Source of the DNA: Rhodopseudomonas palustris
GTDB taxonomy: Bacteria > Pseudomonadota > Alphaproteobacteria > Rhizobiales > Xanthobacteraceae
DNA: 64,000 bases
Reading direction: 5' to 3'
NCBI GenBank assembly: GCA_016215605.1
Contig: JACRJB010000068.1
Span: forward strand, 154,270-218,269
Of the stretch, positions 1 to 64,000 are shown one piece after another (within the stretch, counting starts at the first letter, position 1; every line of letters begins with the position of its first letter). The notes beneath the pieces are model-generated. The model saw only the letters and a program-made list of their open reading frames with translations. It had not been told where the DNA came from and searched no databases. The position numbers and the translations under genes were made by a program.

Positions 1-148
1 GCCAGAAACCGAAGAAGAAGGCCGGTGCGTAGAACGGAAACGGTTGAACCGGGTGTTGGGCTGCGATCGGAGCTTCCGCCAGTTGAAGAGCCTTGCGGCG
101 TTCGCGATAGGATCTCAGATCGATGACATTTGCCGCTTGGGAAGACAT
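1..148 (-). CDS. Partial small hypothetical protein running off the window edge
   Basis: Minus-strand ATG at 148 gives MSSQAANVIDLRSYRERRKALQLAEAPIAAQHPVQPFPFYAPAFFFGFW..., open to the window edge, just downstream of the ABC substrate-binding gene. Confidence 0.4.
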   Translation of the reverse strand, partial: MSSQAANVIDLRSYRERRKALQLAEAPIAAQHPVQPFPFYAPAFFFGFW

Positions 149-212
149 GCTACCTCACCGCTGCCGGTCGATGGTCGTTCGGTTCCGCTGATCGGACTTG
201 TGGCGCGTCGGT

Positions 213-1193
213 TCACGAGCCGCGGGGCGTCCAGATCTTCACCGCGTCGGTCTTCACCTTGGTGGGGATCAGGCCCTCGGCGAAGAACACGTCGGCGATT
301 TTCTGTTGTTCGGACAGGCCGTCGGGCGTGACTCGGTCGACCGCGTAGGAGCGGTGGCTGTTGGCTTCTTCGACGATGGCGGGCTCGATGCTCCATAATC
401 CCGCCAGCAGCGCCGCGGCGTCCTTGGGGTGCTCCTTCACCCAGCGCCCGGTCTCCGCGAGCTTGGTGTAAATCACGTTTAGCACGTCGCTGCGCTTGTC
501 GGCGAACGCTGCGGAGGCGAGATAATAGCGCTTGTAGCTGGCGAGCCCGCCGGAGCCGTCCGACAGAACGTGCGCATTGGTCTGGTGGCGCGCACTGGTG
601 TAGAACGGGTCCCACGCCACCCAGGCGTCGACATTGTTGCTGACGAAAGCGGCGCGGCCGTCGGCTGGCGCGAGATAAGCAGGGGTAATGTCCTTGAAGG
701 TGAGCCCGGCCTTGGCCAGCGCCGCGAGCAGCAGATAGTGGCTGCCGGCGCCCTTGGTCACCGCGACCTTCTTGCCCTTCAGATCGGCCAGCGTCTGGAT
801 CGGCGATTTCTCCGCGACGAGAATTGCCTGTGCCGACGGCGATGCTTTCTCTTCGGCGACATAAGCCAGCTGCGCACCAGCCGCCTGTGCGAAGATCGGC
901 ACGGTGTCGGCGACATCGGCGCCGAAATCGACGCTGCCGACATTGATCGATTCGAGCAGCGGCAGGCCGCTGGTGAATTCGTTCCAGGTGACCTTGACGC
1001 CGAGCGGCGCCAGCGCCTTGTCCAGCTCGCCGTTCGATTTCAGAACCGCGATCAGGGTCGATGAGCGCTGGTAGCCGATCCGTACGGTGTCCGACGACGA
1101 CTGCGCGAAGCCGGGTTGGCTGAAAAAGCCGATCGACGTAGCGGCCAAGGCCGACGCGAGGGCCGACAGCAGGATGGAGCGTCGCGAGATCAT
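213..1193 (-). CDS. Aliphatic sulfonate-type ABC transporter substrate-binding protein (SsuA/TauA family)
   Basis: MISRRSILLSALASALAATS twin-arginine-like signal, then VRIGYQRSSTLIAVLK...; strongly similar to the two other SsuA-like proteins in this window. Confidence 0.85.
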   Translation of the reverse strand: MISRRSILLSALASALAATSIGFFSQPGFAQSSSDTVRIGYQRSSTLIAVLKSNGELDKALAPLGVKVTWNEFTSGLPLLESINVGSVDFGADVADTVPIFAQAAGAQLAYVAEEKASPSAQAILVAEKSPIQTLADLKGKKVAVTKGAGSHYLLLAALAKAGLTFKDITPAYLAPADGRAAFVSNNVDAWVAWDPFYTSARHQTNAHVLSDGSGGLASYKRYYLASAAFADKRSDVLNVIYTKLAETGRWVKEHPKDAAALLAGLWSIEPAIVEEANSHRSYAVDRVTPDGLSEQQKIADVFFAEGLIPTKVKTDAVKIWTPRGS

Positions 1194-1609
1194 TACGGAG
1201 CCTTCCTGACGAGACGGGCGATGTCGCCGCGGATGAGGCGATCGCACGGCTCATTGTGCTTCATTTTGGACCTTCATCTTGCCGATCGCGCGTTCCGTCG
1301 GCAATTCTGCAGTTTCCGTGAAGGCGGCTCATTTGTGCTTCGTGAAGTTTGCCGCCGAGAAAATCATTTCTCGCCGGTGTCGGCGCCAGTGGAGCGGCTG
1401 AATGGAGCGATGTCGATCACGCTCGCGAGGAATGGATATTCCGATTAATTATCGATGGGCAGTACAGTCGGACTGCGTAGTTGGCATTCGAGGGAATGCT
1501 ATTTCGAATCGGAGGAGGCCACGCGACGATTTGATCTGAGGCAAAGTCGGTCGTCATGAGCCGAACCAAAAGTCTCTGCAGAAGCGAATGGCTTGCAGAG
1601 GTAGGATAG

Positions 1610-3061
1610 ATGACGAGTGCTGCTGCGGACAACGAGACGTCCGTCCCGCAAGACCCCGATGTCATCGCAGCCGTCGTCCGCCGTGCGCGGAAAGCCCAGG
1701 CGGCGTTCGCCAGCGCGAGCCAGGAGACCGCCGACTCGGCGGTGCGTGCACTCGCTTGGGCGATCTATCGGCCGGACCGCGCTCGCGAACTGGCGACGCT
1801 CGCCGTGGCCGATACGGCGCTCGGCAATGTGGCGGACAAGATCGTCAAGAAGCAGCGTAAGACCTTCGGGACGCTGCGCGACCTGCTGCGGGTGAAATCC
1901 GTCGGGCTGATCGAGCAGGACGCCGCGCGCGGCCTCGTCAAATACGCCAAGCCGATCGGCGTCGTCGCGGCGCTGACACCATCGACCAATCCGGGCGCGA
2001 CGCCGGTCAACAAGGCGATGATGGCGCTGAAGGGCCGCAACGCGATCATCATCGCGCCGTCGCCGCTCGGCTACGCCACCACCGCGCGCGCGGTCGCGTT
2101 GATGCGGGCGGAGTTGGCGTCGATCGCGCTGGATCCGGATCTGGTGCAGGTGCTGCCGGCGCCGGTGACCAAGCAGGCGACCGACGTTTTGATGAAGGCG
2201 GTCGATCTGGTGGTCGTCACCGGATCGCAGGATAACGTCCGGCGCGCGGCCGCCAGCGGCACGCCGGCGATCGGCGTCGGCGTCGGCAACGTGCCGGTGA
2301 TCATCGACGAGACGGCGGATCTCACGGATGCCGCCGTGAAGATCGCGGCGTCGAAGACGTTCGACAATGCCACCTCCTGTTCGTCGGAGAACGCGCTGGT
2401 GATCGTCGATGTGGTCTACGATCAGGCGATCGATGCCTTGCGCCGAGCCGGCGCCCATCTCTGCAGCGCCGAGGAGACGCAGCGGATCGAGCGCACTCTG
2501 TGGCAGCGCGGCAAGCTCGATCGCAATCTGATCGCGCGGGATGCCTCGGTGCTGGCGTCCGCTTTCGGGCTTCCGGCGGAAGCCGCATCGGCGCGGTTCT
2601 TCCTCGCCGAGGAAACCGAAATCGGCAAGGCGCATCCGCTGTCGGGCGAGAAGCTGGCGCTGGTGCTCACGGTGTATCGCGCTCGCGATTTCGCCGCCGC
2701 CAAGGCGATCGTGCGCGACATTCTCGCGTATCAGGGACGCGGCCATTCGGTCGGGTTGCATTCGCGCAACGCGGCGCGCGGCGATGAACTCGCGGCCGAT
2801 CTCGACGTCGCGAGGGTGTTGGTGAACTTCGCCCATACTTTCGGCAATGGCGGCGGGTTCGATTCGGGCCTCAACTTCACGCTGTCGATGGGCTGCGGCT
2901 CCTGGCAGAAGAATTCGATCTCGGAGAATCTGAACTATCGCCACTTCCTCAACATCACCCATCTGGTCCGGGTGATCCCGGAGGATCGGCCGAGCGAGCA
3001 GGCGTTGTTCGGTCCGCATTGGGCGAAGATCGGCTACGCGCCGCGCGGCGATGAATCGTGA
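1610..3061 (+). CDS. sauS: Sulfoacetaldehyde dehydrogenase (CoA-acylating), SauS-like
   Basis: Acylating aldehyde dehydrogenase fold (TPSTNPGATPVNKAMMALKGRNAIIIAPSP; FDNATSCSSENALV catalytic Cys); sits with CoA-ligase subunits and xsc. Confidence 0.75.
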   Translation: MTSAAADNETSVPQDPDVIAAVVRRARKAQAAFASASQETADSAVRALAWAIYRPDRARELATLAVADTALGNVADKIVKKQRKTFGTLRDLLRVKSVGLIEQDAARGLVKYAKPIGVVAALTPSTNPGATPVNKAMMALKGRNAIIIAPSPLGYATTARAVALMRAELASIALDPDLVQVLPAPVTKQATDVLMKAVDLVVVTGSQDNVRRAAASGTPAIGVGVGNVPVIIDETADLTDAAVKIAASKTFDNATSCSSENALVIVDVVYDQAIDALRRAGAHLCSAEETQRIERTLWQRGKLDRNLIARDASVLASAFGLPAEAASARFFLAEETEIGKAHPLSGEKLALVLTVYRARDFAAAKAIVRDILAYQGRGHSVGLHSRNAARGDELAADLDVARVLVNFAHTFGNGGGFDSGLNFTLSMGCGSWQKNSISENLNYRHFLNITHLVRVIPEDRPSEQALFGPHWAKIGYAPRGDES

Positions 3062-3077
3062 TCGGCGGGCAGCTGAG

Positions 3078-4205
3078 ATGAACCTGCTCGAACACGCCGC
3101 CAAGACTCTGGTGCTGGCGCCCGCCGGCATCGCCACGCTGCCGGGGCGGCTTTGCGCGACGCCCGAGGAAGCCGCCGCTGCCGTCGCCGCGCTGCGGCCG
3201 GCGATGGTCAAGGCTCAGGTGCCGGCAGGCAAGCGTGGCAAAGCCGGGGGCATCCGGCCGGCAGACGGCGCCGAGCAGGCCGAAGTAGTCGCGCGCGACA
3301 TTCTGGCGATGACCATCGATGGCCATCGGGTGTCCAGTGTGCTGGTCGAGCAGCGTGCAACCATCGCGCGGGAGTACTATGCCGCTGTGCTGTGCGACCC
3401 CGTCCGCCGCGTCCCGCTCGTGCTGTTCTCTCCGGACGGTGGAGTCGACATCGAAGCGACGGCGGCGCGCGCGCCGGCGAGGTTGCGCCGCTACGAGGTC
3501 GATCTGCTGCACGGCTTTTCGCGGGACGAAGCGGAGCAGTTCACGGCGGGGCTCGATCTGCACGACGCGCGCGGCGCCGTCATCGATGTGCTGGTCCGAC
3601 TGTACGACGCCTTTGTCGGCAGCGACGCCGAACTGGTCGAGATCAATCCGCTGGCGGTGCTGGTCGACGGGCGTGTCATTGCCCTCGATGCCAAGGTCAA
3701 GCTCGATGACGCGGCCGCGTTTCGTCAGCCGGTGCTCGCCGCTGCCGCCGCGGCCGAACCGGCGACCGAGCTGGAGCGGCGCGGCGCGGCCGCCGGTCTG
3801 AAATTCCTGCAGTTCGACGGTAATGTCGGTGTGCTCGCCAACGGTGCCGGGCTGACCATGACGACGATGGACGTGATCCGGCATTTCGGCGGCCGGCCGG
3901 CGAATTTCCTCGAGATCGGCGGCGAGGCCTACACCAAGTCGGAGACCGCGCTCGGCCTGGTGCTCGACAATCCCGGGGTGAAGAGTCTCGTCGTGAATTT
4001 CTGCGGCGCGTTCGCCCGCACCGATGTGATGGCCGCGGGCGTAGTACAGGCTTGGCACAAATTGAATCCGTCGGTGCCGGTGTTCTTCTCGATTCACGGC
4101 ACCGGCGAGGACGAGGCGATCCGGCTGGTGCGCGAGCAGCTCGGGATCGAACCTTTCGACCTGATGGAGGACGCGGTGAAGGCTGCGGTCGAGGCGGCGT
4201 CATGA
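3078..4205 (+). CDS. ATP-grasp ADP-forming acyl-CoA ligase beta subunit (SucC-like; candidate sulfoacetate-CoA ligase subunit)
   Basis: MNLLEHAAKTLVLAPAGI...; ATP-grasp/SucC-like architecture (VEINPLAVLVDGRVIALDAKVKLDD; GGRPANFLEIGGEA); overlaps the alpha subunit by ATGA. Confidence 0.75.
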   Translation: MNLLEHAAKTLVLAPAGIATLPGRLCATPEEAAAAVAALRPAMVKAQVPAGKRGKAGGIRPADGAEQAEVVARDILAMTIDGHRVSSVLVEQRATIAREYYAAVLCDPVRRVPLVLFSPDGGVDIEATAARAPARLRRYEVDLLHGFSRDEAEQFTAGLDLHDARGAVIDVLVRLYDAFVGSDAELVEINPLAVLVDGRVIALDAKVKLDDAAAFRQPVLAAAAAAEPATELERRGAAAGLKFLQFDGNVGVLANGAGLTMTTMDVIRHFGGRPANFLEIGGEAYTKSETALGLVLDNPGVKSLVVNFCGAFARTDVMAAGVVQAWHKLNPSVPVFFSIHGTGEDEAIRLVREQLGIEPFDLMEDAVKAAVEAAS

Positions 4206-5101
4206 TCATTTTCCGCAAGCAGCACCGCGTCCTGGTCCAGGGGATCACCGGCAAGCAGGGCTCGTTCTGGACCGAGAAGATGCTCGGCGCGGGCACCCGT
4301 ATCGTCGCCGGCGTCAATCCGAAGCGGGCCGGCGACATCTATCTCGACGCGCCGGTCTATGCGTCGGCGAAGAAGGCAATGGCCGAGACGCCGTTCGACG
4401 TCGCGGTGATGTTCATCCCGCCGGCGCTGGCCAAGGAGGCGGCGCTCGACGCGATCGAGGCCGGTGCGAAGCTGCTGGTGGTGCTGACCGAGCACATCCC
4501 GATTCACGACGTGATGGCGATCCATGCGGTGGCGCGGATCAACGGCACACGCATCCTCGGGCCGAACACTGCGGGGCTGGTGACTCCCGGCGAGGGCTTT
4601 GTCGGCATCATGCCCGGGCACAATGACAGCATCTTCCGGCCGGGCGCGATCGGTGTGGTGTCGCGCAGCGGCAGTCTCGGTACGCTGGTCTCGCTCAATC
4701 TCACCCGCGCGGGGCTCGGACAGTCGGCCTTCATCGGCATCGGCGGTGATCCGATGATCGGGACGACGACGCGCGACGCGCTGGAGGCGCTCGATCGCGA
4801 TCCGCGGACGCAGGCGATCGTGCTGGTCGGCGAGATCGGCGGCGCGATGGAGGAAGACGCGGCGGTTCATGCCGCCGGGATGTCGAAGCCGGTGGTCGCC
4901 TTCATCGCCGGTCGTGCGGCGCCGCCGGGAAAGAAGATGGGCCACGCCGGCGCCATCGTCGGCGCGTCCGGCGGCAGCTACGCCGGCAAGCGCGATGCGC
5001 TCGAGCGCGCGGGCGTGACAGTGGTCGATACCCCGGCGCAGATTCCCGATGCCGTCCGGCGTCGATTGGCCGAGCGGCCGCCGCAAGCTGCAAGTGACTG
5101 A
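4202..5101 (+). CDS. ADP-forming acyl-CoA ligase alpha subunit (SucD-like; candidate sulfoacetate-CoA ligase subunit)
   Basis: VQGITGKQGSFWTEKM, GIVSRSGSLGTL-like and GHAGAIV motifs (phospho-His region) typical of SucD. Confidence 0.8.
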   Translation: MIIFRKQHRVLVQGITGKQGSFWTEKMLGAGTRIVAGVNPKRAGDIYLDAPVYASAKKAMAETPFDVAVMFIPPALAKEAALDAIEAGAKLLVVLTEHIPIHDVMAIHAVARINGTRILGPNTAGLVTPGEGFVGIMPGHNDSIFRPGAIGVVSRSGSLGTLVSLNLTRAGLGQSAFIGIGGDPMIGTTTRDALEALDRDPRTQAIVLVGEIGGAMEEDAAVHAAGMSKPVVAFIAGRAAPPGKKMGHAGAIVGASGGSYAGKRDALERAGVTVVDTPAQIPDAVRRRLAERPPQAASD

Positions 5102-5183
5102 TCACCCCGGTTCGCCATGGCAACGCCGCGGCGGCGCGACCATTGCGATTCTCTCGACCCCACCCTGCCAACAGGAACCGACC

Positions 5184-6953
5184 ATGAAGATGACCACCGA
5201 AGAAGCCTTCGTCAAAGTGCTGCAGCGCCACGGCATCCGGCACGCTTTCGGGATCATCGGCTCGGCCTTCATGCCGATCTCGGATCTGTTCCCGAAGGCC
5301 GGCATCACCTTCTGGGATTGCGCGCACGAGGGCAACGCGGCGCTGATCTGCGACGGCTTCACGAGGTCGACCGGGAAGATCGCGATGCTGGTCGCGCAGA
5401 ACGGCCCCGGCATCACCAATTTTGTCACCTCGGTGAAGACGGCGTACTGGAATCACACGCCGATGCTGCTGGTGACGCCGCAGGCCGCCAACAAGACGAT
5501 CGGGCAGGGTGGTTTCCAGGAAGTCGAGCAGATGGCGCTGTTCCGCGACATGGTCTGCTATCAAGAGGAGGTGCGCGACCCGTCGCGGATCGCCGAAGTG
5601 TTGAACCGCGTCATCGGCAAGGCGATCCGCGGCTCCGCGCCGGCGCAGATCAACGTGCCGCGCGATTTCTGGACCCACGTCATCGACATCGAACTGCCCC
5701 AGATCGTGACCTTCGAGCGCCCGAGCGGCGGTCCCGCCGCGATCGCCGAGGCGGCGCGGCTACTGTCGGCCGCACAATTCCCGGTGATCCTGTCCGGCGC
5801 CGGCGTGGTGATCGGCGATGCAATCGCCGACACGGTAGTTCTTGCCGAGCGGCTCGATGCACCGGTGTGCTCCGGCTATCAGCACAATGACAGCTTTCCC
5901 GGCAGCCACCGGCTGGCGCTCGGCCCACTCGGCTACAACGGCTCCAAGGCCGCGATGGAGGTGATCGCCAAGGCCGACGTCGTGCTGGCGCTCGGCACGC
6001 GGCTCAATCCGTTCTCCACCCTGCCGGGTTACGGCATCGATTATTGGCCGAAACACGCCAAGCTGATCCAGGTCGACGTCAATCCGGACCGGATCGGTCT
6101 CACCAAGCCGGTGAATGTGGCGATCGCGGGCGATGCCGCTCTTGTCGCGCAGCAGATCCTTGCCGAACTCGCGCCGCATGCCGGCGATTCCGGCCGCGAG
6201 GCGCGCAAGGCGATCGTGCATCAGGCGAAGTCGGCGTGGCTGCAGGCGTTGTCCGGGATCGATCACGAGGACGACGACGACGGCACCACCTGGAACGAAC
6301 GCGCGCGAACGCGCGAGCCGGAGCGGATGTCGCCGCGCCAAGCCTGGCGCGCGATCCAGGCCGGCCTGCCGAAGCAGGCGATCATCTCGTCCGACATCGG
6401 CAATAATTGCGCGATCGGTAACGCCTACCCGACCTTCGACGAGGGCCGCAAATATCTCGCGCCGGGCCTGTTCGGCCCTTGCGGCTACGGCTTTCCGGCG
6501 ATCATCGGCGCCAAGATCGGGCAACCCGACGTGCCCGTGGTCGGCTTCGCCGGCGACGGCGCCTTCGGCATCTCGATGAGCGAGATGGGGTCGATCGGCC
6601 GCAAGCCGTGGCCGGCGATCACCATGGTGATCTTCCGCAACTATCAGTGGGGTGCCGAGAAGCGCAACACCACGCTGTGGTACGACGACAACTTCGTCGG
6701 CACTGAACTCAACCCGGATCTCAGCTACGCCAGGGTGGCGGAGGCCTGCGGCTTGAAGGGCGTGGTGGCTCGGACGCCGGACGACCTGACGGCGGCGATC
6801 AGCGCCGCTTGCGCGGCGCAGGACGACGGCGTCACCACTTTCATCGAGGTGATCCTCAATCAGGAACTCGGCGAGCCGTTCCGTCGCGACGCGATGAAGA
6901 AGCCGGTGGTCGTGGCCGGCATCAATCCGGCGGACATGTGTCCGCAGCGATGA
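5184..6953 (+). CDS. xsc: Sulfoacetaldehyde acetyltransferase (ThDP-dependent)
   Basis: MKMTTEEAFVKVLQRHGIRHAFGIIGSAFMPISDLFPKAGITFWDCAHEGNAALICDGFTR...; ThDP-binding GDGAFGISMSEMGS...N; genomic context. Confidence 0.9.
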   Translation: MKMTTEEAFVKVLQRHGIRHAFGIIGSAFMPISDLFPKAGITFWDCAHEGNAALICDGFTRSTGKIAMLVAQNGPGITNFVTSVKTAYWNHTPMLLVTPQAANKTIGQGGFQEVEQMALFRDMVCYQEEVRDPSRIAEVLNRVIGKAIRGSAPAQINVPRDFWTHVIDIELPQIVTFERPSGGPAAIAEAARLLSAAQFPVILSGAGVVIGDAIADTVVLAERLDAPVCSGYQHNDSFPGSHRLALGPLGYNGSKAAMEVIAKADVVLALGTRLNPFSTLPGYGIDYWPKHAKLIQVDVNPDRIGLTKPVNVAIAGDAALVAQQILAELAPHAGDSGREARKAIVHQAKSAWLQALSGIDHEDDDDGTTWNERARTREPERMSPRQAWRAIQAGLPKQAIISSDIGNNCAIGNAYPTFDEGRKYLAPGLFGPCGYGFPAIIGAKIGQPDVPVVGFAGDGAFGISMSEMGSIGRKPWPAITMVIFRNYQWGAEKRNTTLWYDDNFVGTELNPDLSYARVAEACGLKGVVARTPDDLTAAISAACAAQDDGVTTFIEVILNQELGEPFRRDAMKKPVVVAGINPADMCPQR

Positions 6954-7005
6954 TGCGGAGGGAGGCGTCCGACCCGCTCGGACCCGGGCGCCGATGCGTT
7001 CGATG

Positions 7006-7479
7006 CTAGTCCGGCATCGGCACCGGGAGGGCGGTGACCGACTTGATCTTCTCCATCGCGAACCGCGATGTCACGTTCTTGAGCGACGCGGTGCTGATCA
7101 GCTTGCGATAGAACGTGTCGAAGCTCTTCATGTCGGCCGTGACCACGCGAAGCACGTAGTCGACGTCGCCGGCCATCCGGTAGATCTCGACCACTTCCGG
7201 CATGGCGCTGAGAGTCTGCGAGAACCGCGCCTGCCAGTCCTTGGAATGATCGCCGCCTTCGACGAAAACGAACACCGAAAGGCCCAGGCCGATCTTCGCT
7301 TGGTCGACCAGCGCGACGCGTCCGGTGATGACGCGGTCCATTTCCAGCCGCTGCATGCGCTTCCAGCAGGGCGTGGATGACAGGCCGATCCGGCTGGCGA
7401 TTTCCGCGATCGAGAGAGACGCATTCTCCTGCATCACCTGCAGGATCTTGCGGTCGATAGCATCGAGCGGACGGGACAT
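7006..7479 (-). CDS. Lrp/AsnC family transcriptional regulator
   Basis: MSRPLDAIDRKILQVMQENASLSIAEIASRIGLSSTPCWKRMQRLE HTH plus AsnC effector domain. Confidence 0.9.
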   Translation of the reverse strand: MSRPLDAIDRKILQVMQENASLSIAEIASRIGLSSTPCWKRMQRLEMDRVITGRVALVDQAKIGLGLSVFVFVEGGDHSKDWQARFSQTLSAMPEVVEIYRMAGDVDYVLRVVTADMKSFDTFYRKLISTASLKNVTSRFAMEKIKSVTALPVPMPD

Positions 7480-7780
7480 GTCGGGTGATAACCAAAGAGC
7501 ATTCGAGGACATCGCCATCACCGACCGCTCACGCAATTCGAGAACGCGTCGGTCGATCGGCAGCGACTGCGCGCGATCTAACGGTGGCGCGCGAGCGAAT
7601 ACAACGGCGCTCACGTAATTTGAAAAGGCGTTTTCCCAGGCGGTTGTTTCGGAGAACAGCTCACTCTTCGTGCCTCGACTGTGAGTTAATCATTGCGGGG
7701 GCCCAAATGACGTCGGCATCGTCCGCTGTCGATTCAGGCCTCCGGAGAGGACGTCTGGTGACCACGAGTGGGTGAGCCGG

Positions 7781-8278
7781 CTACGCCGCGCGGCCGGTGA
7801 ATTCCGCTGCCCAGCCGCCGGCATCGCTGAGATAGCGCAGCGCCTTGATCCGCCTCGTCGAGGTCAGCCGGAAATTGTGCTCGAGACCTGCCGGCACCAC
7901 GATGAAGTCACCCGGCGCGACGTGTAGCTCGGCCCGCCGCTCGTCGACGATGACGCCGAAGATGCCCGCGCCATCGAGGATATGACGGATTTCGTCGCCA
8001 CCGTGCCGGTGCCAGCTCTCGAATTTGGTCGCCAACTGTTTGTTGTCCGGCCGGTCTGGATGCAGCACGATCAAATCGCGCGCGGGAAATTCCGGGCGCG
8101 GCGGGATCGCGGACAGCAACTGCTCTTCGGCGTGGCGATCCAGCAGCGGCTGTTGCAACAACGACTCGAGCTCTGCCGGAACGGGGTGATGCTCGACGAC
8201 GATATGATGGGTGCGCGCAAGACGCGCGAGATCGTCGGGGGTCGCTTCGCGTCCGTCGTCGAACAACAGGGTCGCCAT
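7781..8278 (-). CDS. Cupin, acireductone-dioxygenase-like
   Basis: WHRHGGDEIRHILDGAGIFGVIVDERRAELHVAPGDFIVVPAGLEHNFRL: HxHxxxE...H metal ligands of the ARD family. Confidence 0.7.
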   Translation of the reverse strand: MATLLFDDGREATPDDLARLARTHHIVVEHHPVPAELESLLQQPLLDRHAEEQLLSAIPPRPEFPARDLIVLHPDRPDNKQLATKFESWHRHGGDEIRHILDGAGIFGVIVDERRAELHVAPGDFIVVPAGLEHNFRLTSTRRIKALRYLSDAGGWAAEFTGRAA

Positions 8279-8331
8279 TCGTTTGTCCTCTGGTTGGCAC
8301 GCTTGGCCGGAAGGGCGGCGTGGTTCATGAC

Positions 8332-9255
8332 TCAGCCGTGCGAAAGAATTTGTTCCGTCCAGATGCCGCCGCCGCAACACGCGGCGGTCAGTCCGTCATC
8401 GGGCGCTGTCCCGGAGGCGTCGGCGGCGCATTGCTGGCAATGGTTCGAGACGCGCAGATAACGTTCGGCGTCGGCGCGCGCGACATAGCGCTTCATCAAT
8501 CCGGGCGCCGGCAGATGCGCGAAGCGATGCTGCGGGACCAAAGGGATGATGTGGATGAGATGCGCGCCGGCATAGGCGACCCGTTCGGCAATGTCACCGA
8601 TGTGGTCTTCGTTGACGGTCGGGATCAGCACGGTGTCGACTTTGACGACGATGCCGCGGGCCGACGCCTGCGCGATGCCGTCGATCTGGTTGCGGATCAG
8701 TCGTTTTGCGGCCGCGGTGCCGTCGAGCCGGCGGTGGCGCCAGGCGATCGTCGGCGTGATCCGCGCCTGGATTGCCGGATCGACGGCGTTCACGGTGACC
8801 GTCAGGGTCGTGATGCCGCTCGCGGCGATCTGGTCGACCTGCTCCGGCAGCATCAAGCCGTTGGTCGACAGGCAGAGCGCCAGATCGGGCCAGCGCTCGT
8901 GCACTTTCGCGAGCGTGTCGAGTGCGTGGTGCGTTGCCAGCGGCTCGCCGGGACCGGCGACGCCCACGACCGACAGCGTGGAAGAAAGTGCCCGTGCTCT
9001 GGCAACGAGTTCGATCGCCTGCGTCGGTGTCAGCAGCCGGGATGCTTGATCGGCGTGATGGTCGTGCCGATCGAACGCCTGGGCGCAGAACGCGCAGTCG
9101 ATATTGCAGGCGGGACTGACCGGCAGATGCAGCCGCGTGATCGGGGCGGTGGTCTGTGCAGACGGGAGAACATCGGGACGCTTTCCGTTCGGCGCTGGAA
9201 ACGCCAGCGTTGCCGCCGTCATCGTCTGCGAGAGACCGGCGCCGCCTTCGGTCAT
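8332..9255 (-). CDS. NifB-like radical SAM protein (MarB paralogue)
   Basis: LHLPVSPACNIDCAFC (CX3CX2C), VGVAGPGEPLA, LCLSTNGLMLPE, NHCQQCAADA; close similarity to the protein at 33388-34350. Confidence 0.85.
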   Translation of the reverse strand: MTEGGAGLSQTMTAATLAFPAPNGKRPDVLPSAQTTAPITRLHLPVSPACNIDCAFCAQAFDRHDHHADQASRLLTPTQAIELVARARALSSTLSVVGVAGPGEPLATHHALDTLAKVHERWPDLALCLSTNGLMLPEQVDQIAASGITTLTVTVNAVDPAIQARITPTIAWRHRRLDGTAAAKRLIRNQIDGIAQASARGIVVKVDTVLIPTVNEDHIGDIAERVAYAGAHLIHIIPLVPQHRFAHLPAPGLMKRYVARADAERYLRVSNHCQQCAADASGTAPDDGLTAACCGGGIWTEQILSHG

Positions 9256-9632
9256 GATACGACGCGCTCGCGCAGCAAGCCGCTCTCGGCGAGTTCGCGC
9301 ACGGCGGAGTCGACGGCATCCTCGGTTTCGAAGGCGAGAATGCCGAGCGCCGTCAACCGGTCGACGCCGCATTCCCCGATCCGGGCGACGATCACGGCCC
9401 TGCAATCGGCGACCAGCTCGACCGACTCGTCCATCGGTTCGCGTCGCTGCGCACTGCGGTCGGCGCCGCAGGCGGGCCGGTTGGGCCTGGTTTCCAGCTG
9501 GCGCGGGGAACCGTCGGCGAAATCCCAGATCTGAAACCGTGTCGCATAACCGAAATGCTCGGTCACGGAGATGCCGTCGCCGGTTGCGATCGCCACCTTG
9601 ATCTGCCGCGTTGTCGGTGTCTGCGAATCCAT
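9252..9632 (-). CDS. NifX/NafY-type dinitrogenase cofactor-binding domain protein
   Basis: KVAIATGDGISVTEHFGYATRFQIWDF...; overlaps the NifB-like gene by ATGA, matching the NifX domain often fused at the C terminus of NifB. Confidence 0.75.
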   Translation of the reverse strand: MDSQTPTTRQIKVAIATGDGISVTEHFGYATRFQIWDFADGSPRQLETRPNRPACGADRSAQRREPMDESVELVADCRAVIVARIGECGVDRLTALGILAFETEDAVDSAVRELAESGLLRERVVS

Positions 9633-10010
9633 ATGCACCACGTCTTCTGCGAACCAGATTCGTAAAATCGTCTCGTTGTGCGAACACGCTTGTCTAGCGC
9701 AACCGGCGGAGGAAGAGTTTTCGTAGTCTCGCGGCAAGAGTGATGAGCGTTCTGAAATCTCGTCTACCGCTGGTGTCCGCTGCTACGCATGACGGGAACT
9801 CGTCCCGCGGTGTGGCGGGTGCGTCGCTGCAATCCCGATCACCATGGTCGATACGGCGACCGCCTCGCTTTGTCGTCTCGCGTCGGACCTCGCATCGATC
9901 GAGAAACGACTTCCACGCGATCAGCGCCGTTTGAAACAACTCTACTGCGATCGTGCCCGGTGAGCAGGCTTCTTGCTGAACTCATCGGACCGTATTGACG
10001 CCGATCAGCA

Positions 10011-11480
10011 GTGAGGATCACCATCGATCATGGCCCGTCGAGGCTTGGCGATCCGCAGTCGCGGGAAATTGAGGAACAGATCGTGAGCCTGGCAGAATTC
10101 GCCAAGCCGAAGGATCGCGCGCCGAAAGGCGTCATCGACCTGATCGGTAACACGCCTCTGGTTCAGCTGACGCGGCTCGAGACGGGGCCATGCTGCCTGT
10201 TCGCCAAACTCGAAGGCCAGAATCCCGGCGGCTCGATCAAGGACCGTCCGGCACTCGCGATGATCGAGGCGTTCGAGCGCAGCGGAGAATTGCGTCCCGG
10301 CGGCACCCTGGTCGAAGCCACCGCCGGCAACACTGGCCTTGGTCTGGCGCTGATCGCCGCCCTCAAGGGCTATCGGCTCATTCTGGTGATCCCGGACAAG
10401 ATGAGCCGGGAGAAGGTGCTTCACCTCAAGGCGATGGGCGCCGACGTGGTGATGACCAGGTCCGATGTCGGCAAAGGGCATCCAGCGTACTATCAGGACC
10501 TCGCTCAGAAGATTACCTTGGACACGCCCGGTGCGGTGTTCGTCAATCAGTTCGCCAATCCCGCCAATCCGCTGGCGCACGAGTCGGGCACCGCGCCGGA
10601 AATATGGGAGCAGATGGGGCGGCGGGTCGATGCCGTGGTGTGCGGCATCGGGTCCGGCGGAACGTTGACCGGCATCGGCCGGTTCTTCGCGCGGGCTTCG
10701 CCGTCGACCGAGATCATCCTCGCCGATCCGAAGGGATCGGTGCTGGTCGACGTGGTCGAAGGGCGAAGTCCCGGCGAGGTCGGAAGCTGGCTGGTCGAAG
10801 GCATCGGTGAAGACTTTGTTCCGGACAATGCGGATCTGCGACTGATCACCCGTGGTTACACCGTCACCGACGCGGAATCGTTTCATGCCGCGCGAGAGCT
10901 GCTCGGCCGCGAAGGAATTCTGGCCGGCTCATCCTCCGGAACGCTGCTCGCAGCAGCGCTGCGCTACTGCCGGGAGCAGGACCGACCGAAGCGCGTCGTC
11001 ACGCTGCTGCCGGACGGCGGCAACAAGTATCTGTCGAAGATGTTCAACGACACCTGGATGGCCGATCAGGGTTTCCTCGAACGGCGCCATGACGGCGATC
11101 TGCGCGATCTGATCGTTCGCCGCCACGACGAGGGCGCGTCGATCACAGTCGGCCCCGACGACACGTTGAACTTCGCCTATTCGCGGATGAAGCTCTACGA
11201 GGTCTCGCAACTGCCGGTGCTGGTCGACGATCAGGTCGTCGGGATTATCGATGAATCGGACCTGCTGATGGCGACGATCGGCAATCCGGCGAAATTCGCC
11301 GAGCCGGTGCATCTGGCGATGAGCAAACGCGTCGACACGGTGCAGGCGTCGGCGCCGTTCGAAAGCCTGATGCCGGTGTTCGATCGCGGCCATGTCGTGG
11401 TCGTGGTCGACGGCGTTCGCTTTCTCGGCCTGATCACAAGGATCGACCTGATCAATCATCTCCGCAGCAAGGTTCACTGA
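10011..11480 (+). CDS. Cystathionine beta-synthase (PLP domain plus CBS pair)
   Basis: DLIGNTPLVQLTRLE, KLEGQNPGGSIKDRPALAMI, GSGGTLTGIGRF and C-terminal CBS domains. Start codon uncertain. Confidence 0.85.
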   Translation: MRITIDHGPSRLGDPQSREIEEQIVSLAEFAKPKDRAPKGVIDLIGNTPLVQLTRLETGPCCLFAKLEGQNPGGSIKDRPALAMIEAFERSGELRPGGTLVEATAGNTGLGLALIAALKGYRLILVIPDKMSREKVLHLKAMGADVVMTRSDVGKGHPAYYQDLAQKITLDTPGAVFVNQFANPANPLAHESGTAPEIWEQMGRRVDAVVCGIGSGGTLTGIGRFFARASPSTEIILADPKGSVLVDVVEGRSPGEVGSWLVEGIGEDFVPDNADLRLITRGYTVTDAESFHAARELLGREGILAGSSSGTLLAAALRYCREQDRPKRVVTLLPDGGNKYLSKMFNDTWMADQGFLERRHDGDLRDLIVRRHDEGASITVGPDDTLNFAYSRMKLYEVSQLPVLVDDQVVGIIDESDLLMATIGNPAKFAEPVHLAMSKRVDTVQASAPFESLMPVFDRGHVVVVVDGVRFLGLITRIDLINHLRSKVH

Positions 11481-11494
11481 CAAGGTTCACCGCA

Positions 11495-12667
11495 ATGGAT
11501 AAGTCGACCAACGTCCGGACACGAGGCGTCAACACCCGCGCCGTGCACGGCGGCCAGCAATTCGATCCGGCGACCGGCGCGGTGACGACGCCGATCTACG
11601 CCACCTCGACGTACGTGCAGTCGGCGCCAGGGGTGCACAAAGGCTACGAATACGCACGATCGCAGAACCCGACCCGGGCGGCGTTCGAGGCGGCGATCGC
11701 CGATGCCGAGCGCGGCACCGCCGGTTTCGCGTTCGCCTCCGGGCTTGCGGCGGAAGCCGCGCTGCTCGAACTGGCCGGGCAGGGCAGTCACATCGTCGCA
11801 TCGGATGATCTTTACGGCGGGAGCTGGCGGCTGTTCCATCGCGTTCGCAGCTATTCGGCAGGCTTGACTATCGACCACGTCGATCCCGCCAATCTCGATG
11901 CGCTCCGCGCGGCGATCAAGCCGAACACCGCCTTCATCTGGATCGAGACGCCGAGCAATCCGACATTGCGGCTCGCCGACCTCGAAGCGATCGCGGCGAT
12001 CGGACATGAGCACAAGGTGCTCACCGTGGTCGACAACACCTTCGCCTCGCCGGCGGTGCAGCGCCCGCTCGAGCACGGCATCGACATCGTGGTTCACTCG
12101 GTCACCAAATACATCGGCGGCCATTCCGATATTGTCGGCGGCGCCATCGTCGTGCGCGATCCGGAGCTGATCCAGAAGCTGCAATTCCTGCAGAACGCCA
12201 CCGGCGGAATCCTCGATCCGTTCTCGAGCTTCCTGGCGCTGCGCGGAATCAAGACGTTGCCGTTGCGGCTGCAGCGCCACAATGCCAACGCCCTGGCGGT
12301 GGCCCGCTGGCTCGAAGCGCATCCGAAGGTCGAGCGCGTGATCTATCCCGGCCTCGCCAGCCATCCCCAGCACGCGCTGGCGACGCGGCAGATGGACGGC
12401 GGCGGCGGCATGGTTGCGGCGTATCTCAAAGCAGACGATCAGCAGACCGTGGCGGTGCTCAGCCGGTTCAAGCTGTTCGCGTTGGCGGAGAGTTTGGGCG
12501 CAGTCGAGAGCCTGGTCGGCCAGCCCTGGAGCATGAGCCATGCGTCGTTGCCGGAGGCGGATCGCCTGGCCCGCGACATCCGTCCCAATCTGATCAGGCT
12601 GTCGATCGGGATTGAAGACGCCGACGACCTGATCGACGATCTCGAACAGGCGCTCGCGGTGCTCTGA
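11495..12667 (+). CDS. Cystathionine gamma-lyase / trans-sulfuration PLP enzyme
   Basis: Cys/Met metabolism PLP family: RGVNTRAVHGGQQFDPATGAV, SVTKYIGGHSDIVGG (PLP-Lys). Confidence 0.85.
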   Translation: MDKSTNVRTRGVNTRAVHGGQQFDPATGAVTTPIYATSTYVQSAPGVHKGYEYARSQNPTRAAFEAAIADAERGTAGFAFASGLAAEAALLELAGQGSHIVASDDLYGGSWRLFHRVRSYSAGLTIDHVDPANLDALRAAIKPNTAFIWIETPSNPTLRLADLEAIAAIGHEHKVLTVVDNTFASPAVQRPLEHGIDIVVHSVTKYIGGHSDIVGGAIVVRDPELIQKLQFLQNATGGILDPFSSFLALRGIKTLPLRLQRHNANALAVARWLEAHPKVERVIYPGLASHPQHALATRQMDGGGGMVAAYLKADDQQTVAVLSRFKLFALAESLGAVESLVGQPWSMSHASLPEADRLARDIRPNLIRLSIGIEDADDLIDDLEQALAVL

Positions 12668-12687
12668 ATCGTCGTCCTCGCTCTCCG

Positions 12688-13734
12688 CTAATAGGCGGAG
12701 GCGAGGCCGGGCTCGATCGCAAAATCCTCCAGCAGATCGGCGTGGTGCCGGCGCGCCACGTCGGGATGCGAGCGCAGCCGGCCCTTGAGATAGTTACGAC
12801 CGACCTCACGGAACAGCGGGTTGTTCGGATCCTGCGTGATGCCCCGCGCGTGCGGCGCGAGCGAAGGCGGCAGCGCCAATACCGGCACCGTGGCGTCGAG
12901 CCGAGCGCCGAGGAAGAACGCCACCGACAGCCGATCGGTGCCCGCCGGCGGCGTCACCACGCGATGAACGTTGGCCCGCAGCGTGCCGTTCGAGGCGAGT
13001 TCGAGAATCTCGCCGATGTTCACGACGAACGAACCGGGCAGCGGCGGCGCATCGATCCAGCCGTCGTCGGTCTCCACCTGAAGGCCGGCGACCGTGTCTT
13101 GCAGAAGGATGGTGACAAAGCCGGAATCCTTGTGCGCGCCGACGCCCTGGTCGCTCTCGGTCGCATCGCGGCCGGGATAGCGGATGATCTTGATGAGCTG
13201 GTGCGGTGATGGCGCGTGAATCGGTTCGAACACGTCTTCGGGCTGGTCGAGCGCGGCGGCGAACACCCGTAGCACCTTGATCGCCAGGGCGGTCACTTCC
13301 TGCTGATAGCGCAGCATCAGCGGCTTCAATTCCGGCAAGGCGTCCGGCCACTGGTTGGGGCCCTGAAGACGCGTCCACGCCGGCGCCGAGCGTCCGAACG
13401 GGAAGGCTTCGCGCTCGGCCCCGATGTCGAGCTGCTCGCGCCAGTCCGCTGCCCCCCGCGTGAATTCCAGCCCGGCGCGGGTATAGCCACGGAAATGTGG
13501 AGAGTTGGCCATCTCGATCGCGAGCTTGTCGGCATCGGGAAGCGAGAAGAAATTGCGCGAAGCGGTCAAGACGTCATGGATCAAACGGTCGGAGATCCCG
13601 TGACCGACGAGATAGAAGAAACCCGGGCCGAACGCCGCACTGCGGACATCCTGCAGGAATGCGTCGCGTTGGGCGCCGACTGCACCGAATCGGGTGAGGT
13701 CGAGGATAGGGAGCGTTCGGTGTGAGCTGGGCAT
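12688..13734 (-). CDS. Isopenicillin N synthase-family 2-oxoglutarate/Fe(II) dioxygenase
   Basis: GFFYLVGHGI, GVGAHKDSGFVTILLQD, NIGEILELASNG..., RVVTPPAGTDRLSVAFFLG. Confidence 0.85.
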   Translation of the reverse strand: MPSSHRTLPILDLTRFGAVGAQRDAFLQDVRSAAFGPGFFYLVGHGISDRLIHDVLTASRNFFSLPDADKLAIEMANSPHFRGYTRAGLEFTRGAADWREQLDIGAEREAFPFGRSAPAWTRLQGPNQWPDALPELKPLMLRYQQEVTALAIKVLRVFAAALDQPEDVFEPIHAPSPHQLIKIIRYPGRDATESDQGVGAHKDSGFVTILLQDTVAGLQVETDDGWIDAPPLPGSFVVNIGEILELASNGTLRANVHRVVTPPAGTDRLSVAFFLGARLDATVPVLALPPSLAPHARGITQDPNNPLFREVGRNYLKGRLRSHPDVARRHHADLLEDFAIEPGLASAY

Positions 13735-14165
13735 CGGTAGGGCTCCGGTTGGGATCGTCAGCGCAAATGATGAAGGCGCCCCACACGAGTGTCGAGCCAT
13801 CCTTGAAAATAGCATCGTCCATCCTTCGGTGGCCCGACCTACGCTTAGTTTGTGTCGTCCGCTTGGGTGATCATGGAGAGTCATTCCTGCTCGCCGAGAG
13901 GGCGGAGGCGGCGGACTTGGCGCCGCGGCTTGATTGCCTGGAGCGGACTGCGTGGCAATCAAACAAGGCGATGAATACGAGCGTACCAGTGAACGGAAAT
14001 AGTGATGCCTGTGGTCATAGATTCGAATCTCTTTTTCCATGGCGAGCCCAATTTGGACGGTCTTTCTCTCGCTGCTGATTGAAAACGTCGGAGACGGTCT
14101 CTAGCATTGAGGATGTTACTTAGAGGATGACGCAAGCGCGTGATCAGCAGCGTGAAGGCAGTTTG

Positions 14166-15344
14166 ATGGCGAACTCCGTATTCGGTGCGACGGGAACATC
14201 GATCTTCGAATCGATGTCGCGTCTGGCCACGGAGGTCAAATCCATCAATCTCGGGCAGGGCTTTCCCGAGAACGGGTTGGAGCCGCCCGAACTGATCGAA
14301 GCCGCGGTACGTGCGGTTCGCGACGGCGCTCATCAATATCCGCCGATGATGGGATTGCCGGCGTTGCGGCAGGCGGTGGCCGACAACAGCAAGCGGTGGC
14401 TGGGACTGGATGTCGATTGGGAGCGCGAGGTGCTGATCACCTCCGGCGCGACCGAGGCTCTCGCGGATGCGTTTCTGGCGCTACTGGAGCCGGGTGACGA
14501 GATCATCCTGCTCGAGCCGGCCTACGATTCCTATCCGACCATCATCCGCCGGGCCGGCGCGAAGCCCGTTCGGGTGCGGCTCGACCCGCCCGATTGGGCG
14601 CTGCAGCTCGATCGGCTGGAGGCGGCGATTACGCCCCGGACGAAAGCGATCGTGCTCAATACACCGATGAATCCGATCGGCAAGGTGTTCTCCCGCGAGG
14701 AACTGCGCGGCATCGCCGATCTGCTGCTGCGTCACGACTTGATCGCGATCTGCGACGAGGTCTACGAGCATCTGGTGTTCGACGGCCGACGCCACGAGAC
14801 GCTGTTCGCGTTCCCCGATGTCCGCGATCGCGTCGTCAGGATCGGCTCCGCCGGCAAGACCTTCTCGGTGACGGGCTGGAAGGTCGGCTACGTCACGGCC
14901 GACCCAAAGTTGCTTGGGCCGATCGCCAAGGCGCATCAATTCGTCACCTTCACGACGCCGCCGGCACTGCAGTCCGCCGTCGCCTACGGCCTAAACTTGC
15001 CGGACAGTTATTTCGAGGGATTGCGCCGCGACATGACGTGGCGTCGCGATCTCCTCGTCGATGGCTTGCGCGGTGCGGGCTATTCAGTCGGCGACGTCGC
15101 GGCGACCTATTTCGCGGTGGTGGCCACTGACGGTCTTCCGGAGTTCGGTGACGATTTTGCGCTGGCGAGACGGCTGACCCGCGAGGCCGGCGTCACGGCG
15201 ATTCCGATCTCGGCGTTCTACGACGCGCGCGACGTCCACAGCCACATCCGGTTCTGCTTCGCGAAGTCGGCGGATACGCTGCAGGAGGCTGTGAGCCGCC
15301 TGGCTCGCTGGCGCGAGACGCTCCGCTGGAAGGCGGCGTCATGA
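14166..15344 (+). CDS. Class I/II PLP aminotransferase (methionine/aromatic aminotransferase type)
   Basis: INLGQGFPENGLEPPELIEAA, SAGKTFSVTGWKVGYV PLP-Lys motif. Confidence 0.85.
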   Translation: MANSVFGATGTSIFESMSRLATEVKSINLGQGFPENGLEPPELIEAAVRAVRDGAHQYPPMMGLPALRQAVADNSKRWLGLDVDWEREVLITSGATEALADAFLALLEPGDEIILLEPAYDSYPTIIRRAGAKPVRVRLDPPDWALQLDRLEAAITPRTKAIVLNTPMNPIGKVFSREELRGIADLLLRHDLIAICDEVYEHLVFDGRRHETLFAFPDVRDRVVRIGSAGKTFSVTGWKVGYVTADPKLLGPIAKAHQFVTFTTPPALQSAVAYGLNLPDSYFEGLRRDMTWRRDLLVDGLRGAGYSVGDVAATYFAVVATDGLPEFGDDFALARRLTREAGVTAIPISAFYDARDVHSHIRFCFAKSADTLQEAVSRLARWRETLRWKAAS

Positions 15345-15428
15345 AGCCGCCGGCTGTTCAAAACGTGCAACGCTGCACGGCTGCAACAGAACCTGCTCGT
15401 CCTAACAAACCAGCTCGAGGGACTTGAT

Positions 15429-16214
15429 TTGAAACGATCGACGATGTTCTCCATCATTGTGGCCGCTTTGATTGGCGCCGCTGAGCCTTCCGCTGCCCAG
15501 ACGATCCGTGTCGGGGTCACCAGCGGACCGCATGCCCAGATCGCCGAGGCGCTGCTTCCCGTCGCGAAAGCCAAGGGCCTCAACGTCAGGCTGGTGGAGT
15601 TCTCGGACGGCGCCTTGATCGACGTGGCGACCGACAACGGCGAGCTGGAAGCCAATGCGTTCCAGCATACGCCCTATCTCGACCAGCAGAACCGCGACCG
15701 CCGGCTCGACGTCGTATCGGTCGGCCGCACCATCCTGCTGCCGATGGCGGGCTATTCGCGCAAGCACAAATCGCTGGCCGATCTGCCGGTCGGCGCAAAG
15801 ATCTCGATTCCCAACGATCCGACCAATGGTGGCCGTGCGCTCAAACTGCTGGAAGCGGGTGGCGTGATCAAGCTTGCGCCGGGTAGCACCTTCAACGCCA
15901 CCGAACTCGACATCACCGACAACCCGAAGAAGGTAAAGATCCTCGCGATGGAGACGGCGCAATTGCCGCGTTCGCTCGACGACGTCGACTTCTCCGTCAT
16001 CACCTCCTTCTTCGCGCTCAGCGCCGGCCTTGTTCCCAACCGGGACTCGCTGCTGATCGAGAGCCAGCAGTCGGACTATGTCTGTCTGATCGGCGTCCAG
16101 CGCAAGAACGCCAGTCAGCCCTGGGTCAAGACGCTGGTCGAGAGCTATCAGTCGCCGGAGGTGAAGGAGTTCATCGAGAAGAAGTTCAACGGCAACATCA
16201 TTGCGGCCTGGTGA
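15429..16214 (+). CDS. metQ: Methionine-type ABC transporter substrate-binding protein (MetQ/NLPA)
   Basis: IRVGVTSGPHAQIAEALLPVAKAKGL...ANAFQHTPYLDQQN; followed by metN and metI. Confidence 0.85.
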   Translation: MKRSTMFSIIVAALIGAAEPSAAQTIRVGVTSGPHAQIAEALLPVAKAKGLNVRLVEFSDGALIDVATDNGELEANAFQHTPYLDQQNRDRRLDVVSVGRTILLPMAGYSRKHKSLADLPVGAKISIPNDPTNGGRALKLLEAGGVIKLAPGSTFNATELDITDNPKKVKILAMETAQLPRSLDDVDFSVITSFFALSAGLVPNRDSLLIESQQSDYVCLIGVQRKNASQPWVKTLVESYQSPEVKEFIEKKFNGNIIAAW

Positions 16215-17359
16215 CCGATCGCATGAACGCCGTTCCTCCGATCTCGGACTTCCGCGCCTCGGCGATCGGCGACGATGATCCGGCCGGCGCGGCGGCTGTT
16301 CGCATCGATGGCCTCAGCAAGACGTTCTCGAAGGCCGCCGGGCCGGTGCTCGACGATGTGTCCCTGACGATCCGCCGTGGCGAGATTCACGGGATCATCG
16401 GGCGATCCGGCGCCGGCAAGAGCACGCTGGTCCGCTGCATCAATCTGCTGGAACGGCCGAGCGCCGGGCGCGTCTTCGTGTCCGGTCGCGAGATCACCAG
16501 CCTGCGGGGCCGGGCGTTGCGGACGGCGCGCCGCGACATCGGGATGATCTTCCAGCACTTCAATGTGCTGTCGTCGAAGACGGTAGCCGGCAATGTCGCG
16601 CTGCCGTTCAAGGTGGCGGGGCTGCCGCGCGCGGAGATCGCGCGACGAATTCCGCCGCTGCTGGAACTGGTCGGATTGGCGCACAAAGCGGATGCGTATC
16701 CGTCGGAATTATCAGGGGGTCAGAAGCAGCGGGTCGGCATCGCACGGGCGCTGGCGCTCGATCCCTCCGTGCTGCTGTGCGACGAGGCGACGTCGGCGCT
16801 CGATCCGGAAACGACGGAGCAGATCCTCGCGCTGCTGCGCGACATCAACCGCCAACTCGGGCTGACCATCGTGCTGATCACGCACGAGATGCAGGTGCTG
16901 CGTGATATCGCCACGCGCGTCGCCGTGCTCGATCACGGCCGGCTGGTCGAGGAGGGCGCCACTTTCGACGTGCTGGCCTTCCCGAAATCTGCGGTGGCGC
17001 GCTCGTTCCTGTCGGGTCTGGTCGCTCACGAACTGCCGCCACCGGTCGCGGCACGGTTGTTGCCGGAGCCGGTGGCGGACAGCGATCCGGTGCTGCGGAT
17101 CGTCTTCACCGGCGACGCGGCGCACGATCCGATCGTCGCCGACCTCGTGTCGCATTTCCAGATCGTCCCCAACATCCTGCACGGCCGGATCGACTATGTC
17201 GGTGATCGGCCGCTCGGCGTACTGACGCTCGTCGCCGGCGACGCCGGCAAACGGCTTCCGGCCGTGCTGTCGCGCCTCGCTTCATTTGGATTATTCGTGG
17301 AAGTCATTGGTCATGCCGTTCGATCTGCTGTCACCCGCCGTCACGGCGCTGCTGTTTGA
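16211..17359 (+). CDS. metN: Methionine-type ABC transporter ATPase with C-terminal NIL domain
   Basis: GTG start; Walker [38 protein letters not shown]-terminal NIL-like ligand domain. Confidence 0.9.
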   Translation: MTDRMNAVPPISDFRASAIGDDDPAGAAAVRIDGLSKTFSKAAGPVLDDVSLTIRRGEIHGIIGRSGAGKSTLVRCINLLERPSAGRVFVSGREITSLRGRALRTARRDIGMIFQHFNVLSSKTVAGNVALPFKVAGLPRAEIARRIPPLLELVGLAHKADAYPSELSGGQKQRVGIARALALDPSVLLCDEATSALDPETTEQILALLRDINRQLGLTIVLITHEMQVLRDIATRVAVLDHGRLVEEGATFDVLAFPKSAVARSFLSGLVAHELPPPVAARLLPEPVADSDPVLRIVFTGDAAHDPIVADLVSHFQIVPNILHGRIDYVGDRPLGVLTLVAGDAGKRLPAVLSRLASFGLFVEVIGHAVRSAVTRRHGAAV

Positions 17360-18008
17360 GTCGCTGAAACAGACCGCCTACATGGTGTCGATCGCGGCCC
17401 TGGTGTCGACCGCGCTCGGCTTGCCGCTCGGTGTGCTGCTGGTGGTGACGAGCCCAGGCCACATTCTGCCGTTGCCGATCTTCAATCGAATTCTCGGGAC
17501 GGCCGTCAATCTGGTCCGGTCGACGCCGTTCATCATCCTGATGGTCGCAATCATTCCGTTCACGCGGGTGATCGCCGGCAGTTCGGTCGGCACCAGCGCA
17601 GCGGTCGTGCCGCTGACGGTCGCGATCACGCCGCTGTTCGCGCGCCTCGCCGAGACGGCGATGCGGGAAGTGGACCGTGGTCTGATCGAGGCCGCCGAAG
17701 CGATCGGCGCGTCGCCGCTGCAGATCATCGTCCGGGTGATCATTCCAGAAGCGCTGCCGAGCATTGTCGCAGGACAGACCGTCGCGCTGGTCAGCCTGAT
17801 CGGTTACTCGGCGATGGCCGGTACCGTCGGCGGCGGAGGGCTCGGCGATCTCGGTGTTCGCTTCGGCTATCAGCGCTTCATGCCGGAAGTGATGCTGGCG
17901 GTGGTGATCGTCCTCGTCGCCATCGTCCAGAGCGTTCAATTGCTCGGCGACGCCGCGGCACGCGCCGTCAATCATCGGATCGCCCGCGGCAAGCGATCGA
18001 CGTCCTGA
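17313..18008 (+). CDS. metI: Methionine-type ABC transporter permease
   Basis: MetI-like permease, EAAEAIGASPLQIIVRVIIPEALPSIVAGQ. Confidence 0.9.
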   Translation: MPFDLLSPAVTALLFESLKQTAYMVSIAALVSTALGLPLGVLLVVTSPGHILPLPIFNRILGTAVNLVRSTPFIILMVAIIPFTRVIAGSSVGTSAAVVPLTVAITPLFARLAETAMREVDRGLIEAAEAIGASPLQIIVRVIIPEALPSIVAGQTVALVSLIGYSAMAGTVGGGGLGDLGVRFGYQRFMPEVMLAVVIVLVAIVQSVQLLGDAAARAVNHRIARGKRSTS

Positions 18009-18044
18009 GCGCCACGCCCGCCGCCAACCGAAAGGAAACCGACC

Positions 18045-19358
18045 ATGTCGCTCCAAACCGTGCAACCGCTTCACCCCGGTAACATCGACACCCTTGCGCT
18101 TCACGGCGGGTCGTTTCGTGCCGATCCGGCCACCGGCGCGACGCAGGTGCCGATCTATCAGAGCACGTCGTTCGATCTGCAGAGCACCGAGCGCGCCGAC
18201 CGTCTGGTGAACTTCGAGGAGTTCGGCTTCGTCTATTCGCGGATCGGCAATCCGACTTCGCATGTGCTGGAGGAGCGGCTCGCGGCGATCGAGGGCGGTG
18301 CGGCAGCGCTGGCGCTGGCGTCGGGGCAGGCGGCGGTGGCGTTGTCGGTGCTGACGCTGGTACAGGCCGGCGACAACATCGTCACCGGCACCGATCTCTA
18401 CGGCGGGACCTGGAATTTCTTCGCCAACCGGCTGAAGCAATTCGGCATCGAGGCCCGCTTCGTCGACCCAGCCGATCCGGAAGCGTTCCGCGCGGCGACT
18501 GACGACCGCACCCGATTGTACTTTGGCGAGACGCTGCCGAACCCGAAGCTCAACGTGTTTCCGATCCACGAAGTCGCGGAGATCGGCCGCAGCTTCGGCA
18601 TTCCGCTGATCATCGACAACACCGCGGCGCCGCTGCTGGCGCGGCCGATCGATCACGGCGCATCGATCGTGGTGCATTCGGCGACCAAATATATCGGCGG
18701 CCACGGCACCACGATCGGCGGCGTCATCATCGACAGCGGCCAGTTCCCGTGGGAGGAATTCGCCGACCGGCACCGGCTGATCACCGGTCCGGACCCGTCC
18801 TATAACGGCCGCACCTGGCCGGACATCGCGCGCCCATTCGGGCCGGTGGCTTACGCCTTCGCGGCGCGGGCAGGGTTGCTGCGCGATCTCGGGCCTGCGC
18901 TGTCGCCGCAGAATGCGTTCCAACTAATTCAGGGGCTCGAGACCCTGCCGCTGCGCATCCGGCAGCAGACGGCGAACGCGGCCCGCGTGGCCGATTATCT
19001 GTCGAAGCATCCCAAGGTCGAGACGGTGATCTATCCGGGCCTGCAGAGGGGCGAGGCGCGCCGACGTGCCGACACCTATCTTCAGGGCGGCTACGGCGCC
19101 CTGGTCGGCTTCGAGCTGCCCGGCGGCTTCGGCGCGGGCCGCCGCTTCATCAACTCGCTGAAGCTGCTGTTCCACGTCGCCAATATCGGCGATGCGCACA
19201 GCCTGGCGATCCACCCGTCGTCGACCACGCATGCGCAGCTCGCGCCGGAGAAACAGCTCGCGGCCGGCGTCACGCCCGGCTACGTGCGGCTGTCGGTCGG
19301 CATCGAGAGCGTCGACGACATCATTGCCGATATCGCGCAGGCGCTCGACCAGGCCTGA
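18045..19358 (+). CDS. metY: O-acetylhomoserine sulfhydrylase
   Basis: IDTLALHGGSFRADPATGATQVPIYQSTSFDLQST..., HSATKYIGGHGTTIGG. Confidence 0.85.
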   Translation: MSLQTVQPLHPGNIDTLALHGGSFRADPATGATQVPIYQSTSFDLQSTERADRLVNFEEFGFVYSRIGNPTSHVLEERLAAIEGGAAALALASGQAAVALSVLTLVQAGDNIVTGTDLYGGTWNFFANRLKQFGIEARFVDPADPEAFRAATDDRTRLYFGETLPNPKLNVFPIHEVAEIGRSFGIPLIIDNTAAPLLARPIDHGASIVVHSATKYIGGHGTTIGGVIIDSGQFPWEEFADRHRLITGPDPSYNGRTWPDIARPFGPVAYAFAARAGLLRDLGPALSPQNAFQLIQGLETLPLRIRQQTANAARVADYLSKHPKVETVIYPGLQRGEARRRADTYLQGGYGALVGFELPGGFGAGRRFINSLKLLFHVANIGDAHSLAIHPSSTTHAQLAPEKQLAAGVTPGYVRLSVGIESVDDIIADIAQALDQA

Positions 19359-19386
19359 TCCGACACCGCAGGAAGCGAGGCGCGCC

Positions 19387-20892
19387 ATGGTGCTCAATCT
19401 GAAGAATCCGCAGGTCGAAACCCGCGATCAGCGGCTCGGCACCATCACCCAATGGGACGGCCGCGCCGACCAGCTGGTTCGCGATTCCGTCTTCACCTAT
19501 GGCTGTTCGAAAGGCTGCGACAATGGCGGGAGGCGGTTGTGCGAGCAGTCGAGCCCGTTCCAGCAGGCCTCGATGTGCGCCGAGCACATCGCCGTCACCA
19601 ACGCCACGATCATTCAGGAATCGGTGGTGGTGCAGCACTCGCCGATCGGCTGCGCGGCCAGCCAATCGTTCACCGCGCGTTATTATCGCGATCTGGCGGC
19701 GCGGCGCGGCTGGAAGCTGGAAGATCCGAAATCGATCTGCACCAATCTCGGCGAACAGGACATGGTGTTCGGCGGCGTGGAGCGCCTCGAACAAACCATC
19801 CGCGACGCGTTCGAGCGGCACGATCCGCGCGTGATCTTCGTCGCCACGTCCTGCGCCACCGGCATCATCGGCGACGATGTCGACGGCGCGGCGAAGCGGG
19901 TCGAGGATGAGATCGGCATTCCGGTGGTGACGCTGCATTGCGAGGGCTTCAAGTCGAAGCACTGGTCGAGCGGCTGGGACGTGATCGAGCACGGCATCCT
20001 GCGGCGGCTGGTGCCGCACGCGCCGCAGCGGCAGCCGGATCTGATCAACGTCATCCATCTCGGCGGACCCGACGTGTTCTCGCCATTGCTCAACCCGCTC
20101 GGGCTGCGCGTCAATCTGGTGATGGGCGGCAACACGCTGGAGCGGCTGGCGCAGATGTCGGAGGCGGCCGCGACCGTCACGATGTGCTTCGTGCTGTCCT
20201 ATCTCGCCACCGGACTCGAGCAGGAATTCGGCGTGCCGGAGGTGAAGGCGCCGCTGCCCTACGGGCTCGACGCCACCGACAATTGGCTGCGCGACATCGC
20301 GCGGCTGACCGGCACCGAGGACAAGGTCGAGGCAGGGATCGCCAGCGAGCGTGCGCGGATCGCGCCGGAGCTGGCGCGGCTGCGCAAGGCGCTCAAAGGC
20401 AAGCGCGGCTTCGTCGCCGCCGGCGCCGCGTTTGCGCACGGGCTGCTGGCCGATCTGCGCGAACTCGGCGTCGATGTCGACAGCGCGTTCTCGTTCCATC
20501 ACGATCCGACCACCGACAGCGGCGATTCGCAGCAGGATTCGCTCGGTCACCTCGTCGACGTCTGGGGCGACGTGCCGAACTACACGGTCAGTCCCGATCA
20601 GCATTTCCAGGCTCACGCCGCCCTGCAACGTGCGCGCCCCGACTTCGTGATCTGCCGTCATTCCGGCACCATGGCCGTGCTGGCCGGACGAATGGGAATT
20701 CCGGTGCTGCCGATCTTCTATTCCAACGACGGCCTCGGCTACGAGGGGCTGCTGACGATCGGCCGCGCTATCCTCCGGGTGTTGCCGCGCAAGCGGTTCT
20801 ACGACGATGTCGCCGCGCACAGCTCGTTCCCGTATCAACCCTGGTGGCTGGCGGAGACCGATCCCTACGCCGCCATCGCCGAACCCGCCTGA
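19387..20892 (+). CDS. Nitrogenase-like component 1 alpha (NifD-like; MarD paralogue)
   Basis: VVQHSPIGCAASQ, TSCATGIIGDD, HCEGFKSKHW, MCFVLSYLATGLEQEFGV; 501 aa, closely similar to the 35327-36838 product. Confidence 0.85.
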   Translation: MVLNLKNPQVETRDQRLGTITQWDGRADQLVRDSVFTYGCSKGCDNGGRRLCEQSSPFQQASMCAEHIAVTNATIIQESVVVQHSPIGCAASQSFTARYYRDLAARRGWKLEDPKSICTNLGEQDMVFGGVERLEQTIRDAFERHDPRVIFVATSCATGIIGDDVDGAAKRVEDEIGIPVVTLHCEGFKSKHWSSGWDVIEHGILRRLVPHAPQRQPDLINVIHLGGPDVFSPLLNPLGLRVNLVMGGNTLERLAQMSEAAATVTMCFVLSYLATGLEQEFGVPEVKAPLPYGLDATDNWLRDIARLTGTEDKVEAGIASERARIAPELARLRKALKGKRGFVAAGAAFAHGLLADLRELGVDVDSAFSFHHDPTTDSGDSQQDSLGHLVDVWGDVPNYTVSPDQHFQAHAALQRARPDFVICRHSGTMAVLAGRMGIPVLPIFYSNDGLGYEGLLTIGRAILRVLPRKRFYDDVAAHSSFPYQPWWLAETDPYAAIAEPA

Positions 20893-20904
20893 GAAAGACC
20901 AGTG

Positions 20905-22284
20905 ATGCTGTCTCCTGTCACCGACAATCTCGACGCCTCCGGCGCGTTCTGCAGTTCGCCTGGCGCGATCGAGCAGGTTCGTTACGGCTGTAGTCTCGGT
21001 GCGCTGGCGAGCGTGATCGCGATTCCCGGCGCGGTGCCGATTACGCATTGCGGACCGGGCTGCGCCACCAAGCAGTTCCATGCGCTGTCCGGAATCAACG
21101 CCTATCAGGGCGGCGAATTCCACGTGCCGAGCAGCAATCTCGGCAACCAGGAAGTGATCTTCGGCGGCGCCGATCGCCTCGACGAATTGATCCGGTCGAC
21201 GTTGAAGGTGATGCAGGCCGATCTATTCGTGGTGCAGTCCGGCTGCATTCCCGGCCTGGTCGGCGACGATGTCGGCAGCGTGGTGCGGAGCTATCAGAAG
21301 CAGGGCGTGCCGATCGTGTTCGCCGAGACCAGTGGTTATCGCGGCAACAATTTCACCGGCCACGAAACCGTCATTCGCGCCATCATCGACCAGTTCGTCG
21401 ATGTCAACGACGCCCCGCTGCAGCACGGCCTGGTCAATGTCTGGTCGCTGCTGCCGTATCAGAATCCGTTCTGGCGCGGCGATCTCACCGAGATCAAGCG
21501 GATCCTCGAAGGCGTCGGGCTCGAGGTCAACATCCTGTTCGGCCCGTCGTCGGCCGGCGTCGAGGAGTGGCGCGCGATTCAGCGTGCGCAGTTCAATCTG
21601 GTGCTGTCGCCGTGGCTCGGCCTCGCCACCGCCGCTCATCTCGAAGACCTCTACGGCCAGCCGTTCCTGCACGTGCCGACGATCCCGATCGGCGCCAAGG
21701 CCACCAGCGCCTTCCTGCGCCAGGTGGTCGATTTCGCAGGCCTCGATCGCGCGCGCGCAGAAGCGTTCATCGCGCAGGAGGAGAAGGAGCACTACGTCTA
21801 TCTTCGCGACTTCGCCTCGTTCTACGCCGGCTGCACCAGCCAGTATCGGCTGCCGTCGACGGCGATCGTGGTCAGCGAAAGCGCGTATAATCTCGCGGTG
21901 GCGAGCTTCCTGGTCGAGCAGCTCGGTCTCAATCCCGGGCCGATGGTGATCAGCGAGAATCCGCCGGCGGATTTTCGCGAGACCATCCAGAAGTCCTATC
22001 GCGCGCTCGCCGACGGCGCAGGAGCCGAGGCCGTGTTCGAGCAGGACGGTCACCGGATTCACGAATTGATCCGGCAAACCGATCTCACCGGCGAAGTGCC
22101 GATCGTGTTCGGCTCGACCTGGGAGGCGGCGCTGGCGGACGAGATCGGCGCGCCGCTGGTCGAGATCGGCTATCCGTGCACCGACGAGGTCGTGCTGTCG
22201 CGCGCCTATGTCGGCTATCGCGGCGCGCTGGCGTTGATCGAACGCACCTATACGACGGTGGTTCGCGCCAGCACGATGGGGTAG
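20905..22284 (+). CDS. Nitrogenase-like component 1 beta (NifK-like; MarK paralogue)
   Basis: VPITHCGPGCATKQ, SGCIPGLVGDDVGSVV, ETSGYRGNNFTGHE, GLVNVWSLLPYQNPFWRGDL. Confidence 0.85.
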   Translation: MLSPVTDNLDASGAFCSSPGAIEQVRYGCSLGALASVIAIPGAVPITHCGPGCATKQFHALSGINAYQGGEFHVPSSNLGNQEVIFGGADRLDELIRSTLKVMQADLFVVQSGCIPGLVGDDVGSVVRSYQKQGVPIVFAETSGYRGNNFTGHETVIRAIIDQFVDVNDAPLQHGLVNVWSLLPYQNPFWRGDLTEIKRILEGVGLEVNILFGPSSAGVEEWRAIQRAQFNLVLSPWLGLATAAHLEDLYGQPFLHVPTIPIGAKATSAFLRQVVDFAGLDRARAEAFIAQEEKEHYVYLRDFASFYAGCTSQYRLPSTAIVVSESAYNLAVASFLVEQLGLNPGPMVISENPPADFRETIQKSYRALADGAGAEAVFEQDGHRIHELIRQTDLTGEVPIVFGSTWEAALADEIGAPLVEIGYPCTDEVVLSRAYVGYRGALALIERTYTTVVRASTMG

Positions 22285-22299
22285 AGCGCGACGCGCACG

Positions 22300-23409
22300 T
22301 CAGCCGGCGACCGAGTAGACACGCCGCTCGCTGTCGCCGGCGGCGCGCTGTCGAAGCAGCTCGCGCGTGATGTCCAGCGTCTCCTCGATCATCGCGGCAT
22401 CGACATCGAGATGGGTGCAGGCGCGCATCCGTCCGCCCATGATCGAGACCAGCACGCCGCGAAGGCGCAACGCGGCCGTCAATTCTTCGTTGGAGATGCC
22501 GGAGCCGGCGACATCGAAGAACACGAGGTTGGTCTCTGGCGGTTGAACGTCGATGCCTTCCAATCTCGAAAGTCCTGCAGCGAGCTGCCATGCGTTCACG
22601 TGGTCTTCGGCAAGGCGGTCGACATTGTGGTCCAGCGCGTAGTGGCAGGCCGCCGCACAGATGCCGGCCTGGCGTAGAGATCCGCCGAGCCGCTGCTTCC
22701 AGCGCCAGACTTCGTCGATGAAACCGCGCGATCCGGCCATCACGGCACCCAGCGGCGCGCCGAGGCCTTTGCTGAAGTCGATCCAGACCGAGTCCCAGCC
22801 CGCGACCATCTCGCGTGGGATCACGCCGCTGGCGACGCTGGCGTTCAGCAAGCGTGCGCCGTCCATGTGGGTGGCGAGACCATGGGTCTTCGCCAGCGCC
22901 GCGATCCGCTCCAGCGCCGATTGCGGCCAGACCTTGCCGCCGCCGAGATTGGTGGTTTGCTCGACGCTGACCAGAGTCTGTCTGGCCAGATGTCGATCGG
23001 GAGGGCGGAGTGCCCTGCGAAGATCATCGGGCGTGAATTGTCCACTCGGGCCAGGCAGAGGCTTGATCTGAACGCCGCCGAGCGCCGCATGGGTGCAGCC
23101 TTCGAGCGATACGATGTGCGATGTTTCGTGCGCCAAAATCTCGTCGCCCGGCCGGCAATGCGCCAGCGTCGCGGCGATATTGCAGATCGTGCCCGACGGC
23201 ATGAACAACGCGGCTTCCTTGCCGAGCAGCGCGGCGACGCGATCGCACAGGCTGTTCACCGTCGGATCGGCGCCGATCTGTTCGTCGCCGACCTCCGCGT
23301 CGGCCATGGCTTCCCGCATCGCGCGGCTGGGCCGGGTCTGCGTATCCGAGAACAGATTGATGCGGACTGGCGGGAGGCTCGGATCGTCGGGGACGGGCGC
23401 GTACACCAT
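22300..23409 (-). CDS. Low-specificity threonine aldolase / beta-eliminating lyase
   Basis: NLFSDTQTRPSRAMREAMADAEVGDEQIGADPTVN, HMDGARLLNA. Confidence 0.85.
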   Translation of the reverse strand: MVYAPVPDDPSLPPVRINLFSDTQTRPSRAMREAMADAEVGDEQIGADPTVNSLCDRVAALLGKEAALFMPSGTICNIAATLAHCRPGDEILAHETSHIVSLEGCTHAALGGVQIKPLPGPSGQFTPDDLRRALRPPDRHLARQTLVSVEQTTNLGGGKVWPQSALERIAALAKTHGLATHMDGARLLNASVASGVIPREMVAGWDSVWIDFSKGLGAPLGAVMAGSRGFIDEVWRWKQRLGGSLRQAGICAAACHYALDHNVDRLAEDHVNAWQLAAGLSRLEGIDVQPPETNLVFFDVAGSGISNEELTAALRLRGVLVSIMGGRMRACTHLDVDAAMIEETLDITRELLRQRAAGDSERRVYSVAG

Positions 23410-23421
23410 GCGTGTATCTGC

Positions 23422-23757
23422 CTATTTCACGGCGACGTGCGCCGCCGTGCTCGCGGTGCGGCCATCCTCATGGGTCCAGACGAAATCGAAATCGGTCGGA
23501 CCGACAATCCTGGCGTGGAACACCAGATAGGGATTGGCGGAGGTCGCGTTGCGAAGATCGACCTGCACGACCCTCTCGCCGTTCGCCTGCGCATGAAACC
23601 GCGCCAGGATATCGCGCGGGATCGGCTGCCCGTCGGGCGCGCGACGAAATCCAGGCTCCATCGGATGCTCGAACAAGGTGCGAATCTCGATGACGTCTCC
23701 CACTTTGGCCGAGGCGGGAAGCTTGATGCGGGGGCGGCTGGTCAATGGCACCGTCAT
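23422..23757 (-). CDS. soxZ: Thiosulfate oxidation carrier complex protein SoxZ
   Basis: RPRIKLPASAKVGDVIEIRTLFEHPMEPGFRRAPDGQPIPRDI; adjacent to soxY. Confidence 0.9.
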   Translation of the reverse strand: MTVPLTSRPRIKLPASAKVGDVIEIRTLFEHPMEPGFRRAPDGQPIPRDILARFHAQANGERVVQVDLRNATSANPYLVFHARIVGPTDFDFVWTHEDGRTASTAAHVAVK

Positions 23758-24227
23758 GTCAGACAACCTCCGACGCTCACCTTGATCTCCACTGCGGCGC
23801 GATTGACCGTGCCGTCGCTGTGCTCGGCGAACACCAGCAGGGTCTGCTTCTCGGCGAGCCGGATGCGCATCGCGACCTCGGCCTTGCCCGATGCCGGCGA
23901 CAACCTGAAGCTGGCGATTCCCGGAGTCGGATTCCTGGTCGCGATCAGATGGATCGCACGAACATGGTGCTCCGCCGTCATTGGACTGTCGACCACAACG
24001 GTGACGGGCACCACGGCGCCGTTTTCGGCGGTCTCCGGCACTTGCAGCGAAATGCCGCCGTCCCGGGGCGTCGCGTTTCCGATCAAGTCTCGGATCGCCG
24101 CGTCGACATCGTCGGACGTCGTGGCTTTGGCCAACGGAATGATCGACGCGACAAATCCGACCGCCGCTGCGACCAGCATGTCACGCCGGTCGAGCGACAA
24201 TGGCGCGCCGTTCGGGTACTCGCTCAT
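23754..24227 (-). CDS. soxY: Thiosulfate oxidation carrier protein SoxY (Tat signal)
   Basis: SLDRRDMLVAAAVGF Tat-like signal; C terminus KVSVGGCLT carrying the carrier cysteine. Confidence 0.85.
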   Translation of the reverse strand: MSEYPNGAPLSLDRRDMLVAAAVGFVASIIPLAKATTSDDVDAAIRDLIGNATPRDGGISLQVPETAENGAVVPVTVVVDSPMTAEHHVRAIHLIATRNPTPGIASFRLSPASGKAEVAMRIRLAEKQTLLVFAEHSDGTVNRAAVEIKVSVGGCLT

Positions 24228-25516
24228 CCGAACGCATCCTTGGTGATGCTCGCATACCAGGCGTCGGCATATTGAGCTTCGAGTTTGCGCTGGGTTTTCT
24301 TTTCGGCCAGCGGCCCGCGAGGCGACACGCCGCCGGAATTCGGCGTTTCGACGAATCCCTTCTCGCTCGGCCGGAACACACCGACGACGGAGATGCCGTA
24401 ATCGTCGCCGACATGGCTGTAGCAGGTGTTGAAATAGATCGGATCTTTCGGCGCTTCACGGCCCTCGAGAAGAGCGATGGCCGACGCCACGGCCTGCTTC
24501 GAGGTCGAATTGGCGATGAAGCCGGACTTGGGCATCGGTCCGGCGATATTGGCGTCGCCGATGACGTGGATGTCCTTCGCCTTGGTGGCTTCAAACGTAT
24601 AGGGATTGACCGGGACGAAGCCGGTTTCGTTAGTGAGGCCCGCGTCGATCGCGATCTTGGCCGCCGACTGCGGCGGGATGACGTTGCCGACGTCGATCTT
24701 GTGCCGAGTTCCGAACTCGGTCTGGAACACCTTCTCCTTGGTATCGATCGAAACGACCTTGCCATCCTTGCTGCCGGGAATCCATTCGATCAGGCCGGGA
24801 TACAATTCGTTCCAGGCATCCTGGAACAGGCCCTGCTTGGAGAAGGCGTCCTTGGCATCCAGCGCCAGAATCTTGGCGCGCGGCTTGTGCTTCTTCAGGT
24901 AGTTCGCAACCAGGCTGATCCGTTCATACGGGCCGGGCGGGCAACGGAACGGATTGCCGGGAATCGCGAACCCGACCACGCCGCCATCGGGCAATGCCTC
25001 GAGCTGCTTGCGCAGCAGCAGCACCTGCTCGCCGCGTTCGGGCACCCAGGCATGCGGGAAGATTTGCGCAGCCGCTTGATCGTAGCCGGGAAGCGCGCCC
25101 CACTTGATGCCGATGCCGGGCGATACGATCAGCTTGTCGTAAGCGACGGTCTTGCCGCTGCGCAGCTTCACCAGCTTCTTGTCGGGCTCGATCGCATCCG
25201 CCCAGTCGTGAATGAAGATGACGCCGCGCCGCTTCAAGACGCCGTAGGGATGCGTGATGTCGGACAACGTCCGGGCTCCGGCCAGCAGCAGATTGCCGTA
25301 GGGGCAGGTGACAAAGGTGAGCTGCGGTTCGATCACCGTGACGTCGATGTGCGGAAAATTCGTTCGTGCAAAGCGGGCGGCGGAAGCGCCGCCGAAGCCG
25401 CCGCCGATGATGACGAGACGGGCGCCTGACTTGGCCTGAAGGATCGAAGGCGCCGCGAGGGTGGAGAGGCCGGCGATGGCGAACTTGCCGAAATTGCGTC
25501 GGGAAATGTCGGACAT
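24224..25516 (-). CDS. fccB: Flavocytochrome c sulfide dehydrogenase flavoprotein subunit
   Basis: MSDISRRNFGKFAIAG Tat signal, LVIIGGGFGGASAARFAR FAD motif, FVTCPYGNLLLAGART, FNTCYSHVGDDYGISVVG. Confidence 0.85.
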   Translation of the reverse strand: MSDISRRNFGKFAIAGLSTLAAPSILQAKSGARLVIIGGGFGGASAARFARTNFPHIDVTVIEPQLTFVTCPYGNLLLAGARTLSDITHPYGVLKRRGVIFIHDWADAIEPDKKLVKLRSGKTVAYDKLIVSPGIGIKWGALPGYDQAAAQIFPHAWVPERGEQVLLLRKQLEALPDGGVVGFAIPGNPFRCPPGPYERISLVANYLKKHKPRAKILALDAKDAFSKQGLFQDAWNELYPGLIEWIPGSKDGKVVSIDTKEKVFQTEFGTRHKIDVGNVIPPQSAAKIAIDAGLTNETGFVPVNPYTFEATKAKDIHVIGDANIAGPMPKSGFIANSTSKQAVASAIALLEGREAPKDPIYFNTCYSHVGDDYGISVVGVFRPSEKGFVETPNSGGVSPRGPLAEKKTQRKLEAQYADAWYASITKDAFG

Positions 25517-25526
25517 GGTGGCCTCC

Positions 25527-25856
25527 TCAGCGCCGGATGGACGAGAAGTAGTTGGCGAGAACGGCCACTTCCGTGTCGGAATAGCCGCGTGCGATCCGCG
25601 GCATGATCGTCGCGGCCGGTCGCTGATTGTCGCGGAACTCGCTCCACACTCGTGCGAAGGCATCCTTCTCGTAGCCTGAGAGTCTCGGAGTGCCCTTCAA
25701 TCCCTGGCCGAGCTGGCCGTGACAGCCCGAGCAGGCCTGCGCGATCAGCGGTGCGGGTACCGGCTTCGCAGGCTTCTTGCGAGACTCCGCGGCAGACGGT
25801 GTCGCGGTCGCCGCCAGCAGGCCCGCGATCATGATCATTGAAGCTGTTCGTAACAT
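25527..25856 (-). CDS. Monoheme c-type cytochrome, candidate FccA subunit
   Basis: Signal peptide plus CSGCH heme motif (ACSGCHGQLGQGLKGTPRL); adjacent to fccB. Confidence 0.8.
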   Translation of the reverse strand: MLRTASMIMIAGLLAATATPSAAESRKKPAKPVPAPLIAQACSGCHGQLGQGLKGTPRLSGYEKDAFARVWSEFRDNQRPAATIMPRIARGYSDTEVAVLANYFSSIRR

Positions 25857-25875
25857 TGCGCCCCCGTGCAATTAG

Positions 25876-27090
25876 TCAGATTGAATGTCGAACGGATGGC
25901 TCGGCGATCGCCGGATCGTCGAGCCGAAACCATGGTCGCAGGTGGATGCCGACCCAATTCCCGGGCAGCGCGGCTGCGATCCACAGCCAACCGTGCAGGC
26001 TGCCCGATGCGATGCCGGAGAACATCGCGCTGATGTTGCAGCCCGTCGCGATGATGGCGCCGGCGCCGAGCAGCAGGCCGCCGATGACGGAGCCGAGCAG
26101 ATGGGATGTCGGAATCCGCCATTGCGGCGCGAAGCGCCCCGCCAGCCCGGCTGCGAGCAAGGCGCCGACTACGACGGCGATGTTCATCAACGATGTCGTA
26201 TCCGCCCAGACCTGGCGATGCAGCGCCTCGGCTCGTGTCGGATTTTCCCAGAACGCCCAGAACACAGGCTCCGCCAGCCTGCCATCGTCGAGCGCCTTCG
26301 CGCCCCACAAGGCGAAGGCCTGGGTGATGCCCCACGGACGCCCCGCGAGAATCAGCGTCACGAAATTCAGAACTGCCAGCGCCAGGGCGGCCAGAGCATA
26401 CGGCCATACGCCGCGCATGCAACGTCGTTCGGCGCCTCGCCAGATCGAGGCCAGCTCGCCGTGCCGTCGCCGTTCATAGCGCGCAACGGCTACCCAGATT
26501 GCGGCGAGGAGGCCGACACTCAGCAGGAGTGAGGGGAGCAGCCCGAAGACGGTCAGCAGCGAGATCGGCGGTAGCGCCGGCAGATCGCTCCACCACTCGG
26601 CTGCGAAGGCAGCGATCGTCGCTCCGGTGACGACGAAGAGCAACGTGACGACCATGCGCACCGAGCCGCCGCCGACCGTATACAGTGTACCGGACGCACA
26701 GCCGCCACCGAGCTGCATGCCAATCCCGAATAGGAACGCACCGAGTGCAACAGCCGCACCGGCGGGGAAGACGAATCCCCGCACAGGCTGCCCCAGCACC
26801 GCGTCCGCGGCGAGTGCTGGTAGAAACAGCAGCACCGCAATCCCGATCATCAGCAGCTGGGCGCGGATGTGGGCGGTGCGTCCGTCGCGCAGGACCGCGC
26901 GAAAGCCGGCACTGAATCTAAACGTCGCGCTGTACAATGTGTATCCGAGGGCGATCCCGACGGCCCACAATGCGACGAGCCTCCAGCCGTTCGACCACGC
27001 CACCGCTCCGCCCGATATCGCAAGCACAACGGCCAGCAAGACCGGCAAACGTTGGACGTCGGAGCGCGAGGACATGACGAGTATGGTCAC
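25876..27090 (-). CDS. YeeE/YedE family sulfur-compound (thiosulfate) transporter
   Basis: Polytopic membrane protein with GGCASGTLYTVGGGS and ATGCNISAMFSGIASGSLHGW motifs. Confidence 0.85.
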   Translation of the reverse strand: MTILVMSSRSDVQRLPVLLAVVLAISGGAVAWSNGWRLVALWAVGIALGYTLYSATFRFSAGFRAVLRDGRTAHIRAQLLMIGIAVLLFLPALAADAVLGQPVRGFVFPAGAAVALGAFLFGIGMQLGGGCASGTLYTVGGGSVRMVVTLLFVVTGATIAAFAAEWWSDLPALPPISLLTVFGLLPSLLLSVGLLAAIWVAVARYERRRHGELASIWRGAERRCMRGVWPYALAALALAVLNFVTLILAGRPWGITQAFALWGAKALDDGRLAEPVFWAFWENPTRAEALHRQVWADTTSLMNIAVVVGALLAAGLAGRFAPQWRIPTSHLLGSVIGGLLLGAGAIIATGCNISAMFSGIASGSLHGWLWIAAALPGNWVGIHLRPWFRLDDPAIAEPSVRHSI

Positions 27091-27830
27091 GGGAAAGCTG
27101 ACGTTACGAAATCATTCTGCTGCATGAGCCGTAAAATCACCCGAAGGAAACGGACTCGGCAAGCGGTCGTCAAAAATAAGTAGTAAAGCCCCCTCTGCGT
27201 CGCCGGATGGGTGCGAACATTCTGCCAGTGCGATGGTGGCAGTCGACTTATTCTCGCGTCCTGCGACACATTGTCGAGTCGACTGTGCCGCCATGTGTGC
27301 GATCGCACATGAACGCTTCGCCCATCCGCTATTCTCGCCCGTCGAACGATGTTCGCAGGCTCGCCTCGTCCGGTAACGGCCTACGTTGCCATCCCTCAAT
27401 GTCGATTGTCCGAGCAGATGTGGCGGGCGCACGAAACGGTGTCGATCGGCCGTGCCGTCGCATGCATGCATCGCGCGTCATCATGGTGATCGACATGCAT
27501 GCGGATTCGGCTGAAATCCGTGGCGATATCCGGCGCAGTCGGCCGCAACTAGGAATGATTAGTTCAAATCCATGAACGAACAGCAGGAACGATGCGGATC
27601 GACGGCGCCGGGTGGCGGATTGTTGTCGATCGCATGATGAATTTGAAATTGACCGATGACGCTTAGTCTATCGATACTTGGGTGACTGCTAACAAAGAAG
27701 CAGGCGTTGTCCGAGCAGAGATCGTCGCAATCGTTCGCTTGTTCGGAGTGAGGGCGTGGTTCGATCCGACGGCAGTACCTACGTGCGGGTTCAGCACGAC
27801 ATTCATCTAGGAATTGAGGAGAGTGATAAT

Positions 27831-27986
27831 ATGGCAGACGATCCGAACAGGGTCTGGCCGACCGGTCTGACCATCGCGGAATCGGAAGAGATCCACAAGC
27901 ACGTGATCGACGGCACGCGCATCTTCGGCGCGATTGCGATCGTCGCCCACTTTCTGGCGTTCGTCTATTCGCCCTGGCTGAAGTAA
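27831..27986 (+). CDS. pucB: Light-harvesting LH2 beta polypeptide
   Basis: [51 protein letters not shown]. Confidence 0.95.
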
Positions 27987-27998
27987 GGAGATCCGCAG

Positions 27999-28181
27999 AT
28001 GTCCAATCAGGCAAGAATCTGGACCGTCGTCAAACCGACCGTGGGATTGCCGTTGTTCCTCGGCAGCGTCGCCGTGATCGCCATTCTGGTGCACTTCGCG
28101 GTGCTGACCCATACCACCTGGTTCCCGAAATACTGGAACGGCAAGGCGGCCGCGATCGAGAGCTCCGTCAGCACGGGGTGA
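27999..28181 (+). CDS. pucA: Light-harvesting LH2 alpha polypeptide
   Basis: [48 protein letters not shown]... Confidence 0.95.
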
Positions 28182-28207
28182 GCGAAGCTTCAGCGACCTT
28201 GAAGCGG

Positions 28208-28234
28208 GGCCGGGATCCACGGATCCCGGCCTTT
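28208..28234 (+). terminator. Intrinsic terminator downstream of pucBA
   Basis: Perfect inverted repeat GGCCGGGATCC-AC-GGATCCCGGCC followed by TTTC, 27 nt after the pucA stop. Confidence 0.75.
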
Positions 28235-28291
28235 CAATTTCCGGTCTTGCGCATCGACGATATCGAACGCTGTGGTCATCGCGCAGGCCGT

Positions 28292-29317
28292 CTATGGCCG
28301 CCTCAGCCGATCGGCGACGAAGCGCCGGGCGATCTCGTTTTCGTCGGCCGTGCCGATCGAGATGCGGACCCAATTGTCCAACGGCGAGTGACTGCGGCCG
28401 ATATCGATTCCCTTTTCCGCCAGCTCTGATGCGATCAGCCGGTGCGGGCGCCTGGCGTCGAAGAAGACGAAGTTGGCCTCGGAATCGGTGAAGCGAATAT
28501 CTAGCCGTTGGAACAGCGCGTGCCATGCGTCTCGTTCGGTCTTCGTCTTCGCGCGGGTGGCTTCGATGAAGCTGTGGTCGCCCAAGCTGGCGTTCGCCGC
28601 GACGACGCCGAGCCGGTTGAGGTTGAAGAACGCGCCGACGCCGAGCTGCGCCATCGCGGCAGCGAGATCGGGCGGAGCGAGGGCGTAACCGAAGCCGAGC
28701 CCGGCAAGTCCGTGCAGTTTGGCGAAGGTTCGGAACACGACCACACGGGCGCCACGGCTGAGCAGCCGCGCGGCGGTCCGTTCTCGAAAGTCGGGCAGGA
28801 AGTCCAGATAGGCTTCGTCGACCAGCACCAGTGTCCGTTCGGAAAGTTCGCCGACGAAATCGAGAAAGCGGTGGCGGTCCTCGACGAGACCGGTCGGATT
28901 ATGGGGATTGACGAGATAGACGGCGCGGGTCCGCGCGTCGACCCGCCGCGCGATGGCGGCGAGGTCGTTGTGCAGCCGGTCATTCAGCGGGATGCCGACG
29001 ACGTTGCCATCGGCCGGCGCTACGGCGTCGACCAGCGCGGTGTAGCCCGGTTCGGAATAGAGAAAGTCGCCGCCCGGACCGCCGTGCGCGGCCAGATACA
29101 GGCCGAAGACGTTGAGCACTTCGCCGAGGACGATCTGCTCCGGAGCGACATCGTCCTCGGCGGCGATGGTCGCTTTCAGGGCGGCGAGATCGTCACCGGC
29201 GTAGCGGCTGACGCCGGAGAGGGCGTCGTTGATCGCCTGCAGTGCCCGTGGCGACGGGCCAAGCGGATTCTCGTTCAGCGACAGGCGCAGCGGCTTGTTG
29301 GTCGAAGCAATGGTCAT
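28292..29317 (-). CDS. Histidinol-phosphate aminotransferase-like PLP enzyme
   Basis: LSLNENPLGPSPRALQAI, VYLVNPHNPTG, VDEAYLDF, FRTFAKLHGLAGLGFGY. Confidence 0.8.
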   Translation of the reverse strand: MTIASTNKPLRLSLNENPLGPSPRALQAINDALSGVSRYAGDDLAALKATIAAEDDVAPEQIVLGEVLNVFGLYLAAHGGPGGDFLYSEPGYTALVDAVAPADGNVVGIPLNDRLHNDLAAIARRVDARTRAVYLVNPHNPTGLVEDRHRFLDFVGELSERTLVLVDEAYLDFLPDFRERTAARLLSRGARVVVFRTFAKLHGLAGLGFGYALAPPDLAAAMAQLGVGAFFNLNRLGVVAANASLGDHSFIEATRAKTKTERDAWHALFQRLDIRFTDSEANFVFFDARRPHRLIASELAEKGIDIGRSHSPLDNWVRISIGTADENEIARRFVADRLRRP

Positions 29318-30007
29318 GATCGTCCCGGGGCGGCGTTGTTCGTGGATCCCATCATCGTTCGGCAGGCATCGCAAGCAAACACCGTGACGGGGCGGTCGTC
29401 GCGGGTCCCGCGTGAAGCAGCTGTGCTTCGGGGTGGTTATGATCAGGAGAACCGCGCGTGATTAGTAACCCCAAGATCGCGCGTGATGCGGTTAATCGAG
29501 TAGTCGTTCACGACAACGCAGTCCCAGTGCGTCGATGGCGGTGCTGATTGCGATGGCGTGCTGTAGCAGGAATGAACTACACGCGTGCGTGCCGCGGAAA
29601 CAGCGACAGCGTCGCGTTCGTCGACGCAGTGCGTCCATCGCTATTTTTGCGCGTGGCTCGACTCCGCGTAGCGGCGACGGCATCATTCGCTGCGGTGGTC
29701 ACTACCCCGGGCTCTCGTAATCGTGCAGGCGGAGCTGTCGATCGATGACGATTGCCGACGAAGCTTGTGTTGCGGTCGAGCGCCTATCGCAGGCTCGGAC
29801 CGGATGTACGTCCGGCGCTTCTGCGACAGGCGCAAACAGCGGCGCGGAGTCCGGGGGCTTTTTTGATTGTGGCTGGCAAGGTGCCGCCGATCTTGCGGCT
29901 CGAAGCCGGACATTTTGCATATCACGTCCGGTGCTGATCCGGACCTGTCCTCATGTTCCATCCGCCTCCGCCCGGCGGGCTGCATAATTCCGATCCAGGA
30001 GAAACTG

Positions 30008-31039
30008 ATGTCCCGATCGAAATCCAAGACTGACGGTGTGTCACGTCGCACCTTACTGAAGGCGACCGGCGCGGCCGGTCTGGTGGCTTCGGCCGGCGCC
30101 GTGACCAGCAACATCTTCTCGCCTGCCGTCGCCGGCCCGGCGCCGAAAGTGCGGCTGGCCTGGACCGAAGTCGCCGCATGCCACTCGCCGCTCGGGTTCG
30201 GCGTCGCCAAGGGCCTCTACGCCAAGCACAATCTCGACGTCGAGTTGTTTTTCCAGGGCGCCAGCGGCCAGACGCTGATCCAGGCGCTCGCGACCGGCAA
30301 GGCAGACGTCGGCGCCGGCTTGATCGGCGACTGGTTGAAACCACTGGAGCAAGGGTTCGACGTCAAGCTGTTCGTCGGCTCGCATGGCGGCTGTCAGCGG
30401 CTGCTGGCGTCGCAGGCCTCGGGCATCAAGGACATCGCCAGCGTCAAGGGCAAGACCATCGCCAGTTACGACGTGGTGTCGCCGCCGAAGGTGGCGTTCC
30501 AGGTGACGCTGGCAAAGGCCGGCATCGATCCGGAGAACGACGTCACCTGGAAGGTGGTGCCGTTCGATCTGGTCGGCGAAGCGGTCAATCGCGGCGACGC
30601 CGACATCGCGGCGCACCTCGATCCATGGGCGTTCTCGATTGAGAAGAAGTTCAATCTGGTCAAGATCGCCGACACCCAGACCGGCGTCTATGAAGGCCAC
30701 ACCTGCTGCGTGCTCGGCGCCAACGGCCCGTTCCTGCAGACCAACAGGGATGCGGTGCGCCGGCTCGCCGAGGCCAATATCGAGGTCCACGATTATGTCG
30801 CCGGTCATGTCGAAGAAGCGGCGAAGTGGTATCTCGACGAATTGAAGCCCGCCGGCCTGACGCTCGCAGAGCTGACCGAGGTCCTCGGCTCCTTCGTTCT
30901 GCACAATCATCCGATCGGGCAGCCGCTGGTCGATCAGATTCGTAAGACCTCGGAAGATCTCAAGCTGGTGAAGGTGTTGGATTCGTCGACGGATCCGAAA
31001 GCGTTCGCCGAGCGCGTCACCGTCAATCTGCTGGCCTGA
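30008..31039 (+). CDS. Tat-exported ABC substrate-binding protein (SsuA/TauA/NitT-type)
   Basis: VSRRTLLKATGAAGLVASAGAV Tat signal; periplasmic sulfonate/nitrate-type fold; followed by permease and ATPase genes. Confidence 0.8.
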   Translation: MSRSKSKTDGVSRRTLLKATGAAGLVASAGAVTSNIFSPAVAGPAPKVRLAWTEVAACHSPLGFGVAKGLYAKHNLDVELFFQGASGQTLIQALATGKADVGAGLIGDWLKPLEQGFDVKLFVGSHGGCQRLLASQASGIKDIASVKGKTIASYDVVSPPKVAFQVTLAKAGIDPENDVTWKVVPFDLVGEAVNRGDADIAAHLDPWAFSIEKKFNLVKIADTQTGVYEGHTCCVLGANGPFLQTNRDAVRRLAEANIEVHDYVAGHVEEAAKWYLDELKPAGLTLAELTEVLGSFVLHNHPIGQPLVDQIRKTSEDLKLVKVLDSSTDPKAFAERVTVNLLA

Positions 31040-31049
31040 GATCGCTGCG

Positions 31050-32048
31050 ATGACCGATGCGGTGCAGACGAACGGCGAGGGTGCGATTGCGGCCCGCGTC
31101 CCGATCTTTCCGAGGCTGTGGCGGGACGGTCTGTTGGCCGGCTTGTCCTGGTTCGCTGCCAGCGTCGTGACGGTGAGCCTTCCGGATGTCGTGCCGTGGG
31201 GCAGCGGACCGTTGTTCGCATCGATCACCGGCGGCATCGCGGTCGCGTTGGTCGTGTTTGCCTTCGTCGCGCATCGGCTCGGGCGCGTAGGCGAGGTGCT
31301 GATCCACTATGGGCCGTGGCTGATCGCGATCGGGATCTGGCTCGCGCTGTGGGAATTGACCACGGCGAAATTCGGCTGGCTGCCGAAGCCGTTCTTCTCG
31401 CCGCCGCACGGGCTGCTCAACGTCTATGTCAGCGACGGCCAGCGCCTGCTGATCTGTATCGGCTATACGTTGCGACTGTGGGCGCTCGGGTTCCTGTCCG
31501 GGATCGTCGTCGGCTACGCCGTCGGTGTCGCGCTCGGCTGGTCGAAGCGGTTCAGCTATTGGGGCATGCCGCTGTTGAAGCTGATCGGTCCGGTGCCGGC
31601 GACGGCATGGATTCCCTGTACCTTCTATTTCTTTCCGACCACGTTCGGCGCCAGCATCTTCATCGTCGCGCTCGCGTCCGGCATTCCGGTCGCGATCCTG
31701 ACCGCCTCGGGCGTCGGCTCGGTGAACCGCGCGTTCTACGATGTCGGCCGCATCCTCGGCGCCGACAATCGCTACCTGATCCGCCGGGTCGCGATCCCGG
31801 CCGCGATGCCGCATGTGTTCGTCGGCCTGTTCATGGCGCTGTACTATTCGTTCGCCGTATTGGTGGTCGCCGAGATGCTCGGCGCCAAATACGGTCTCGG
31901 CTGGTATATCCAATTTCAGACCGCCTATTCGGGCTACGCCAACGTCTACGCGGCGCTGCTGATCATGGCGTTGCTGTGTGCGGGCATCATCCGGCTGCTG
32001 TTCGTCGTTCGCGATCGCCTGCTCGGCTGGCAGCAAGGGTTCATCTGA
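31050..32048 (+). CDS. ABC transporter permease (SsuC/TauC-type)
   Basis: BPD permease with DVGRILGADNRYLIRRVAIPAAMPHVFVGL EAA-type loop. Confidence 0.85.
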   Translation: MTDAVQTNGEGAIAARVPIFPRLWRDGLLAGLSWFAASVVTVSLPDVVPWGSGPLFASITGGIAVALVVFAFVAHRLGRVGEVLIHYGPWLIAIGIWLALWELTTAKFGWLPKPFFSPPHGLLNVYVSDGQRLLICIGYTLRLWALGFLSGIVVGYAVGVALGWSKRFSYWGMPLLKLIGPVPATAWIPCTFYFFPTTFGASIFIVALASGIPVAILTASGVGSVNRAFYDVGRILGADNRYLIRRVAIPAAMPHVFVGLFMALYYSFAVLVVAEMLGAKYGLGWYIQFQTAYSGYANVYAALLIMALLCAGIIRLLFVVRDRLLGWQQGFI

Positions 32049-32860
32049 TGACCGGTACAGCTTTCGTGGAGGCCGAGGTTGCTGCGTCCTCGTTCCGGGA
32101 CGCGGCGCCAGCCGGCATGGCCGTCGACATTCGCGGTGTCAGCCATCAGTTCAACCTGTCCGGATCGGCCCTTCCTGTTCTCGAAGCGGTCGATTTCAGC
32201 GTCGCGCCCGGCGAATTCGTCGCGCTGCTCGGCCCGTCGGGATGCGGCAAGTCGACCTTGCTGCGGCTGATCGCAGGGCTTGAGCCGCCGTCGAGCGGCG
32301 CGATCTTCGCGGACGGCGACGCAGTGGTTCGGCCTGATCCGTCGCGCAATCTGGTGTTTCAGGATCCGACGTTGTTTCCCTGGGCCACGGTCTGGAGCAA
32401 CGTCGCCACCGGGCTGGAAGCGCGCGGGGTGCTGAAGCAGCAACGTGGCCGGGTCGACGAGGCGCTGGCGCTGGTCGAAATCGGCGGTTTCGCCGGTGCC
32501 TATCCGCATCAACTCTCCGGCGGCATGGCACAGCGCGCCTCGCTGGCCCGCGCGCTGGTCAATGATCCGTCGCTGCTGTTGCTCGACGAGCCGCTCGGGA
32601 AACTGGACTCGCTGACACGCCTGACGTTGCAGGCCGAACTGGTTCGGCTGTGGCAGCGCAACGGTTTCACCGCGCTCCTGGTCACCCACGATGTCGAGGA
32701 GGCATTGCTGCTGGCGTCACGCATCATCGTGTTCAGCGAGCGGCCGGCGAGGATCAAGGCGGAGTTCGCCTTCGACGAGCTGTATCCGCGGCGGCGCGAC
32801 GATCCGGAATTGATCGATCTGCGGCGGCGCATTCTGGCGACGCTCGGCCTCGCCACGTGA
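32048..32860 (+). CDS. ABC transporter ATPase (SsuB/TauB-type)
   Basis: [61 protein letters not shown]. Confidence 0.9.
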   Translation: MTGTAFVEAEVAASSFRDAAPAGMAVDIRGVSHQFNLSGSALPVLEAVDFSVAPGEFVALLGPSGCGKSTLLRLIAGLEPPSSGAIFADGDAVVRPDPSRNLVFQDPTLFPWATVWSNVATGLEARGVLKQQRGRVDEALALVEIGGFAGAYPHQLSGGMAQRASLARALVNDPSLLLLDEPLGKLDSLTRLTLQAELVRLWQRNGFTALLVTHDVEEALLLASRIIVFSERPARIKAEFAFDELYPRRRDDPELIDLRRRILATLGLAT

Positions 32861-32867
32861 GGCTGTC

Positions 32868-33155
32868 GTGACGCGCGTGGGCAAAACTCTTCTCGCCACC
32901 GGAGCTCTGGTTTTGCTGGTCGCGGTCGCCTGGTGGTGGCTGACCTATGGGGACGTGGTGCAATACACCTATCTCAGCGCACCGGAAGCGGCCGCTTGCC
33001 TGGTCGGCCGCTCTGGCGTCTGCGATCTCGCGCGTTCGCTGTGCCGTGGATCGCATCCCGCCGCGATCGTCGCCTATTGGTGGGGGACGTTCTGGATCGG
33101 AATCGGCTTTGCATCGGCGGGCCTGACGCTCACCGGCACTGACCGCGCGCCGTGA
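32868..33155 (+). CDS. Small membrane protein, unknown function
   Basis: GTG start; two predicted TM segments flanking CLVGRSGVCDLARSLC; 8 nt after the ATPase stop, so probably co-transcribed. Confidence 0.6.
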   Translation: MTRVGKTLLATGALVLLVAVAWWWLTYGDVVQYTYLSAPEAAACLVGRSGVCDLARSLCRGSHPAAIVAYWWGTFWIGIGFASAGLTLTGTDRAP

Positions 33156-33387
33156 TGCTTAGAACGACGCTGCACAGCACCGGCAAGTACATACCGCAAG
33201 ATCTCGATGATAGGACCGATGAGTTGCTGACGCGGCTGCAGGAGAAAACGCGTCATGCGTCAACGCAGACTATGAAAGCCAATCCTCGGACGAATGAGCT
33301 ACGAGTGTCGATATCGAGTGATTAGTTCGTGTGTCAGGCGAACTGGTCGCTGTTGCAAATGATCGTCAAGGAACGGCGAAAGAACTT

Positions 33388-34350
33388 ATGGACAGTGCGT
33401 CGAATTCGATTGCAGGAATGACCGCAGCGACGACGCCCTGTCCGGCACAGGCGATGCGCATGGCGGCGTCCAAGCCGGCCTTTCCGGCGCTCGAAGGCCG
33501 CCATCCGTGCTTCAGCACGACGGCCGAGGGGCATTCGCGCAGCGCTCGGCTGCATCTTCCGGTGAGCCCGGGCTGCAATATCGATTGCGCCTTCTGCATT
33601 CGCGATTTCAATCGGCGCGACCAGCGCCCCGGCGTTGCGACGCGGTTGCTGACGCCGGAGCAGGCGGTCGACATCGTCGAGCGTGCCCTCGAACTCTGCC
33701 CGACGATCAACGTGGTCGGCATTGCGGGGCCGGGCGATCCGCTGGCGACGCCGCATGCCTTGGATACGTTCAGGTTGGTGCACGAGCGCTGGCCTGAACT
33801 GGTGCTGTGCCTGTCGACCAACGGCCTGATGCTGCCGGAGCGGATCGAGGAGATCGCCGCTGTGGGCGTCTCGACATTGACGGTCACCGTCAATTCGATC
33901 GATCCGCTGATCCAGGCGCAGATCACCCCGAAGATCGCCTGGCAGCGCAAGCGCGTCGATGGCGTCGCCGCCGCCGAGCGGCTGATCGCCAACCAGCTCG
34001 AGGGAATCGTCCGCGCCGCCGCACTCGGCCTCGCCATCAAGATCAACACCGTGCTGATTCCGACGGTGAACGATCATCACATCGGCGCGGTCGCCGAGCG
34101 CGTCGCCGCCGCCGGCGCGCACCTCATCAACATTATCCCGCTGATCCCGCAACACGGTTTTGCGCACCTGCCCGCGCCCGGAATGTTGATGCGCTACGCC
34201 GCCCGCACCGCTGCTGAACGACATCTGCGGGTGTTCACGCATTGCCAGCGTTGCCGCGCCGACGCCTGCGGCATTCCCGGCGTCAGCGACTACGCGGCTC
34301 AGCTCTACGGCGACGGCCTCAGCGCCGAGCCGACCTTCTCACACGGCTGA
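33388..34350 (+). CDS. marB: NifB-like radical SAM cofactor maturase of the methylthio-alkane reductase system
   Basis: LHLPVSPGCNIDCAFCIRDF (CX3CX2C), GIAGPGDPLATPHAL, HCQRCRADACG; first gene of a B-H-D-K operon. Confidence 0.75.
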   Translation: MDSASNSIAGMTAATTPCPAQAMRMAASKPAFPALEGRHPCFSTTAEGHSRSARLHLPVSPGCNIDCAFCIRDFNRRDQRPGVATRLLTPEQAVDIVERALELCPTINVVGIAGPGDPLATPHALDTFRLVHERWPELVLCLSTNGLMLPERIEEIAAVGVSTLTVTVNSIDPLIQAQITPKIAWQRKRVDGVAAAERLIANQLEGIVRAAALGLAIKINTVLIPTVNDHHIGAVAERVAAAGAHLINIIPLIPQHGFAHLPAPGMLMRYAARTAAERHLRVFTHCQRCRADACGIPGVSDYAAQLYGDGLSAEPTFSHG

Positions 34351-34385
34351 GGCCGATCACCCGACATCCAACTGGAGAAGCCGAC

Positions 34386-35261
34386 ATGGCCAGACAACTC
34401 AAACAGATCGCGATCTACGGCAAGGGTGGAATCGGCAAATCGACCACGACGTCGAACATCAGCGCTGCGCTGGCGGAGGCCGGCTACAAGGTGATGCAGT
34501 TCGGCGCTGATCCGAAGGCCGACTCCACCAACACCTTGCGCGGCGGCGAATACATTCCCTCGGTGCTCGACCTGCTGGCGGAACGGCGGCGGGTCGATGC
34601 CTATGAGGCGATCTTCGAAGGCTTCGGCGGCATCTATTGCGTCGAGGCCGGCGGACCCCAGCCCGGCGTCGGCTGCGCCGGCCGCGGCATCATCACGGCG
34701 GTGGAGCTGCTGAAGCAGCAGCGCGTGTTCGAGGAACTGAACATCGACATCGTGATCTACGACGTGCTCGGCGACGTGGTGTGCGGCGGCTTCGCCGTGC
34801 CGGTGCGCGAGGGCATCGCCGAGCACGTCTTCACCGTGTCGTCGTCGGACTTTATGGCGATCTACGCCGCCAACAACCTGTTCCGCGGCATCGAGCGGTT
34901 CTCCAATTCCGGGGGCGCGCTGCTCGGCGGCATCATCGCCAATTCGATCAACACCGAGTTCCAGCGCGAGATCATCGACGACTTCGCCGCCCGCACCGAC
35001 ACCCCGATCGTGCAATACGTGCCGCGCTCGCTGACCGTTACCCAGGCCGAATTGAGCGGCCGCACCACGATCGAGGCGGCGCCGCACTCGGCCCAGGCCG
35101 ATGTCTATCGTCAGCTCGCCAAGCGCATCGCAGAGCATGCCGACTCGAAGGTGCCGACGCCGCTCAATCCGCAGCAATTGCGTGAATGGTCGGCACGCTG
35201 GGCCGATCATCTGGTGGCGGCCGAACGCGCCGAAGCCGAACGCAACCGCGAGGTCGCGTAA
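34386..35261 (+). CDS. marH: NifH-like reductase of the methylthio-alkane reductase system
   Basis: [18 protein letters not shown]-loop; 4Fe-4S ligands in GVGCAGRGI and [29 protein letters not shown]. Confidence 0.8.
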   Translation: MARQLKQIAIYGKGGIGKSTTTSNISAALAEAGYKVMQFGADPKADSTNTLRGGEYIPSVLDLLAERRRVDAYEAIFEGFGGIYCVEAGGPQPGVGCAGRGIITAVELLKQQRVFEELNIDIVIYDVLGDVVCGGFAVPVREGIAEHVFTVSSSDFMAIYAANNLFRGIERFSNSGGALLGGIIANSINTEFQREIIDDFAARTDTPIVQYVPRSLTVTQAELSGRTTIEAAPHSAQADVYRQLAKRIAEHADSKVPTPLNPQQLREWSARWADHLVAAERAEAERNREVA

Positions 35262-35326
35262 CCGCGTCGTTCACGCCCGGCCGGCGTGGAACGATCGCCT
35301 TTCCTTGTTCGAGCGGAGCATCGTCG

Positions 35327-36838
35327 ATGACCCTCAATCTCAAGACCTCGACCGTCGAGACCCGCGAGCAGCGGCTCGGCACCATCATCGGCTGGGACGG
35401 TACCGCGTCGAAACTCGCTGACGAGTCGGCGTTCTCGCGCGGCGATTGCGGCGGCTGCGGCTCCAAGGCACGGCGGGTCTGCGAACTCGAAGGGCCGTTC
35501 ACGCAGGGCTCGGTCTGCAGCGAGCAGATGGTGGAATGCCAAGCCGGCAACATCCGCGACGCCGTGCTGATCCAGCATTCGCCGATCGGCTGCGGCGCCG
35601 GGCAGGTGATCTATAATTCGATCTATCGCAACGGTCTGGCGATGCGCGGCCTGCCGGTGCAGAATATCCGCTTCATCTCGACCAATCTGCGCGAGCGCGA
35701 CATGGTCTATGGCGGGGCCGACAAGCTCGCCGTCGCCATCCGCGCGGCGGTGGAACGGCACGCGCCGAAGGCGGTGTTCATCGCCACCTCTTGCGCCAGC
35801 GGCATCATCGGCGACGACGTCGAAAGCGTGGCGCGCGCCGCCGAGGCGGAGTTCGGCATCCCGGTGATCCCGCTGCATTGCGAGGGCTTCAAGTCCAAGC
35901 ACTGGTCGACCGGTTTCGACGCCACTCAGCACGGCATCCTGCGCCAGATCGTACGCAAGAATCCGGAGAAGCGACAGGACGATCTGATCAACGTCATCAA
36001 TCTTTGGGGCACCGACGTGTTCACCCCGATGCTGGCCGAGCTCGGGCTGCGGGTGAACTACGTCGTCGACATGGCGACGGTGGAGCAGCTGGCGCAGATG
36101 TCGGAGGCGAGGGCCACCGTCTCGTTCTGCTACACGCTCGGCACCTATCTGGCGACCGCGCTGGAGCAGGAGTTCGGCGTCGAGCAGATCAAGGCGCCGC
36201 AGCCTTACGGCTTTCCCGGCACCGACGCCTGGCTGCGCGAACTCGCCCGCGTCACCGGCCGCGAGGCGCTGGCCGAGGACTACATCGCGCGCGAGCACGC
36301 ACGGGTGAAGCCGCTGCTCGACGAGCTGCGCCCCAAGCTGAAAGGCCTCAAGGGCTATGTCGCGACCGGCTCGGCCTATTCGCACGGGCTGATCGGCGTC
36401 CTGCGCGAAATCGGCGTCGAGGTCGACGGCTCGCTCGTGTTTCACCACGACCCCGTGTACGACAGTGAGGATCCGCGCCAGGACTCGCTAGGCCATCTGG
36501 TCGAGAACTACGGCGACGTCAAACACTTCACCGTCGGCAACCGGCAGCAGTACCAGTTCTACAATCTGCTGCAGCGGGTGAAGCCGGATTTCATCATCAT
36601 CCGCCACAATGGCTTGGCGCCGCTCGCCGCCCGCCTCGGCATTCCGGCGATCCCGCTCGGCGACGAGCATCATGCGCTCGGCTATCAGGGCATGGTCAAT
36701 CTCGGCGAGTCGATCCTGGCGGCGCTGCAGCACCGCAAATTTCATCAGGACATCGCGAAGCGCGTCAGCCTTCCCTACAAGCAATCCTGGCTCGCGCAGA
36801 AGGATCCCTTCGCGCTTTCCCGCAGCGCCGTCGCCTAG
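35327..36838 (+). CDS. marD: NifD-like catalytic subunit of methylthio-alkane reductase
   Basis: QHSPIGCGAGQ, ATSCASGIIGDD, FCYTLGTYLATALEQEFGV, GDEHHALGYQG. Confidence 0.75.
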   Translation: MTLNLKTSTVETREQRLGTIIGWDGTASKLADESAFSRGDCGGCGSKARRVCELEGPFTQGSVCSEQMVECQAGNIRDAVLIQHSPIGCGAGQVIYNSIYRNGLAMRGLPVQNIRFISTNLRERDMVYGGADKLAVAIRAAVERHAPKAVFIATSCASGIIGDDVESVARAAEAEFGIPVIPLHCEGFKSKHWSTGFDATQHGILRQIVRKNPEKRQDDLINVINLWGTDVFTPMLAELGLRVNYVVDMATVEQLAQMSEARATVSFCYTLGTYLATALEQEFGVEQIKAPQPYGFPGTDAWLRELARVTGREALAEDYIAREHARVKPLLDELRPKLKGLKGYVATGSAYSHGLIGVLREIGVEVDGSLVFHHDPVYDSEDPRQDSLGHLVENYGDVKHFTVGNRQQYQFYNLLQRVKPDFIIIRHNGLAPLAARLGIPAIPLGDEHHALGYQGMVNLGESILAALQHRKFHQDIAKRVSLPYKQSWLAQKDPFALSRSAVA

Positions 36839-36850
36839 AGGTTCGCAGCA

Positions 36851-38233
36851 ATGGCCATTCTCGCCCTCAAGTCGCGTCCGACCGAGATCACGCCGGACGC
36901 CGACAAATCCGGCCCGATCGAACTGGTGCGTTACGTCTGCGCGATCGGCGCGATGCAGAGCGCCGCCGCGATCCCGCGGGTGGTGCCGATCACCCATTGC
37001 GGCCCCGGCTGCGCCGACAAGCAGTACATGAACCTCGCATTCTACAACGGCTTCCAGGGCTCGGGTTATGGCGGCGGTCCGGTGGTGCCGAGCACCAACG
37101 CGTCGCAGCGCGAGGTGATCTTCGGCGGTGCCGACCGGCTGCGCGAGCTGATCGACTCGTCGCAAACGGTGCTCGACGCCGATCTGTTCGTGGTGCTGAC
37201 CGGCTGCATCCCGGATCTCGTCGGCGACGACGTCGGCTCGGTGGTGCGCGATTTCCAGAAGAAGGGCGTGCCGATCGTCTATGCCGAAACCGGCGGCTTC
37301 CGCGGCAACAATTTCACCGGCCACGAAGCGGTGACGCAGGCGATCATCGAGCAATATCTTGGCCCGTGGGACGGCGTGCGGGAGCAGGGCCTCGTCAATC
37401 TGTGGTCGCTGCTGCCGTATCAGAACACGTTCTGGCGCGGCGATCTGGAAGAGATCAAGCGGCTGCTGGAGAGCATCGGCCTGAAGGTCAACGTGTTGTT
37501 CGGTCCGGATTCGGCGGGGCTCGGCGAGTGGCGCAGCATTCCGCGCGCGCAGTTCAACCTGGTGCTGTCGCCGTGGCTCGGGCTTTCGACCGCGAAGCTG
37601 CTCGAGGCGCGCTACGACCAGCCGTATCTGCACATCCCGGTGCTGCCGATCGGCGCGCGGCAGAGCGGCGAGTTCCTGCGCAAGGTCGCCGAATTCGCGG
37701 GTCTGGCGGCCGGGCCGGTGGAGCAGGTGATCGCCCGCGAGGAGACCCGCTATTACAACTATATCGACGGCTTCACCGATTTCTATTCGGAATATTGGTG
37801 GGGGCTGCCGGCGCGGTTCGCCGTGATCGGTGACAGCGCCTATAATCTGGCACTGACGAAGTTTCTCGTCACCCAGCTCGGCCTGATCCCGGCCAAGCAG
37901 ATCGTCACCGAGGATCCGCCGGTCGAACATCGCGAAGCGATCCGCGAGCAGTTTCGCGCCATCGACCACGACGTCTCGGTCGAGATCGAATTCGCCGAGG
38001 ACAGCTACCTGATCCACGATGCGATCCGGAAGGCGGATTTCGGCCACAAGCCGCCGATCATCTTCGGCACCACCTGGGAGCGCGATCTGGTCAAGGAGAT
38101 GAAAGGGTCGCTGATCGAGGTCGGCTTCCCGGCCTCCTACGAGGTGGTGCTGTCGCGCAGCTATGTCGGCTATCGTGGCGCGCTGTCGCTGCTCGAGCGG
38201 ATCTACAGCACGGTCGTCAGCCACAGCGCCTGA
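36851..38233 (+). CDS. marK: NifK-like subunit of methylthio-alkane reductase
   Basis: VRYVCAIGAM, VPITHCGPGCADKQ, LTGCIPDLVGDDVGSVV, GGFRGNNFTGHEA. Confidence 0.75.
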   Translation: MAILALKSRPTEITPDADKSGPIELVRYVCAIGAMQSAAAIPRVVPITHCGPGCADKQYMNLAFYNGFQGSGYGGGPVVPSTNASQREVIFGGADRLRELIDSSQTVLDADLFVVLTGCIPDLVGDDVGSVVRDFQKKGVPIVYAETGGFRGNNFTGHEAVTQAIIEQYLGPWDGVREQGLVNLWSLLPYQNTFWRGDLEEIKRLLESIGLKVNVLFGPDSAGLGEWRSIPRAQFNLVLSPWLGLSTAKLLEARYDQPYLHIPVLPIGARQSGEFLRKVAEFAGLAAGPVEQVIAREETRYYNYIDGFTDFYSEYWWGLPARFAVIGDSAYNLALTKFLVTQLGLIPAKQIVTEDPPVEHREAIREQFRAIDHDVSVEIEFAEDSYLIHDAIRKADFGHKPPIIFGTTWERDLVKEMKGSLIEVGFPASYEVVLSRSYVGYRGALSLLERIYSTVVSHSA

Positions 38234-38259
38234 GGCGACACCCCGATCGAGGACTCGGA

Positions 38260-38291
38260 GACATCGACGGCGCGTCTGCGCCGTCGATGTC
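38260..38291 (+). terminator. Strong hairpin just downstream of the mar operon
   Basis: Perfect 14-bp stem GACATCGACGGCGC-GTCT-GCGCCGTCGATGTC, 27 nt after the marK stop; no clear T-tract. Confidence 0.55.
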
Positions 38292-38396
38292 GGCGTTTGC
38301 GAGCGCCGTCCTTCCGTGTGCGTGCCGAGCGTGCGCCATCCACCATCGGCAGCAACGCGGGCGATCCCTGCTGCACAAGCACGCCTGCAAAAGCGA

Positions 38397-38422
38397 CGGC
38401 CGGACCTCGATCGGTCCGGCCG
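38397..38422 (-). terminator. Probable intrinsic terminator of the minus-strand ssuA gene
   Basis: CGGCCGGACC-TCGATC-GGTCCGGCCG stem; on the minus strand it is followed by TCGCTTTTGC. Confidence 0.5.
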
Positions 38423-38459
38423 GGGTTGGCACTCATTGGTGAGATCGAGCGGCGGTCGG

Positions 38460-39413
38460 TCAGGACGCCGGCGACCACTTCCAGACGATGTCGCGCACGT
38501 TGATCGGCTTCGGGATCAGGCCGAGCTTGTGGAACCGGTCGGCGGTCTTCTGCTGTGCGGCGAGATATTTGTCGGTTACGGGAGTCACCTCGAAGACCGA
38601 GCGCTCGACCAGCGTCTTGACGACGGCCGGGTCGACGCCGGTCGACGCCGCGAGCGACTTGGTGATCTCGTCATGATGGCTGTTGGCCCATTGCGCTTCC
38701 TTGGCGAAGCTCTGGTTCAGCAGCGCGACGACATCGCCATGGGCATTGGTGAATTCGCGATTGGCGAGGAAGAAGCCGATCGTTTCGTGGGCGTCCCCGG
38801 CGAAATTCACGACCCGTGCGCCGCTCTTTTCGGCGAGGGCCAGATAGGGATCCCAGATCGCCCAGGCGTCGACGGTGCCGCCGGCGAAGGCCGCGGTGCC
38901 GTCGGCCGGCGCGAGGTAGACCGGCGTGACGTCGGAGAACTGCAGGCCGGCCTTTTCGAGGATCGCCACGGCGGTGTTGTGCGCGCTCGACCCCTTCGGG
39001 ATCGCGATGCGCTTGCCCTTGAGATCGGCGGCGGTCTTGATCGGCGAATTCGCCGGAACGACGATGCCTTCGTTCTTGCCGGAGCCGGGCAGTGCCGCAA
39101 CGTAGAGCAGGTTGGCGGTGGCGGCCTGCGCGAAAATCGGCGGGGTGTCGCCGGTGTAGCCGAAATCGATATTGCCGGTGTTGAGCGCCTCGAGCAGCGG
39201 CGGCCCGAACGCGAACTCGACCCACTTCACCGAGAGACCTTTCTCCTTCAACGCCGCTTCGAGAACACCGCGCTCTTTCACGGCGGGCTGGATGCCGGCC
39301 TTCTGGAAGCCGATCCTGACGTCTTTGAGCTCGGCGGCGAACGAAGGTGCGACGGAGGTCGCAGCAAAGGCAGCAAAGGCGAGGGCGAGTAGCGATCTGC
39401 GCGATGTGATCAT
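38460..39413 (-). CDS. ssuA: Aliphatic sulfonate ABC transporter substrate-binding protein
   Basis: SsuA fold: VRIGFQKAGIQPAVKERGVLEAALKEKGLSVKWVEFAFGPPLLEALNTGNIDFGYTGDTPPIFAQA. Confidence 0.9.
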   Translation of the reverse strand: MITSRRSLLALAFAAFAATSVAPSFAAELKDVRIGFQKAGIQPAVKERGVLEAALKEKGLSVKWVEFAFGPPLLEALNTGNIDFGYTGDTPPIFAQAATANLLYVAALPGSGKNEGIVVPANSPIKTAADLKGKRIAIPKGSSAHNTAVAILEKAGLQFSDVTPVYLAPADGTAAFAGGTVDAWAIWDPYLALAEKSGARVVNFAGDAHETIGFFLANREFTNAHGDVVALLNQSFAKEAQWANSHHDEITKSLAASTGVDPAVVKTLVERSVFEVTPVTDKYLAAQQKTADRFHKLGLIPKPINVRDIVWKWSPAS

Positions 39414-39609
39414 GTCGTGGCTCCGACGATCCGTTGATGGGCGATCATTAGAGGCACGAACGCGGCCAGCGTGAATTCCAAAGATTGTCGCAATAAGTAC
39501 AAACTATTCTTCCCTCATTCGGTGATCGGATCGGATTATTCTTGGGCGATCGACGCGTGATCCGGGTTCGATGCCAGACCAGCGCGGTCGCAGGCTCCGA
39601 GCGACTTCG

Positions 39610-40182
39610 CTACCCGTGCTTGTGCCCAGGCACGCTCACTTCGGCGAGCCGCAGCAGATCTTCGTCGCGGTCGATCGCGACGTAGCTGCCCTGCCAATAG
39701 GTCAGCGATGATTTGCGCGGCAGCGTCGCGGTGTGGATCACGCGCCCGATCAGGATCGCGTGGGTGTGGCGCTTGATGATCTCGTCGAGCGCGCACTCGA
39801 TCGTCGCCAGCGAACCGCTCAGAACCGGTGCACCGGAGATGCCGGTGGTCCATCCATCGCCGGCGAACCGCGCGTCGCCTTTGAGGCCGCCCTTTCCGGC
39901 AAAGCGCTCGCCGATCTCGATCTGATCGGCGGCGAGGATATTGACGGCGAAGGTTCGGCTGCGTGCAAGCAGGGGCCCCGCCGAGGATTGCTGGTTGAGG
40001 CAGACGATGATTGTGGGCGGCGCCATCGACAGCGAGGTGACCGCGGTCGCGGTCATGCCGACGCGTTCAGCGCCGGCACCCGCAGTGATGATGGAGACGC
40101 CACTGGCGAGCTGGCGCATCGCATGGGCGAAGTCGGCCGGCGTGGCGGATCGGAGGCTGTCGTCGTGACGTGCCAGGTTCAT
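39610..40182 (-). CDS. Flavin reductase-domain protein (FMN partner for SsuD)
   Basis: ASGVSIITAGAGAERVGMTATAVTSLSMAPPTIIVCLNQQSSAGPLLARSRTFAVNIL typical of the flavin reductase-like domain. Confidence 0.85.
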   Translation of the reverse strand: MNLARHDDSLRSATPADFAHAMRQLASGVSIITAGAGAERVGMTATAVTSLSMAPPTIIVCLNQQSSAGPLLARSRTFAVNILAADQIEIGERFAGKGGLKGDARFAGDGWTTGISGAPVLSGSLATIECALDEIIKRHTHAILIGRVIHTATLPRKSSLTYWQGSYVAIDRDEDLLRLAEVSVPGHKHG

Positions 40183-40189
40183 CGCCGCC

Positions 40190-41041
40190 TCAAAGCTCGA
40201 AGGCTCCCTCGGAGCCCTTCAACAAATCGCGCAGGATCTCGCCTTCGAGCGCCGCGAGCTCGGCCGAGCCGCGCTGGCGCGGGCGGGGAAGGTCGACGAT
40301 GATGTCGTTGGAGATCCGGCCGTCCTCGATCACCAGCACCCGGTCGGCGAGTGCGACCGCTTCGGCGACGTCGTGCGTCACCAGGATGGCGGTGAATCCC
40401 TGATCCTGCCAGACCTGTTCGAGCAGCCGCTGCATGGCGATGCGCGTGAGCGCATCGAGCGCGCCGAGCGGTTCGTCGAATGCCAGCACGCGCGGCTGGC
40501 TGACCAGCGCACGGGCCAGCGCCACGCGCTGCTTCTGCCCGCCGGACAGCACGGCGGGCCATTGATCGCGCTTGTCGTCGAGGCCGACTTCGATCAGCGC
40601 AGCGTCCGCGCGCCCGCGGGCGTCGGGCGAGTCGCGGTCGGCACCGAGTCCGACCTCGACATTGGACAGCACCCGCGCCCACGGCAGCAGTCGCGGCTCC
40701 TGGAACATGACGCGGACATCGCCCGGCTGACGCTCCTCACCGAAAGCAATGTTGCCGCCGGTCGGCGCGTCGAGTCCCGCGATCAGGCGCAGCAGCGTGC
40801 TCTTGCCGCAGCCGCTGCGCCCGACGATGGTGACGAACTGGCCCGCTGGGATGTGCAGATCGATGCCGCGCAGCACGTCGTTGTCACCGAACGACTTGCG
40901 CAAGGCTCGGATCGTCAGCGACAGGCCGCGGGTGTCGGCGTTGCCGTGCTGCCGTCCGTCCTTCGCGGTGACGTGATCGGCGTGATCGGCCTCGGCCGTC
41001 CGGCTGTCGGCGAGGATGAATTGAAGCGCTTCCATCATCAT
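40190..41041 (-). CDS. ssuB: Aliphatic sulfonate ABC transporter ATPase
   Basis: [57 protein letters not shown]. Confidence 0.9.
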
Positions 41042-41046
41042 CAATC

Positions 41047-41853
41047 TCAGTTCTTCTGGAACGCCGGATGCCAGGACAGGGTCAGGCGTTCGAGCAGGCG
41101 CGAAGCGCTGTCGGCGGCCTTGCCCAGCAGGGCGTAGATCAGGATGCTGAGCACGACGACGTCGATCAGCATAAATTCGCGCGCCTGCATCGCCATGTAG
41201 CCGAGGCCCGACGAGGCTGCGATGGTCTCGGCGACGATCAGTGTCAGCCACATGATGCCGAGCGCGAAGCGGACGCCGACGAACACCGAGGGCAGGGCGC
41301 CGGGGAAGATCACGCGGCGGAACAGCTCGACATTGTTCATGCCGTAGATGCGTCCCATCTCGATCAGTTGCGGATCGACGGTGCGAATGCCGTGCAGCGT
41401 GTTGAGGTAGATCGGGAAGAACACGCCGAGCGCGACCAGAAACAGCTTGGCCTGCTCGTCGATGCCGAACCAAAGGATCACCAGCGGGATCAGCGCCAGA
41501 TGCGGCACGTTGCGCACCATCTGCAGCGTGGTGTCCGACAGCTTCGAGCTGAGGCTGGACAGGCCGTTGGCGAGACCGAAGGCGAAGCCGATCAGGCCGC
41601 CGATCGCGAAGCCGACCGAGGCGCGCCAGAAGCTGACCCAGATGTTCTTCGCCAGATCGCCGGACTGCAGCAGCTTCCAGCCGGCGACGACGACGTCGGT
41701 CGGCGCGGGCAGCACCCGCGCCGAGACCAAGCCGAACATGCAGGCGGCCTGCCAGACCAGGATGATCAGCAGCGGCACGATCCACTGGATCAGGCCGTCG
41801 GCGCGGGGCAGACGCCAGGCGCGGGGACGGGCGAGCGCTTCGACGAGGCTCAT
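41047..41853 (-). CDS. ssuC: Aliphatic sulfonate ABC transporter permease
   Basis: SsuC-type permease between ssuB and ssuD. Confidence 0.9.
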
Positions 41854-43025
41854 GGCTTGGTCGCCTGCTTGGCTTGGGGCACCAGTTCATTGGCGATGGT
41901 CTCGCCGAACGGGCCGGTGTTGGCGCGAAGCTTGGTGACGTTGCCTTCGTGCTGCGGCTTGACCAGCGGGAACACCAGCTCGGCGAAGCGATAGGCTTCC
42001 TCCAGATGCGGATAGCCGGACAGGATGAACGTATCGATGCCGACGTCCTGATATTCCCTGATCCGCGCTGCGACGGTCTGCGGGTCGCCGACCAGCGCGG
42101 TGCCCGCGCCGCCGCGGACGAGGCCGACGCCGGCCCACAGATTGGGGCTGATCTCCAGCTTGTCGCGCCGGCCGCCGTGCAATTGCGACATTCGTTGCTG
42201 TCCGACCGAATCCATCCGCGAGAACACCTTTTGCGCGGCGGCGATGGTGTCGTCGGTGACGTAGCGGATCAGATCGTCCGCCGCGGCCCAGGCGGCCTCG
42301 TTGGTTTCGCGCACGATCACATGAAGCCGGATGCCGAACGACAATTTGCGACCGCGCGGCTCCGCCACAGCGCGGACGCGCGCGACCTTGTCGGCCACCA
42401 GCGCCGGTGGCTCACCCCAGGTGAGATACTTATCGACGGTGTCCGCTGCGACGTCGATGCCGGCGTCCGACGAGCCGCCGAAATACAGCGGCGGCCGCGG
42501 CGTCTGCACCGGCGGAAACAGCAGCCGGCCGTCTTCGATCGTGATGTGCTTGCCGGCGACGTTGACGGTCTTGCCGGACAACAGATCGGAATAGACGTTG
42601 AGGAACTCGCGGGTCACCTCGTAGCGTTCGTCGTGCGACAGGAACACGCCGTCGCCCTTGTTCTCGACCGGATCGCCGCCGGTGACGACGTTGATCAACA
42701 GCCGGCCATTAGTGACGCGGTCCAGCGTCGCGGTCATCCGCGCGGCGACGGTCGGCGATTGCAAACCTGGGCGGACGGCGACCAGATAGCGCAGCCGCTC
42801 CGTCCACGGCGCCACTGCCGAAGCGACGACCCAGGAGTCCTCGCAGCTCCGCCCCGTGGGCAGCAGCACGCCGAAATAGCCGAGCTGATCGGCGGCCTGC
42901 GCGATCTGGCGCAGATAGCTGAAATTCACGTCGCGGCCGCCGGCGCTCGTGCCGAGATAATGCCCGTCGCCGTGAGTGGGCAGGAACCATAGGAAATTGG
43001 CGCCCGGCGTGTGGATCGAACTCAT
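41850..43025 (-). CDS. ssuD: FMNH2-dependent alkanesulfonate monooxygenase
   Basis: [53 protein letters not shown]. Confidence 0.95.
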
Positions 43026-43059
43026 CCGCATTCTCCCTTGTTCTGATTGTTGTGGGCGT

Positions 43060-44007
43060 TCAGGCCTGCGTCGGAGTCCAGACTGCGTCACGCACCACGA
43101 TCGGCCGCGGGATCAGTCCGAGCTGATGGAATCGGTCGGCGACGCCCTGCTGTGTGACGACGATGTCGTCGGTGATCAGTCCGACCGCGAACGACGATCG
43201 GTTCGCGGCCACGGTCTGAATATCGAGCGGAATGCCGGTGACGGCGCTGAGCGATTGCGCGACATCGCTGCGGTTGTTCTCCGCCCATCGCGCGGTGGCA
43301 CTGGTGACGTCGATGATCTGCTTCAGGATCTGCCGGTTGCGCTGCGCGAACTCACGATTGGCGATGTAGAACGAATGAGTGCGGCCGACGTCGGAGGCGT
43401 TGACCAGAATCCGGCCGTTCTGTTTGAGTTCGCCGATGGCAAAATACGGATCCCAGATCGACCATGCGTCGATGCTGCCCTGGGCGAAGGCGGGGCCAGC
43501 GTCGGGCGGCGTCAGATAGACCGGGGTGATGTCGGCATAGCTCAGGCCGGCCTTGGCCAGCACCAGCAGCACGACGTTGTGCGCGCTCGAGCCCTTGGTG
43601 AAACCGATCCGCTTGCCCTTGAGGTCAGCCAGCGTCCGGATCGGCGAATCTTGCGGGACCAGAATCCCCTGGCCGTTGGTGATCGGCTGGCCGGCGGCGT
43701 AGACGATCGCGGCGCCTGCGGCCTGCGCGAAGATCGGCGGCGAGTCGCCGACCGCGCCGTAGTGAATGCTGCCGACGTTCATCGCCTCCAGCATCGGCGG
43801 ACCGGAGGAAAACTCGATCCATTTCACCCCGATGTTCTGCGGGGCGAAGTGTTCCTCCAGCGCGCGACGCTGGCGCGCGATCACCAGCACGCCGTTCTTC
43901 TGATAGCCGATGCGGATCTCCGTCGGCGGTTCGGCCGCCGCGCGTCGCGACAGCGCCGGAAGCAGCGCGGCGCCGGCTGATAGTTTGAGAAAGCTGCGTC
44001 GCCTCAT
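43060..44007 (-). CDS. Second SsuA-like sulfonate-binding protein of the ssu cluster
   Basis: [68 protein letters not shown]. Confidence 0.9.
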
Positions 44008-44240
44008 CCGGCCTCACTCCGTGTTCGCGATGAATTGGGTCGCGAGGAATGATGGGCAGGTGGCCGCTGACTGTCGAGACGCTTGAGAAAATAGCAATGC
44101 CCGTGCTGCGGTCGGCGGCGACGCAGAGGTAAATTCCATCGCGGTGGGCGGCGATGGCATGGACGTTCTAGCGGTCGCGGAACCCGTGTCGGGCTTCGGC
44201 AATCTCGACGTGTTGCGAGATCACGACTTGCGTTCAACCC

Positions 44241-44260
44241 CCGCGTCGCCGAACGCGGGT
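44241..44260. other. Small hairpin in the divergent region between ssuA2 and the radical SAM gene
   Basis: CCCGCGT-CGCCGA-ACGCGGG perfect 7-bp stem. Confidence 0.35.
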
Positions 44261-44455
44261 ACGCGAGCCGCCCCCGCAGCCTGATTATCGTGCAGCAGTC
44301 AATTACCGTGACAGCCGGAGTGTTCTGCGGGATTGACGCACGTCGCTGCGAACCGTCTCCAAACTCATCGATCTTCGGAATTGTCGATGGGAACCCGTTC
44401 GGTGATGATTTGCCGGCCGCGCGAATGGCGCGGTGCAGCGGCGGATCAGTCACCG

Positions 44456-45673
44456 ATGGCAACGGTAAGCGAATTGAAGGACGGGCTCTGGCGCGAGTTG
44501 GCGCTCAAGGCGGAGCTTGGTATCAACGGCATCGCCATCAGCAGCGAGGCGCTCGACTTCGTTCAGCCGGGTGTCAAGGCTCAGGAGCAGGTGCATTGCC
44601 TGTTCGAAATGGATTTCGAGACCCACGACGTCGAGCTGCCGTCGCACTTCTATCTGCCGCTCGGCCTCAGCGTGCCGTTCCGCTGGAATCCGAGGTCGAC
44701 CTACCGGGTCGATCTGATCGGCGACCGCACGGTACTCATCGACCGTAGCGAGGTCATCGCCGAGGTCAAGTTCCGCGAGCGGCCGTCATTCTATCGCGCC
44801 AAGACTTCCGATGGCATCGACATGTCGCAGATCGGTGCTCACTATGCCGACCGGCATCTGTTCGTCGTCTACAGCAACGAGTGCTCCTACAAGGAGAAAG
44901 GCGAAGACTGCCTGTTCTGCAATATCAACTACACCAAGGACGTCTACGGCGAGAAGGGTGGCGTGTTCTGGAAGAATGCGCGGCAGATCGGTGAGACGGC
45001 GGCGCGGGCCTATAACGACGGCGCCATCGACCATCTCACCGTCAGTGGGGGCGTCATCCCCGAGCGGCGCGAGCTCGAATACTATCTCGACGTCGCCGAG
45101 GCGATCCAGCGCCACACCGGCCGGGACGATTTCAACGGCACCGCGACCATCGCCGCACCTCTCGACCTGCGCAACCTCGATCGCTTCAAGGAAGCCGGCT
45201 ATCGCACCACTGCGATGAACATCGAGATCTGGGACAAGGGGATCTACGACGCGATCTGCCCCGGCAAGGCGCGCGGCGGCGGCGGCTGGGAGCACTGGGT
45301 CAAGGCGCTGGAATACGCCGCCAAGGTGTTTGGCCACGGCCGGGTGCGTTCCAACATCGTCGCCGGCATCGAGCCGAAACGCTCGACGCTGGCGGGGCTG
45401 GAATATCTCGCATCCAAGGGCGTGGTCGGCACCTTCGCAGTCTGGTGCCCGAATCCGGGCTCTGAGCTCGAAGGCCATCGCCCACCTGTGCCGGCTTGGT
45501 ATCTCGACCTCGCGCACAAGCTGGTGGCGATCTGGAAGAAGAACGGCATCACCTACGAGCACGTGTTCGACAGCAACGCCTCCTCCGACACGTTGCAGCA
45601 CGACATCTATCGGATCGAGGACGAGACGCTGCCGATCTTCGCCACAGCCAAGCAGATCGAACCGGCCGAATAG
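44456..45673 (+). CDS. Radical SAM protein with non-canonical CX8CX2C motif, associated with NifH-like and nitrogenase-like kinase genes
   Basis: [21 protein letters not shown] motif; [12 protein letters not shown] and [18 protein letters not shown] segments consistent with a radical SAM barrel; about 140-residue N-terminal extension. Confidence 0.75.
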
Positions 45674-45711
45674 GACGCGCGCCGACACGATACAGAGCGA
45701 TTGGAGGATTC

Positions 45712-46587
45712 GTGAGCAGCGGGAAAGCCAAACACATCGCCATCTATGGCAAGGGCGGCATCGGCAAGTCGACTACGACGTCGAACATCAGCGCGGCGCT
45801 CGCGGAAGCCGGCTATCGCGTCGTTCAGATCGGCTGCGATCCGAAGAGCGATTCGACCACCATCCTGCGCGGCGGCGAGGATCTGCCGACGGTGCTCGAC
45901 AGTCTGCGCGACAGCGGTCGGCCGACCATCGCCGACGTCTCGGCGGCCGGCTTCGGCGGCGTGCTGTGCATCGAAGCGGGCGGCCCGGTGCCGGGCGTGG
46001 GCTGTGCCGGCCGCGGCATCAACGCTGCGGTCGACCTGCTGCACGAATTGAAGCTGTTCGAGGAATTCAAACCCGACTACGTGCTGTACGACGTGCTCGG
46101 CGACGTCGTCTGCGGCGGCTTCGCGGTGCCGATCCGCAATGGGATCGCCGAGTCCGCCTTCGTGGTCACGTCGTCGGACTTCATGGCGATCTTCGCCGCC
46201 AACAACCTGTTCAAGGCGATCAGCAAGTACGCGCCCTCCGGCGGTGCGCGGCTCGGCGGCGTCATCGCCAACAGCATCCAGACGTCCTATGCGTCGTCGC
46301 TGATCGACGATTTTGCGGCGCGGACCGGGACCAGCGTTGTCGGTTACGTGCCGCGGTCTCTGACAGTGGCGCAGAGCGAGCTGTACGGCCAGACCGTGAT
46401 CGAGGCCGCGCCGACATCCGAGCAGGCCGACGTCTATCGCCAGCTCGCGCGTCATATTGCCGGGAATCATCCGGTTTCGATCCCGAAGCCGCTGAACGGA
46501 CCGGCGTTGAAGGACTGGGCCAAGCAATGGGGCGACCGGGTGTTCGGTGCGCGTGCGGAGCCGCCGACGCTGGTCGAGGCGGTGTGA
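45712..46587 (+). CDS. NifH-like ATP-dependent reductase (second copy, not adjacent to a D/K pair)
   Basis: GTG start with GGAGG upstream; [53 protein letters not shown]. Confidence 0.85.
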
Positions 46588-46588
46588 C

Positions 46589-64000: not shown

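Follow-up and report, generated by a model that had tools for sequence, protein, structure and literature searches.

The DNA analyzed here, hereafter the window, is a 64,000-nucleotide stretch from the genome of the purple bacterium Rhodopseudomonas palustris; it carries a gene for a radical SAM protein, isrB, in an uninterrupted reading frame from ATG to TAG (Table 1). In the window, isrB is followed in order by isrH and the beginning of isrD, and isrK is missing. In the protein encoded at 46589-48442, HisKA_3 and HATPase_c domains come after a NifD-type domain. Upstream of isrB, on the opposite strand, are genes for two SsuA proteins, SsuB, SsuC, an SsuD-like protein and a flavin reductase, such that a sulfonate transporter of the SsuCAB type lies close to isrB. 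A promoter scan of 43900-48600 returned two weak matches only, both on the minus strand. A separate marBHDK-like cluster is found further upstream of the sulfonate genes. The window also holds a second MarD/MarK-like pair (19387-22272) that is 53-54% identical to the MarDK of this cluster and lacks an adjacent marH-like match in the window, and a second MarB-like gene (8335-9222, minus strand; 60%).

Table 1 Features of the isr locus and the adjoining sulfonate genes (positions are those of the window).
Feature	Position	Strand	Basis
isrB, radical SAM protein, 405 aa, variant_rSAM family	44456..45673	+	reading frame, profiles, orthologues, tree
CX8CX2C motif of IsrB (Cys143, Cys152, Cys155)	44882..44920	+	sequence, alignment, tree
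isrH, NifH-like reductase; P-loop and motifs of two cluster cysteines present	45712..46587	+	
isrD fragment, residues 1-342 of about 453, truncated by fusion; Cys74 kept (46808-46810)	46589..47613	+	
3' part of REC-HisKA_3-HATPase kinase gene (last ~20 REC residues and kinase), in frame with isrD'	47614..48442	+	
SsuA-type sulfonate-binding protein, divergent from isrB	43060..44007	-	
SsuD-like (luciferase-like) monooxygenase, presumed O2-dependent sulfonate route	41850..43091	-	neighbouring Ssu genes
SsuC-like permease	41047..41853	-	neighbourhood and similarity
SsuB-like ABC ATPase (coding part used in comparisons)	40190..40990	-	
second SsuA-type sulfonate-binding protein	38460..39413	-	

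An earlier note on this DNA, made from the letters alone, had described IsrB as a radical SAM protein with an unusual CX8CX2C motif preceded by about 140 residues. The motif is indeed C143-X8-C152-X2-C155, and we counted 142 residues ahead of the first cysteine. These three cysteines and C268 (in CPGK) are invariant across 30 aligned homologues, and every IsrB-like row tested by alignment and tree keeps CX8CX2C, indicating that the spacing did not arise by chance. The spacing is fixed throughout a known family rather than peculiar to one gene; all IsrB relatives examined share it, and an NCBI family model exists. The contrast that had been drawn with NifB and MarB is real and can be seen inside the window: the MarB/NifB-like protein encoded 11 kb upstream of isrB has CNIDCAFC, the canonical CX3CX2C, and scores 254 bits with the nifB profile. 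This profile has no match in the window IsrB. NifB, MarB and IsrB are alike as radical SAM partners of NifHDK-type enzymes; however, the partner enzymes of NifB and MarB have cofactor ligands of the Cys275/His442 type, which IsrD lacks. On the basis of its motif and the absent nifB match, identity of the window protein with NifB or MarB was ruled out, as the earlier note had proposed for NifB.

The window IsrB matches NCBIfam model NF045502 (variant_rSAM) over residues 13-362 with 438.8 bits, well above the cut-off of 125, and Pfam Radical_SAM over residues 151-304 (39.9 bits, cut-off 29.5). NF045502 is a domain-level model that includes other radical SAM proteins, and the match alone does not name a function. 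The MSMEG_0568 family (TIGR04043) is a sibling that likewise has variant spacing before the last two cysteines; its relatives have CX9CX2C and form a separate clade in the tree, and membership was rejected on the tree and on a score of 90.5 bits against a cut-off of 303.7. AlphaFold gave a confident model of IsrB (pLDDT 89.9, pTM 0.89), and a fold search with it retrieved barrels like those of lipoyl synthase, HydE and PylB, with NifB at rank 38. The search pointed to the general radical SAM barrel and to no substrate, and no meaningful hit came from phmmer against the PDB. For the N-terminal ~115 residues, the prediction of helix and sheet has high confidence, and therefore the "long extension" of the earlier note is, in the model, a folded part of the family.

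A profile built from seven orthologues was used to search a species-genome collection for relatives of the gene. The search returned 23 loci, which came from Rhodopseudomonas, Acetobacteraceae (Rhodopila), Clostridium, Geobacter, Chlorobiaceae and others. Where the operon was covered, the commonest order was radical SAM, NifH, NifD (about 450-500 aa) and NifK (about 420-460 aa), with isrB immediately upstream of isrH-isrD-isrK in L022, L024, L027, L029 and other loci. An Ssu/Tau-type ABC transporter often lies beside these operons (Rhodopseudomonas, Rhodopila, Clostridium and others), and none of them has a kinase fused to the NifD-like gene. In the L022 operon, Cys74 is the sole cysteine of IsrD, with Arg and Pro at the positions of nitrogenase Cys62 and Cys154; the subunit is also without Cys275/His442, leaving it one P-cluster cysteine and none of the FeMo-co ligands. 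IsrK from this operon has cysteines 12, 37 and 96, numbered from the second Met. The isrD fragment of the window encodes Cys74 and stops before the His442 region.

These features match a system described in 2024. The nflBHDK genes of Rhodobacter capsulatus are isrBHDK and encode an isethionate reductase, as shown genetically (PMC11423573). There, the nifHDK-like genes are directly preceded by isrB, which codes for a radical SAM protein, and isrBHDK and ssuCAB are all required for isethionate to serve as sulfur source without oxygen (PMC11423573). Transfer of isrBHDK and ssuCAB conferred the trait on R. sphaeroides, and isethionate lyase can substitute for IsrDK, a complementation that implies sulfite release (PMC11423573). 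The reported IsrD has a single cysteine, Cys74; Arg and Pro/Ser occupy its other two sites, and it is without Cys275/His442 and FeMo-co ligands; the reported IsrK cysteines are Cys12, 37 and 99 (PMC11423573). The relatives of the window genes resemble R. capsulatus IsrBHDK in the radical SAM gene upstream of nifH-, nifD- and nifK-like genes, in the nearby sulfonate ABC transporter, in an IsrD with Cys74 only and no FeMo-co ligands and in an IsrK with three cysteines. By contrast, isrD of the window is cut short and continues into a kinase, and the strain has lost isrK, whereas the operon of near relatives is intact, as it is in R. infernalis. A clear IsrB other than that of the window was found neither in 395 genomes of the class nor in 397 genomes from the family to which a pufX-bearing genome belongs; the family set drew about one genome per genus, reached no Rhodobacter isrB and is not evidence of absence. 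The gene of the window behaves as an orthologue of isrB by all indirect tests and as such would be a new member of the system described in 2024. Gene order, transporter and reported residues together argue, with a probability of about 0.9, that the gene is an isrB whose isr operon has been broken. Dark-operative protochlorophyllide reductase (DPOR, BchLNB) is a further nitrogenase-like enzyme that acts on an organic substrate and has a single [4Fe-4S] cluster with 3+1 ligands (PMC11423573 and general background). In DPOR, however, the three cysteines lie on the D-type subunit rather than the K-type subunit as in Isr, and no radical SAM partner is needed.

The break in the operon lies inside the nifD-like gene, where DNA homology between the window and its three nearest relatives ends (47609-47614). 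In the window strain, isrD is cut after residue 342 and joined in frame to a REC-histidine kinase tail. The ~825 bases that follow correspond to the 3' part of a REC-HisKA_3-HATPase kinase gene that stands alone in three further species of the genus (82-86% DNA and 88-93% protein identity), and only the last ~20 residues of REC are left in the fusion. The rest of REC was absent elsewhere in the assembly. The genome holds no close match to this REC-kinase apart from the piece at 47614-48442, which lost its REC domain with the fusion. The genome (G000) has 19 nitrogenase-component-1 domains that, by our own assignment from position and score, belong to nif, alternative nitrogenases, bch, two mar pairs and the isrD fragment. 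Because all 19 are assigned in this way, no isrK is left, and none was found in the assembly. The isr locus and the kinase gene are distant in relatives (about 740 kb apart in G010), and the right flank of the fusion, with its DUF763 gene, is not syntenic with the kinase gene in relatives. The DUF763 protein that adjoins the fusion (48486-49733, minus strand) has a full-length match in only 3 of 15 other genus members. Pairwise dN/dS was 0.064 for isrB (to the nearest relative), 0.058 for isrH, 0.142 for isrD' and 0.057-0.070 for the kinase part (to the nearest kinases), as low as among relatives. There was no sign of relaxed selection on isrB and isrH, whose values are about 0.06. The low values could mean that the damage is recent or that the remaining genes are still useful without IsrDK; the data fit both.

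The earlier note had taken the partner of IsrB for a nitrogenase-like sensor, a view that did not survive comparison with relatives: there, a complete NifD-like subunit precedes a NifK-like one, and the gene in the window encodes a shortened NifD-like protein with a kinase attached. The "sensor" is best read as a strain-specific deletion product. With isrD cut and isrK lost, isrB of this strain was most likely orphaned recently. The suggestion that IsrB makes a cofactor for the sensor was rejected accordingly, as the sensor is truncated IsrD joined to a kinase. It seems very improbable that the fusion is nonetheless a working new sensor in which the N-terminal part of IsrD, with Cys74, would replace the REC input and IsrH and IsrB would serve the fusion. 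Its 617 codons are free of stops, but an in-frame joint has a one-in-three chance of arising by accident; and dN/dS is low for isrB, isrH and the isrD' and kinase parts alike, yet this is mostly inherited from the time before the joint. The H-box (REMHDNLGQ) and the ATP-binding motifs are retained, set against an incomplete IsrD that has neither K subunit nor C-terminal domain, a broken REC and the restriction of the fusion to a single genome among the genus members examined. A faulty assembly, with intact isrBHDK and intact REC-kinase in the strain itself, is possible but less likely than a deletion, and we consider it quite unlikely. The assembly is a draft of 78 contigs, and isr and the kinase gene are far apart in relatives, both of which would fit a misjoin; however, the joint lies inside a 218-kb contig, and isrK, the C-terminal part of isrD and REC are all missing from an assembly rated 100% complete. 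The apparent sensor, nitrogenase-like and equipped with a dedicated cofactor maker, is thereby reduced to a deletion within a known operon.

The genetic tie between IsrB and its NifH-like and NifD-like partners, which the earlier note had drawn from synteny, was borne out by the co-occurrence analysis that it had proposed. IsrB is present in 7 of 217 Clostridiaceae and IsrD in the same 7, in one copy each, a perfect overlap with a chance probability of about 2.5e-13 by our own arithmetic, uncorrected for kinship. The note had also named an outcome that would count against it, placement in a characterized housekeeping family found without the NifH and kinase partners. Part of this was observed, as isrB is characterized and the kinase is absent everywhere else, but isrB was not found without a nitrogenase-like partner and is not a housekeeping gene. 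Of the genomes in a set of 19, 17 each had a single strong IsrD (over 490 bits), against 1 to 4 copies of IsrB (over 250 bits), and up to 6 IsrB loci, some of them broken in G1109, were found in one Clostridiaceae genome. G554 and G555 have divergent IsrB-like proteins; as a strong IsrD is absent there, these may belong to a different system. A metK gene lies inside 6 of the 7 Clostridiaceae isr loci (L030, L180, L182-L185; that of L030 scores 590.7 bits with TIGR01034) and is missing from the isr locus of C. tyrobutyricum, and several Clostridiaceae isr loci have a PNP-family nucleosidase/phosphorylase gene. The ratio of one IsrD to multiple IsrB loci, the perfect co-occurrence in 217 Clostridiaceae and the isr-linked metK are new here; we did not find the 2-6 isrB loci per isrHDK and the metK of several lineages discussed in PMC11423573.

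Arylsulfotransferase-like, SDR, PNPOx-like and PNP-family genes recur in the Clostridiaceae isr loci. In Geobacter UBA698 (L032:8939-13930), four tandem isrB genes directly follow a sulfonate-type ABC transporter, and the single isrD is on another contig. L036 (7049-19866), L038, L041 and L043 have three isrB-like genes next to a transporter of the Tau type and a pair of ABC genes whose ATPase domains are SsuB-like; to these, L036 and L038 add a divergent radical SAM gene and a 157-159-aa orphan.

How IsrB contributes is left undecided by the authors of the R. capsulatus study, who consider both bond cleavage by IsrB and activation of IsrHDK, with IslB and PflA as precedents (PMC11423573). In the intact operon, SsuABC would import the sulfonate, and IsrH, driven by ATP and carrying a [4Fe-4S] cluster, would pass electrons to IsrDK, which probably holds one [4Fe-4S] ligated by Cys74 of IsrD and three cysteines of IsrK. 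IsrDK and IsrB together would then cut the C-S bond and free sulfite. Given its identity as IsrB, we consider it most likely, at about even odds, that the protein acts on the sulfonate itself, spending SAM at each turnover and setting the choice of substrate, with IsrHDK as a shared partner that delivers electrons or reduces. This role is suggested by an IsrDK without a NifB-type cofactor site, by the several IsrB per IsrHDK and by metK in the loci. On the other side, the extra IsrB copies could serve other pathways, and metK, which is not universal in the loci, could reflect that sulfur-starved cells need SAM for general purposes. The extension to a modular desulfonation, in which each IsrB paralogue would activate a different sulfonate with stoichiometric SAM and one IsrHDK would be the common ATP-driven electron source, is more tentative.

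IsrB could instead be an activase or maturase that acts once on IsrDK or IsrH, for example by introducing a radical modification or assembling a metal site, in the manner of IslB on IslA. Activation has been left possible by the authors of the R. capsulatus study, with its precedents (PMC11423573), NifB and MarB are maturases in other nitrogenase-like systems, and the perfect IsrB/IsrD co-occurrence fits an activase as well. However, the single Cys74 of IsrD and its lack of FeMo-co ligands leave no NifB-type cofactor to be made, 2-6 IsrB loci per single IsrD would be unexpected for a maturase, and metK in isr loci suggests bulk use of SAM; we therefore regard an activase as somewhat unlikely. 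By the same token, the proposal of the earlier note that IsrB makes or modifies a cofactor is unlikely for a NifD-like subunit without FeMo-co ligands in which all but one P-cluster cysteine is gone. It is also unlikely that the Rhodopseudomonas system attacks a sulfonate other than isethionate, such as taurine, sulfoacetate or methanesulfonate. R. capsulatus alone was tested, the transporter of the window is transcribed away from isrB and resembles SsuA, not TauA, and IsrB copy number varies; but isethionate is the sole substrate shown so far, and the 67-95% mutual identity among alphaproteobacterial IsrB suggests one function in the clade.

The copy-number pattern and the embedded metK sharpen the question of what IsrB does and favor action on the substrate. 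If the modular reading is true, sulfur would be drawn from several sulfonates, without oxygen, in genomes that have 3-6 isrB loci together with several binding proteins and a metK of their own. Should the role of IsrB on the substrate prove right, strict anaerobes such as Clostridium would be able to obtain sulfur from several sulfonates by a modular route.
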